Below, one piece after another: positions 1-64,000 of a stretch of 64,000 nt of DNA. Under the pieces are notes generated by a model. The model searched no databases, was not told where the DNA came from, and saw nothing but the letters and a program-made list of their open reading frames with translations. Positions within the stretch are counted from its first letter, which is position 1, and every line of letters starts with the position of its first letter. This DNA is from Morinoia aosen (Eukaryota > Arthropoda > Malacostraca > Amphipoda > Talitridae). The stretch spans positions 47,026,102-47,090,101 of the forward strand of contig CM059563.1 in the NCBI GenBank assembly GCA_030386875.1, given 5' to 3'. A program made the translations under genes and the position numbers.

Positions 1-700
1 TTGATGGCAAATCTAATGATAGGAGTAGTGGTGTCTTATGTCGTACTGTTATACCGTATATTTGAAAAGCATGTCCACAACACAAGTGTACGAGCAGGTA
101 CATACTACCAGCGTGAAAATTACGCCCACGTATACTTCACGAGACCAATGAATATGGTAGACGCAAGAACGCCATACTTCCTCACCGTACCGTAGTAAAC
201 CCTTGCAACTACCAGCCGCACAACCGACTTCCACTGCTGCGACCACAGCTCAGTCACGCTACAGTAAAGCAGATACGAATTATTGCGTGAGCGTGATACA
301 CTTACTTTTCATTTTGCAAGCACTCCACGTTCTCTCTTCAGCGCTAATCATTTGTTTGCACATTCTCTGTATTTCATACAAACCACAAGATATGTTGTGC
401 GAATTTCAACTCGTTGAGAGTAGACACGCTATCGTTTGTTCACGAGTAGTTTTGAAATAAGCAGTATTGTAATTATTTAATGGTATCATAGGTAGAAGAA
501 GCGTGTAAAAAATTACAGTGTGTAGGAATTGAACAGGTACCTCTGGTTTGTATCAGCGAGGATTGTTGGACAAACCTGTCATACAAATGTAATTACGGCG
601 TACCCAAATTCAATAACGACAAGAACAACCCTTCAGTACCTGCATAGCTCCCGTGTAGCTGATAACAAGAACAATGGCCTCACCTACAGCCTTCCTGCAT
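1..700. other. No gene seen
   Basis: Short unlinked ORFs only, with no splice-bounded coding block or recognisable repeat. Confidence 0.4.
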
Positions 701-1075
701 TGCCTACTCGCCCTCATGGCAATGATTATGTCCTGGCTAGAGTGCACGGCCAATCAAAAATGACGGGATTCAACACCCTTTTTGAAAAAAATTTCAAATT
801 TGGATAACAAACAAATATAAGGTTAATAAGCTGGGTGGATCCGTAAAAAATTCTATCAAGATTACCTACCCTAAAAAATTACATACCTAAGTAAAATGTC
901 AAACATATCAATCCATGCAAAAGCCATCGTTTAATGTTATACTGATAAATTCGGTATCCATGATACCGTAGACTCAAACAACCTATGTTTAAGAAGCGGA
1001 CACCAAACAGATATAGAAATAACTAAATATATAAATAAACACACAACGGGTATTATTAGGTTAGATTCATGTTGA
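700..1075 (-). repeat. Fragment of the arm repeat of the 54-58 kb hAT-type element
   Basis: The stretch from GTGCACGGCC through ATGACGGGATTCAACACC to the end at ACACAACGGGTATTATTAGG matches, in reverse orientation, the sequence at 54340-54910. It includes the shared GGTATCCATGATACCG. Both transposon termini are missing, so this is either a truncated copy or an independent repeat that also inserted in the hAT element. Confidence 0.6.
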
Positions 1076-1109
1076 TCATGGGATGCATTTGTTTTTCTTT
1101 TCTCTGCTA

Positions 1110-4030
1110 GTTTCGATACTCAATTAGAAACTGCGAGCGCGACATATAGCAATAAAACAGATAAACCATCACCTTAGTCTTTTACTTTAACTTCCACGGC
1201 TGCTCTCATCCATCGCTTCAGTGTTGGTTTCAAAGTTTAGCTTAACTTGCAATGCTACTCACCAAGTGGTCTATCCCCCTATTTGCTACGATAAGTAGTC
1301 TTAACGTCGTAAAGCTGTTCATGCATTTTGTTGACCAGCTATTCGGTCTCTAAAATATTTCTAATACACATTATTCCTGATGTATAAGCGGACAATTTAT
1401 TTAATTCCACAGCACCTCCTCACTCTTGTAGCTGATCTTCCATTTTGAAAGCTCCTCTATTTTTATTCGGTCTCCAATCACCAAAAATTCTTCCACTATT
1501 CCTGTGCCTACAACCTGTAGTGCGATATTGATTAAAATCCTGCCAGTTTAAGGTGAGAAAGCTACACAAATGCATTTTTTAGGAAACTTAGCACTCACTT
1601 CTCACACAACGGCCACACCACACGTCAAAAAATGTTCATACTTATGTTACGCAAACTTAAACCTATAGCCAGACATTCGAAGCAAATTAGGCAGGGTTAT
1701 TTACACATCGGCAGATAGAAATTTATAATTTAAATTATATTTCAAGGTTTTGTCAAAATTATGCAGGAATCATCCCTACAACTCTCAATGACGTATGAAC
1801 GGGGTTTGTTCATCCAACCTGTAGTGAAACTTCCAATTAGACAGCATAAAGGTTTAGCCTTCTGCATACTTAAAAAACAACCTCCCATTTTGAAAAAAAA
1901 AAAACAGAAGCTGTGTTCTCTTTCACGTACATTGACTTATCGCTGTATTTCCAAGTTTTGTTACTCTGTGATATTGTAGTCTCTATGACAAATTTAAAAA
2001 AAAAAATGTCTTCCCGTTGGAAATTTAACTATAATATACCTTATGCTCATCAAGATATTTTATGTATCATGTATCCATCGCGATGTTTCATGTAGGAAAT
2101 AAAATTATCTGTAGGAAGCAAAAGTTGTATAAGATGGTAAGTATGACAGTTAACGTACCTTGACGCAGGAGCCGGATATCTCACGACCTGCAACAAAGCA
2201 AAATATTACACGCGTAGTGGTTTGCATTTACAGATGGGGAGCGGTTTGAAATTTTGATACATGAGTACTTGTGGGTAAGTATACTTATAAAGGGCGTGTA
2301 AAAAAGTATGCGTTTTTTTAAAATCACTTAGCCCTAGTTGCAATTCACTGTTTCTGTCATATTATCAGGAAATTGGACATCTGAAGCTATCAACATTTTT
2401 GTAGACGGGTTGAATAATAAAAGCTCAGCACGTAGTTAAATGAATAAGGGTATAATTTATATCGTAGAAAACGTTATTTTGAGGTCTCTAAAGTAAATGA
2501 AAAGTTTTGAGGTAATGAATCAATAAAATATCTAGGAAATCATAAGAAGCCAAATTGAAGTAATTCATTCTATCTCATCTGGTACGATAAATATTTGTAT
2601 CCTTCGACACATTCGCCATCACGCTTAACCGATCCTTTAAGCTCAATCTCTCACTGCATGCGCTGTGATGAGATGATTTATCTAGGTCCTCAACTTTCTT
2701 CAGAGGCACGACTATAGTTTCCAACATTGTTTCAAGTGGTCTTTAAATTTCAATCTCTTTTGTTCGAAGGCCGGCGTATCCAAACTTGAAGCATTTCCAT
2801 CTGGAAAGTTTTCTCCACGTTCTCTGCGAACCCGTTGACATTTTTGCGCTTCGGTAAGTTTTAAGACGATGAAAATTTGTTACTCTGCAGTCATTTAAAC
2901 AAGAATTAGTTATGAGCTCGATAATTTAAAGTCTATGTTTTGTTATCATAAATACAATATTTTGAACTTTTGTTGTTCAATTCAGTGTCGCTAAATGAAT
3001 AAAAATACTTTTAGCTAAGGTTTTTCACCCATGTTCATTTAACGATATGCTAAACGTTCTTCATTCAGCATCTTACTGCAAAAATTTCGACAGTTACGAA
3101 GGTTAAATGTTCCTATAAAACGATACAAACAGAATTAAAATATTCGATTCTAACTAGTGACATGGGCTTTCAAAAAGATGCAATTTTTCTCTAATACTTT
3201 ACTAATACATAAATATATCATTTACTCTGAAGGGTTCCCAACACTGGCAACACTGGCCTGTACTTCGGTACAGATATCATTGTTTAAGCACATGAATAGT
3301 GAGGTAAAAATAACGGAAATTAGTAAAAAAGTTCAAATTAAGTGCAATAAATTTCGACATTATTCTCTAATTCAAGGTGGCAAAGTTTCCAAAAATTTAA
3401 TTTTGTCGAAAATTAAACCAACACAGCAACACCCTGCACGCCGCAGGGACTTCAGAGAAGTCGGAGAGTAGCTGCGATTTAGAAATACCTTACCAGCAAT
3501 GAACTCAACATTTCTCCAATGCGTTTCTGCGGTATTCAGATGCTGCCGTTTGCATAATTATCATTGAATAATCAAGAAAAGAGAACATCGCATCGCTTAA
3601 CTGACAAATTTCCCTCTAGTGCATCAAAATCCCTCTCTTCCTAGAGAAATTAGAACTTTTCATCGGCATGATTGTGAAAAGGTTCAACTAGTAAGTATTA
3701 TTTTATCTCCATCTTCGACTTCAGCTGGCATAGAAAAGTGCATATATATACTCGAATATGTAAAAAAATATGAACTAATCATACTTTTTCACAAGCACAG
3801 TTACCTGGACCTGGAATGTATAGTTATATACACAAAAAAAACTCAAATTCGTGCATTTCTGCACAATTTTATAAAAAGATTACCGTACTGATTTATATTT
3901 ATAATGTTTTACTTCTATAAGAGAAACTAGTCCACCCCCCTTTATTTGAAATAAAAAAGAGGGCGAAATGAGAGAAAAGCCGTAAGAAATTGAAAAATAC
4001 AATCTCTCGCGAGTTGATGAGGCCGCGTGA
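1110..4030. other. No gene seen; AT-rich intergenic or intronic DNA
   Basis: Only short ORFs without codon bias or paired splice sites. No clear repeat was identified. Confidence 0.4.
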
Positions 4031-4140
4031 ACACGGCCCGTCAAAATATGTAGGACTGGAGCTTGTATCACAGATACGCTCATCACACACTGCAGGCTGG
4101 CTTCGGACAGACAGACCGACGGACGGACGGACGGACGCGG
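4030..4140. repeat. Repeat fragment with a GACG/GACA microsatellite
   Basis: CGTGAACACGGCCCGTCAAA is followed about 65 bp later by GACAGACAGACCGACGGACG. The ACGGCCCGTCAAA and GTATCACAGATACG pieces also occur in the hAT arm repeat, suggesting a shared or related source. Confidence 0.4.
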
Positions 4141-5319
4141 CTCTTATTATGGTATAGATTGCTTACTCATAATCGTATTTAAACGAAACTAGACTGGTGG
4201 TGGATACTGCGCTCCGGTTTCTATTTATAAAGTTCAGACGAATTTTGATATTCCAGGTAAATACTTGCAGTATATTCTAAACAAGACACCCAGAATACTA
4301 AAAGATGAGTCAAAATTCTTACACCATTGTTTCATGTCTACCATAATGCGGTACAAACACAAATTTCTCAGGACAGCGTAAATAAAATTGCTCAACACAA
4401 GTAAGGTGTCTACGCTGCAGCTCACGATGCAGGAAAAACGTTTCAATCGTTTTTTGTGTGTCTCTCTTTCTCCTCCATGCCATCAATACACCTGAGCGCC
4501 CCTCTCTCTCCCCCCTGCTACAGCCAGGCGCCAAGAAGCGGTGTGCCCCTTCCGTCTACGGAGTCCTGTTTCCATCCTGTCCGGCAGAGCAGCTGGTCAT
4601 CCGGCTCCGACTCTCAGTTAATTGTGAATTGTGCCTGCGTCTCAGTGAGGGACGTATAAATTGGTGAACTGCGTGGTATGTCAACAGGAATGTCTCTTTT
4701 GTTCTCGTTCGAACATGATTTTGAGTATCGACGCTGATGGACTAGGTAACTTTCAGGTTTAATAAGCTCGTGTCGATGTTACTATTATGATTAGGGAAAT
4801 TAAGAAACATGAGAAAATGAAAATATTACTTGAGCAACGGTGTTTCATTTTACGGATGGCTGATATAAAACTGATATTATACTAGGGTAGTTTGCGTGTT
4901 TGGTGGTTACGCCACGACAGAAAAATGAGACTTGAAAGAATTGATGCGTAAATAGTTTCTTTATGAAAAATTCATTTGGAATTCATATCAAGTGCCTTAC
5001 GGATGGATGTATGAATAACAGGTAGCTCATTCCAGTGAAAATGTTTTTATTTGTGACTACAGCACAAACAGCTAGCTTTTCATTCCATGAAAAGTTTTTG
5101 CGTTTTTTGGTTGCAGGTGAGTATTGACAGACTATCGACCGCAGATCAAACCTGCCGAAATCTCGCTAGTGGCGCCGGCAGCATTTCCTCAGCGCCGTCG
5201 TGTGATAAGATTGAGGGCTGTTGTGCGGCGCTCCCTCCCTCACTGCCACGCAAATATTCCTCTTCTAGCACGAATGTTCGCGCTAGTTTAAAGAGGCCCA
5301 CAAAATAAATAATGTATTT

Positions 5320-8140
5320 TGAACTACGTATTTATGCTACGTGATAACTTGAACTCCCAGTATCAAATAGCGGGTATTTATGATGCAAATAACCAGTGCT
5401 GTGAGTTTTAAAATAACTCGCATTTAGGATGTCAAATCCATGCTATCTAGGTTACGCAAAAGTGCTGAAATAATTGGAAGGTACGTTTCCCAATAATTAG
5501 TGCCTATGTAGAAAATGAAAAACTAGTATCTTTAATAAAAAATAAGTACTCTTCAGGTTCTGAAACGATTGCAATCTAGGTTAAGAGATAACTTGTACCT
5601 ACATTCCAAAATAACTGTTATCTGTGTGACAAAATACCATGAGTCAATGCTACAATAAACGAATCAACAATATTCCCACTGAGTACTATTTACTTTTATT
5701 TTTTAAGCTAGATTGAAGCTATATCATGTCACATTTGACTAGTTTTTTGAGAGAACTTGCGTTTTATTGGAATCTTCAAACCCGGTTATCTTCGTTTATT
5801 GAGCTATATTTTCTGCCTTGCTCTGATGAATACAGTGACCTGCTATCAAGTTGTGGAATTATAATACAGCGATATTATTGGTCTGATTACACGAAACTCG
5901 TAGTATTTTTCCCTTGGGTTCGTAACAGCAGCTTTGAGTTCTTCAGCAGGAGAGTGTTAGGCGGAGGTTCAAGTTCACGTACACACAAAAGATCTTACAA
6001 GTAAAATGAAATTTTTGATGCACAAAGGGTCACATCTAATTCCTTGACATTCTTCCGCAAAATCAAAGATACAAACACAAAAATGCTTGAGTGATTTCAG
6101 GTATCTGAGCAATTTTTCAGGGAATCACAGTACATTACTTGATTAACTCAACGCCCATCGCATTTATCCCGCACCAACGACTCACACTCCCAAAACTTCA
6201 TGCCTGCATACGTAAACCCTCGCCATATCCATTTATGCAGCCGATACTTTGTTTCTTCTGATTTCGCTGAGTCCTTCGCGGATACGCTGAATCTCAGCAT
6301 GGGGATTTGTAAATCGAGGTAGCGAATTTAACCACGTTGCATATTTTATTTTATTTTCATATCCAAGTTACAAATTTTTCACTAGGAACCATGTGGAAGC
6401 ACTCTGATGCTGGTCAGCGAAGACTAAGTGAAGAGAGGAAAGAACGGTAGACATTGCAGTGATACACAAAGGGTACGTTATAATCTTGATTGGAATTTAA
6501 TGATCTTGACTGTCGATACTCACTCCTGATAACTGATGGAGTTCAGTCTATTCAAAGTTAATTTTAATTTTTGTCAGTAGAATGAAAATACGACTTCATT
6601 AATCAAAAAAATTAGCAAGCATGCTAAGCGAAAATTCTTCTAAATATATGAAACAATTTGCAACGAAACCATCAAAGATTCAACGCTCTCAAATACTCAG
6701 TTTTCGACGGTCATTTAGAGCTGTGAATTATTTTTCAAGATTGTGCCGCCTACAATGGTTTACATACACAGAACACAAAAAAAAAATCCAATGACCACGA
6801 TAATCCCTTAGTACTGAAAACCAAAATGATGATTCAAAGGTGGTACAGAGTGATGTACAATGGTATCTGAACACTGTCGATTACTAAAGACTAAGCTCAT
6901 AATCCTTAGCGCGTTGTCGATTACAGAAGACCAAACACTGTGTAAGTAGATGCCCAATCCTCGACACATTCTTGATAATTTAAGACAAAAGAATATGTGA
7001 GAGCTGGCACGCTTCGCTGGTGCCGAGTCTGCTAACATCCAGCATTATTTTGTGCTGGAAGCCCCCGGCCCGTAGCCGAAAGTACCTCGCTTCGTTACTC
7101 TGGAATTCCTGAACTCAATTAAGAATGAAGATGAAAAGTTGCTAACATTTCGAGGCGCATGATTTTCAAACTATTTATGTCATCGTAGCAGTACAGCTGG
7201 TAACAACTTCGCTGAGTGCACTTAGCTACGTGACGCAATGCGGTGCAGAGTGAAGCCAAGCTCTTAATGTAAATCCTACGCTATCAGCTGTACACCCACG
7301 ACGACGTGAATTGTTCGAAAATTTCCCATAGACACCAGAGCCAAGAACACTAAACCCCTCCAACAACTAAGGGTGATGCCGTGTGGGCAAAGTAAAACTC
7401 ATGAACCTCTAATTTGCTGGAGGTCGTATGGGCTTTCCAAGTAGAACACAGGGTAACTTATAGAACCCACTGTCTCTCACACAGGAGTTTTCCTCAGCTA
7501 TTGGGAAACTATTTAAAACATTGGGAATAATAATAACTGCCTAACCTATTTGATGCAGCTATTTACACGTTATTATTTCCCAATCGTTTCTTGTTTACCA
7601 CGAATTACCATTTACCAATTTTTGAGATAATAATGAACCAATTTATAGCAGTTTTGCCCAAGGTACGTTGAATTGGAGATTGTTCGATGGGAAAGTTTCA
7701 CATTTTCTTCAGCACTAAAAGTCGTACTATACCAAGTTATTCCCACGGAATTTACTTGTTGAAAGCTGCTTCCACCAACTAATCATTTTGCGTGAACAAA
7801 CGCCAATGAGAACCATTTCAGTCGATTTCTTGCTTATCGCTCGCAACATGCGTGAAAATGTTTGCAGTATGAAATTATTTAAAAGTTATTTTTTTAGGAA
7901 AATAGTAAATAACAAAATTGCATATACCATGAAAACATAAGATAATACCGGAGAAAAAAGGATATTCTGAATTTAAACGTGTATAACGCAGCAGGTAATT
8001 TTAAAATGAATTAGCGATGTACTTCTACTCTATTGATATTCAGCAACAGTACTTTATTTGCTTATTTATGCATCATAACATTGAATTAAGAAAGAGTTAT
8101 TAAGACTATCTGCCTTATATCGTTATAAAAGTGTAGTCTG
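5320..8140. other. No gene seen
   Basis: AT-rich, with short non-overlapping ORFs. Nothing beyond chance similarity was noticed. Confidence 0.35.
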
Positions 8141-8201
8141 AACGTGCTTGAGGTAACTTTCTATGTTTTGGCTTATAACTCCAAGGAATCGCGTAGAATT
8201 T

Positions 8202-8242
8202 TATTTTTTATTTTTTTATTTTTTTTTTTTTTTATTTTTTAT
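8202..8242. repeat. Poly(T)-rich tract
   Basis: About 40 bp of T interrupted by single A residues. It may be the tail of a decayed minus-strand retroposon or simple slippage. Confidence 0.6.
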
Positions 8243-9208
8243 TCCGGAATTGCTGAACTGTGGTTAGAACACAGCAAGAAAAAGGTTACTTCACTGATAT
8301 ACTCTCTCACCACACTTGGAAATCTACTAGTACAAAATTTCTCGAGTCATTCGTGATATAAAGCAAAGGTTACATCTCTAAGGTCCTCGAAATGAACGCA
8401 GCAACGAGCGCATTTATGCTTGGCTGTTCCATCCTCCCTTCGCCTCCTGTACACCACACACTACCTCAGCCCTACCGAGGTAACCTCAATAGGGTTTCAT
8501 CTTCGGAAGCATCGAGTATCCATCAGTGTACACTTTCCCGGCAATGCCCCACCTACGATCATTTCTCTTTTCCCGTACCTTTGACACTTTGACGTACCTT
8601 TGCTCTTCGTTGTTTGCAACGTCGGTTATGGCGTCCTATATTATGATAGAAATGTAGCCTCAGCTTCTGATTATTTTTATGACCTTAACACAAGATCTTC
8701 ATCCCCTTATTCCACAGTAGCTTACATGTGCTGCTCTGTTAATGGTGTGAGGAAAGTTTTCTGCCATAAGCTGCAGCAGTAAACATGCACACATAACATA
8801 TTTATAACTGTAAAAAATTATAAAACTATAAACATATACACAAATGTAAACATGAACCACAGATCTAATGAAAGCTTACACGTGGGATACCAGATATAAT
8901 TTTATTGAAAAATACACATCACTGCGTACTGTATCATCTCACAGAGAAAATATCAAACAGGATATTTCTTGGGACGATGAAATTTCCATTTGCAGGATTA
9001 CAACGCTTGTAGTAATTTTCACAAAAGTACAAATTTTTATGACTCTCAATATGCTTACCCCGTCCGTGTGTGTTGAACCACGCTTTTTTTGTTTTCTTGA
9101 GATTGCTCTCAATTAGGAGGGCAAATATGCAGAGTATCCTATCCCACAAATCAGAGGTCAAAACTGGAGAGTGAATTGAGTGATAATTTCACCTCATAGC
9201 GGCGTAGA

Positions 9209-9332
9209 TGTCTTTCAGGCAGAATGGCCTAGTTCCTAGTTCAGTTCCTAGTGAACTAGGTCCTTTCTAGGTCCTAAACTAGGTCCCTTCAGGCGGAGTG
9301 GCCTAGTTCCTAGTTCAGTTCCTAGTTAGTAA
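9209..9332. repeat. Duplicated CTAGTTCCTAGTTCAGTTCCTAG segment
   Basis: TTTCAGGC.GA.TGGCCTAGTT plus CCTAGTTCAGTTCCTAGT occurs twice about 80 bp apart. Between the copies the motif appears inverted (GAACTAGG, AAACTAGG), making the locus self-complementary. Confidence 0.7.
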
Positions 9333-9339
9333 CTTGGCT

Positions 9340-11870
9340 GGGAAAAGCCACTTTGGCAACACCACGCCTCTCACTCGAGTGTCCTAAAATTCTGTGCTTT
9401 GTGGGTTAGACATTCTGCATATATGCCATGCATTTCAAGACGGGCATCCTTTCCCATTTTACCTTCTCTTCCTATTTTTTGGCACGCGCACGATGCTGCA
9501 TTCGTCAGCACCCTGATAACAGTGATAAAAACAGCTACTTTGAAATAAAGTTTCAGTAGAATTCCCTTAGTGTCACCAAACATATTTAAATTCAAAACTT
9601 GTTATATTCAAAACAGTCCTCTACAATAGTTTTAAAAATTAGTTTAATCGTGTTCATACCTACTACGGAAAAACTTATTTAAATTGTGCAACATTTGTAG
9701 GAGCGTAAACGACTATAACAATCGGTCCCAGCAGGCTTTGTTTACATCAGTACCCGGAGAAGCCCGTTTTCTACCCTCAGTTAAGCCGAAGGCAGGACGG
9801 TAATATATGACATGAAATTCAAATCTCCTCTCTCCAAAACTATTTCTGAACGCAGCGCAGCTTGGAAAGTTTATGGCATGAATGGTGAGAGAAATTTCGT
9901 GCTAGTTGTCAACGTTTAAATACGTGTCAAATGCATATTTAGAATGAATTAAGAAAAATGGGAAGGCCTAAATTAATTGTATGTATTATATCGTAGCTTA
10001 CCACAAGTTAATAGCGCTACATTTATGATTTTCAATGTGCGATTATTCTCACATTTCTGTTCAAATAAATATTGCAATGAAGGTAATTGACTTTTTTATT
10101 CATTTTTTCATCACAGCTTATATGAAACTGAAAAAATAAATTTAAGTCTGACAAGTGAAAATTTCCCAGTACGACAGTTTCAAAAAAATTGTGAAGAAGT
10201 TCTTGATCTTTTCTATTTACAACGCACGACAAAAAAATACTTTGACTGCGCGTTTTACCGTAAAGAGGAACTGCGTTAATATTTATTACCATCATTTTAC
10301 GGTTCTTATGATATTAATATATCGTTTGGATCTAAGCTCTGCATGATTTCAAACTTCTGGAGTTCATTTATTCTTTTTTCTATGCTCAGAAAGGGCGGAA
10401 AGCAAACGTAAGAAAGGCCATCAAGCATGCCCATATATAATCAGCATATTTCAAGTATGTACAAAAACATGTGCAATAAATATAAGACCGCGCCGAATTC
10501 TTTAAATTTTCCAGGTAAAGATAGTCTTTCCTATGGGGGCTTCGCCGCTCAAAAATATGAAGTAAGCGAATGCTGGAACGTGAAGCCCTTGGCAGGGTAA
10601 TGTTGTGGTCCGGGAGCGAATGTTTGAGTTACCGTGATAACAGGGTCACGTTCACACTAGCGGCAGCCGAGCGCCCTGTAGCATTGTTCTTCCGAGAGTC
10701 TCTACCTTTGGCCACAAAGACTAATTGCGGCTGCTGTGAAGTCCGTGCAGAAACCTTTCATCAAGACGGAGCTCCTCATCAAAAAACAACGCGCTCTGTG
10801 TGCGACTCTGCCACGAAGAAGCAGGAACAACGGTAACGCCGGTGAGCATTGTGACTTTGCGTGGACAGACGTGAATTTCACACTATTGATTTTCTGTGAC
10901 GTCACATGAGTGAGGGGAGAAAGAGAGGAGATCGTGACTCAAGGAGGCGGGAGTGGAGGAGTGAAGAAGAGAGAGGAGGGAAGAGCGCGAGGGGCGAGGG
11001 AATGACAAAGAGAGCAAACTACCCTTACGACCGAGAGCCAAACAACAAGAGAATATTAGCAACTTGTGCTTGAAGTGTAATGACCGCTTGGAATTTTGGG
11101 GGTCATTTAAAAAAAATATTCATGGAACATTCCACTTTTGACTGAGTGTTTTGTCATCAGTCATCAGGCATGAATTTTGTCATCAGTAAACGCAAAGTGA
11201 GGAAGTAAAATTTCAAGAGAAATGGATTGTTTTTGAAGATACGAAATTGGTGAATTTGCTGTCTTGTAAAGTACTAGGGTACAAGCGTCACGCGAAAGCA
11301 TGATATACGATACAAATTTGGAAAGAAACTTAGAACTGGCAACTCGCCACTTGAGGTCAACTCTGCCCGGCTGAGTCACCTTGTGAGGTAAGAACACTCA
11401 CCAAATTGCAATGCATCGAGGAACGCATAATCCTATCAAATTAGTAATCCCGTAGATGTCAAAAGATCAAATTTGCTATTCAAAACGTAGAAAAAACTAG
11501 CAATTTACTTTCAAGTGAGTTAGGTAAGACGATAGTTACAATAATTTATGTTGGGGATTTTTGAGACGATAAATTCTTCCCATGCTCCCTTCGTAAATAA
11601 TTACGAGTTCTAAGCTTTCCCTTGTATACATCACATGACACTCCCCAATTTTCTTCAAACTTTACATTTTATTTTCTCTGCAAGAGCGTCTTGGTCGCTG
11701 CACATAATCGGCTCCCTCGTAAATAGCGCTCCGAAAATTTGCGGCTTATCTTCCTCTAAATCTATCTATTCTAATATCATGCATCTCTGTTCCCTTCTAT
11801 TTATCTGATCATGAAATACGGAAGAGACATTTAGGAGAGTGACATAAAGCTGTCTGATCTAAACTCTCTC
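9340..11870. other. No defended gene; one exon-like island
   Basis: Mostly AT-rich. At 10640-10840 GC content rises and a block with acceptor TCCGTGCAG and donor AACG|GTAACG encodes KPFIKTELLIKKQRALCATL. It might be an upstream exon of the plus-strand gene, but nothing connects the two. Confidence 0.25.
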
Positions 11871-11873
11871 GAC

Positions 11874-12033
11874 ATCTCGAATTCATGACGCGTTAACTGG
11901 CAGCATGTAACGTCTACACAGCATAAGTCACGTCAACAGTGAAGTGGACAAGTGTCTCGAGTTGAAGACACATTAAATGACAGCTTGTCATGTCTACATT
12001 GCATAAGTAATGTCAACAGTGAAGTAGACAACT
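11874..12033. repeat. Two-copy tandem duplication, about 80 bp
   Basis: TCTCGA.TT...GAC.C.TTAA is followed by CAGC.TGT and ends GTCAACAGTGAAGT.GACAA in both halves. The copies are diverged by roughly 20%, so the duplication is old. Confidence 0.65.
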
Positions 12034-12039
12034 GTCACA

Positions 12040-12210
12040 AGTCCCGCAAAAACCATCGCGACAATTCCCGCATTGGCCTGACAAAGGACGTAACGTTTTC
12101 GGGACGTAGGTCCGTGAGTACGAGTGCCGCAGCGCTGAACTCGTGGAGCTGGGCAGCGGAAGTGAGGACTGGAGTGAGCCAGCGAGGGTTGAAAGCACTT
12201 CTTTTGTGAG
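12040..12210 (+). other. Exon-like GC-rich island
   Basis: An open stretch encodes SRKNHRDNSRIGLTKDVTFS then GRRSVSTSAAALNSWSWAAEV. A possible donor GCGGAA|GTGAGG follows. The composition resembles the plus-strand gene 1.5 kb downstream, so it could be an upstream exon. No acceptor is convincing and the product is unrecognised. Confidence 0.2.
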
Positions 12211-12254
12211 GTGGGGACCCTGGATCGCAGGGAGGAGGGGTAGTGAGACCATGT

Positions 12255-12478
12255 GGTGCGGTGTGGTGGGGCAATGTTGTGGGAATGTGCGGTGGGATTG
12301 TGATATAGCAATGTAGTGGGATTGTGCGGTGATGTAGGTGATGATGGGTGATTGTAGGTGATTGTGCGGTGATGATGGGAATGTGCGATGTGATGTAGCA
12401 GTGTAGTGGGAATGTGCGGTGTGATGTAGCAATGTAGTGGGAATGTGCGCTGTAATGTAGCAATGTAGTGGGAATAGG
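12255..12478. repeat. Minisatellite, about 31-bp unit
   Basis: The unit GATGTAGCAATGTAGTGGGA followed by ATGTGCGGTGT recurs, most regular at 12396-12478 and degenerate at 12255-12395. The long minus-strand His/Thr-rich ORFs here are by-products. Confidence 0.8.
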
Positions 12479-12499
12479 TTATGGGGTGAGGCCATGTGA

Positions 12500-13580
12500 T
12501 ACGTAATGTCGTGAGGACACTTGTCGAGAATACAAAATGTTGTTAAACATGAAATTAGTGAGTAATATGAAAACAGTGAGAGCTGTACAGTGCTACTCGC
12601 TTCATAGATCTCTGAGTATTTAATGAGTACCTGTAAATACTGAAAACGGAGTAAATTTAAAGAGAAGGCGATTATAGTAACGATGAAGTCGACACTGATA
12701 GCTTTAGTTAATGAAAAAGTCCGAAATAAGAAGAATAATAGAGGATTGACGAATGGTTAAGTAGTAGTAAAAAGTGGAAAAGAAGTGATTCGATAAAAGG
12801 AAGAACTATAGTGAACATTGACTCGTGGTGTTTATTTTTAGCGCGGGATGCAGTGAGACGTTTCAAATGATAGAAGATGAGCCTGTGTGTCATATTTTAT
12901 TTCGTGACCACGGGCCACTGTACTGAGCTCTTGTATTGACATGAGTTCCTGTTTTAATTTGCTTTATTTTCTTTCCAGGTACATTTAATTTGAATCTGGA
13001 GTAGATTGAGTTTTTTCGAATGTGGCTAAATTTTATTATACCACAGGACGGAGAAGCATTATATTAAATATTTCATTTTTCCATATGGTAATCTAACGAT
13101 CCTGAGTGCAATTTTCCTTGAAGCAGTTTCAAACATTTCCTCAAGTGGACTTCAATCTTCGGTTACTGTTACACGTGCGAGTCGGGAATGTGAATAACTG
13201 AAAAAGTCTGCGTATTCACGCCGGCTTTTGGCACTTATGACTTCTTTTACAAGCACATCATGAACAAACACTGTCAAAGTCTCTTAGATTTCCAGTTATA
13301 ACGTTCACTTTAAAAATTAGCAAAGTAAGTAGTACATTATTCCTGCAAACTCCCAGATGAAGCATCCTTTTAAAATGAAATTACAAATAAGAATTTAACA
13401 TTAGTAACCAATACTGGTGATAAAGGCATTACGGGTGAATTGAACGTTGAAGATTGCCTCAAAATTGATTTGCACGGCTATAATGAAGTTTTCCCTGAAA
13501 TTGCTACAGGAAGACAGACAATTTGTAGAATGAAATTTAACAATTTGCAAGCTGTACTTATATTACCCGAGCGAGTGTGA
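12500..13580. other. No gene seen
   Basis: AT-rich, with no repeat or exon recognised. Confidence 0.35.
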
Positions 13581-13689
13581 AATCGATTCATTGCTAAATT
13601 TTCTCTTATATATACATGCAGTAAAAAGTGCAATCGAAACACTAAACTATTCCTTAAATATCCATGCAGTAAAGAATGCAATCGAAAAA

Positions 13690-14391
13690 ATGCACAGATC
13701 TAGAGATCCAACAAAACTGAAACAATTTCCGAGCTGTGCTCGGTACTCCTTACCGATCCACGACCGGTTGCTGCAGGAGGAACTTCGTAGAATCGACAGG
13801 TCCTCGAGGGAAGAAGCGAGGGCGGCGCAACATGCGATCCTCCTCAAGCTGGCAACCCTCGCTCACGCCAGACATGTCAGGGACAAGAAGATTGACACTC
13901 TAACACGACTCATGGCATCAGATTCTACTAAGCTAAAACTACAAGCTATTCACTCCCAAAGAAGTTCATCCGCACCGCGATCTGTAACTAAACGCAATGC
14001 CAATGAGTTTAAACGGAAGTCGAGCAAAGATGTTCAATCGGGACAAGCGAAGGAAGGCCCACCGCAGAAGAGCAGCAGTAGCAGCAGTTCTGTCCGTTCT
14101 GGAGTTAGTCAAGTCACTCGCTTTGCTGAAGAACCAGAAATATTCCCTCAAACACCCGCAAAACGGAAACCCATTCGGAGCAGAGCGTACAGTGTTGACT
14201 TGCTGGCAAACCCGAAAATCAGCGCCAAAAGAAGACAATCTGCTCCGGAGGTCGTGGTCACACCTGCGGCTACGGAGATGAGTATAGACATGGCAGAATC
14301 TTTGGAGACAAGGTTTCAGGAAGGACATTTGAGTCCAGCTTACTCTGCCGTCACCGAGTTTTTTGCACCTGAGCGACCGCTGCCCCAGCAG
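13690..14391 (+). CDS. Unrecognised gene, first recognised exon
   Basis: 234 codons from MHRSRDPTKLKQFPSCARYS to ERPLPQQ. The donor is CAGCAG|GTATTT in phase 0. Upstream lies a small tandem duplication (CATGCAGTAAA.A.TGCAATCGAAA twice, about 47 bp apart). Its CATGCAG could act as a weak acceptor, so the 5' boundary is uncertain. Confidence 0.65.
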
Positions 14392-16201
14392 GTATTTTTC
14401 CATGTTCTCTTTGCTATTACTCGCATTTTCTTTCCTTATTTTCAGAATTCACCCCTCACTGCGTAATATAATTTGAGTGTTAAACCAACATTATTCCTAG
14501 GTGAATATGGTAGAAGAACATTAACATTTCAGGAAACTGTATCATGTATGAGACACTGTACAGTGTAATATTAAGTAATGCATCAATTAGATTGCCACGT
14601 ATACTTCCATCACCACAGGAAAAAACAAACGAGAAAGGAGAACGAAAAAATACCTACAGAAATATTTCCCGGCAAAAAGCCCACGGATGCAGTCAATCTG
14701 AGATAGGAACTTCGTACACATTTTACGTGTGATATGTTTTCAAAAATACTGATGGATAAAACCGCTTTCATTTACTTCTCTAAATCTGTCCAGAATTTCT
14801 TTCATTCTCATGTCACCAGAGCCCACATATGATAAGCAAACAAACATCGTCTTTGCATAGCTTCAGGTTATTTGACAACGACCATAGATCGCTATGAAAC
14901 TAACTATAAATCCAATGCATCCTTTTAATAGGAAATCAGCGAGACCGAAGAGGAAGCGACAATTACTAAAGATAGCAAGACCTACACGGAAAACATTTCA
15001 GAAGCAGATCCTACCCTGGCGAATGACAAAAAGAGCCCTATAAAAGATCCCTCAGGTTTGCCAACGAGCGAAGAGACTTCCGAGCGCCGAGGAGGTCTAG
15101 GCAGCGCCGCAACCAGCCTGTCCAGCGCCCTCTTCCTCAAGAAAAGCTCTCGGAAAGTCTCGCGGTCCTCCACCTCGTCCAGCAGGAGGCGGTCCAGTCA
15201 CTTGTCGCCCAAGGGGCAAGTGAAGCTCCAGAACGAGGAATTCAACCCTGAGAAGGATCCAAGGTGAAATGTAGAATTTACTTCTGGATTCAAGGGGCAC
15301 GTCAATTCAGCTTTCTTCTGTCTTTTAGCTTCAGTTTTCAGTCTAGTGGGCTGAAATAGTGGGCTCTTTCGATATTCTGTTGTTTAAGTGGGCTATTTCG
15401 AAATTCTGTGGCCTGAATTATTTACGGGCATTTCGTACGCAGTATGTTTTTTATTTTCTTGTTGATAAAAATATTCGCCATTCATTCAGATGCGCCACTC
15501 TTGCCAGATATTCCTCATAAACGCGCAATATTTCATAGATCTTGTAGATAATTTTATGATAATATATTTCATAGATCTTGTAGATAATTTTATGATAATA
15601 TACTTCATAGATCTTGTAGATAATTTTATGATAATATATTTCATAGATCTTGTAGATAATTTTATGATAATATATTTCATAGATCTTGTAGATAATTTTA
15701 TGATAATATATTTCATAGATCTTGATCAGGAAGGTTCAGTAGAAATTTCCAAACACTCAATTCGTGCATCGGGATTTTTCTATGACTTTTCGAAAAACAT
15801 TAGCGGAGAGGCACACGCACAAATATTATACGTTGCACATTTCTAACTATATTTAGCTCTTTCACACGCCCATAATTTTAAACTATGAAAACTAAAAACA
15901 GTTAGTAGGGTTTAACGAACATGCTTAATATTTTCCGCTCATGCGGAATCTATGCGCCATTCTTTATTAACGCTTCTGATGATCACATGAATACTTCTTC
16001 AGGTTTACCGACCTCCTGGCCGCGTTGAAAAGTACTCTCCTCACAGACGTGACCGCCCGCACGACTCGAGTGTCACGTGACTGCACCAGCTCTGATGTGT
16101 CAACTGTAACTGCAAGCAACCGCCAGAGCACCACTGAGAGCCGGTCGCTGATGGGTGCGGGCCGTAGCTCATCCAAGTCCACCAAGTCGTCCTTTAGTTA
16201 A
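13690..16201 (+). CDS. Unrecognised Ser/Arg-rich protein, three exons, C-terminal part of a gene
   Basis: Exons 13690-14391, 14932-15263 and 16003-16201 join at GT-AG sites in phase and give about 410 codons ending TAA. The N-terminal part is charged and helical (RLLQEELRRIDRSSREEARA, then LKLATLAHARHVRDKKIDTL). The rest is Ser/Arg/Lys-rich and probably disordered, with a poly-Ser run. I recognise no domain. The ATG at 13690 is the first convincing one; the frame stays open upstream to about 13591, so an upstream exon could feed in. AATAAA lies about 50 nt after the stop. The GC-rich coding composition contrasts with the AT-rich flanks. It is transcribed towards the kinesin gene, with about 9.7 kb between the two 3' ends. 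Confidence 0.65.
14932..15263 (+). CDS. Unrecognised gene, second exon
   Basis: Encodes EISETEEEATITKDSKTYTE ... SSRKVSRSSTSSSRRRSSHL ... NEEFNPEKDP. The acceptor is CCTTTTAATAG and the donor CCAAG|GTGAAA in phase 2. The exon runs from an acidic start to an Arg/Ser-rich middle. Confidence 0.65.
15531..15726. repeat. 36-bp tandem array, about 5.4 copies, in an intron of the plus-strand gene
   Basis: The unit TTCATAGATCTTGTAGATAA plus TTTTATGATAATATAT is nearly perfect in all copies. It has an open frame on both strands (FIDLVDNFMIIY and MKYIIIKLSTRS) only because 36 is divisible by three. Confidence 0.92.
16003..16201 (+). CDS. Unrecognised gene, terminal exon
   Basis: Acceptor ACTTCTTCAG. 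Encodes FTDLLAALKSTLLTDVTART ... SSKSTKSSFS then TAA. The split codon AG|G restores Arg with the previous exon. It is Thr/Ser-rich with no known motif. Confidence 0.6.
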
Positions 16202-16252
16202 GCACTAATAGTAATATTTTTAGGGCTGTTCTTGGGGAATCTTATTTTTCAA

Positions 16253-16258
16253 AATAAA
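16253..16258 (+). terminator. Probable poly(A) signal AATAAA of the plus-strand gene
   Basis: AATAAA sits about 50 nt beyond the TAA of the last exon and just ahead of a long hairpin. Position and motif fit a metazoan cleavage signal; no transcript evidence is available. Confidence 0.4.
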
Positions 16259-16260
16259 AA

Positions 16261-16335
16261 AAAGAACCAACGTTCTAGAGAACATTTATTGGTGTACCGA
16301 TAAATATTCTCACCAATGTAGAACGTTGGTTCTTT
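16261..16335. repeat. Long imperfect hairpin at the 3' end of the plus-strand gene
   Basis: The outer arm AAAGAACCAACGTTCTA pairs perfectly with TAGAACGTTGGTTCTTT. The inner arm GAGAACATTTATTGGT pairs with ACCGATAAATATTCTC with two mismatches, leaving a 2-nt loop. The one asymmetry is a 7-nt bulge, ACCAATG. The A/T-rich flanks extend the pairing. It could be a tiny MITE or a folded 3' UTR element. Confidence 0.75.
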
Positions 16336-16649
16336 TTATTTTGCGCACTAATGAAAGGTTGATTTTATCACTGGCGTAGGAGTTTTGACAGCAGCACCGC
16401 ACACGCTTGATACGATGAAATGAATATTCGATGGAAAAATTATTCACCTAGGATAAGAGGCGATTGCAAAACAAAACTATGAATAGTGAGTGTACTTTGA
16501 GAGATTTATTTACTGGATTTCACTTCCCCGTTTTTCATAATTTCCGTGATTCCAATCTAACATCGACAATGAGTTGGGCTGCATTCAAGGGATGCGTTCT
16601 TCGTTTGTTGAAGGCAATCCTCAAAAGCTCAATTAATGTAGGTGTGTGG

Positions 16650-16965
16650 GGCTCCTCAGGGGGATGCAACTATCGTATCTATGGAAATTAGGGCTCCCAC
16701 GGAGAATATGTGAGCTCCCGAGCTAACGGTTAGGTTGGTTTTCCTTTGGTTGAAATAGAATAGGTTTTTATTCTATCTTTTTTGGTGCACTGCTGTCCTA
16801 TTTTTCAGCATCTACAACTTTCTTCTTCATTTTTTAACTTTTTCTACAAAATTCTTTCTCAAATTTACTGTTTCTATGCACCTTGTGCAAAGATCATACA
16901 AAACGGTGCCTTCCTCTCTTTGGAACGCCTTTGTTGTGGTTAGGGAGGCTTGAACTAAGATCTAA
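16650..16965 (+). mobile_element. Dispersed retroposon R1, diverged copy
   Basis: The copy starts near CTCAGGGGGATGCAACTATC, has GCACTGCTGTCCTATTTTTC in the middle and ends at GTTGTGGTTAGGGAGGCTT. It is the only clear copy of this roughly 340-bp family on the plus strand. It is about 25% diverged from the copies at 22376 and 50160, so it is old. Confidence 0.7.
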
Positions 16966-17296
16966 ATCTAATCTGTTCCTGTGTAAATGAGCACCGGCCA
17001 AACCATTATTGCGTTTTGTCATTTAATATAAGGAATCTGAAAAACAAATGTTGAGGAGGTCGTGCATCAATTGGATCGAAATGAAATATCTTTTTCCGTC
17101 AGGACAGACACAAACGAGCTAGCATCTTTCAAATAAATGGAAATAATTTCACGTTCAAGTTGAAGCTCAAATTGTCCGTATACGAATGTCGTCAAGCAAG
17201 ATACGTAGTTATATGAATTTTCAATAGTATTGGCTCATTTTTTAGTATCCAATTTTGAAGAATTGATGAGGATATCATGGAATCGAAATCGGATTC

Positions 17297-17496
17297 TTTC
17301 CAGATAAGCCCCGCCACATAAGTTCACCCACATGTAACTTTTGAAATAATGCACCTATCGACTTCAAATTACTCTCAAACGAAAGATTGAAACATTCTTT
17401 TGTTTCAGAGTAATTTGAAGTCTATAGGTGCATTATTTTGAAAGTTACAAGCGGGTTAACTTAGGTGTTGCATTAGTGTCGGGGCTTGTCTGGAAA
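17297..17496. mobile_element. Hairpin MITE, 200 bp
   Basis: The ends TTTCCAGATAAGCCCCG and GGGGCTTGTCTGGAAA are inverted. The inner arms (GTAACTTTTGAAATAATGCA ... GACTTCAAATTACTCT) pair almost fully with their complement, leaving a loop of about 30 nt. No target duplication is obvious, so the superfamily is unknown. Confidence 0.75.
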
Positions 17497-18341
17497 AGAT
17501 GTTCGAAATCAGTATCCCAAGAGAGACTCCTAACTGTAACTATGATCAACAACAATGCTATTGAAAAAATCGATAAGCAATTTACATCTAGCAAGATACG
17601 CGTAACTATCGCTTACTGAAAATTCTATACATTAGAATCTTACCTTTTGCTTTACTGAGATCGTCGACCATCTACTAACGCAGGACTTGGGAACTGAAGC
17701 TAAGGGTAACACTTTTATAAAATATAAGAAAAAGTCTTGTGAACGGGCACTTCAATTCATAGCGCATGACACGTTTAGTGTTTATTACGAACTTATAAAA
17801 TTATTCATTGTAACGAAACGTAATTTTAGTTTGAGACATTGAAAAAGGAAAATCAAATAAGGAGAATTCTGTCATCTTCATGCTAGCTGGAGTATGTATT
17901 GGTTCACTTCATATAGAATGATAATATTTAATAATATCATTCAGATATTAATAATAATATTCCTTTTAACATTGAGTTTTTAATATTCATTCACAATATA
18001 ACGTATTTTACTCATATGATGAGATTCATGGAACTTTTAAAATGCACTGATTTAATTCATATGTTTTGCTAACTCCTTTATTACTAGTACAATCTCCAAA
18101 CCGTACATAATTATTATGCATTCGATTACAATTATATGGCGTTAGCACAATACATTATTTCCACAAACCATACTTTCAGCAATACGGGTTAACATTTCAG
18201 AATCGTAAAGCTCTAGTATCAACGTACATAGAAGATTTTCCCAAAGGAATCCTCGTTGATGTTCATAATCTCCCTCTTTTGAGCAATATTTCCAAGCTAT
18301 AAAAAATAGAGAATACTTTTTAAATCATATGGTAATTTGAG

Positions 18342-18650
18342 ACTCCCTAACCACAACCGAAGAGAGAAAGGCACCATTTATTATGAAGTTAAGAGAATAT
18401 GAAATCTGTAAGCACGGTTTGGTCCCACACTAGAATCCCTGCGCATAGAAACAGCAAATTAGGAAATAAGTTTAGGAAATATGATAAAATTTGAAGAAAT
18501 TAGTAAGTGGTAAAAAAAGACAGCTATGAGCTAAAAAAAGTAGACCATAAGTGAGCATAAAACCTATTCTACTTCAACAGAAAAAAAGCCTACGTAATTT
18601 TTAGCTGGGATTTATCATGTTTCTCCTGGAAGCATGAATTCATATGAGTA
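18342..18650 (-). mobile_element. Dispersed retroposon R1, diverged copy
   Basis: GACTCCCTAACCACAACCGA ... AGGCACCATTTATTATGAAG ... CCTATTCTACTTCAACAGAA follows the R1 consensus in order. Heavily diverged, with the CCCCTGAGGGG end lost. Confidence 0.65.
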
Positions 18651-19289
18651 AGAATACTTCTTATTTTTTCCTCCCTCAAGTTTTCCCTCCTATTGCATGG
18701 TTTTGATAATATTTATGATGATTGTAGTACCAATAAGGACTTTAACGTTAAAAATTACTGAAAAACCAACGTTGAAACTAATTTGATGTGATAATTCTAC
18801 GGAAAATAAGCTAATTTTTCTTTAATTAAGTAGTATTTAAGCACACGTTCGGTCGTCACTTTTGCATTTCTCTGACTATTTCACCTCAAATTAAGACGTT
18901 TAAGTTAATTTTCTTTCACTAACATTCGACGTTGGGAGAATATAAGAAGAGAACATTTATTCCTCATTTGCGGTTTCTGCTCGTAAACTTCGTTCGGTAT
19001 GTATGCAAGATGCTCGGCCTATACAAACTGTCACCTCGCTGCAAAACCACGCACCACGGGGGTGTCAAAACCACGCTCTATTGCGTGCATGGCATTATTG
19101 GAGTTATTGAAGACGAGGTTTCCAGTTTCCACTCAAATAATTGTCAGGTACAGCAAATATTTCATTCAAGAGGCACAACTTAGGCAAAAAATTTGGATGC
19201 TCTCAACAGCTCAGCCAGCTACAGTATGAAACAGAATATTCAACGATAAAATAATGCAGTATTTGCTCGCTTGCTTGGTTGGTCTGTCT

Positions 19290-19480
19290 CTCTATGACGC
19301 TCCTAAGGAAGTATAATGGCCGTAACCGTATCTGTGATAGAAGTTTCTCCAGTGCACACGTACAGGAATACTTTAATTGCGGGTACTATTTGGATGGATT
19401 TATTTGTTTGTGAACCACATCCGGAAGATTTATATAAGGAATATATCGAATCCCGTCATATTTGATGGGCCGTGTACACC
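19290..19480 (+). repeat. Second fragment of the hAT-arm repeat
   Basis: Parallels 54715-54905: CCGTATCTGTGATAGAAGTT, then GTGCACACGTACAGGAATA, and ends AATCCCGTCATATTTGATGG followed by GCCGTGTACACC. It represents only the outer third of the arm. Confidence 0.65.
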
Positions 19481-19749
19481 AATAATATTGACAGAATCGA
19501 AGTATTGACAAAATCCATGCAACGGAAGCAGGGTAAACACTTCGAGGAGCAGAGGGAACCAGTAAGTAAAGACGTAGACGGGAGATGCTAGCGTGACCGG
19601 TCGCTTCACGGTACAGGCTAAGATGAAAGCATGAACAAGTCGAGGCGAAGCAACTATGAAGACCACAACTTTCTTCAAAATGAACTCTTGACTCAAACGG
19701 TGGCTAAAAATACCCATACTCAACGCTATTCCGTAATGTAACATGAGTA

Positions 19750-21192
19750 GGGTGATGTGTTCACGACCCGGACAAGGTCTCGACCCGGACAGTCTTGATT
19801 AACCAATGAACGATCGAGCCTAGGAGGACGTCAGAGCTATGACGTATGAGGGAGGGTGGTCCTAACTAGACGCCATTTGCAAACCTCCCCGCCGACGCTC
19901 CGCTTGTAAGCAAGGTAAGAATTTCGATATTAAGAGGTCGCGATCTTAATTTTCGGTATCAGAATGTATTGTGCCATGACCACGAATAAGGCGTGATCAA
20001 CTTGTGATAAGTTTTTTTATGTAATATGCCATATTGGCATAAAATCAGTGATAATACGGAGTGCCTAAACAACAATGGACTCGTTTGGGGTGCCCGCTAA
20101 ACAAAATTATGCCGTGTTCTCGACTCGGACAATTTTTGACAATGCATGCAAATTAAGTGTACTGGAAAAACCAATTAAAAAGTAAATGATTGCATAGTTC
20201 TTACAACTATAATGTACCATAAGTGAGATAAAGCCATGGAAAAGGCTGGGAATGGGTGTTTGCCACGGCTAAATATCGAGTGATTTTTCGAAGTGTTTTA
20301 TTGATGGAAGTGAATAATTTTTAGCATTAATATAAAATAATGAAGGCATCTACGGATGCTTTATTTCCAATTTCAAGCCTGATACATATCACCTTATACA
20401 TTGGATTTTCAAATGCCTTATAACTAACGCCAGGACGCCATTACGCTTTCCCCCGGTCAAGACCGGTACCCATTTCAGACACCTGGGTAGAGTGGGGTAT
20501 TGTGCTTGGAATTTTTCCCCTATACCCAACAGAGAAAATCGCCACCAGCGCCGGGACTCGAACCAGGGTCTGCCTGGACGGAGGCAAGTTCGCTAGTCTC
20601 ACGACACGACGAGCACAAATATATGTGCCCCCATGAGTGTTTACTTCCCCAAATTGAAATATTTAACCTAGACCAATTGTTTATATTTTTTACGAATTTT
20701 AAAAAAAATGATGTGCGGGGTCTCGACTTGGTTATTAGCTAGTTTAGTCATTAGTTTTTATACAGATAAAAATTAAAGTTGTAAGTTGTATCCCTATTCA
20801 GTGTTCACCCATTTTGATTTTCCTAATAGAAAGAAAACAAGCCATACGAAAGAAAAAAGGCTTAGTTTTAAGGAATTCAGTTTCCTTTTTTTTATCATGT
20901 TCTGGATGTTCTTGGTAAGAAAAAATATAAAACACATTGGTGTAAGTGTGTTTTTGGTGGACCAAAACATCCGTCCGGGTCGTGAACACGCGGTCTCGAC
21001 CCGGACAGAGAATTCTGGATTTTAAAAACGGCTGTAAAACCAATACTATGATATCTATAGATATGAAACTCATAGCATAAGATTGGGAACTAGTTAAGCT
21101 TTCTTTTAAGCACAAAATCTCTCCTGTAGCTCAATAACTTTTTTTTTATTAATATTATTCACATTTCTGTCCGGGTCGTGAACACATCACCC
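19750..21192. mobile_element. Non-autonomous inverted-repeat transposon, TA target site, 1.44 kb
   Basis: The terminal inverted repeat is perfect over about 25 bp and begins GGGTGATGTGTTCACGACCC. TA flanks both ends, fitting the Tc1/mariner group. CGACCCGGACA-type motifs recur subterminally at 19775-19790 and 20970-21007, with weaker forms inside. No transposase was seen, and a SINE is inserted at 20343-20616. The perfect ends suggest a fairly recent insertion. Confidence 0.85.
20343..20616 (-). mobile_element. tRNA-related SINE, copy 1
   Basis: On the minus strand it reads GGTTCGAGTCCCGGCGCTGG (B-box-like), then GGGTATAGGGG, a copy of the unit also present at 62835-63136. It is nested in the 1.44-kb TA-flanked element. 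The A-box end is more diverged than in copy 2. Confidence 0.75.
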
Positions 21193-21734
21193 TATTTCGT
21201 GAAAACTGCACACTAATTTGATGTTCTTGCACCAAAATGAAGGCATGATCGAAATTCTTCTCAGAGGTAAAGGAAAGTCAATCTGGATATAAACATTAAC
21301 ATTGTACATTGAGATTCTTACGGTAAACATATTTTCAGGTTCCACATCACATCTGGTATATTTACAACATCAAATAAACTGGAGCCTTCTAATAAACCTG
21401 TTGACTTGCCAGCATAATCTAGAAGTTTAAGTTTATCGATTTCTCACGCATAAGATTAGGTTACATTTACAATGCTACACACTAACGCTCGACTAATATC
21501 ATAAAAATATCAACATTTCTCAACCCGTTACACATGTCGCTGTACAATCCCTGAATTGTGGTAAAAAAAATTTCGTTAAATTGCGAAAATACATTGAAAT
21601 TTTTCAAAATATCGGAACTATTTGCTCTAGCAATAGCGATTTTATTTTACAATGCTATACCTTACCTGCTACCATACGTAGTCATCAAGTAATGTGTGGT
21701 GGTCGCCTCACATCATGGGCAGGCTAACAGAATT

Positions 21735-22235
21735 GAAAGGGACAGACAAGGCCTTGAGTCACTTAATTCGTAACTGACATTAAGGACCAAAAGTTTAGAC
21801 CATAACTAACGAAAGGGACTTATTTCTACACCAAAATTGACAAAAGGACCTTAGAACTGGACTACAGCTATGCAAAATATTTAGTTCCAAGCCAAAACTG
21901 ATATAAATCAGGGCCGTAGATCTGGACTACATCTATGCAAACGACTTAGTTCTTAACCCCATCTGACATTCTACGACCTCAAGAGCTGAACCACAACTGA
22001 CGCAAGGCTCTTAATTCTAAAGCACAACTGGCGCAATGACCTTAGATCTGGACCATAATTAACGCAAGGGTCATAGTTCTAAGTCATGAACGACGTAAGG
22101 GTCTTAGTTTTGAACAAGAGACATGAGGGTAATAATATTGAACTACAAATTTCAGATGGGCGTTACTTCGAACCACAACTGTTGAAAGGACCTTAGATAT
22201 TAATCACATCTGACATAAAGTCCTTTGTTTTGAGC
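21735..22235. repeat. Decayed 31-bp tandem array, about 15 units
   Basis: The unit approximates CACAACTGACGCAAGGACCT plus TAGTTCTGAAC. Successive units at 21993-22090 keep an exact 31-bp spacing; others carry small indels and 20-35% differences. No coding sense on either strand. Confidence 0.75.
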
Positions 22236-22375
22236 CACTAGGGCATAGTCTATTATTAGCTGAGAATAACGACCCATTTGCAAGATCTCAGAAATACGAA
22301 ATGCAAACACGAATGAGGTAAGTCAAGTCTCATCGTCCTCGCAGGCCAACACACAGCATTATTATTATATATTAT

Positions 22376-22733
22376 TATTATATAAGAAAGTTTTAGCCTC
22401 TCTTAATTGCACGACAAAGATGTTCTAAGAGAGGAAGGAGGAAGGCACCATTTAGTATGGAGTTGAGGGAACGCGGAATCTATGCACAAGGTGCACAGAA
22501 ACAGGAAGCTAAGAAAGAAGTTCATGAAACAAGAAAAAGTTGAAGAAGAAAGTAGTAGTTGCTGAAAAACAGGACAGTAGTGAACCGAAAAAAGATGGTC
22601 CGTAACAAAACAAAAACCTATTCTATTTCAACAGAAGGAAGCCTACCTAACCTTTAGCTCAGGCCCTCATATAGTCCCCCTGGGAGCGCTAATTCCCATA
22701 GATACAATACCTGTATCCCCCTGAGGGGGCCAA
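22376..22733 (-). mobile_element. Dispersed retroposon R1, young copy with ATT-rich tail
   Basis: Near-identical to the copy at 50155-50500. On the minus strand it starts CCCCTCAGGGGGATACAGGT, contains GGTTAGGTAGGCTTCC, and ends TTTCTTATATAATAATA with an (ATT)n tail at 22361-22382. The tail and lack of terminal inverted repeats indicate retroposition. I see no clear pol III A/B boxes. Confidence 0.8.
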
Positions 22734-22749
22734 CACACAGCAACGATCC

Positions 22750-25700
22750 CTTCTAGTCAGGTATAGGAATGCTTACGAGCACGTCAACAACAACTCGCTA
22801 GTTCAGTTGGAAAGTGTGCGAATTATATCTCACAATTGAAAATAATCGAGTTAAATTTTCAAAATGATATAAGTAATCAATTTTATCAGCGTGCTGAAAA
22901 GAATTGAGTTATTGAGCATATCAACTGTTTGCACAATCCACACGATCCTACAGAAATCCACATACACAACTTCGTGCTAAAACACAGCTCAACCAGAACA
23001 TTTAAAAGAAATTATAACATAATTTTCAACTTAAAAATATATCTATAAACCGTTTTGTGACAGTTTACCTCTACACTGAGCTAAAGCGGTAAAACAGATC
23101 CAAAATTTCAACAGTTTCAGAGAGTTCTGAATTGAAGAAGATTTTATTTCAATTACATAGGCTTTACGTTCACTAAAGTGTATGGTAACTCTGTAATGAG
23201 GACGCCATTTACTAGTTAGTTATTTCATGAACTTCCACCGGGGTTAACAGCAGCCCAACACTATGGAAATCCATAGATAAGACTAGGAAATTTTACAAGG
23301 ATGCGCATTATTTTCCACACGTATGTTAGTACTGAGTACTTATCATTACATTTCTTTTATTGTCACTATAATCCTCGATTAGCCATCGTCACCACTTTAT
23401 GATGAATCTAAATGGCAAGGCTCAATAGAGTGACATACCCTGGCATCTCACAGCAGCAATTTTTGGTTTCATGCTCATCCAGAGAAGTCAACATTCGGCC
23501 GTCCGCCAGCACGCTGAAGGTCTTCGCGAGAAACCTTTACTCTTACCGAAAGTTTGTGTTTTTGTATCAGCTGAGCGAAAGATCGCCTGTACAAAGCAAA
23601 GGATGAAACTGAGATTTTGAGGTATTTGAAGTCAGGGTAAAGCAGGCATTGCTCATGCCAGCCAAGGGTAACTAGGTAACTGACGAAACATATCAGAGAA
23701 ATATCTACAACATAGCATTAGCGCCATTAAGACTATAATTCCTCAAAACAAGTACTGAAAAGACACATTCTCTAGAGCTATAGAACAATCCTAACATCAT
23801 CAATCGTCAGTGTTGCTGTAGCAGTACATCACTATTATCACTACGCATTCCTCACCAATATTAACTCGACTCAAATGATGTGGTCGAAAGAATACTAGAC
23901 TCATTTTCACCATATATGACACTTTCCAACCTCGGTGAACAACAATCTGCAGCCACCGCGTATCATTATTTACTGGCACAATAATACGCTAGGTTAACCT
24001 GCTCCCGCACAACGCAATAGAATTAACGCATGCGACCGTCAAGAATTCAAGTCTCCAAGAGGCACACAGAGTCGATTGGTACATGCGAACGCCAAGTGTG
24101 CAGCGCTCCGTTAAACTGTGTCCAATTCGACGTCTCTGCCTGCAGAGCGATAAATTTTATTTTACGAGCAGATGGAAACACTGAAACTTTTGGAGAAAAA
24201 CACGGGGGGAGTTAAAGCTGGACACAACAAGCCCTTCACAGCAGAAACGATATACAGAGTTCTGCTAAGCGCGTATATACAAATATACTACTGAAAAGAA
24301 ACATCAACTTAGAAATATCCAAATGCTGGGACGAGTAGAATGTAGGAGTACCACGGAAGAATGATTTCTTTCAGTATACCTTGGTACATCTTTGGCAGCG
24401 ATCGCTATATTTGTTTCAATCTTAACTTTCACACACCGACACTGTCGAGTTTTAGCTGTTCTGTCCAAGTATTGATGGTGTTTGTGAACCCTGAGAGAAT
24501 ATGTTAGATGAATACCACACTTGGTGGTATTCATGTCTATATTTTGATGCAAGACTATATTTTGTGAAGACGAGACTTCCACAAAAGGGAGAATTTTAGA
24601 GCTAAAAAACGCGAGAGGTGCACGATGGGATACCATACCTTGCTTCAAATAGTAACACGTGAACAACCGCAAGCAAAGCTCGACTACACAAAATTGGAGT
24701 TTTAAAGGCCCACTTAATATCATATCCGCTGATAACCAACGCAAATGTCACCTCAAAAACTAGAATTTGAAAACGAAGGCCAACAGTACTACATTATCGT
24801 GCAGTACTGTCTGCTAATATATTAATTAGAGGGCACAATATCGCCTATAATTCCCTCTCATACAGATACTCGAAAAGGTGACACAGCCAAATTTCTTGTC
24901 CACGCGTCAAGTAACATTCGAAATAAATTAAGAATCAACGCGAAGCTCAACTCTATAAAGGCTACAAAACCGGAGTCTCAAGGGCCTGCAATGAGTCAAG
25001 TCTTCTGATCCCAACTAAGATCAAAATTACATCCTCAGTCCATGAAACTCAGCCCGTATCACTTGCTAAGTCAAATTTGGAGATACAGTTCCTCGTCAAA
25101 CTCGTTAGTGAGGTGATTCGTTTTCTGATCAAGAATGACGAATAGATATTTACACAGAAAAAATACACCCAATAGAGCTAGGTCCATTTGATTCGGGGAT
25201 AAACAGCAGCATCAAGAACACTGGCTTCCGGCAGCGAAGAAGAATCTAAGCCAAATGAATTTCAATGAGGAATGATGCACCAATATTGATTTAACGTCTA
25301 AAAAGGTATATTTAACCCACCATAAGAAACACATCATAACCTCCAAACTAAAAGGCCCTCTCCTATCTTTCACAATACACTAAAATATTTATCTTTATAC
25401 AAAGATGCCATCGGCATATCTGATTTTTCACTTTTTCACATTCCATGACCTATCGCCTCTCACAACTCTTCAGAATTTTTTTTCAAAAAAATTAGATAAT
25501 TTTCCAGTTTTACGCGGTTTGAACTTATCCAACGTTACTGTGCAGTTCTTGAGTAAATTTTTGACAATTCACAATCCCTGAACTGTACTTTCATGTTTGT
25601 TACCTCCATCCCCTGGCAATGCTACCGAATATTTACAAGTTATCAGAGACTAGGCGGCTGCCAGTAACCAAAGTTGAGAAATGTTTTCAAAATCTTAAAC

Positions 25701-25850
25701 AATAGTCCAAACAGAGACCTCAATGCAATGAATACGTTTCTGGACCAGTGTTGGTAAAAACGAACAATAATAAAAATACGACTTTCACAACCACCAAAAC
25801 AATCCACACAAAAATCAGAAAAGTGGACAGGCTATGAACTGAAGTGACAG
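22750..25850. other. No gene seen between the two convergent genes
   Basis: AT-rich. Short ORFs such as 24304-24744 (minus) lack splice context or recognisable product. The kinesin 3' UTR should occupy the right end. Confidence 0.35.
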
Positions 25851-25896
25851 CTTTGAGGGGAGCCAAGAACTGGAAGATATGACGTCAGAGCTGGCG

Positions 25897-26720
25897 CTAT
25901 CTCCACTTGCTGGGTACAGCCCTCGAGTTGTGGAGATCGGCTGCAACTGCGGCGCTGCGCTGGGAGTTCAGAGGCCTGAGGGCAATGTTCTCGACGTCGT
26001 CCACGCCGTGATCAGCGCGTTTGGGCGCAGTCCACTCCCTGTACTTGGAGCTCCTGCTTGCAGGGGGGCGTCTGTGGCGCAAACGCGGCTGGGGGCGGGC
26101 ATTGCGCGAGAACGGGTTCTTGTCATGACCGCCGGCTACGGAGGCCTGGCGGTCACAGCCATCAGGCAAAGAAGGGTCCTGGTTATGTGTACTTGACTCG
26201 GCATGGTTTAAATCATGCAGATGCAAAGGATTCTGGTCACGAGTACCGAGCACGGATGCGTGATGATCACCATGCCTGGAGGGGCCCGGTGTAGCCGATG
26301 CGTAGTGGCCTGTGGGCTGAAGAAGAGCAGGGCTTTCAGGGGCCGTGACGATGGCCTGAGTCTGCACTTGAGATCGAGATTCCCTAGTATGGTCGAACAG
26401 TGACGCGCCAGGCCCTAGAGTAGCAAGCTTTAAACTAATGCCAGCCCGTTTACTAGGTTCTGGTTTATGCTTATTGGTGTCTTCACCAGGCTGCCTAGGT
26501 GGCAGCTGCCGGTGTTGCTGCTGCTGCAGTTGTTGGTAAAGAGGCTGGAAGTCATAACCAAGACCTTGCTGCTGCCGCACCAGATTCTTCAGCTGCTGAC
26601 ATTGCTGCTTGTAATAATATAGGCTCATTTCTAGCTGACGTACGTCGCCCTCAGTGGGCCCTGACTTGTCCAAACCTGCATCGCCAGTGGGACCCAAAGG
26701 CGTGAATGGAACAGCAGTTT
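25897..26720 (-). CDS. cos: Costal-2-like kinesin terminal exon
   Basis: Terminal exon with 273 codons and the stop. It starts TAVPFTPLGPTGDAGLDKSG and contains LEMSLYYYKQQCQQLKNLVR followed by a Gln/His run. It then becomes a low-complexity His/Asp/Arg-rich tail ending RAVPSKWR. Acceptor CCCCATTTCCAG. The tail beyond the Gln run is not recognised and may be lineage-specific. No convincing poly(A) signal was pinned down. Confidence 0.75.
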
Positions 26721-29700
26721 CTGGAAATGGGGAAAAGTCTTAATTCCCAAGGTCAAAAACAACAAACACCATCCAAAAAATAAAATAGAAACTTCTCATT
26801 TGCATTGCATGAAAAAATGGGAACCAACACTCCTATCCAAAACTCAAATCGAAATAAAAACTCAAAAGAGGTTCATCATATTACTTATTATACAGCAAAA
26901 TGCCACCAACAACGCATTCATTACGACGGTAATAGTGGTTCGTCCCACAATGCACTCAATACAACACTAAGAGCGGCGTGTTACCTCTGGCAGCCTGCAT
27001 GGAGGTCTCCTGAGCGTCAATGTGCCTGAAGAGCTTATGGAGGTAGTGGAGGAAGTGGCGCTGCTGCACGGCGCAGCGCCGCTCCATGTCCAGGCTCGCC
27101 TGCTCGTACGACCACTCCAGCTTCTGCAGCAGCCGCGACTGGTCCTCGAACTGGAGCTGCCAACGCACGGTTCTGGGTCAACTGAGTACCCTATAAGTCT
27201 ACATGTATTATCGGACTGTACTTAATGACCAACTCACGAGTTGAACAAATTTTAAAACTACAATTGAAACGTTTACTTCATACTTAGCCAGCCCGAAGGC
27301 TACAACAGAGTTGACGAGGTACTACGAAACTATAAAGCAGTGTCGCAATACGGTACAAGAGCAGCCAGTATACGACATACCTCGAGCTCAGTGTAGGCGA
27401 TCTCCTGCTTGCGGAACTCGATCCTGATGTCGATGACGCGGCTGAAGTACCTGACGAGGAGGGTTCGGAGCTCCTCGAGGCTGAGGTTAAGGAGGCGGTC
27501 AAGCAGCTTCCCGCGCAGCAGCAGTGTTGACGAGGCCGCAAATTCCTCCGTTCTCCCGCAGATGAGCTCGTTTTTGTACTCAATGGAGGAGTCCACCGCC
27601 TCCACCGCCTCGTCTACCTCCATGAAACGGCGCTCCGCCTCCCATCTCCGACTTTGCCGGTGCATGCCCTGCAGTGCAGCCGGTCAGTTCAGATTCACTA
27701 AAGGTCTAGGTACTCATTCAGTAAGAAACTAACGCTTCCGTCACCCTTACAATATTTTATTATACACCGCATTTTGAAGATACATCAGAATCAATACAGC
27801 TAATACATCATAATTCGCAGCGTACAACGTCATAACAATTCAACGTAGGATCTACTGTAGCATTGACTAAATACAACTGACCGTTCTACAGATTGGCCTG
27901 GATATAAATCCTAAAGATGCACTCAAGACAAAAGTATTTACTTCATCAGCAGCCTATGCTGGGCCAGTGAAAGAATTTTACAAATTCGCGGATGTCTGAC
28001 ACTTCAATTCAGACTTTAATGCGACATTTATTTTACAATAAATATCACAAATATATAATGCAGTGAGTGATATTATGTTGCAAGTCAAAGTCCCTTCCAT
28101 TATGCTGCACGCCCGAGTCCCTGCCACCTATGCTACACGCCTGAGCCCATGCTATCATACAGTGCGTCAGAGCTCATCCTCATCATACTCGATCACTAAT
28201 TCACGTTGTATAGATGACAACAATTAGAACCAATACATACATGACTTAATGAGTAGCAAGTAGCACAGCATCAATGTCAGTGAGTCAACCAAAGCAGCCT
28301 TACCTTTTGGATCTTCTTGTTGAGACGTTGCCTGTACTCGACGAGGGCGTCCCTGGCGTCTCTGAGAGCGGCTATCTCCTGACGGAGGCGCGCCGTCTGC
28401 AAAGCAGGGTCCCCGCCATCACCTTCTCCAGACGACGTGCACTGCACGGCACACACACAGGCATTGTACAGTGATCACCCAAGCTACCCAACGTAGGCGC
28501 AGCAACACTTATTGCACGAGTCTGGGCTTAGATTTTAAGGGTAGGCCCTATTTTTTATCCTTTGCTTCTCGTTCCCTTTTGTGGAGAAACCCAGTGTACC
28601 GAGCAACTGACCTCCTGCATGAGTGTCTACGTCTCTAATTCTGCATTCTCAGTTCATCGTTTTTTGCCAACGTAGCAAGCTATGCTGAAATAACACTGAA
28701 ATGTTCAAATAAAACACTGAAATGTTCAAATGTTCAAATAAGAGAAAATATATTTGCCAATTCAAAATGCGCTCATGGGAGACCAGTCAATGAACAACTT
28801 TGGTAAAGTTAGATTATATATTGCAGCTCCAGGTATGGATGGCTGCACGGTTGAATGTTTAAATAAAGGAGGAAATGTGGTTGTAGAATGGTTGGTACGT
28901 TTATTAAATGTGTGTTTCGAGGCTAGTAAAGTGCCGGTTGATTGAAGTAGCGCGTGTGTAGTTCCGTTGTACAAAGGAAAAGGTGACAAGTATGAGTGCA
29001 GTAATTCTAGGGGTATAAGTCTACTGAGTGTCGTTGGGAAGCTGTATGGAAGAGTTTTAATTGGAAGAGTGAGAGTGTTGACGGATCGCGTGCTTGCTGA
29101 AGAATAGTGTGGTTTTAGGTGTGGTAGAGGTTGTGTGGATCAAATGTTTGCTGTGAGGCAGGTGAATGAAAAATACTTATTAAAGGGAAAGGATGTATAT
29201 TGGGCATTTATGGATCTAGAGAAAGCGTATGACAGAGTGGATCGTGAGGCTCTAAGGCAAGTGGAAGGCTTGTATAGAGTGGGTGGGAGACTGTTGAATG
29301 CGATCAAGAGTTTCTACATTGATAGCAGAGCATATGTGAGAGTAGGGAATGAGGTGAGTGAATGGTTTCCAGTTGTGACAGGTGTGAGACAGGGTTGAGT
29401 GTTGTCGCCGTGGTTGTTTAATTTGTTTATGGATGGTGTCGTGAGAGAAGTGAATGCCAGAGTGTTGAAAAAAGGTGCGCAGTTGGTGGGACGAAATGGT
29501 ATGTATTGGGAAGTGTGTCAGCTGTTGTTTGCAGATGATACAGCGCTGGTGGCTGATTCAGAGTTAAAACTAAGGAGACTGGTTGCAGAGTTTGTTAGAC
29601 TGTGCGAAAGGCGGAAATTGAGGGTAAATGTGAATAAAAGTAAGGTGATGAGATGTTCAAGAGGTGGAGTGTTTGGAACTTTGGATGTGAGGTTGAATGG

Positions 29701-32700
29701 TGAAGTTTTAGAGGAGGTAGAGCATTTTAGGTACCTCGGGTCGGATGTGACTGTTAAGGATAGTATGGAAGTAGAAGTGAGGCATCGAGTGAGTGAAGGC
29801 TGTAAGACATTGGGTGCAATGAGGAAAGTTTTTGAACGCAGGAGTTGAGTATGAATGCTAAGAGGGGACTGTATGAAAGCTTGATTGTGCCAGTTTTGTT
29901 GTATGGAGCAGAGTCCTGGGGGTTGAGAGCAGCTGAGAGGAGGAAGTTGAATGTGTATGAGATGAAGTGTTTGTGGAGCATGTATGGAGTAACAAGAAGA
30001 GATAGGATCAGGAATGAGTTGGTTAGGGGGCAGACGGGTGTTATCAAAAAGTTGAGCAGGCGAGTGGATGAAAGAGTACTTGGATGGTTTGGGCATGTTG
30101 AAAGAATGAATGTTGAGCGGCTGGTGAAAAAGATATATATGTCGGAAGTGAGTGGTCTTCGAGCGCGAGGTAGACCACGGATGAGTTGGATGGATGGGGT
30201 GCGACGTGCTTTGTATGAGAGGGGTCTGACTGTGGACGTGGCGAGAGGGATGACTGCGGACAGAAGTGAGTGGGGGCAGTGTATAAGAAGGTAATTTTAT
30301 TTTTGACGCGGTACTGGAGTTGCCGGCGTGTGATGGGGTTGACCTGTCCTGTGCGGGGGAGGGGCTGCACTCAATGAAGTGGTCGGGGTAAACCAGCTAT
30401 GGCTGTCGGGCCTGACTGTGGAAGGTGGTTGTGCTGGGCTGCTGCTGATCCTGGCAGTTCAGGTGCGGCCAGTGCTGCCTCTCTCGCCTCCTAGTGACTA
30501 GTGTGGTAATTGTGGCCTGCTGTTGGCTACCCTCCCATAGGGAGGATAAGCCCGGTATATGTATGTATGTATGTATGTAGATTATATTATATGTTAGTTT
30601 AAGCATCCCTAACCGCAAAAAAATAGTTTCAAAGAGAAGAAGGAAGAAGGCACCATTTAGTAGGTAGATAAGGGAATGCAGAATCTATGCAGAAGAGGTA
30701 GGCAATAAGTTGAGAAAGAAGTTCATGAAACAACATAAAAAGTGAAGAAGAAAGAAGTAGGTGCTGAAAAACAAGACAGCAGTGAACCGAAAAAAAGTGG
30801 TTCTAAACATACCAAAAAACATTTTATTTCAACAAAAAGAAGGCTTACCAAACTCTCAGCTCGGGCTCTCACACATTTTTCCCTGGGAGTGCTACTTCCT
30901 ATAGATACAATAGTTATATCCCCCTGAGTCGAATACTGTGGTAAACCCTATCAATCATAATAATAATTATATCCATTGTGCACTCATTTGCACACATATA
31001 TTTTAATTTTTTCGAAATTTGGAGACTGTGGCAGATAAGGCCACAAGCTGATCTAAACTTACTCCAGCTGATGCTAGATAGCTGATCTTAACTTACATTT
31101 TACACAGTAGAACTATTTTACAAGTCCTACAGGTTGGAGAAGTTATCAACATTTTCAAGGAGCTCGCAGAATATGGTGAGACTCCAATGCTTCAATACGT
31201 TTTACTATGCATGTGTATTGTGCATAACCTATTCAGTAAGTGAAGAGAATTGTAAGAAAAAATGAAAAAAGGTAACGAATTAAGAAAGAAAACGAAAACA
31301 CTTTAGAATCAGAGGTCATAGAAAAATAAATCAGTGAAAAATGACAAAACAAGAAGAAGAATCGGCAAAAAATTATAAAAAAGCGGAAAATCTGTAAAAA
31401 AATAACATAAAACTTACATGAATTCAGATTTAAAATTATTGCACACTTGTTCGACCTACCCTAACCCGAACTGATTAATTAAAATTTTCTTTACTGAAAT
31501 TTGACAGCAAGAGGCTCCTAAATTCCGTCATAGGACTGTACAAATATATATCTTTCGCAATAGAATCCAGTAAATTTATTGAAATTTTTTATTCGTGTAT
31601 AATTTTCTTTTTGTCTGGTTACTTTTCTGAAATTTAGATGGGGTCTTCCAGCTGATGTTACAAAGAACATACCAGACTGAAACATTTGCGAGGCTTATCA
31701 ACAAGTACATATGCAGAAAGAACTCAGATAAAAATAGTACGAAATCTTCAGACTAGTCCTATTCTTATGATGGGTTACAAGATTTGCCTTTTCTGGCCAA
31801 AATTATCAGATTAGCCTTTTTCCACATACAATTTGGTTACAAAGACAATATAGTATTTAGAATTCATGCCAGGATCCCGAATAAGATCATTGAACAAGAC
31901 TCACGTGTTCAGAGGAGCTTGTGACGAGCCTTCTCTTGTGAGGCTGTGACAGACCCTGAACAGACACAACAGCTTTAGTTCTGCTCTTGGGGGTTGCCCG
32001 CGTAGTGACGGCTTTGCTTCGGCCGAGAGAGGATAAGTCAGCTCCTTTAATGACATTAGAAGGTGACGAAACATTACTCGTCTTAGCAGAAGCGTGATCA
32101 TGTGCCGCGTTCGGTAAACTGTTTTCGTGCGCTCCTGTACAACTGTCAACCTTAGCCTTCGCAGTACTGCCATTCACGCCATTACATGCACTACTCCTAC
32201 AATTTCCGTCTACATCGCTGGCATTCACACAATTCTCTTTATTACATCCACCACTATCAAGTGGAACACTGGACTGAAAATCATTTTTACACCAGCTCCT
32301 TCCATCGACAGTGCAAGAGCCATTTTCGTTTTTAGCGCTCGTGGCGCTTGCACTTTTCATGCTGACGTCTTGTGCGTCATAAGGGGTGAATTTATCATCA
32401 GTGGAGGTGAGATGAACAGGACGCTCAGCAGGAGACAACGGTGGCACATCACGAGTGTTCTGCTGCGACTCCACCATGCTTCCTCCTCCGGTACGGTCGT
32501 CTTCTGAAGCTGCAGTGCGCATGTCCGCCTGCAACATCGAGAGTAAAATAAACAATGAACACACTGCACAAGCGTGTACAAAGAGATAACCGAGAGAGCT
32601 CTGAAAACAGGTTCGTACCAGAGTTGGATAATTAAAGCTGTTAAATCGGATGGTTAGAAAAGAAATAGATTTCCCAGAACTGGGACTAACAGAACACAGT

Positions 32701-35700
32701 GACACAATAAAATGGGGTAGAATTAGTTTAATTTTTATTTGAACTAAAATTAGTATAATTTTTATTTGAACTAAAATTAGTATAATTTTTATTTGAAAGT
32801 AGAATTAGTATAATTTTTAATTGAACATTGACTTACTCTAGGTGATGCTAGACTGCTGATCCAAAATATTTTACTCAGCAGAAGTATTTTACAAGCCCTG
32901 CAGTTAGGAGAAGTTATCGACATTTTCAAGGAACTCGGTGAATAGAGTGTGACTCCAATATTTCAATACTCTGTACTGTGCATGCGTATAAACTATTCAG
33001 TAAGTGAAATATAAAGTGAAAAATGCCTCACACTAGACAGCCATGCACCAGCTTTGACACGCCAAAAAAAAACAGAAAATCAAGAGCACTACACAAAAGA
33101 GAGCAAATTACAACAGGAGGTCCTCGGCTTACAAACGAGTTCCATTCTTAAGCAGCCCATAGACGATCAATTTAATTGTCAATATCATTGACTCAATATA
33201 TTGATGAAAATTTTTTTGCCCGCTAAGTCAATTAATTGACGGTCGTCAATTAAGCCCACAGACGATCAATTAAATTGTCAATATTCATTATCGACAACTA
33301 TACTGACAATAAAATTGATCATCTATGGGCCGCTTTACAGACGTCCGTAAACCGGTTTGGGACGTAAGTTGGAACTGAGGCCCATACATCACAGAAATAT
33401 GCCCTCACATACAGAAATTAAACTAACTAATGATCAGAACATGTACATAAACATAACGTAAACAAAATTAGAGCGTCAGCACTTATGAATGCAGCCGCAT
33501 GAGAAAAAAACTAGTACTGATGGCGGTTCATAGCTACGAACAGATCGCCACAAAGCGGAACATGAATTAATAGGGTTTATGGGCGCTCGTTCGTAACGGC
33601 AGGGCGTAATTCGGAATGCCGTAGGCCGGGGACTCCCTGTACTGAAGAGACCTGACGAAGAAAACAAACTCAAATGTTGATGAAAAGTTAAAGAAGCTGC
33701 ATAGAAAACAGAAGAAAATTGTTGAAGGAAAATTTTTCAAAAGAAAAAATGCTAAAGGTAAATATACAAACTAAGAAAAGAAGGAGCAGAAGAACTAAGA
33801 GCAGAGGATAGCTGAATCAGTAGAAATACAAGAAAAAGCTGCAAAGGGTAACAAGAAAAAAAAAACAGTAGAGAGTTATAAAAAAAGAAAAAACTGTTTA
33901 GAATTAAAAAAGAAGACAAAAACAGTGAATAACCAGAGGCAACAGAAGAAGAAATCAGTGAAGTTTGACATAAAAAGAGAAAGTCAAACCAGTTAGACAA
34001 AACAAAACAAAAAAGCAGAAAAATGAGGTAAACATCGGAGCACGAGCATTACAAGGAGGATGAGGACCTGAGGTTTCCTGGTCCTGTGTGTGGCGAGCCG
34101 CTGGAGCTGCTGCTGGCGCTGCTCCCCCGTCCTGACGAGGGTGTGGAGCTCCTCCAGCTCGCTGCGCAGCTGCTGCACTCGCGCTGCCACCTTGGACACC
34201 TCCTCCACCCTGGCGCGACAGGCAGCGTGGTCAGGCGTCGTGCCGTTGTACGGCATAGATAGAGTGCCAGTTTTGGTGGTGCTGCCGCAACACTTATACT
34301 TCGATCATTTTTTAGGAGTGAGTTTTCCCGGGCATTCGAGAGTTAGTGCAATATGATTAGCTTTTGTGTGTGAGTTTTCCAATGGCACTCATGAGCTAGT
34401 GTAATAATAATTTTAGAAATAGCACGAATGCTAAGGTACAGGCGAAAGTGATGCAAGTTAAGGTATAAGTCATACTGCCAAACTCAGCAAATTACAGCCT
34501 TTAACAATTAGTTTTTGGTGCTATGCTTAATTGTTATCATTATATCAGTTAGTTTAAGATTCCCTAGCCACAATAAAGGCGATCTCAACAGAGCAATGAG
34601 AAGGGATTGAAAAGACTGTAGGAAACTGGCAATCTATGCACAAGGTTTGTTCTCACACTGGGTACCCTACGCATAAAAACAAGTTAGGAAGGAAGAAGAA
34701 GAAAAGACAGACACAACATAGAGAAAAAGGCATAAAAATGGAAAGAAACCTAAAGCTGGCTCGAAAGATAAAAGTCCCGAAGGCCGGTCTATAGCTGAGG
34801 TAACCTAACAGTATCCCTCCTGAGGGCCCTGGTCCTCTCAGCATAGGATAGTCAAACCGAAATACTGTACATATTTTAGAAGCCCGCGAAGTCGTAAATC
34901 CGAGATAGTCGAACTGCACTATAACCTCAATCTATTGTCATCCTATATCCTCCCAAGGGTCAATTCACCAAATATATCTAAATATTATTTTAGGTTCCTA
35001 CATTCTTACCATGCGAGTCACCAATTTAACCCTTTCTTGCGCGTTGCGTTATCAATGCTCATAACAAATAATCACACAAAAATCCCTACAAATATTCTAC
35101 AAGAAGAGCAGTGAGAAGTTAAATTTTACTTCCAATTTACTTCTGGTGGTATTCATGAACGAATTACTGTATAACTCATACTAGATATATTGACTGCGGC
35201 AGGTAAAACTGAAGTTCAATATTGAACTCGAATTTAAAGTCAATTTTAGTAAGCCATTTTAAAAATAGCAAACATTAACTGGATTGGGCCTTCATTTAGT
35301 TTTGATTAAGTATTTACAAAAATTGAGTTTGGTGACTACTGGTCGATCAGCAGCATTATCAAAATAACCTCCGTGACCGCCGGTGGTTCACGTCGCAGTT
35401 AAAGTGTTGAAAACAACGCCGTCCTTTTTGACAGCGAGTGTACACCAGCTCCGCACTAAACTCATAACTTGAGACATTTGCTGCCCGGCACTCACGGCGT
35501 CTTGGTGGCCTCGATGATGTTGCTGAAGCTGTCGATGGCGCTAGCGCGGTGCCTGTACTGTTGTAGCGCCTGCCTCAGCTGCTGCACTGCTGCGGTTGCT
35601 GCGCTGCTCCTGCAGCTCTGAGCAGCCATGGGGCAACGAAAATGAGTTTTTTTGCTCAGGATTCTGAGGCGAAAGTAAAGATTTTGAAGTTTTTGTGCAC

Positions 35701-38700
35701 TATAGAAAGTATAATTAGATCTTGATAACTAACCCCAAAAGATGTCATTCGGATGCACTAAATGAAGAGTGAATACTCTCTTCGGTGCACAACCTTGAAC
35801 AAAATAGATAATGCACATACAATAGAGAGTTGACCACAATATCTTTCAATATCATTGCACGATTGAAAAATCAATAGAGGATATAAATTCAGCCACACTA
35901 GGTAAATATAAAAATACTCCCCAAGAAGAAGCAAAATCAAGTCTACAGTTCACTGCACGGTAGTCCAAAATCACACGCTAATTTTAACGATATTCTCATT
36001 TAAAAAGCCTCTCCAAATAGAAGTTATCAGGGTAATACGTATCTATTGAAAATGTTGCAATAAATGCTTATAGCAATCTCAAATTTTTATCCAGAATAGG
36101 TGAGCTCTTCTGAAGATGATAAACAAAGAATTCAACTTGCAGCTAAAATATCAAACACTTGCACAGAAGGTCTGTTACCCCGGAATATATGGCTTTGTGT
36201 GCCGTGTATAAAAACAACGCTATATTTATTGTAAGAGCGATGTTTATGGTGGGTCACTCATTTTGCTAACACAGACTTGAGCAGCATATCTATCAGAGCA
36301 GAGCCCACAAATGCCACCTGTCACAAGAAATACAGTTTCCAAGATCCAGAAAAAAGGTCATCCGAATTAGATCAGGCTTCTTACAGGTTACCAAGATGAC
36401 CTACTTATTATCTTGACAAAGTATCAGAAAACTTAGTTTTCAACTCATGAGTAGAAATGAAAGAAGAAAAAAGTTTGCCTCAGATCAAAAGGTTTTCTCT
36501 TCCACGGAATATAGGCAAATCAATACAGAGACCATGAGTAAACTCTTAAGACACAACCAAGGAGCCTTTATAGCAACAGGCTGATCGATGCTAGAAAAAA
36601 ATTACTAGCTTTCCCTACATTAATACCCAGCAATCATCAACTCTACAATCTCAAGGTGTGACATCACCATCGCTTTAACAAAAGTCTATGAAATACAAAG
36701 AAGACATAAGCACACCCTTCAAAATTCAGTCACTCAACTCGAGAACTGTACTTCCTATGCTACGTAAATCCTCTCTTCTTGATCCGCTTCATTCGTTTGT
36801 TTAATCTTTACATTTGGTCATTCTTTTTCAGTTAGCGATAGCATGAGGTGCGAGTAGCATGATCCTCAAAGCCAAAACACAATTTTACTTCCCAAGAAAC
36901 ACAACAAAACTCATTAATTCCCAACAATAAAAAAATTTTTTAGTTCAATCAACTAAACTCTTCTTTTCCTAACAACAAAACTCTTCTTTTCCCAACAACA
37001 ACGCTCTTTTATTCCAGACAACAAAATTCTTCTATCTTCAACAACAGAACTGTTTTATTGCGAATATGAAGAGGAGCCGTAGACAACAGACCTGGACGCG
37101 CCTCTCAGCCTGAGCGAGCTGGATGGTGTCCCGGTCGATGACCCGCTGCAGAGCGAGCAACTTGTCCCTGTTCTGCCTGAGCAGCTCTTCCTTCTCTGCC
37201 GCCCCGCGCTGCATGCTCCTCAGCTGGCACTCCTGCACATCGCAAGCACGCACTCAGGTTGCGCTCTTCAACCGATTTGTTTAATAAAACATCAGATAAA
37301 CTATAAACTCTTGGGATCAGTAGTGATGACTGCCAAGACTCAACATTAATGCCCCTCTACCCTCATTGCCAGTCTACTCTCTCTACCACTCTACCCTTAA
37401 TGCCGTCTTTGACACCGTCTGATTTAGTAGCTAAACTTACTACATTATTCTCGTGATTGAACGAGCGTGGTGGTATCAAATTTACAGAATTTTATTCTGC
37501 CTTTCCAACTATTTAAACAATTTAAACAATTTATTTACCACAGGAGATACAGAGGTAGAATGTTTCTTAAGTCTAGTACAATGCACAAGTTTGAATATAG
37601 CTACCTGTGGGCCCGAATAAGTTCAGCGACTTCTGGGGCATCCTACCATCAACATTATTCTAAGGTGTACATTAATGTTTAACCTAAATCACTTAACCTA
37701 GTTTCACATTAGACTGATCAGTGAGATAATTCAATCGATATCAGATATTTCATTTACAATATAGGTTATGTGGACTATATTTAACAGTACATTCGATAAA
37801 AGATTTAACAGCAGACTGAAGGCGAATTACATATTACCCATGGCAAATTTCATTATTGGAAACAGTCATGTTGGAGACGAGATTTGACTTGGTGATCTTA
37901 CATGACTAATATTCCGATAGGAAGTGAGTCTCGAGATTTCTTTTGAATAACTTGTAAGAATTACTATCACGGATCTCCGCAGGTATTGAGTTCCAAGTTT
38001 TAGTTCCAACGAAGAGGATACTGTGTTGCGACCGGGCCTTTGAATAATAAGGAAGCATGAATTTACTTCTATTTCGGGTTAAATGGTCGTGATGACCAGT
38101 TTGCGCACTTAATAATAGTTTCAGGCTATTGTCGCCATCATTTCTTAATGTTTTGTAAATGAAATTACAAATGGAGATTTTATAGAGATCTGGAAGTTTA
38201 AGTATTTGTAAATTTTTGAATGAATCATTTGTGTGAGCATTATATTCTAGATTCTTTACCGCTCTGATTGCTCTTTTTTGCAGAGTAAAAATTATATTGG
38301 TTTTATTTTTATCAGTTCCGTGCCATGCTTCTATTCCGTACTGCAAGTATGGTGAAATGAGCGTTCGGTAGAGCATTCGTAAAGCTGTTTCAGGCAGGTA
38401 ATTTTTAACTTTCTTTTAACTTAACAGCTTCTTAATCTCAACTAGTCCCCTCAAATAAGCAGGCACTCTTCACATACATCAATGGCTTATGGTGCAAATC
38501 CTTCATGCTTTTGTAACGTTCATTGACTCTCGTTGGTTAACTAAATGAGCATCGCGTCAACACTCAACATTGAGTCTTGTCCACAACCCAAACCCTGGAC
38601 ACATATACACACACACTCTCAGCTCATCACTCAATTTCCTCTCATGACATTTCACCACCAGTTATAGTTATCATTTCAATCAATATGGAACACATTTAAC

Positions 38701-41700
38701 TTCTCACGGATATTCATCATTTTCCCCATGGTTCGATACAGTCTGAGCTACAAAAGCGCCCGAAAACCTACGTTACAACTGCTACAACTCATTATTTCTA
38801 TCACAACGACTCATTTTTTCACGGAAGGTGAACTGAAGCGTCATTTCCTTGGTCACCATTCGTATGGTAAAGACAGGCGCTGACCTTTTCATCACGGAAG
38901 GAGAAATGAACATTCCCTTCTCTAGTCCCTATTTATATGTTCAAGACAGGAACTCACCTTCTCTTGGAAGGTGACATGAAAATTCCCTGCTCTGGTCCAC
39001 ACTTGCATGGCCAAGACAGGCCCTCACCTTCTCCCTGATGGTCTCGGTGAGCTCCCTCTGCCGCCGCTTGTTGGCCTCCCTGACATGGAGGGCCACCGCC
39101 GACGTGCAGGTGCCGGCCAACCACAGCTGCTGCGCCGCCCCTTCGCCGCCCCCCGCGCAGCTCGCATTGCGGCGGCGGTGTGCGGAGCCTGCGTCAGGCA
39201 TCTCCTCCTCCGCAGCGTCCTCCGAGGCGGAGGAGGACTCAGACTCGCAGCTGTCCATGTCCATGTCGCTGTCCTCGCCCGAGTTGGAACTGAGCTTCTC
39301 ATCGACACTGCTGCCGTCACTGAGCAGATCCCCGTGCAAGTCTTGGTAGCTGTTGGCCCCTCCGTCACCTCCCTCTACTGCCGTCTCTTTCAGTGAAGGG
39401 GCCGACGTTTTTGATGTTTCTTTTTCTTGGTCGAGAGAAGAGAGAGATCGCTCAGTGTCCATTTTTTCCAAGGAAGCTCCATCTTTAGCGCCCATGGGGT
39501 CGTCTTCCTCACTGCTTGCGTCCGCTGACGTCATGAACTCACTGAACACGTCTAGCCTGTGAATAAAAATTTTTGCTTCAAAATGCAATCTAAAGTTCAT
39601 CAGGTGCTGTTTGTGAGTCAGTGCAAGTGCCGTCAGTGTGTCAAAAAGCTCTCAGCTTCAAAGAAAACTGGCCTAATCGAAATGAAGAAGTATCTTATTA
39701 AGCGACACCCAGCAGTGTTGAACATCAATGAAGTGAAATTTCGAGAATTATCATTGACTTTATATTAATGCATGCAAACAAGTTCATGAGATTAATAAGT
39801 CAATGACCATTGTCAGGAATAAGAACAAAACATCTAGAATGATGGCGATAGGAAAGATCAGGTGATAGAAAAGCAAGTGAGTTTATGTGAGTGAGTCGAG
39901 GGTGGCGGTAATGAAATTATCGAGTCCAAATGATGTGAAGTTATTTAAGTCATCAGAGACTGAAATAATACACTATACACCTAAATGAACACCACAAATC
40001 ACAAGAGACAGCATCAGTGCACTGCACACCGAAATGCACAACACAAAGCCACAAACCATACCAAAAATGAGTGCGTAAGCGCCCAGCTGGCAGCACCGAC
40101 CTGTCCTGCACGGCGCCCACGAGGCGGCAGGTCTGGTCCCCAAAGCTGGTGATGAGGACAGCGAGCTGCTCGTGGAACTCCTCCCCCAGGCTGCTGGTGC
40201 TGCTGCTGCTGCACGAGTTGCAGCTGCTGCCGGCGTCGCTGTAGGCGGCAGCGTTGGGCGCCGCCGCGGCCGCCGCGCTGCTCGTGTTCCTGCTGCTCGT
40301 CTTCAGGTCGCCAGGCTCGCTTAGCTCCTCTGGAAAAATATGATTGGAAACATCTCCCCATTATATTATTCATATTATATTAAATCATATTCTTTTGATG
40401 AAAAAATAGGTTTTTCATTAAAGATTTTTTTTTCGGTTCACTGTTTTTCTGTTTTACAGTACATATCACTTTCTGCCTAATTTTTATCTTGTTTCAACTT
40501 CCTGCTCAACTTACAGTTTCTATGAGCAAGGAACCTTATGAGAGATCACACCCCTTTAATGTTGCAGTTTGGGTCTTGTGAAGCCTACCGGGTTTAGAGA
40601 CATTAAATTCATTTTTTTTAATTTCGATTCATTTTGACATTATTGTACCACATAAGTACAAAAATTGCAAGAAAAAAGTGTAAATTTCAACTGTCAATTA
40701 AAAGAGGATTCACAAACAAATAATAGTAAATGACTCACTTGATTGTTGACAGTACAGTTACACTACACATTTTTCACTTCAAATTAATCTAAGTCAAGTT
40801 CAATTTAATCCAAGTCAAGTTCAAATTAATCCGAGTCAAGTTCAAATTAATCCGAGTCCAGTTCAAATTAATCCAAGTCAAGTTCAAATTGATCCAAGTC
40901 AAGTTCAAATTGATCCAAATCAAGTTCAATTTAATCCAAGTCAAGTTCAAATTAATCCAAGTCAAGTTCAAATTAATCCAAGTCAAGTTCAAATTGATCC
41001 AAGTCAAGTTCAAATTGATCCAAATCAAGTTCAATTTAATCCAAGTCAAGTTCAAATTAATCCAAGTCAAGTTCAAATTAATCCAAGTCAAGTTCAAATT
41101 AATCCAAGTCAAGTTCAAATTAATCCAAGTCAAGTTCAAATTAATCCAAGTCAAGTTCAATTTAATCTGAGTCAAGTTCAAATTAATCCGGGTCAAGTTC
41201 AAATTAATCCAAATCAAGTTCAAATTAATCCAAGTCAAGTTCAAATTAATCCGAGTCAAGTTCAATTTAATCCAAGTCAAGTTCAAATTAATCCGAATCA
41301 AGTTCAAATTAATCCAAGTCAAGTTCAAATTGATCCAAGTCAAGTTCAAATTGATCCAAATCAAGTTCAATCTAATCCAAGTCAAGTTCAATTTAATCCA
41401 AGTCAAGTTCAATTTAATCCGAGTCCAGTTCAAATTAATCCAAGTAAAGTTCAAATTCATCCAAGTCAAGTTCAATTTAATCCGAGTCCAGTTCAAATTA
41501 ATCCGAGTCAAGTTCAAATTAATCCAAGTCAAGTTCAATTTAATCCAACTCAAGTTCAAATTAATCCAAGTCAAGTTCAAATTAATCCAACTCAAGTTCA
41601 AATTGATCCAAGTCAAGTTCAAATTAATCCAACCCTCAGTTGAGTTAAAAAATGACACAATAATTTGTTAATTTGAGTTTTTTGTGTTAAATATGTATCT

Positions 41701-44700
41701 ATTGGATGTGATGAGCAAAACTTGTTTCGAGGATTGATTTACACTCATTGCAATTTATATACGTGAAATTCCACGTTATCACATCTATGAAATCAAATAC
41801 ATGCAAATACAAAGGTTATCATTGAAAAATATGTAGATTTAATTTTTAAAATAAATATACAAGTGCGATTCACTGAGTACTAATGTACGATTCCGTTTGA
41901 TTACAATTTATACTTGTACATTACTACCCAGATGCATTCCTGCATTAGCAATATAAATGTTGCCATCCATTCTAATTCCGTGTTAGTCGATGTGAAGAAA
42001 TGTAGGATCCACTTACAATACACAACAATAATACAAGAAACAATGTTTCTAACTTAATACTGATTTTATTTGTGTGTGTTCACAATTCAATATATTATAC
42101 CTTCAAGACTTAAATATCCATTAAATTATTATTATAAAAGTTATTGAAGTCTGAAAAGCATTATATATTGAATTGTAAACACACACAAATAAAATCAGTA
42201 TTAAGTTAGAAACATTGTTTCTTGTATTATTATTGTGTATTGTAAGTGGATCCTACATTTCTTCACATTGACTAACACGGAATTAGAATGGAGGCAAAAT
42301 TTTTATTGCTAATGCAGGACTATATCTGGGTAGTAGTGTACAAATATAAATTGTAATTAAACGGAATCGTACATTAGTACTCGGTGAATCGCACTTGTAT
42401 ATTTCTTTTAAAGATGAAATCTACTTATCGTCCAATGATAATATTTTGTACTTGCATGTATTTGATTTCATATATGCGATATAGTGGAATTTCACGTATA
42501 TAAATATCTATGAGTGTAAATAAATCCTCGAAACAAGTTTTGCTCATCACCTCCAATAGATACATATTTAACACAAAAAACTCATACTAACAAATTATTA
42601 TGTCATTTTTTAACTCAACTGAGGGTTGGATTAATTTGAACTTGACTTGGAATAACTTGAACTTGACTCGGATTAATTTGAACTTGACTCGGATTAATTT
42701 GAACTTGACTCGGATTAATTTGAACTTGACTTGGATTAATTTGAACTTGACTCGGATTAATTTAAACTTGACTCGGATTAATTTGAACTTGACTCGGATT
42801 AATTTGAACTTGACTCGGATTAATTTGAACTTGACTCGGATTAATTTGAACTTGACTCGGATTAATTTGAACTTGACTCGGATTAATTGGAACTTGACTC
42901 GGATTAATTTGAACTTGACTTGGATTAATTTGAACTTGACTTGGATTAATTTGAACTTGACTCGGATTAATTTGAACTTGACTTGGATTAAATTGAACTT
43001 GACTTGGATTAAATTGAACTTGACTTAGATTAATTTGAAGTGAAAAAGGTGTAGTCTACTCGTGTAATATTCATATTTTTATTGTTCACGCTGGTGTACG
43101 CAGCACACTAAAAATGACGGCATTCACAATAAAGAACATAAATAATGAATCCTCTCAATTAATGGATCAGGTAAAACGGTGCAAATACTAAAGGCAAAAT
43201 TAGATGAGTTAGGTCCAAGCCTCTCTCATCACCAGAAAGGAGTTCCAAACAGAAGAAGGAGGACGGCACCATTAACTTTGGAGTTGAGGAATAGGAAATC
43301 TATGACAAAGGTGTGTTCCTGCACAATACCCCTAGCACATAGAAACAGTAACCCGGAAAAGAAGTTTATGAAACAATGTAACATCAGAAAAAGAAAGTAG
43401 TAGGTAATGATAATCAGAACAGCAGTAAACCGAAAAAAAGCAATTCGTAAGACAATAAAACACTTTTTCTATGTTAAAAAAAGAAGGCTCACCTAACCTT
43501 GAGACTGGAACTACACATTTCCCTCTTGGAAATGCTCATTACTCTTGGTACAATAGTTGTTTTTCCCTTTAAGGGCGTCAAGCATCCAAATGAAATGACT
43601 GAAGAAAAGATGTCTATAATCAATCTAGAAAATTTACGATAAAAAGTCGCCTTAGATAAAGGCTTCTTTCAGCCTTAGATAAAGGCATCTTTCAAACACA
43701 TCAACTTTTTGAACTCAGAAAAGCACTGGCACACATGGTGAAGTAACTCAAGTTAGTACGAACACTCACCAATTACATGGAGCGTGCGGTCATCTCTACC
43801 CAGCAAGCCAGGGTAGGCCTGGTTGACAGGGCCCCAGTACCGGCCGTCGTGGTAGAAAGGTCCACCAAACGCAGGGTACCCCGCCAGCACATGCGGGCTA
43901 CCCGCAGCAACATCACAGTGCTGGGACACGCCAACGTACTGCGACGCTGTGATGGGCCCGCCAAGGCAGTGGGCGGTCTCGCTCCGCCTACACAGCCACA
44001 CTCCCGCCTGCGTCTGCAGAGCCACCGGCAAGAACGGCAGGCAGGAGCGCAGTATCCCGTCTGCAGCATCCACCAGCTGCTGCAGCTGGTTGCTCCCGAA
44101 CTGCAGCCTGCAACCCAGTGCGCCAGTTATTCTCCCCATTTTTTCAAGATGCACACATTAACCATAGTTGTAAGAAACTTCAAACGGCGATTGTGTATGA
44201 GAACCATCTTTAGTAAAAATTCATGCAGTATTGATATAAAATGGCTGCCATGAACCAGTTCATTCTATGAAACCTTCAGAAAACCTACTCCATCCTCAGT
44301 TAGTCAAACTGTAACATTTGTAGCTATGATTGTAAGCAAATTTTGAAGCAGATTTATTTTGGTACGGAATATTGATTTTAAATATGGGACAGCGTCCCCC
44401 ATACAGAACTTTTTTTAATTATTGAACTTAGAGCAATGAAATGTGGTATACTGATAGGAAATGCATTTGGAATCGTTTATTTTCTATGAAAAAATGCAAC
44501 TTTCTTTGAAAGAAAATGGGAAATCAAAGAAAACGGTATATTAGGAGGGGTAGAGAGTTCAAAATGCTTCTTGTCCGAGTTTTTGAGCTACAGTGATGAT
44601 TTTAGTATCATTGGATGCGGAAAGACGAGGGCTTTTATAGAAACTAAAATTTATTCCCATAACTTTCAGTTTTAAATAAAAAGTTAAAAAAATTGAGCCA

Positions 44701-47700
44701 ATTTTTTTTTCAAAAAATGCGAATTTATGACGTCATAACTTATGAACAAAAATGTAATTGTGAAAATGTTTTTAGTTTTTACAAAAGCCCTTGTTTTTCC
44801 GCATCCAATGATACCAAAATCATCACTGTAGCTCAAAAACTGTCGGACAAGAAGCATTTTGAAACCCCAGAGTCTGAGGTGTTCATTATAGGCAAAACAA
44901 AGATATGTAAACAATTTGAATTAAAATTATTTAAAAATTTTTAGTTCAAGTTAGACCCCTGAAATCATTATAGAGTAATACAGAGACATAGGAGATGACA
45001 TAGCAACGTCGCGCCGTGAAGAAAGAGCCAAGGGGAAGGCATGACATTATAAAATACAAATTCCCATTCCCCTCCCACCTATTCTTCAAACCCCCGTAGC
45101 GGGCGAACGAGCGAACGTACGAGTCTCATTTTTTCACAGGATGTACCTGACCTCTTACACTTCCTAAAGCAGCAATAATCCCTATATCTAAAATCATCTC
45201 AAAGTCCTGGATCCCTATGGGGGACGCTGTCCTTAATTAAGCCAAATTAGCGTGTCAGCACCTACAACATGGGCTGATTATTGCTGTGTGACCAATTCAT
45301 TTCGACTTTAGCCGCCTTACTGAAAGCGCCTTCGAAAGAAGTAATCCGACTTCAGCGGCAGCCAAGTTTTGGCTGAGGCAGGCAGCATGTAGTTAGACGG
45401 AGAGTCGGAGAGTCAGAGACAAAGAGTGCAGGTTGTGCCCGCGCACGTGATAAACTGTGTGCGGGACTTGCTAGTTACTCTGTACGCCGTGCGTGAGCCA
45501 GTATTTTGGCTGTGACCTCGGTTTCGCCTATGTGCAATTTAGATCAAGCTGTTACGATCTAAAGTATTTGTCAGATCAGGCTGTGTCCATAAGACTTCTG
45601 TAAAATTCTTGTAAAGCAAACACGTTCAAAGCATTTCGAGATTTTAAACGGTGTGTTAATTTTTAAAATCTATGTTTTCAATAAAACGTGATCCCTTTCA
45701 CTTTTAACGTATGTTTTTTCAAATAAATACTATCCGGTGAACTTTTTAAATGTTCCAATAAATGTTCAATTCCCACGGTTCCCTTTACTACGTTTTACTG
45801 ATGTGCTTACGTTCAATAAACATCAACAGTTAACTGTCCAAATTCCTGTCAAACTTCAATCGCACTTGAAAGCGGAGTTTTACGGAAAGAAAAATGAGAC
45901 TTTAATAATTTATTGAACAACGTTACAGCCTATCGTCTGTCGGCAATTTAAAGTGCCAGTAGGTCCTGACGTAGTATGGTGTAAACAGAACAGAGAAGTT
46001 TACCGGCCACAAATCTGGTCCCAGAAGTGGGATTGTCACAGCACTTGGTGACGTAGGTAAAAGTTATCAGCCACAGCTATACGTAATGAATTAAATGATT
46101 ATTTTCAATCTTTCTACACAAGTAAACATGAGACTGTAAAATTTCAAGTACAATGCAGCAAAAAAAATGTCTTGAAAACTTCAGTAAAATTTTTCACCAA
46201 TTTCCTAAACTGAAGTCTGCCATAAACCTACGCTGAAAACTTCCACCTAGGAGCAATATCCTTGGAATGACTTCCAAGTACATACACTGTCTACGCAATT
46301 AGTCATAGGAAAACATCGATTTTCCAGTTGCCTAGAAAAAAAAAACATCACAAACACATGTCCAACACCTTCCAACCTTCAGCATACCAACACCAAAAAA
46401 AGCGAAAAAGAGGACTTTTGTTGCAAGCTGTAAACTACCCGGAGCGTGTGTACTATTCTGATGCCAACGAAGCCAAGAGCTATTACAGGGTAACTACCAA
46501 GTTACCAGATGAGCAATGGCACTGTAAACAACTACCAAATGGATCCCCAAAGCTAGCTACAATTATACATCAAAATGGTCCATAACAGTGAAGTTATTTT
46601 TAACTAGATACAATATACAACTGTACCAGTCGACTAAGAGCGTGAAATTTTCATGAGCATATTTCTACTTCATGCACGTTTAAAATGAACTTTAGTCCCA
46701 GATGCCATTGGAGAACTGTTATTGCCCTCTTTCATAGCATATGCTGTTCCTAGTCTGGCTTCAATCAACGATCTAGTACCATCTTTCATCTACGATTATT
46801 GAGATACAAATTCAAGTAAATGTGAGGAATTAACCTTCCCACCACTCTATAATTTTACCGTTCAAAAACTATGAGCAAAAGTTCAACAGAGTTCATTTGA
46901 AGCAAAAAATTGCAGCTAGACACTAAAAAACAAGGAGCACATGAGTCAGTATTGGTTTGAAGCAGCAGCTGACCTGAAAACCTCCTCCGGAGAAAGGGCT
47001 TGCCTGAAGGCGCTCTGTTGCACGTGGGAGGTGTTGGTGCTTGCAGCATTGTTGGTGTTGGTACCTGAGTGGACGTCGGTGTTGCCTTGAATGCTGCCAG
47101 GGTCATTGTTGAGATTAGCACAAGGGGCGGGGGCGGTGCTGACGTCAGCATCAGCGACGTGGGCTCCTCGAGGCTCTCCTAGAAGGGACTGAACCACTGC
47201 TGCACCTCCACTGCCAGTAATAGCCTGTTAAAGCAGGAACAAAGAATGATATCACAAGAAGTAAATATGAAGAATGTAATTTATTCCACAAAAATCCTTG
47301 GGAAAAATCAAGCAAAAAATAAGAACATCGCAATTGGCGTGATGATGGGGGCTAATAAGACTTCTACCAGAAAAATCGACTCCACTAATCATGTTGAACT
47401 TTCATATCTCGTCACCGTTGTCAGATGACTCGTCCAAAATGTAATCATTCAATACCAAAGAAGTGACCGAAGTGACCAAAGGAGGATCCAAAGTGAAGGA
47501 GTGACCAAAGAATGGCATCAGAAACAAGCCAAGTGGTTTATGGATTGTCCCAGGTTCTGTGCCGTCAGTCACTTATCATACACAAGCTAATCACTAACCC
47601 CGCAACGAAACGCATTTAATATCAATAATTTACAAGCACAAGTACCACCACATTCATGTTTGCATAACATCTCCTAACACGTCATACAATAAGAGGGGTA

Positions 47701-50112
47701 CTAATACAAGCGCGATAGCTCTGGTGACCACTATCATAACTCCAATGAGAGAGGGATACCACCACATCTCATTGCGTTACTGAACATATCACACAAACCT
47801 CCACTGCCAACCATGACTTTTATACCACCATATCTCGTTGTGTTACTGAACATATCATACAAACCTCCACTGCCAACCATGACTTTTATACCACCATATC
47901 TCGTTGTGTTACTGAACATATCACACAAACCTCCACTGCCAACCATGACTTTTATACCACCATACCTCGTTGTGTTACTAAACATGTCACACAAACCTTC
48001 ACTGCCAACCATGACTTTTATACCACCATATCTCGTTGTGTTACTGAACATATCACACAAACCTCCACTGCCAACCATGACTTTTATACCACCATACCTC
48101 GTTGTGTTACTGAACATATCATACAAACCTCCACTGCCAACCATGACTTTTATACCACCATATCTCGTTGTGTTACTGAACATGTCATACAAACCTCCAC
48201 TGCCAACCATGACTTTCATACCACCATATCTCGTTGTGTTACTGAACATATCATACAAACCTCCACTGCCAACCATGACTTTTATAACACCATATCTCAT
48301 TGTGTTACTAAACATGTCACACAAACCTTCACTGTCAGCCTCTTCCAGAGGCTTGCACTGATAATCTGAAGATGCAATCCTACTTTCAAATGTAACTAGT
48401 TAGTGCCAAAATCATGAGTATGAGAACAGGCAGAGTTCATGATCTCTGTTGCACGTGGGAGGCGTTGGTGCGAGTTTCGTTATTGATCTGAGTGAACGTC
48501 ACTGTTGCACATGGCATCTATTTAGCACTAATGGCTCTAAACAGCATCCATTTAGAACTACTAAAATATCATTCATTTATCTTAAAGATGAAAGTGACTA
48601 TTCCGAATCTTTGTTGCAGGTTGATTACTCACAGCATACTCATTATCTACCAAACAATCAAAATATGAATAAACAAAAAACTAGGTATCTCTAAACACAA
48701 AGGACATTAATCATAACTTTATGGTGAAGGCTTTCCCAACTCAGTCCTAATCTTTCATGCGGAGAAGTGTTATTCAAGTAATATCAGAAGTCATTACCTC
48801 AAAAAACATGCTCTGCTAACATTAGTAATGGCACAATACTACAATACTTGTACGCTAACAAAGATAAATTACACACAATATAGATGGCGATTTTTCAAGA
48901 TTTTTGTAGGTCACTTGAAGATTAAACGTACAACACACTCAAACAATTAAGATCAATAATTTCATGATGCCTCAGAGCACGCAAGTCTAGAAGGTATGCA
49001 GACTAGAACAGTTTTCCCAATGTTTTGTTCAGCAAGTTCAGCAACAGCCGTCATCTGTAAGTCTAAGGGAAATGATGAGAATTAGATTAGCTTACGCTTT
49101 CCTAACCACAGCAAAATTGCCCCGTAGAGAGAAGTGAATAATTTATCAAATACGGATTTCATCAGTGAATTTTTACACAGGAGGATGTTGAAATTAAATT
49201 ACGAGTTAGTTGATGGTTCCCTAACCACAACAACGGTGTTCCAAATAGAGAAATGATATAGGAACCTTTTAGTATGGAGTCGGGTGAACGGAGAATTTAG
49301 GCACAAGGTATGTTCACAAACAAGATCCCGTATGCATGGAAACTGCAATTGAGGAAACAAGTTTATGAAACGAGATAAAATTCAAAAAGAAAGTAGTACG
49401 TGATGAAAAACAAGACAGCAGTAAACCGAAAAAAGTTAGTTCAAAACAAAAATCCTATTCTATTTCAACAAAGGAGGCCTATCTAAGATTCAGCTCGGGA
49501 CCTCACATTTTTTCCAGAGATGAATTCACTCGAGGTGTTTAAGTAATCAGCAGAGAAACTCACATCGCCATAACTAGCAAGATGGCCATCGTTAAACACT
49601 GTAATTTAAACAAAAAAATAACTACCTGAGTGTCGGCAAGAAGAGCAGCAACTTCGCTGGTGATGTCGTTGATGCACGGCCGGTTGATGATGTAGCGCGC
49701 CAGGCCGCCGTACTTCATGGCGAGCAGCGTGGCGGGCAGGTCCTCACGCCGCGGCGACGCGCAGCACACTAGCAGCGTCAGGCAGTTGCCCCCTAAACTC
49801 TCCTGCAACGTTGGGACAATGTCAGCGTATCAGCGTCTTACTATGATATTCCTTCATTTTTGGCATTAGAATGGCGTTTATTTAAAATTGCTAAGGTGAC
49901 ATTCATTGATCTTTTACGTGAAAATGACTTATGAGTCTATGTTGCATTCTGATTAGATGTAACTTACTGAGTAGCAACCTGACAAAGAATCAAAACATGG
50001 ATAAAATAAAAATTAAAGACCAAAAAGAACAAAGCATATCGATCACAACTTTACCGAGCGAGGCATGAGAATAAATCTTCACAGATATTGCAAAGAACAT
50101 AGAAAGAATTCA

Positions 50113-50156
<44 letters not shown>

Positions 50157-53100
50157 AGAAAGTTTTAGCCTCCCTTAACCACGACAAAGATGTTCCAAGA
50201 GAGGAAAGAGGAAGGCACCATTTAGTATGGAGTTGAGGGAACGCGGAATCTATGCACAAAAAGCACAGAAACAGAAAGCTAAGAAAGAAGTTCATGAAAC
50301 AAGAAAAAAGTTGAAGAAGAAAGTAGTAGGTGCTGAAAAACAGGACAGCAGTGAACCGAAAAAAGATGGTCCGTAACAAAACAAAAACCTATTTTATTAC
50401 AACAAAAGGAAGCCTACCTAACCTTTAGCTCGGGCCCTCGCATGGTTCCCCTGGGAGCGCTAATTCCCATAGATACAATAGTTGTATCCCCCTGAGGGGA
50501 GAAAAAATTCAATAAGTAGGTTGAAATTTCAAAGCAAGTGAGAATATATGTACAAAGAATGAAGCAAAAAACATACAAAGAACCAAAAGAGGTACAAATT
50601 TCACTCTAAATAAGAATGTATGTACAAATAATTAGACAAAGAACATACAAAGAATCTAAAATCTGGATACAGATCCCAATACAGATGAGAATACACACAG
50701 AGTAATAAGGCAAAGAACACATAAGTAGTAGTGTAACACATGAGGATCCAAAAACTATGTACAGATTTCAACGCAAATAAGAAAATATGTACAAATTACA
50801 AGACAAAGAGCATATAAAGCTCCAAAAACTCAGAGATTTGAGCACAGCAGCACACCTTGAGGAGTTGGGTGAGCATACAGCGGGAGTAGGGCACGGGCCC
50901 GACGCGGTTGCGGTTCACGAGACACCTGATGACCTCAGCCAAGCACTGGTGGTCCCCCGTCATGACAACGCTGCCTGCCTTGGCATCCGCACTCACGGTG
51001 CCGTCGTCACCGTCCTCGAGAGCGTCTGACTTGCACATCGCGTCCAACTCGGCGCTCAGCCTCCGCTTCAGGAAGTCATTACGGGCATCCGAAGTGGACC
51101 TTCGAAGTAACGCGTCCCCGTTGTTTGCATCTTTGCGGTACAGTCGGTCCAAGCTGTTGGTGGTGACAGGTACCTCGTGCACAGTGCTCTGGTTTGCAGC
51201 GCTGAACTTGGCGTCAGTCCCCACCGCATCACCAGGCCCAGATATGAGCTCACTCACGCCGCCCAGCACGTTGGTGGCGCTGTACATGTTCGAGTCAGAG
51301 CTGCCCACAGCGCTGGGGTCCCTGATCACACAGTTCATTGTGTCATATCAGGATTTCATTGCACAGCTTGCACTCGTGTGCAGGATTTTAAAATTTCATT
51401 GCACAGCTTGCAATGTCTGCACAATGAATGGGTTCATCTCATAGCAACACCTCGAAATACCAGTTTTAATAATCAAGATACATGTTTGAATTAGCTCAAA
51501 ATACCTGTTTGAACAATTATTTTATAATCCGTTTACTTAATTGAAAAGAAATATACCCCATTCCATACGATGTCACTTTCCATACAAATATAATCAGATA
51601 AATGTAGCAATCTCAAGCACAAGTTCGTCATAAATCAAACCTACCTAATTTAAAGTACATTGTTTTTTTAAGACACGCGCCCAAAAATACACTTATTCAT
51701 TTTATCTATTGCATTTTAACCATGAAAACATTTTTTATACCAAAATACGTAGTTAACCATTAACCTTGCACACTTCAAAATGTTGTCCTCTACACCAAAA
51801 TGCAAGCATCAGTAGTAAAAGAAGCAGATTGATGATGGAAAAGCAGAAATTCAACTACAATTTAGCACAAGCCTCACAGGTTTGCAGGACGCGCGAGACA
51901 GCCGTTAGGGAGGCCTGAGAGAGGACCCAGCACGCCGGAGGTGGTGAGCCGCTCTTCCAGTCCCCCGAGGTCCACAAAGTTGAGGCGTGAGCACACAATG
52001 AACGGCTTCCCATCTGCACGACAGGAGAGACGGATGTCAGGTGCGCTGCTAAGCTTACGTCCTACAACACACGAGCGCTCCAATGCACGAGTCTTTCAAG
52101 CATTGCACAAGTCCTGCAATGCTTTCCGCATCATAATGCTTCATCACGCATCACTGTTAAACAATTGATTTCAAGTTAAACTGCCAGGGAATTTTTTAGA
52201 AAACTGCGAGTTATTTCAATCTGATTTAGCAAACAAAGTCTGCAGCAAAAAAAAAACGCACAGAACGTTGTGTTAAATTGGCACCAGCCGAGTCTGCAGT
52301 TTGTTTCTATTTTATTCTGGACAAAGAAGTGAAGCCTCAACTTAAGCTGCTCAAGGTTACAAATAAAAAAAACCAATGGGCTGAACACCAGAAAAATTTG
52401 AACAAGTACCCGAAACTAACACACTACGTGAATTTACAGTCCTCAACAAGATGTTTTAAGCTCAAGGAAAAAGCCGAGAAAGAATTCAATTCATCGGACA
52501 TATGCACAAAATTTACTAAAAATAAATGAAAATCAGTGTAAAAATCAGTGAAAATCAGTGTTTCAGCAAAAATGTCTACCATCAAAAAACTTCCTTCTGA
52601 ATTTAGCAGAAAAACAAGCTGCTGGTACCAAACATGCCAAAAATTAGAAATGCTTTGTATAAAAGGTTAATTGTGCACCAAGGCGAGTGAAAAGCTACAT
52701 TCAGAAGCACTCACCATTAGCAAGCTTGCGCTGCTGCAGCGTGATGGTGAAGCTGGCGTGAGAATTAGCCTGCAGCGCCATCAAGCCTCCTTCCCTGGCA
52801 TGGTCAGGGACACAATTTGGATCCTTATCTAGGCTGTTGGGATGCTCCTCCTCACTCTTGCAGCAACCATTAAGGTCTGCACTAACTTCCTCACTGAGAC
52901 TGCTCCCAACCAAACCTCTACCATCACTCTGGTTACTGATTCCACCAAGGCCACCATCAACATCTCGGGAAGGACCATCACCACCAGGCAAGCAGTGGTT
53001 GTGTCTCGCCAACAGCCCCGCCTCCAGGCAGTTGAGTACTTCAGTGATGCTGTTGCAGTCCACACTGCTCAGCCCTGGCACCATCACGCTCCCCTACAAA

Positions 53101-56100
53101 CACAATGGGGCTTTTGTCTGATGGCAAAATTTACATCATTATCAAGAGCAAACGTAACCTCGCCGATTGACGCAGTGGTCAAACATCCAGTTTTGACAAG
53201 TGTTTTTACTAAAGGTGGAGTAACATTGAAAAATATAAGCTTTGATCCAACAATACAAGTTTGCATTCTTTGCAAGGAGAAAAGTGTTACAACTTGTGCA
53301 GGCGACCTGACAGGTCGCTCTCTGAACAAACGCGGTAACTATGATACATGAAATAGAAGAAATACTGAAGATGTGAGATATACCGGGTGTCCCACAAAAA
53401 TGTCTCTGACTTTTTAATTCATTATATCCCCGAATTAAATTAACATATTTGAATTGTCTTTTTCCACAATGTAGTAATTTTATTTCGTTTTTGAATAGTT
53501 TAGGTTTTTGAAAATTGGTTGAACAACCACTTTACGATTGATTACCTGAAAGGGTGGAAAAACTAATTGTTCAAAGGAAAAATTTTAAAAACAATACTGG
53601 TGTTCTTCATTTCTCCATACCTACTGCTAAAAATAATTTCCCAATGATGTCCCCTACATACCACCAAGTATTTAAACCCTCTGAGAGGTTTCAAGTGTGT
53701 CCAATAATAGCGTTTCAAAAACTGAAAAAAAAACGGTGAAATAATCCGCAAAACTTTTCATTCAATGGTGGCTAGAAGTAATACTTGCCTTGGGAGAAAT
53801 GGAGGGTATGTTGAAGGATACTAAATTACTTTGTTTATTTAAACATTATTTAAGGTAATGATTTCTTACTCTTTTAAATTTTCGTTTGAATGGTTTCTTG
53901 GAAAGTACAAAATAAGGAAGAGTATCTATATTGTTATAAAAACTTCCTTTGAACAATTAGTTTTTTTACCCCTTTCAGTAAATCAATCCTTGTAAAGTGG
54001 TTATTCAACAGATTTTCAAAAAAATAAATTATTCAGAAAGGAAACAAAATTTCCAGCATTTGTGATGAAGAGACAATTCAAATATATTAACTTAAAGCAG
54101 AGACATCATCAATTAAAAAGTCGGGGTCATTTTTGTGGGACACCCGGTATGCAGAAAGAAGAAATAATCCCAATGAGTCTCAGGAAGCATCTCGTTAGTA
54201 GTGATGTACCGATGTATCGGTATCGGTATCGGCAGTATCGGCCATTTTTAGTGGTATCGGTATCGGCAAAATCCTGCCGATACTTTACCGATACTTTTCA
54301 ATCGTACATATTTTATCATTAAAGTAAAGGTCATAAATCATGAAAGTAAAAGTGTGTAACCTAATAATACCTGTTGTGTGTTTATTTATATATTTATTTG
54401 GTGTCCGCTTCTTAATAAACATAGGTCGTGTGAGTTTGCGGTATCATGGATACCGAATTCCTCAGTGTAACATTAAAATATGGCGTTTCCATGCATTTAA
54501 ATATTTGACATTTAATCAGGATAGGTTTTGTTTGGAAAGGATAGGTTAGCTTTGATTAGGATAGGCTAGGTTAGCACAGGTTAGATAATACTGACAGAAT
54601 TTTTTCTCGGGTCCACCTAGCTTAACGGTGACATTGTCCATGGAATTTCCACGAGTCCTGCACCTATCTAATAACACCCTTGGTTTATTTGGAGTCCGCT
54701 TCTTCCATTTTTTTGTCACGCTCATAAGGAGAGTTATAGTGACGGTATCTGTGATACGAGTTTCACCAGTGCGCAAGTACAAGAATATTTTTCATCACGG
54801 GTGCTGTTAGGATGGATACATTCGTTGGGCACCACATCTGTAAAATTTGTTCAAGAAAGTTAGTGAATCCCGTCATTTTTGACGGGCTGTGCGTACTTGT
54901 AATCAAATAAAGAGCCTATTCATACTTAGTAAATTAGTTAGCCAACTGTTGAATTATAGCATTTAATCAGGCTCGCTAACTGAATTCACTACTTTGAATT
55001 CCCGATGAGTTACGTACGGTCATAACTGAAAGCTATGTAACATGAATAGTTAAACCCTGTAGCGACTTAAAATTATTATTCTTTTACGACTAAAACCTAT
55101 ATAGTTCGACCTAAAATACATTTCTTGAAGTATGTGACCGGCTAACAAAAACCAAACCAATTTAATAAAGTTGAAGGTGCATTTGAAATTTTTTGTGAAT
55201 TTAATATAGAAGTAGCTGAAAATTCTATTTAATTTAGCTTGTAAATCGTCATATATTCTGAAGCTAAGAATTTTTTTTAATTTAGCAAGTATATCGCCGT
55301 TCATTACGAATCTTGTATTTTTTTCTATGTTAAGATGTTTGAAAAATTCACGAACAATCTTATAGTTGAATACATCTGAACAGGTCAGTTGATTGCTTCA
55401 ATCGCAACTTGATGAGGAATTTAAAAACGAGGAAAATTCCGAAGAACTTAAACATATTTACTAGGAATACGTTTTGGAGTCCAGCTCCATCATCAGTTCG
55501 TAAAAGTAAAATTCATTATGACTACAATATAAGAAAAAAGAAATTGTTGGATACAGTAATTAAAGGAAATCACGAAGACAAAAAAAAATCGAAACATTTC
55601 CCAGAGAAAATTAAATCGACAAGATCTACTTACAATTTGCAATGGGTAGGAACTGTCAGAATTGTTCAGGGCCGGTTTTCGTTTAAAAATATGTAGCAAT
55701 TCTAAAATTCTGAGGTCGCATGCAGTTGAAGCCGAATCTGAGATTTTGAAGTCCGCAGAATATATCGGTACGTTACATTTTACTGCGTGATTACGTACGA
55801 ATTGTGCGAATTGGTTCCCCGTGCGGAAGCTTCAACCCCGATGTTCGGCCATTCTGATATAAAAATTTTGTGCCGTCATGCCGACGTACGATGAAGTGCA
55901 CTGCACACAACTGTACAACTGTAAGAATAAATCAGAAAGGCTCGCTTCTTCATCAAAGGCGTATCCTTGTACCGGATTCGTATAATTTTAAGGGTGCTTG
56001 TTTTTTCCGGCACAAGGATACGCTTCCGATTGAGATGCGAGCCTCTCTGATCCATTCTCAACAGTTGTACAGTTGTGTGCAGTGCACATCATCGTACGTC

Positions 56101-59100
56101 GGCATGACCTCACGAAATTTTTATAACAGAATGGCCGAACATCGGGATCGAAGCTTCCGCTCGGGGAACTAATGAGCTCACCCCTCACACTCCGCAGTAC
56201 GTAATCACACAGTAAAATGCAACGAACCGATCTCCTCTGCGGACTTCGAAATCTTAGATTCGGCTTCAACTGCATGCGACCTCAGAATTTTAGAATCGCT
56301 ACATATTTTTAAACGAAAACCGGCCCTCAACAATTCTGATAGTTCCTACCCATTACAAATTGTAACTAAATAATAATCTTGTCGATTTTAGTTTTTCTGG
56401 GACATGTTTTAATTTTATTTTTATTTTCTTGATTTCCTTTAATGACTGTATCCAACATTTTATTTTTTCTTTTATTGCAGACATAATGATTTGTACATTT
56501 AGGAACTGATGATGGATCTGGACTCCAAAACGTATTCCTAATAAATATGATCAAGTTCCTTTAAATTTTCGTTTTTAAATTCCTCATCTTATAGTTGGTT
56601 GCGTGTTTGCGGATATTTTCGGTTTTAGGGCTTATCAAATTTTAATGTTTTCTTTTGGCCAAAGTATGTACTCGTATTTGGTGTGAATAACACGGAAATG
56701 ACAACCCTTTTTGGGAAAAATTATTGTTTTGGTTCACTTTTGGAGCCAGTGGCTATTATAGTTAGTCTACATTACGTTGCAATACGATTAGAAACACATA
56801 TCTATTGAAGGGATTCAATTTTGTTATTGTTCTCAACAATATAGTTAACATAGCAAGTGCAGTTTTATTATTCATAATCGGAAACTTAATTGTCAATATT
56901 GTTATATTATTAGATATATTAGCAAATAATTTCATTATAACTCCCATGTAGGAGTTATAATGGTTTTATTTTAATACTAGTGTGCACGGCCCGCCAACAA
57001 TGGGATTCAATACCTTTCATGAACGGATTTTCAAGATGTAGATGACAAACAAATACAGTATATCCATCCTAACAGTACCCGACCCGTGATGAAAAATATT
57101 CTTGTACTTGCACACTGGTGAAACTCATATCACAGATACGGTCATTATAACTATACTTATGAGCGTGACAGAGAAATGGAAGAAACTGACACCAAACAAA
57201 TAAACCAAGGGCAAGGGTATTATTAGGTAGCAGCATGGCCCATGGAAATGCCAAGGACAATGCCATCGTTAAGCTAGATGGACCCATGGAAAAATTCCGT
57301 CAACATTCTCTAACCTATGCTATCCTGATTCTATGTTGTAACTCGCACCGCCTCAAAGTGCGTTCACGACGCGAAGGCCTAGCGATCGTCATTACATGGT
57401 AGCAAGTTAGCAACTGCTGTTCTTGCAGGCCCTACACCACTAATGCGTTGTCCACAGTTCCCAATACGTGGAACGGAAAGCCGGGTAGGTTTAAAATGTT
57501 TATACCAAGCACAAATGCACAAGAACACACAAAGTTCTCTTGACTTGGAGTTCCCCTCCGATGACACATCACCATTAGTCAAAAAGGATGACTTCGGGCA
57601 CAGCTATTCTCAAAATTACTATTTTTAATTTAATGTCTTAATTATTCAATATGGCCTGAAAGCTGCACGAAAGCGACATGGTTAGGAAATATGCGCAAAT
57701 TACGGCGATTATAACAACCTATCTTATACTACTAACCTATCCTGATTAATTTCAAACATATCAATGCATCTACACACGATCTTTCAAAGTTACCCTGAGG
57801 AATTCGGTATCCATGATACGGCAACCTCAGACATCCTATGTTAAGGAGTTGACACCGAACAAATACATAAACAAACACACAACGGATATTATTAGGTTAG
57901 ATGATTGTAAAAGTATCGGTATCGGTAGTAGTATCGGTCAAAGTATTGGTATTTTCAAGTATCGGAGTATCGGTATCGACCAAAAAATGGGTATCGGTAT
58001 AGGCCAAAAAATTGTATCGGTACATCACTACTCGTTAGAATGTGTCTTCTATGAGTTATATCTGAGCAAAGCAAACCTTGACTGAAGGCAGAACAATTGA
58101 GAAAATCAAAATTCATATTTTATAAAAAAATGCAAAAAATCCTCACAAGAGAACATCAAACCAAAACAAACTTTCTTAACAAATGGTTAAACAAAATGAG
58201 CTTTTCATTAAAATAAAAAGTATAAATAGAACTGAATGCAGTCGAACATTCACTCATACATAATCTTATCTGATCCTTAGGTCAAATAACGTCTCAGTAA
58301 TACAGGTATTCATCACTTGCAAGAAACATTGTATTGGATAAATAACACAGACAAATTTTTAAGCATTGTACTGGACAAAGAAGAGGAACAAATTTTTTAG
58401 CACCAATGCATGAATCGCTGTAATGGATAAATAACTGGGAATTGTCACTTCCATGAAGCACTGTATTGTAAAAATAGCTGGGACACATTTCAAACCATGG
58501 AAATTGAGGCTCCCACAAGACCTATAACCCGAGGATGGAACTATAGAGCTGAAGACTGACCCTGTGGTCGGAGAGGACTGGGAGAGGGATGAGCCCTGAC
58601 TGCGCAGTGAGGAGATCGTACACAGCGTCTCCACACAGCAGCAGGTAGCTCACTGACACCCGCACCTCCGCCAGCCCTCCTTCACTCCCACTCAAGTCCT
58701 GCAATGCCAGCAACATCAAACTGTTGTTCTCGCTGTACAACGCGCATGCACTCACGCAAACGGATGCATTAACATATTATTTCTCAACACTAATTTTTCT
58801 CACTAATCTTACACATGGAAATGAATAAGACGAAAGTTTATTTCATATAATATTAAGCATACTATAGAATTTTACATTCTACTTGCAGTTGAAAACAAAG
58901 GTATCTGAATACACATGTTTTTACCTTGAGTGATGATAAGTGCTCTAATTCTCTAATGTCCTCTATTAGCAAAACAATGATCTTGGAACAAATTTTTTAA
59001 GATTTAAATAACCATGATACCAACTCTTCTACCTAACAACATGCGCTGACCATAATTACAAAAATGATAGATTGCAAAGTAGGCAACAAAGCATAAAATT

Positions 59101-61137
59101 ACTCCTCTAGCCATTCTGTTACTTTTACTTGAATCTTACATACAGAATCAAGGTTACTTGGCTCAAGAATAACTAACTTCACCATTTTCATTTAGTAGGT
59201 TCAGTTGAATTGTTCAAGAACGGCTTAATGAACCCACTGAACTATGCACTGTTTATACAATGCTTTAAAATGGCTTAACCTAATGAAGTTCAAAAGGTTT
59301 ATACAGTGCTTAACCCATTAAGTGCGGCGGGTTAAACTGAAGTTCAATATTCAACTCAAATTAGAGTTAATTTTAGAGATCAATTTTGAAAACAATGAAA
59401 GTTGAATAGATTGAGCCTTTATTAAGTTTCCATTAAACATAGATCAAACTTGGGTTAGTGACTGCTGGTCGGTCAGCAGGATTTAGAAAATCTCCTCAGT
59501 GACCATGGGTGGGTCACGTCACACCCAAAGTATTAAGAATACGGGAATTTAGTACAATTTCTCAAGGAGACAAAAAAATATAGTTATGTTACACATATAA
59601 TTTACAATGAAACTTGTTTTATAGCAATGTTTCAGCAAAGATTTAGCATAGTTTATAGTGTTAAAAACTGGCTTAATTTGAACTAATAATTTGGAATGGT
59701 TTAAACTGTGCTCAAGATTGGCTATACTCACAAGATGAATTTGGTTTGAGTTACATTAAGAAATTTAAAATAAATAGCTATGGTTGAGGTACACACATAG
59801 CTACCAATGAAATTGGTTTCACAGCTATGTTCCTGTAGAGATATAGCACTGTTAATAGAGGATTAAAAACTAGCTTAATATGCATTTTTAATTTGTTACA
59901 GCTACATTTTCGAGGATCAAAGAGAAGATGGCTACAGTTAGGGTGTGCACATTTTTGATAAGAATAAAATGTGTCTCACAGCAATGTTCCTGTAGAGCTG
60001 GCGCACAGCTCGAGGCAGAAGTCCAAACTCCTCCTCATTCATGGCCCAGAGGAAGCCTGGCCCGGTGATGGAGTAGGTTTTGCCGGAGTTGTGGCCACCA
60101 TACCCAACCACGCTCACGTTGTAGCCTTCAATGGAAGAAAACATCAACAAATTTCCAAATACTAACACAATATTGCCAGAATTTGGACAAGTAGAAATTT
60201 AATTTCCCCATAATTATTCACATCATGCAAAATTTCATTGGAGTAACATGTTTGTACACGATGCAATAATCAGTTGAATCACGTTGAAAGAATAAAGTTA
60301 GTTATTGAACAGAATAATTAAATTATTTTTAAAAAGTTCAATAATCTTTTCCAGAAAATTTCATAAAAAACCATAGCCTTGTAGCCACAATTGACATGAT
60401 TTTTGTCCTAAGTTAGATGTTTAAAATATTTTTATTTTCCAGGCATTTGTTAGAAATATGGATACAAATTTCTAATTTAAAACATGACAGAAGCACACCT
60501 ATGCTGATGGTGAAAGCAGCACATGGACAACACACACATATATGGAAGTGGAATATGCAGAGAAAGCTATTATTGAAGGTCAAATAAAATTTTTTTTGAA
60601 CAATAATAGTCTGAAAAATGCAACCTCAAGCATTGTAGTTCATGCATCAATCATTTTATTTATTTTCGCCCATTTTACAACAAACCAAGAGACTAAGCAA
60701 AATTTCAACTTTATACAAAGTTGCTCAAAGTCAAGATGATATTAAATACCAAATAGCATCATCAATAATGCTTAGCTAAGTCTGTTTTATCCATAGAGAG
60801 ATTTTTGCAGGAAAATCTTTCCAAAAATGCTAGATCAAGGTTATTTTTATTCAGAAAAAACAATTTTAAAACCCCCTCAGCAAAATTGTCAGACAAAGTC
60901 AAACTCATTGAGAAAAATTTAATCTGTAGGACAACCTTGCCAGAAATGCTGGACCAAGTCCTCTAGACAGGCAGTGTAGAGCTCCTTCTGTGATACATCA
61001 GCCCCAAACACAGCATCAAAGTCACAGAAGTTGTCCTGCCCCAAGATGAGCTGTGAAGCAGTAGGGGCCACAGCCACATCACTGGCATGGTCGCCCTCCT
61101 TGCTGTCCGAGGTTTCTCCATCCAAGAAGGGTCGCAC
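25897..61137 (-). CDS. cos: Costal-2 / KIF7-KIF27-like kinesin, 19 coding exons, N-terminus missing
   Basis: Kinesin-like scaffold of Hedgehog signalling. In the known family Costal-2/KIF7 holds the Ci/Gli factor and its kinases on microtubules or at the cilium tip. Exons, 5' to 3': 60936-61137, 59980-60125, 58561-58698, 52715-53093, 51878-52013, 50856-51321, 49626-49802, 46974-47224, 43770-44107, 40101-40329, 39028-39556, 37092-37232, 35496-35617, 34068-34209, 31905-32528, 28304-28441, 27381-27668, 26985-27156, 25897-26720. All junctions are GT-AG and phases agree; the total is 5,442 nt (1,813 codons plus stop). Motor domain about residues 1-530, acidic/Ser-rich linker about 745-1000, coiled coils about 1000-1110 and 1340-1540, Gln/His-rich tail. 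Family placement rests on the tail block SSIEYKNELICGRT / LRTLLVRYFSRVIDIR / IAYTELELQFEDQSRLLQKL, which resembles KIF7/KIF27 as I recall them. It is longer than the roughly 1,200-1,400 residues usual in the family. The start lies upstream or in an unrecognised exon. Confidence 0.85.
26985..27156 (-). CDS. cos: Costal-2-like kinesin exon (tail coiled coil)
   Basis: Encodes LQFEDQSRLLQKLEWSYEQA then SLDMERRCAVQQRHFLHYLHKLFRHIDAQETSMQAAR. It continues the KIF7-type tail helix; joined to the previous exon it gives IAYTELELQFEDQSRLLQKL. Acceptor GCGTTGGCAG, donor CCAGAG|GTAACA. Confidence 0.85.
27381..27668 (-). CDS. cos: Costal-2-like kinesin exon (KIF7/KIF27-type tail block)
   Basis: Encodes GMHRQSRRWEAERRFMEVDE, AVDSSIEYKNELICGRTEEF and LEELRTLLVRYFSRVIDIRI ... 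EIAYTELE. As I recall KIF7, its tail reads like DAAIEYKNEAI...ETRALLCKYFDKVVTLRE...QIAFSELEMQLEEQQRL, so this exon is the strongest evidence for the Costal-2/KIF7/KIF27 assignment. Acceptor GCACTGCAG, donor CTCGAG|GTATGT, phase 0. Confidence 0.85.
28304..28441 (-). CDS. cos: Costal-2-like kinesin exon (coiled coil)
   Basis: Encodes CTSSGEGDGGDPALQTARLR then QEIAALRDARDALVEYRQRLNKKIQK. This is an amphipathic helix leading into the conserved tail block. Acceptor GTGCCGTGCAG, donor CAAAAG|GTAAGG, phase 0. Confidence 0.8.
28746..30579 (+). mobile_element. RTE-like LINE, 5'-truncated and decayed, in a kinesin intron
   Basis: Reverse transcriptase blocks in order: CVVPLYKGKGDKYECSNSRG ISLL, YWAFMDLEKAYDRVDREAL, LSPWLFNLFMDG, LLFADDTALVADSE, KLRVNVNKSKVM. 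A C-terminal part follows (VPVLLYGAESWGLR ... VDERVLGWFGHVERM). Three in-frame stops (near 28943, 29105 and 29396) and one frameshift near 29845 disable it. The endonuclease part is absent. The 3' end is an (ATGT)n run at 30557-30578, as RTE-type LINEs often have. Opposite in strand to the host gene. Confidence 0.85.
30585..30925 (-). mobile_element. Dispersed retroposon R1, copy abutting the LINE tail
   Basis: ATCCCTAACCGCAAAAAAAT ... AGGCACCATTTAGTAGG ... CAGCAGTGAACCGAAAAAAA ... TATCCCCCTGAG. Its A/T tail meets the LINE's (ATGT)n tail directly, so the LINE probably inserted in or at that tail. Confidence 0.75.
31050..31245. repeat. 190-bp repeat pair, copy A
   Basis: GTTGGAGAAGTTATCAACAT TTTCAAGGAGCTCG and AACCTATTCAGTAAGTGAA match 32820-33010 in the same orientation with about 80% identity. 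Confidence 0.75.
31905..32528 (-). CDS. cos: Costal-2-like kinesin exon (low-complexity, 208 codons)
   Basis: Encodes ADMRTAASEDDRTGGGSMVE ... KTSNVSSPSNVIKGADLSSL ... KSRTKAVVSVQGLSQPHKRR. A Ser/Thr/Asn- and Lys-rich disordered stretch without known domains, sitting between the two coiled-coil blocks. Acceptor GATGTTGCAG, donor GAACAC|GTGAGT, both phase 0. Two related roughly 190-bp repeats flank it in the adjoining introns. Confidence 0.75.
32707..32822. repeat. 27-bp tandem array, about 4 copies
   Basis: AATTAGTATAATTTTTATTT plus GAACTAA repeated beside the next repeat copy. AT-rich slippage array. Confidence 0.8.
32823..33010. repeat. 190-bp repeat pair, copy B
   Basis: Counterpart of 31050-31245, sharing GGTGATGCTAGA, GAGAAGTTATCGACATTTTC and ACTATTCAGTAAGTGAA. 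The two copies bracket a kinesin exon. Confidence 0.75.
33114..33639. mobile_element. Tigger/pogo-like MITE carrying a nested MITE
   Basis: The left end CAGGAGGTCCTCGGCTTAC and the complement of the right end (CAGGGAGTCCCCGGCCTAC) form a 19-bp imperfect inverted repeat of the kind found on pogo/Tigger-type elements. A clean TA duplication is not visible on the left. It is interrupted by the element at 33155-33330. Confidence 0.6.
33155..33330. mobile_element. Small MITE nested in the Tigger-like element
   Basis: The ends GCCCATAGACGATCAATTTA and ...AAATTGATCATCTATGGGC are inverted repeats. An internal direct copy of the left end begins at 33253. Family unknown. Confidence 0.7.
34068..34209 (-). 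CDS. cos: Costal-2-like kinesin exon (coiled coil)
   Basis: Encodes VEEVSKVAARVQQLRSELEE then LHTLVRTGEQRQQQLQRLATHRTRKPQ, a clear coiled coil. The donor is uncertain. CCTCAG|GTCCTC is used here; a second phase-0 site 15 nt further on (CTCCTT|GTAATG) would add five hydrophobic residues. Confidence 0.75.
34545..34840 (-). mobile_element. Dispersed retroposon R1, diverged copy
   Basis: TTAGTTTAAGATTCCCTAGC ... CTACGCATAAAAACAAGTTA ... TATCCCTCCTGAGGG; internal deletions. Confidence 0.6.
35190..35412. repeat. piggyBac-like MITE, diverged copy
   Basis: AAAACTGAAGTTCAATATTG ... ACTACTGGTCGATCAGCAG ... TGGTTCACGTCGCAG matches 59314-59532. The TTAA flanks are not preserved here. Confidence 0.5.
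35496..35617 (-). CDS. cos: Costal-2-like kinesin exon (coiled coil)
   Basis: Encodes SCRSSAATAAVQQLRQALQQ then YRHRASAIDSFSNIIEATKT. Two acceptors lie 8 nt apart. Only GGCTGCTCAG, giving SCRSS, keeps phase with the preceding exon, so that one was chosen. Donor ACGCC|GTGAGT. Confidence 0.75.
35618..37091. other. Kinesin intron, no element recognised
   Basis: AT-rich intronic DNA. Short direct repeats of CAACAACAAAACTCTTCTTTT occur near 36925-37040; nothing else stands out. Confidence 0.4.
37092..37232 (-). CDS. cos: Costal-2-like kinesin exon (coiled coil)
   Basis: Forty-seven codons in one heptad-rich helix: ECQLRSMQRGAAEKEELLRQ then NRDKLLALQRVIDRDTIQLAQAERRVQ. Acceptor GATGTGCAG, donor GTCCAG|GTCTGT; both ends phase 0. 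Confidence 0.8.
37906..38400 (-). mobile_element. LINE fragment, C-terminal end of a reverse transcriptase ORF
   Basis: An open 156-codon block reads MLYRTLISPYLQYGIEAWHG ... IFTLQKRAIRAVKNLEYNAH ... LKLPDLYKISICNFIYKTLR and ends NLETHFLSEY. This is the typical C-terminal end of jockey/CR1-type LINE ORF2. Catalytic motifs are missing because the copy is 5'-truncated at about 38400. Same strand as the kinesin gene, within its intron. Confidence 0.8.
39028..39556 (-). CDS. cos: Costal-2-like kinesin exon (acidic linker)
   Basis: Encodes LDVFSEFMTSADASSEEDDP ... SSNSGEDSDMDMDSCESESS ... VREANKRRQRELTETIREK. A strongly acidic Ser/Asp/Glu stretch is followed by a basic helical end that starts the first coiled coil. 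In the known family this linker region is a phosphorylation and partner-binding area; that role here is inference. Acceptor TTATTCACAG, donor GAGAAG|GTGAGG, phase 0. Confidence 0.8.
40101..40329 (-). CDS. cos: Costal-2-like kinesin exon (Ala/Ser-rich)
   Basis: Encodes ELSEPGDLKTSSRNTSSAAA then AAAPNAAAYSDAGSSCNSCSSSS and EEFHEQLAVLITSFGDQTCRLVGAVQD. The Ala and Ser runs come from GC-rich trinucleotide-like DNA. The C-terminal part looks helical. Acceptor TTTTTCCAG, donor GGACAG|GTCGGT. Confidence 0.75.
40785..41640 (-). repeat. 21-bp tandem array, left arm, about 41 units
   Basis: Each unit translates as WINLNLT on the minus strand and QVKFKLI on the plus strand, giving ORFs up to 289 codons. 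This is a by-product of a period divisible by three. Confidence 0.95.
42622..43040 (+). repeat. 21-bp tandem array, right arm, about 20 units
   Basis: Inverted partner of the left-arm array, with the same unit and a dominant ACTCGG variant where the left arm has ACTTGG. The uniform variant suggests that each arm homogenised separately. Confidence 0.95.
43190..43570 (-). mobile_element. Dispersed retroposon R1, diverged copy
   Basis: GTTCCAAACAGAAGAAGGAG ... GGCACCATTAACTTTGGAGT ... ATAATCAGAACAGCAGTAAA follow the R1 consensus. Confidence 0.65.
43648..43702. repeat. 27-bp tandem duplication
   Basis: GCCTTAGATAAAGGC.TCTTTCA occurs twice in tandem in a kinesin intron. Confidence 0.7.
43770..44107 (-). 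CDS. cos: Costal-2-like kinesin exon (neck-distal globular segment)
   Basis: Encodes LQFGSNQLQQLVDAADGILR ... VGVSQHCDVAAGSPHVLAGY ... DRTLHVIG. There are no recognised motifs. Cys-, Gly- and Tyr-rich composition suggests a folded segment and not a coiled coil. Acceptor CTGGGTTGCAG, donor GTAATTG|GTGAGT, phase 1. The surrounding introns hold the Foldback-like palindrome and an 846-bp hairpin element. Confidence 0.75.
44387..45232. mobile_element. Inverted-repeat element, 846 bp
   Basis: The ends GGACAGCGTCCCCCATA and TATGGGGGACGCTGTCC are perfect complements over 17 bp. Internal arms also pair: GCTTCTTGTCCGAGTTTTTG ... GAAAGACGAGGGCTTTTAT against its complement at 44780-44860. No coding sequence. 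Target duplication is not evident, so the superfamily is open. Confidence 0.75.
45240..46010 (+). mobile_element. Possible solo LTR with a short leader (fossil)
   Basis: A roughly 750-bp block begins after the previous element, contains several AATAAA motifs, and ends just before TGGTCCCAGAAGTGGGAT. The latter looks like the primer-binding region that follows a Gypsy-type LTR. No internal genes remain. Boundaries are approximate and the family is tentative. Confidence 0.35.
46010..46970. other. Kinesin intron, nothing recognised
   Basis: A/C-rich intronic sequence with a spurious ORF at 46328-46585. Confidence 0.4.
46974..47224 (-). CDS. cos: Costal-2-like kinesin exon (low-complexity linker)
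   Basis: Encodes AITGSGGAAVVQSLLGEPRG ... NNDPGSIQGNTDVHSGTNTN ... QALSPEEVFR, an Asn/Thr/Ala-rich linker after the motor. Acceptor CTGCTTTAACAG, donor TTTTCAG|GTCAGC; the split codon restores Arg before LQFGSN of the next exon. A fragment of this exon recurs in the upstream intron at 48445-48512. Confidence 0.75.
47755..48340. repeat. 66-bp minisatellite, about 8.8 copies, in a kinesin intron
   Basis: The unit CCAACCATGACTTTTATACC then ACCATATCTCGTTGTGTTAC ... CAAACCTCCACTG has about 95% identity between copies. It is open on both strands (MTFIPPYLVVLLNISYKPPL; GGLYDMFSNTTRYGGIKVMV) because 66 is divisible by three. Confidence 0.95.
48445..48512 (-). pseudogene. Partial copy of a kinesin exon inside an intron
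   Basis: CTCTGTTGCACGTGGGAGGC GTTGGTGC matches 27 of 28 bases of the exon at 47017-47044. After a gap, TGAGTGAACGTCACTGTTGC matches the same exon near 47068-47087. It lies in the intron just upstream of that exon. No intact reading frame. Confidence 0.6.
48570..48720. repeat. Intronic segment duplicated at 49895-50055
   Basis: ATTCATTTATCTTAAAGATG ... CAATCAAAATATGAATAAAC ... ATCATAACTTTA parallels ATTCATTGATCTTTTACGTG ... AATCAAAACATGGATAAA ... ATCACAACTTTA. About 70% identity, so an old local duplication. Confidence 0.5.
49210..49530 (-). mobile_element. Dispersed retroposon R1, copy with a fragment beside it
   Basis: GTTCCCTAACCACAACAACG ... CCTTTTAGTATGGAGTCGGG ... CCTATTCTATTTCAACAAAG. 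A second truncated piece with the same start lies at 49100-49195. Confidence 0.7.
49626..49802 (-). CDS. cos: Costal-2-like kinesin exon closing the motor domain
   Basis: Encodes ESLGGNCLTLLVCCASPRRE then DLPATLLAMKYGGLARYIINRPCINDITSEVAALLADTQ. This is the clearest family signature in the gene. It matches the kinesin DSLGGN--TLMI-C-SP---N--ETL-TL-YA-RAR-I-NKP of the KIF4/KIF21/KIF7/KIF27 group. Acceptor AACGTTGCAG, donor ACTCAG|GTAG, phase 0 at both ends. Confidence 0.9.
50110..50500 (-). mobile_element. Dispersed retroposon R1, youngest copy with (ATT)n tail
   Basis: An (ATT)13-type tail at 50110-50152 is followed by the complete unit ending CCCCCTGAGGGG. It is nearly identical to the copy 28 kb away at 22376, so both are recent. 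It lies in a kinesin intron, on the same strand as the gene. Confidence 0.85.
50518..50832. repeat. Tandem array, 72-85-bp unit, about 4 copies
   Basis: GAATATATGTACAAA ... GACAAAGAACATACAAAGAA recurs at 50550, 50622, 50696 and 50780. It ends about 24 bp before the splice donor of the exon at 50856. Confidence 0.75.
50856..51321 (-). CDS. cos: Costal-2-like kinesin exon with large insert in the microtubule-binding region
   Basis: About 155 codons, ending CLAEVIRCLVNRN ... VPYSRCMLTQLLK. These match the kinesin helix L--VI-AL and the VPYRDSKLTRLLQ strand. The preceding roughly 110 residues (from DPSAVGSS to VMTGDHQ) are low-complexity Ser/Asp-rich and have no counterpart in ordinary motors. 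Donor CTCAAG|GTGTGC, phase 0; acceptor GTGATCAG. A 72-85-bp tandem array ends directly beyond the donor. Confidence 0.85.
51878..52013 (-). CDS. cos: Costal-2-like kinesin exon with altered switch II
   Basis: Encodes (D)GKPFIVCSRLNFVDLGGLEE then RLTTSGVLGPLSGLPNGCLARPAN. Kinesins have S-L--VDLAGSER here. This copy reads VDLGGLEER, so the Ala and Ser of DLAGSE are replaced while the Gly and Glu remain. Acceptor GTCGTGCAG, donor AACCT|GTGAGG, split codon with the next exon. Confidence 0.82.
52715..53093 (-). CDS. cos: Costal-2-like kinesin exon with expanded switch I loop
   Basis: Begins GSVMVPGLSSVDCNSITEVL then NCLEAGLLARHN, which fits kinesin helix alpha-3. It ends ANSHASFTITLQQRKLAN, corresponding to the canonical S-SRSH-IFTI. 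About 78 residues separate ARH from SHASF where about 13 are usual, and the inserted part is Gly/Asp/Ser-rich. The switch I sequence N--SSRSH is reduced to NSHAS. Acceptor TGTTTGTAG|GGG, donor AATG|GTGAGT. Confidence 0.8.
53383..54147. mobile_element. mariner-type long-arm MITE, 765 bp
   Basis: The ends are CCGGGTGTCCCACAAAAATG and its complement, with TA on both flanks. The arms pair over about 200 bp (ACTAATTGTTCAAAGGAA on both sides). No transposase. It lies only 51 bp from the hAT-type element. Confidence 0.85.
54191..54198. repeat. Target-site duplication CTCGTTAG, left
   Basis: Identical to 58031-58038; eight bases as made by hAT transposases. Confidence 0.9.
55390..55988 (-). mobile_element. 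Penelope-like retroelement 3' end, left half of palindrome
   Basis: On the minus strand it runs from the Cys-rich endonuclease start (CAGTTGTACAGTTGTGTGCA) through an AT-rich 3' region to CTGATGATGGAGCTGGACTC then CAAAACGTATTCC. It is the inverted partner of 56030-56590, with about 85% identity over some 500 bp. Confidence 0.7.
55500..55550 (-). ncRNA. Hammerhead-ribozyme-like remnant in the left Penelope half
   Basis: CTGATGA, then a TGGAG/CTCCA stem with a 5-nt loop, then AAAAC where GAAAC is expected. Penelope-like elements are known to carry hammerhead motifs near their ends. The altered base suggests the motif is inactive. Confidence 0.35.
56030..56590 (+). mobile_element. Penelope-like retroelement 3' end, right half, with GIY-YIG motif
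   Basis: Encodes LYSCVQCTSSYVGMTSRNFY then NRMAEHRDRSFRSG. The C--C, YVG-T-R and EHR residues match the GIY-YIG endonuclease at the C-terminus of Penelope-like elements. The remaining 3' part is non-coding and decayed. Reverse transcriptase is absent. Head-to-head pairs of partial copies are known for this class. Confidence 0.75.
56498..56545 (+). ncRNA. Hammerhead-ribozyme-like remnant in the right Penelope half
   Basis: CTGATGATGGATCTGGACTC plus CAAAACG is the counterpart of the left-half motif, with a weaker stem. Same expected position near the element's 3' end. Confidence 0.3.
57350..57715 (+). other. Unpaired coding-like segment in the right hAT arm
   Basis: This segment has no partner in the left arm. 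After an acceptor-like CTGTTCTTGCAG it has an open frame: MRCPQFPIRGTESRVGLKCL then YQAQMHKNTQSSLDLEFPSD DTSPLVKKDDFGHSYSQNY. It could be a leftover of the autonomous element or a captured host exon. The product is unrecognised. Confidence 0.25.
58031..58038. repeat. Target-site duplication CTCGTTAG, right
   Basis: Identical to 54191-54198. Intact duplications imply that the composite moved as one unit, or that the internal insertion came later. Confidence 0.9.
58561..58698 (-). CDS. cos: Costal-2-like kinesin exon (motor core, VRVSYLEIYNE-type strand)
   Basis: Encodes DLSGSEGGLAEVRVSVSYLL then CGDAVYDLLTAQSGLIPLPVLSDHR. This aligns with the kinesin V-VS-LEIYNE-V-DLL strand. The EIYNE stretch is replaced by LLCGD, so the usual acidic signature is lost. 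The donor is CACAGG|GTCAGT in phase 0, and joining to the next exon gives HRGSVMVPGL, the expected turn before the next motor strand. Confidence 0.8.
58700..59300. other. Kinesin intron, nothing recognised
   Basis: AT-rich, with no repeat or exon found. Confidence 0.4.
59314..59532. mobile_element. piggyBac-like MITE, TTAA flanks, 219 bp
   Basis: TTAA lies on both sides (59310-59313 and 59533-59536). The left end CCCATTAAGTGCGGCGGGT is imperfectly complementary to the right end GGGTCACGTCACACCCAAAG. A related copy lies at 35190-35412. Confidence 0.55.
59980..60125 (-). CDS. cos: Costal-2-like kinesin exon with degenerate P-loop
   Basis: Encodes GYNVSVVGYGGHNSGKTYSI then TGPGFLWAMNEEEFGLLPRAVRQLYRNIA. 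The canonical kinesin Walker A is GQTGSGKT. Here it reads GGHNSGKT at about residues 77-84, keeping GKT but losing the usual Q-T-G. The following EEFGLLPRAVRQLY matches the G-I-PRAV-LF helix of kinesins. Donor GCT|GTGAGA, phase 0; acceptor CCATTGAAG. Confidence 0.85.
60126..60935. other. Kinesin intron, nothing recognised
   Basis: AT-rich, with a spurious short ORF at 60542-60739. Confidence 0.4.
60936..61137 (-). CDS. cos: Costal-2-like kinesin, first recognised exon (motor N-terminus)
   Basis: Encodes VRPFLDGET ... LILGQDNFCDFDAVFG ... LYTACLEDLVQHFWQ. This matches the kinesin strand that normally reads VAVRVRPL and the F-FD-VF segment before the P-loop. The acceptor is TTGTATGCAG and the donor is CAAG|GTTGTC in phase 1. 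An ATG overlaps the acceptor and would give MQVRPF, so translation could start here without splicing. That would drop the first motor beta strand, so an upstream exon is more likely. Confidence 0.8.
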
Positions 61138-62580
61138 CTGCATACAAAACCAGATTAGCTTAGTTCAATGCAAACAACAAAACAATATGTCTCTATTTAA
61201 TTTTAATTGTTTTCAAAACAGTATTGAAAATATATACAACAATGTGACTCAATAATCAGTTGGTTCCCAAAAATAAAACACAAGCACCTACATATGACAA
61301 ATTAGCTTTACATGAATAATTTGAAAATGGTATACAAAGAACATACTCTACAAATTCTCTGGAAATCACAAATCTATCTAATAAAAATAAAACTAGTTCT
61401 GCAACCAATATCAGAAAAAATTAAAAAGCAATAGAAAGTATACTAAATGCATATCCAGTATGAAAAATTACCATACTTGAGAGAGACAAGCATTCTTATG
61501 TTCAAATGATGGCTTTGATAAGTTACAATATAACTCACAAATAAAGAAGCCAAAATTAGCAGAGTATGTACAGATAATTCTGAATACCTCAACACAAATG
61601 ATCAATTTATAGGACTATTTGTGAATGTTGTCTAATACTTGAATAAAATGAAGAACCAAGCAGACAACAAGGTCTGATGGCTGGGACCAGTATGTTCAGC
61701 TACCTTCATATAGAGTAATTAGAGGATACAACATGTATGCTCTGATGTGTAATGCATCCACTTGAAGTTTAAAGTGAGGCCAAACCAAATACCTAACTCT
61801 ACTTTTATTACTTGATTTATTGAATAATATCCTGGTTTCATTGAATGCTCAACCATTTATACTGGTTGGAATAAAAGAAATACCTCACTATATTTTTTAC
61901 TATATCTGGATAATTTGTCATAAATTACTACATGGCTCAAAACTTCCAATTACAAAGTTTTCAATGAATTATTTTTGTTTCCTTCATTGTTAAATTACTT
62001 CCAAGGATGTTTTCAGCATAGGGTAATTCATCAAATATCAAACTGAACTGATTATCGAACTTTGAAAATATGCGCGTAATAAATTTCTTAAGCATCCAAA
62101 CTTGCACAGTGCCGGTGATCTTACATCTAAAACTCCTATTTTAGTGATAAGAACTCATTTCTGTGAGCTGCAAACTGCTACCAGCTGTTGCGAACACATT
62201 TTCTGTACGACCCTTACAAATTGGTCATATTTTTTCACTTGAAAAATCTTACGCACCTCGGGAAAATTGCGACGGTTTAACTGTTGTTGTGCCAACGTCA
62301 ACCTCCCGTCATAACTAGAAAGTAGTGTTGTCAAATGATGTTCTGTTGCTGTATTTTTTTCTTTCCCGCTAAAAACTTGATAATTATTCCATGTTCGACA
62401 TTCAGTTCCTATTTCATGTCAGTATTAAATACTGAACAAAGGGGTTCGAATCAAAATTCCTTAAAAATCATGAATTTATGCCTCGAACAAGGCTTTTCGA
62501 TTCTTAATTCTTTTAAATAACTGAATCGATCTATTGAACGCATGTTTCATTTCCTTAAAATATTGTATTAACGCTTGATA
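61138..62580. other. Region upstream of the first recognised kinesin exon
   Basis: The missing N-terminal exon or promoter should lie here or beyond. A good minus-strand donor (CCCGAG|GTGCGTAAG) occurs at about 62256, but no frame ending there opens with a usable ATG. It could at most be a 5' UTR exon. Confidence 0.3.
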
Positions 62581-62600
62581 ATAACAATGAATAGTTGAAG

Positions 62601-63222
62601 ATGGCGACCAATCAGCTGCTGGTGTTCCAAGGCCCTCAAGATCATCAATGATTTGTCTGGCTACATTTACTGATGATCAATCCCTTGCCAAGAAAATTGA
62701 TGCAAGCATCAATAATAATTCATTGACGCGTGCTCTACACTCTACTCCAAAAAAGGTCACACAGGTTGATGATCACAATGATGGTTCAACAAGCACTGCA
62801 AATGAAACATCGACATCATATTCAAATTTCCAAGCTTAAACAAACAAACAAAACAAACATCGGCATCTTTGGGATGCTTTATTTCCAATCAAGCCTGATA
62901 CAAATGATCTTAAGCATTGGTTTTTCAAATGTCTTATAACTAACACTATGTATAGGACACCATGACGGTTCCCCCGTAAAGTCGGTACCCATTTCCGACA
63001 CCTGGGTCGAGTGGGGATATTGTGCTTGAGCTTTCCCTTATACCCAACGGGGAAAATCGCAGCGCCAGCGCCGGGATACGAACCCGCGACTCCAACATAC
63101 AAGTCCGATCCCTTAACCGCTGTGCCACCGCAAGCATTCCAAGAAAATCCAGTGCACCAAAGAAAAAAAGAATGAAAGAAAAACGTTTATTTTCCAAGTG
63201 GCCACATGAGGTGTACAAATAG
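62601..63222 (+). pseudogene. Decayed coding sequence interrupted by a SINE
   Basis: AAGATGGCGACC resembles a start context and opens MATNQLLVFQGPQDHQ, then stops at TGA (62649). The adjoining frame carries on as FTDDQSLAKKIDASINNNSL TRALHSTPKK to SNFQ, where the SINE begins. Beyond the SINE lies PKKKRMKEKRLFSKWPHE. One frameshift near 62645 and the insertion would explain the breaks. It could instead be the first exon of a divergent gene. The product is unrecognised. Confidence 0.3.
62835..63136 (-). mobile_element. tRNA-related SINE, copy 2, with target duplication
   Basis: The minus strand reads GGTGGCACAGCGGTTAAGG (A-box-like), GGGTTCGTATCCCGGCGC (B box), then the body, and ends with a (TTTG)n tail. 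TTCCAAG flanks both sides (62828-62834, 63137-63143). More complete than copy 1 at 20343. Confidence 0.85.
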
Positions 63223-63224
63223 AT

Positions 63225-64000
63225 AGACCATACGAGGCATATTAATGGACAAAATATACGAGGCGTACTAATATACAAACCATACGTGGCGTGCTAATAG
63301 TCTAACAAAAGTTCCATACGAAGAGAACTAATTGACAAACCATCCTGTTCGAATCAAAATTCTTGTTCGATTCATGTTCGATATTGATGAAATTATGTTA
63401 CTAAAGAATTCGATTTTTAGAACAATAAATACATTTCAATAATCTACGTTGTCTTTCAAGCGACATCACAGAACAAGAATACAACTGTTCAAGAATAACC
63501 TTGAGGCCCGCAAGAGTTATTCAGAGCAAAAGTTACCGATTTATGAAGGTTGTTTCTAGACACACGTGGTTTCTGTTTGATATTTGATGAATTACCCTAC
63601 CTTGGTTTGCTGTTTTGTAAATTTATTTTTAGATTATTCAATGCTAAATGCACTTTGAAAATTTAATTTCCCAATAAGGTTTCCTAATTTGCTCATTTTC
63701 AATGAGAAAATGAATAAAAAAATGAAACTTCAGTGCTAAAGAGCCAAAATTTAGTTTTGGTATTGAAGGTATTAGGAATATTTCCTACTCTTTGCACTAG
63801 TGTTTCACCATACACTTTCAACACACGCTTTAACTGAAAATTTCATCACACTTGAAACCATGTCTCAAACTCAAGGATTAACTACTACTCACACGAGATA
63901 CAGCTCTAACAGGAGTCTCCATCTAAAAGGCTCATTAGAATACTAGAACGAGTTATATTTCATTGTAAGAATTTGGCTTGCCGATTACTATATTTAAATC
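63225..64000. other. No gene seen
   Basis: AT-rich. A short repeated phrase (ATACGAGGC/ATACGTGGCGT... CTAAT) recurs at 63228-63320; nothing else. Confidence 0.4.

Follow-up and report, generated by a model that had tools for sequence, protein, structure and literature searches.

The 2.3-kb palindrome in the window (the whole stretch of 64,000 nucleotides of Morinoia aosen DNA that was analysed) represents a non-coding element that is dispersed through the genome in many copies. The explanation that accounts best for the data, and that we consider likely, is a non-autonomous, MITE-like foldback element, that is, a palindrome of long terminal inverted repeats (TIRs), which would be moved in trans by a putative CTAG-preferring transposase of the Tc1/mariner/IS630 type and would insert at WCTAGW with duplication of TA.

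Architecture and dispersal of the element

The window copy spans positions 40766-43051 and is a palindrome in which arrays of a 21-bp unit flank a palindromic, AT-rich core of about 1 kb (Table 1). At period 21, TRF matched the left array at 91% and the inverted right array at 95%, the two longest inverted pairs measure 595 nt (92%) and 431 nt (93%), and the inner core arms of 480 bp share 91.8% identity when the right arm is inverted against the left. These figures confirm the palindrome with unequal terminal arrays and nearly complementary inner arms that the initial annotation had described. The 21-bp units begin within the terminal repeat and run inward, with a period equal to two helical turns. 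All frames of at least 110 aa in the window copy are repeat-derived, a Pfam search of ten window frames gave a single match, to a reverse transcriptase, and an Rfam search of the window at gathering scores gave none.

The 24-bp end (CACCTTTTTCACTTCAAATTAATC form) has 1,848 exact matches in the genome, so the palindrome is not confined to a single locus. The 27-bp end CTACACCTTTTTCACTTCAAATTAATC is matched exactly 1,531 times and its reversed control not once, and is therefore not due to chance, while exact 21-bp units number 12,395 across the genome. All 33 of the two-ended copies measured, a set that includes duplicates of one insertion, carry unequal inverted arrays, with 4-93 units per arm and a unit spacing of exactly 21 in 1,660 of 1,681 cases. 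Nearly the whole core could be aligned in both orientations at each of the 20 loci picked as best matches to the palindrome (L009-L028). The foldback-type architecture proposed at the outset is thus borne out by the window copy and by every measured copy, with long inverted arms, a variable number of tandem repeats and little or no loop. The many copies of the same architecture with differing flanks also speak against an assembly artefact.

Table 1. Features of the palindrome and of the putative surrounding intron (window coordinates).
Feature	Position	Strand	Basis
Inferred intron of minus-strand gene holding the element	40330..43769	-	GT at donor and AG at acceptor; in-phase joining of the frames
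Left target half, W (A) + C + TA	40762..40765	+	left TA copy at 40764-40765; A/T before CTACACC in 1,491/1,531 exact ends; empty sites
Left terminal inverted repeat CACATTTTTCACTTC	40766..40780	+	read in sequence
Left 21-bp array	40778..41632	+	TRF 40.7 units; 41 in two other unit counts
Left unique core arm	41633..42112	+	inverted-repeat and core-arm comparison
Palindrome centre	42113..42147	.	approximate bound, since 480 bp was taken as the arm on either side
Right unique core arm	42148..42627	-	91.8% identical to inverted left arm
Right 21-bp array, inverted	42628..43039	-	TRF 19.6 units; 19 and 20 in other unit counts
Right terminal inverted repeat CACCTTTTTCACTTC	43037..43051	-	read in sequence, inverted
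Right target half, TA + G + W (T)	43052..43055	+	right TA copy at 43052-43053

The target site

Among the 1,848 exact 24-bp ends, TA lies outside in 1,616, CTA in 1,531 and WCTA in 1,491; C thus stands outside the TA in 1,531 of the 1,616 TA-ends. In 51 distinct 12-base flanks, collected regardless of the outer base, the base adjoining CTAC is A in 34 and T in 17 and never C or G. This A/T outer base had prompted the idea of a duplication-free or Helitron-like insertion between A and T, which was dropped after the empty sites had been compared. Filled sites read W-C-TA-[element]-TA-G-W, and since the related empty sites of five insertions and the half-sites of two more fit a single W-CTAG-W target, the duplicated bases are most likely the TA within CTAG, a pattern known from the Tc1/mariner/IS630 group.

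When four inserts were compared at the five empty sites (CTAG, nothing and two others), CTAG between the joined flanks scored best in 16 comparisons out of 17, the relatives being about 70-92% alike. The exception is the comparison of J1 with L045, in which TA scores 111 and both CTAG and nothing score 109. In a control with all 256 four-base inserts, CTAG came first by summed site means, and among spacer lengths of 0-10, a length of 4 was best at four of the five sites and tied with 3 and 7 at L009. Relatives of L018 and L012 show exact CTAG. The half-sites L011 and L042, each with one flank within a repeat termed X, adjoin the same point of X, where the window copy of X has CTAG (3927-3930). 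The target duplication that the initial annotation wished to see defined therefore fits TA within CTAG, with the exception of L019, which lies in a simple repeat tail: there CTAG was not best against three of five relatives, best by one point against one and tied against one, and this site does not support the CTAG target model. Traits of the Tc1/mariner/IS630 group, in which Sleeping Beauty is a Tc1/mariner member, are present in the insertion at TA with duplication of TA (L019 excepted) and in the inverted terminal repeats; TA duplication alone is no proof of Tc1/mariner.

The empty sites also bear on a reading that we regard as improbable, in which CTAC...GTAG are the element's own ends and a 4-bp target is replaced on insertion without duplication. 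Replacement predicts the same filled and empty sequences as TA duplication does and shares the support of the empty sites for a four-base spacer. Moreover, and as a point against the CTAG model as well, the replaced bases are not CTAG in most relatives of three insertions: four of seven relatives of J1 read ACAG (CTAG ranks 32nd of 256), five of seven relatives of J2 read CTAA (CTAG rank 4) and the relative of L009 reads CCAG (CTAG rank 2). However, at L018, L012 and X the four bases are CTAG, as TA duplication predicts, and IS630 offers a precedent, since its transposition to TA within CTAG is the subject given in the title of Tenzen and Ohtsubo (1991), a work cited in PMC2170065. The model of TA duplication within CTAG is preferred over a 4-bp deletion as the reading of the empty sites.

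Array length change, the predicted intronic hairpin and the proposed mobilisation

The loci L013 and L014, whose left core arms are 98.5% alike, go back to the duplication of a single insertion. Since their unit counts differ, 36/25 in one and 45/42 in the other, the arrays change length in place, after insertion, and duplicated insertions of this kind allow the timing of array growth. The different dominant unit variants that had been noticed in the two arms of the window copy hold in part, at one unit position (A 32/G 9 in the left array, G 12/A 7 in the right; Fisher p = 0.003). Units differ on average by 1.97 within the left array, by 1.20 within the right and by 1.80 between the two arms (permutation p = 0.001 from 2,000 shuffles), so that the between-arm difference lies below that within the left array; the signal stems mainly from the greater uniformity of the right array.

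The gene frames flanking the inferred intron around the window copy gave no Pfam match. For the minus-strand RNA, a fold of -1415 kcal/mol is predicted, as compared to -462 to -485 kcal/mol for six first-order Markov-resampled sequences, with 465 pairs spanning more than 900 nt. An intronic copy would thus fold into a very stable hairpin, in support of the potential for a very long hairpin claimed earlier, and intronic palindromes of this size could give rise to inversions as well as to small RNAs. A host role of the palindrome, whereby the long hairpin transcribed with the intron would feed siRNA production, is nonetheless unlikely. It would accord with the putative surrounding intron and with a predicted fold far below the resampled controls, but any equally long palindrome folds in this way, and the core-arm tree is star-like with a median tip of 0.044, as for unconstrained insertions. 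In that tree both core arms of L037 and of the L015/L024 group cluster together, so that the independence of the two arms does not hold throughout.

That the element is a genuine Foldback/Mutator or Galileo/P-type transposon, mobilised by a Mutator or P-type transposase that makes duplications of 7-10 bp, is very improbable. The architecture is the same as that described for Galileo and Tetris (PMC3573991; PMC4079207), yet visual inspection of 25 insertion sites showed no target duplication of 7-10 bp and the empty sites fit TA in CTAG, so that kinship with Foldback/Galileo, whose architecture the initial annotation had recognised here, finds no support. That there is no transposon at all, and that satellite arrays which spread by recombination or circles and lie by chance as inverted pairs, or else an assembly artefact, account for the pattern, is scarcely credible, since the abundance of exact units and the changes of array length in place would agree with it but the single conserved core and differing flanks do not, and the fixed ends and empty sites already largely refute it.

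In the preferred reading of a non-autonomous element, a Tc1/mariner/IS630-type transposase would presumably act in trans on the ends CACCTTTTTCAC..., excise the element and insert it, by cut-and-paste, at the palindromic WCTAGW, thereby duplicating TA. The 21-bp units may provide a series of sites at which the transposase or a partner binds, and unequal exchange or slippage may alter the unit number of each arm separately after insertion. Tentatively, and with considerable doubt, this can be extended to a eukaryotic IS630-like transposase with strict WCTAGW preference that drove convergence on the foldback plan: units of two turns on one helical face could form a cooperative landing strip on which a transposase acting in trans is captured, and the lengthening of arms through unequal exchange could have been favoured because it outcompetes short-ended relatives.

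Searches for an autonomous partner, which covered the samples given in what follows, found no transposase with the family ends. DDE_3 is widespread in the genome, and with 150 of 6,722 first-look candidates scored, no listed match was tied to a family end. Ends that diverge after 15 bases number 65 (2 in the reversed control), and the 25 inspected comprise 23 mutated members, one shifted by two bases and one unlike the family. No long pair of ends recurred among the 100 listed out of 658. Two inward-facing pairs of ends or units about 7.7 kb apart on C1 were considered as long relatives and rejected, as their far ends are inexact and their spacing does not recur in the places listed.

Comparison with known systems

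The Foldback (FB) elements of Drosophila and the TU elements of sea urchin consist of inverted arms of short tandem repeats, as the present element does. Their target duplications measure 9 bp for FB and 8 bp for TU, whereas no duplication of 8-10 bp, as in elements of the Drosophila FB/Mutator type, was seen here at the sites read by eye or at the empty sites. Tetris, a foldback element of Drosophila virilis, is described as non-autonomous, with long TIRs, variable inner tandem arrays that expand, no conserved ORF and, in that account, no transposase found (PMC4079207). The present element is alike in its non-autonomy, in its long TIRs with variable, expanding tandem arrays, in its want of a conserved ORF and in that no transposase was found. 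Tetris differs in its units of about 220 bp, its 8-10-bp duplications and its proposed Mutator kinship, whereas the units here measure 21 bp and the duplication fits TA in CTAG. Galileo, a member of the P superfamily in Drosophila, is reported to have long, internally repetitive TIRs of independent lengths, and some copies consist of two TIRs only (PMC3573991); tandem repeats in a TIR can hold extra transposase sites (PMC3688188). The element shares the repetitive TIRs of independent length and the reduction to two TIRs, but Galileo has 7-bp duplications and a P-type transposase, while neither the 25 sites inspected by eye nor the empty sites gave a 7-bp duplication here. The tandem repeat region of Galileo is given as about 210 bp in subfamily F of D. 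mojavensis.

With the IS630/Tc1-mariner group, the element shares the TA duplication and, with IS630, the CTAG preference; ISY100 is reported to insert almost only into TA, which is duplicated (PMC2170065). Elements of this group encode a transposase, whereas the present element is non-coding. Our literature search found no element of the group with kilobase-sized satellite palindromes, and we do not claim that none is in print. The miDNA4 element of Xenopus tropicalis, a MITE of Tc1/mariner type, is comparable in that it carries a satellite array whose copy number varies, though as described the satellite lies within the MITE and does not form a palindrome with one array per arm (PMC12628747; PMC9659126). 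A large family with a foldback plan and a TA/CTAG target would show that this plan can arise in yet another superfamily, and would support the view that arm arrays serve transposition. Taken together, the element is built like a Foldback element but most likely inserts like another group of transposons.

Structure and setting of the palindrome

The 2.3-kb palindrome with 21-bp arrays that the initial annotation had proposed is real. Tandem Repeats Finder recovered both arrays, and the two longest inverted pairs measure 595 nt, matching at 92%, and 431 nt, matching at 93%. The core between the arrays is AT-rich (28% GC) and itself palindromic, with 480-bp arms that are 91.8% identical, and the dominant unit variant differs between the left and the right array. 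No Rfam family matched the window at gathering scores.

Features of the palindrome and further features of the window
Feature	Position	Size or match	Remarks
Element proper	40766-43051		begins CACATTTTTCACTTC, ends GAAGTGAAAAAGGTG
Left 21-bp array	40778-41632	40.7 units	Tandem Repeats Finder
Right 21-bp array	42628-43039	19.6 units	inverted; Tandem Repeats Finder
36-bp tandem array	15528-15724	5.5 units, 98% match	
Reverse transcriptase fragment	29399-29848	E 7.5e-13	RVT_1
66-bp tandem array	47756-48334	8.8 units, 94% match	open in several frames

The minus strand carries an open frame that ends at 43770 and is followed by GTGAGT; the next frame begins at 40329 after TTTTTCCAG and joins the first in phase. 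Judged from these frames, the element would lie in an intron (43769-40330, minus strand). Its predicted RNA fold reaches -1415 kcal/mol and comprises 465 pairs across more than 900 nt; six sequences resampled under a first-order Markov model give -462 to -485.

Dispersal, array length and arm history

The check for further copies revealed a dispersed family: in the 1.99 Gb searched (29 contigs), the 24-bp end CACCTTTTTCACTTCAAATTAATC has 1,848 exact occurrences (909 + 939; reversed control 0) and the 21-bp consensus unit 12,395 (control 0). With the palindrome as query, at least 262 matches were obtained (40 of 4,104 first-look candidates scored). Almost the entire window core aligns, in each of the two orientations and at 83-91% identity, with all twenty 10-kb pieces drawn from the best of these matches, and the core is also present, mostly with part missing, in fourteen further loci picked for two exact ends close together on contigs C1 and C2.

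Arm lengths were compared in 33 two-ended copies (the window copy and loci L009, L011-L040 and L042), a set in which some insertions are represented by duplicates (L013/L014, L031/L033, L032/L034 and L015/L022-L028) and from which L010, with one end found, and L041, with two insertions inside, were omitted. Equal arms occur in none of the 33, arrays range from 4 to 93 units (median 15), and unit spacing is exactly 21 in 1,660 of 1,681 cases. The terminal repeat and the first unit overlap. Twenty-one base pairs correspond to two turns of B-DNA, and the units may reasonably be regarded as putative binding sites. The arrays change length in place, since L013 and L014, which share their flanks and have left core arms 98.5% alike, carry 36/25 and 45/42 units, respectively. 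Among the eight duplicates L015/L022-L028, long arms count 72-93 units and short arms 4-16. The palindrome of these eight sits in a segment, up to about 8.7 kb long, of which copies at 93-98% identity occur on several contigs; seven of the pieces hold a further, older end, which is one-sided and has about 5-7 degenerate units.

For 32 core arms from 16 copies, the duplicates L013/L014 and L015/L024 among them, the tree is star-like, with a median tip of 0.044; among its 29 inner branches, 6 are well supported and 16 open. One nine-row fork (94/96) unites one arm apiece from nine copies, including the window's right arm, with the window's left arm outside it. This topology is consistent with a single palindrome, its arms already slightly different, having been copied in a burst. 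Arm conversion or renewal may also occur, because both arms cluster together in L037 and in the L015/L024 group. The 15-mer CTACACCTTTTTCAC, which comprises the element's first 12 bases and the outer CTA, stands in tandem on contig C19 near 29015229-29015655 and 30377310-30377399, and all six of its exact doublets genome-wide lie at those two places, a pattern resembling the tandem amplification of a single insertion end.

Insertion sites and their empty counterparts

The Foldback/Galileo architecture suggested initially holds for the build; by contrast, inspection by eye of the flanks at 25 insertion sites (two in L041, 23 elsewhere) showed no target duplication of 7-10 bp. TA lies outside 1,616 of the 1,848 CACC ends genome-wide, C outside TA in 1,531 of these 1,616, and A or T outside 1,491 of the 1,531 exact CTACACC ends. 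Among 100 listed ends with A or T, we counted A 76 and T 24, and among 51 distinct 12-base flanks, a few of which stem from near-identical duplicates, A 34 and T 17.

Locus L041 holds two insertions (J1 and J2) within one Tc1-like repeat, both element-free in seven relatives (L044-L050), and Blast with joined flanks as query found, among the sequences compared, relatives spanning the junction for L018, L009 and L012. Four inserts were compared at the joined flanks (nothing, TA, CTAG and CTATAG), and CTAG scored highest in 16 of 17 comparisons, the sole exception being J1 with L045 (TA 111, CTAG 109, nothing 109). As a control, all 256 four-base inserts were scored at five sites; CTAG has the highest total of site means (515.9, followed by CCAG with 509.4). 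Its rank is first, without ties, at L018 and L012, 2nd at L009, 4th at J2 and 32nd at J1. ACAG is found in four of seven relatives at J1 and CTAA in five of seven at J2. When the insert was a spacer of unknown bases (lengths 0 to 10), a length of 4 gave the best score at four sites (J1, J2, L018 and L012) and shared it with 3 and 7 at L009. The half-sites L011 and L042, each with a single flank within a repeat X, adjoin the same point of X, where the window's copy reads CTAG (3927-3930). A counter-case is L019, which lies in another repeat's simple tail: of five relatives tried, two score best with TA, one with nothing and one with CTAG by one point, and in one all inserts tie. Filled sites have the form W-C-TA-[element]-TA-G-W and empty ones most likely W-CTAG-W (W, A or T), which points to a TA duplication inside CTAG.

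A short dispersed repeat starting C(T/C)AGTCCA(A/C)CCCCC occurs in the window (3927-4018), L011, L042 and L041; its terminal CTAG hosts two palindromes, and one repeat copy lies inside a palindrome core.

Transposase and relation to known elements

Duplication of TA characterises the Tc1/mariner/IS630 group, and IS630 reportedly goes to TA in CTAG. For ISY100, a bacterial member, one study describes insertion almost only into TA, which is duplicated (PMC2170065). A transposase of this group would act on the element in trans. Ends that diverge after 15 bases occur at 65 genome places (reversed control 2); of 25 read base by base, 23 are mutated family members, another is displaced by two bases and the last (C2:12142113) does not resemble the element family. 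Members of the DDE_3 transposase family are widespread in the genome (150 of 6,722 candidates scored), and none of the matches listed among these could be linked to an element end. Likewise, no recurring long pair of ends with an inner CCAAG unit was seen among 100 of 658 places listed. At C1:807459-815203 and C1:6932079-6939803, an exact end is paired, at a distance of about 7.7 kb, with an exact unit that points inward from the other side; these are possible long relatives or chance pairs. The best DDE_3 matches among those scored lie on contig C27, which has several COX1 matches with open frames and no TGA, while mitochondrial-type COX1 copies on C26, C28 and C29 have 8 TGA; C27 may hold bacterial sequence.

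In its foldback build the element is like Tetris and Galileo. However, Tetris, with units of about 220 bp and proposed as Mutator kin, duplicates 8-10 bp (PMC4079207), and Galileo 7 bp (PMC3573991), lengths not seen by eye in the flanks of the 25 insertion sites. The apparent TA duplication instead agrees with Tc1/mariner/IS630 elements, and the element resembles miDNA4, a Tc1/mariner MITE carrying a satellite. It is classed here as a non-autonomous foldback family, probably of Tc1/mariner/IS630 type.
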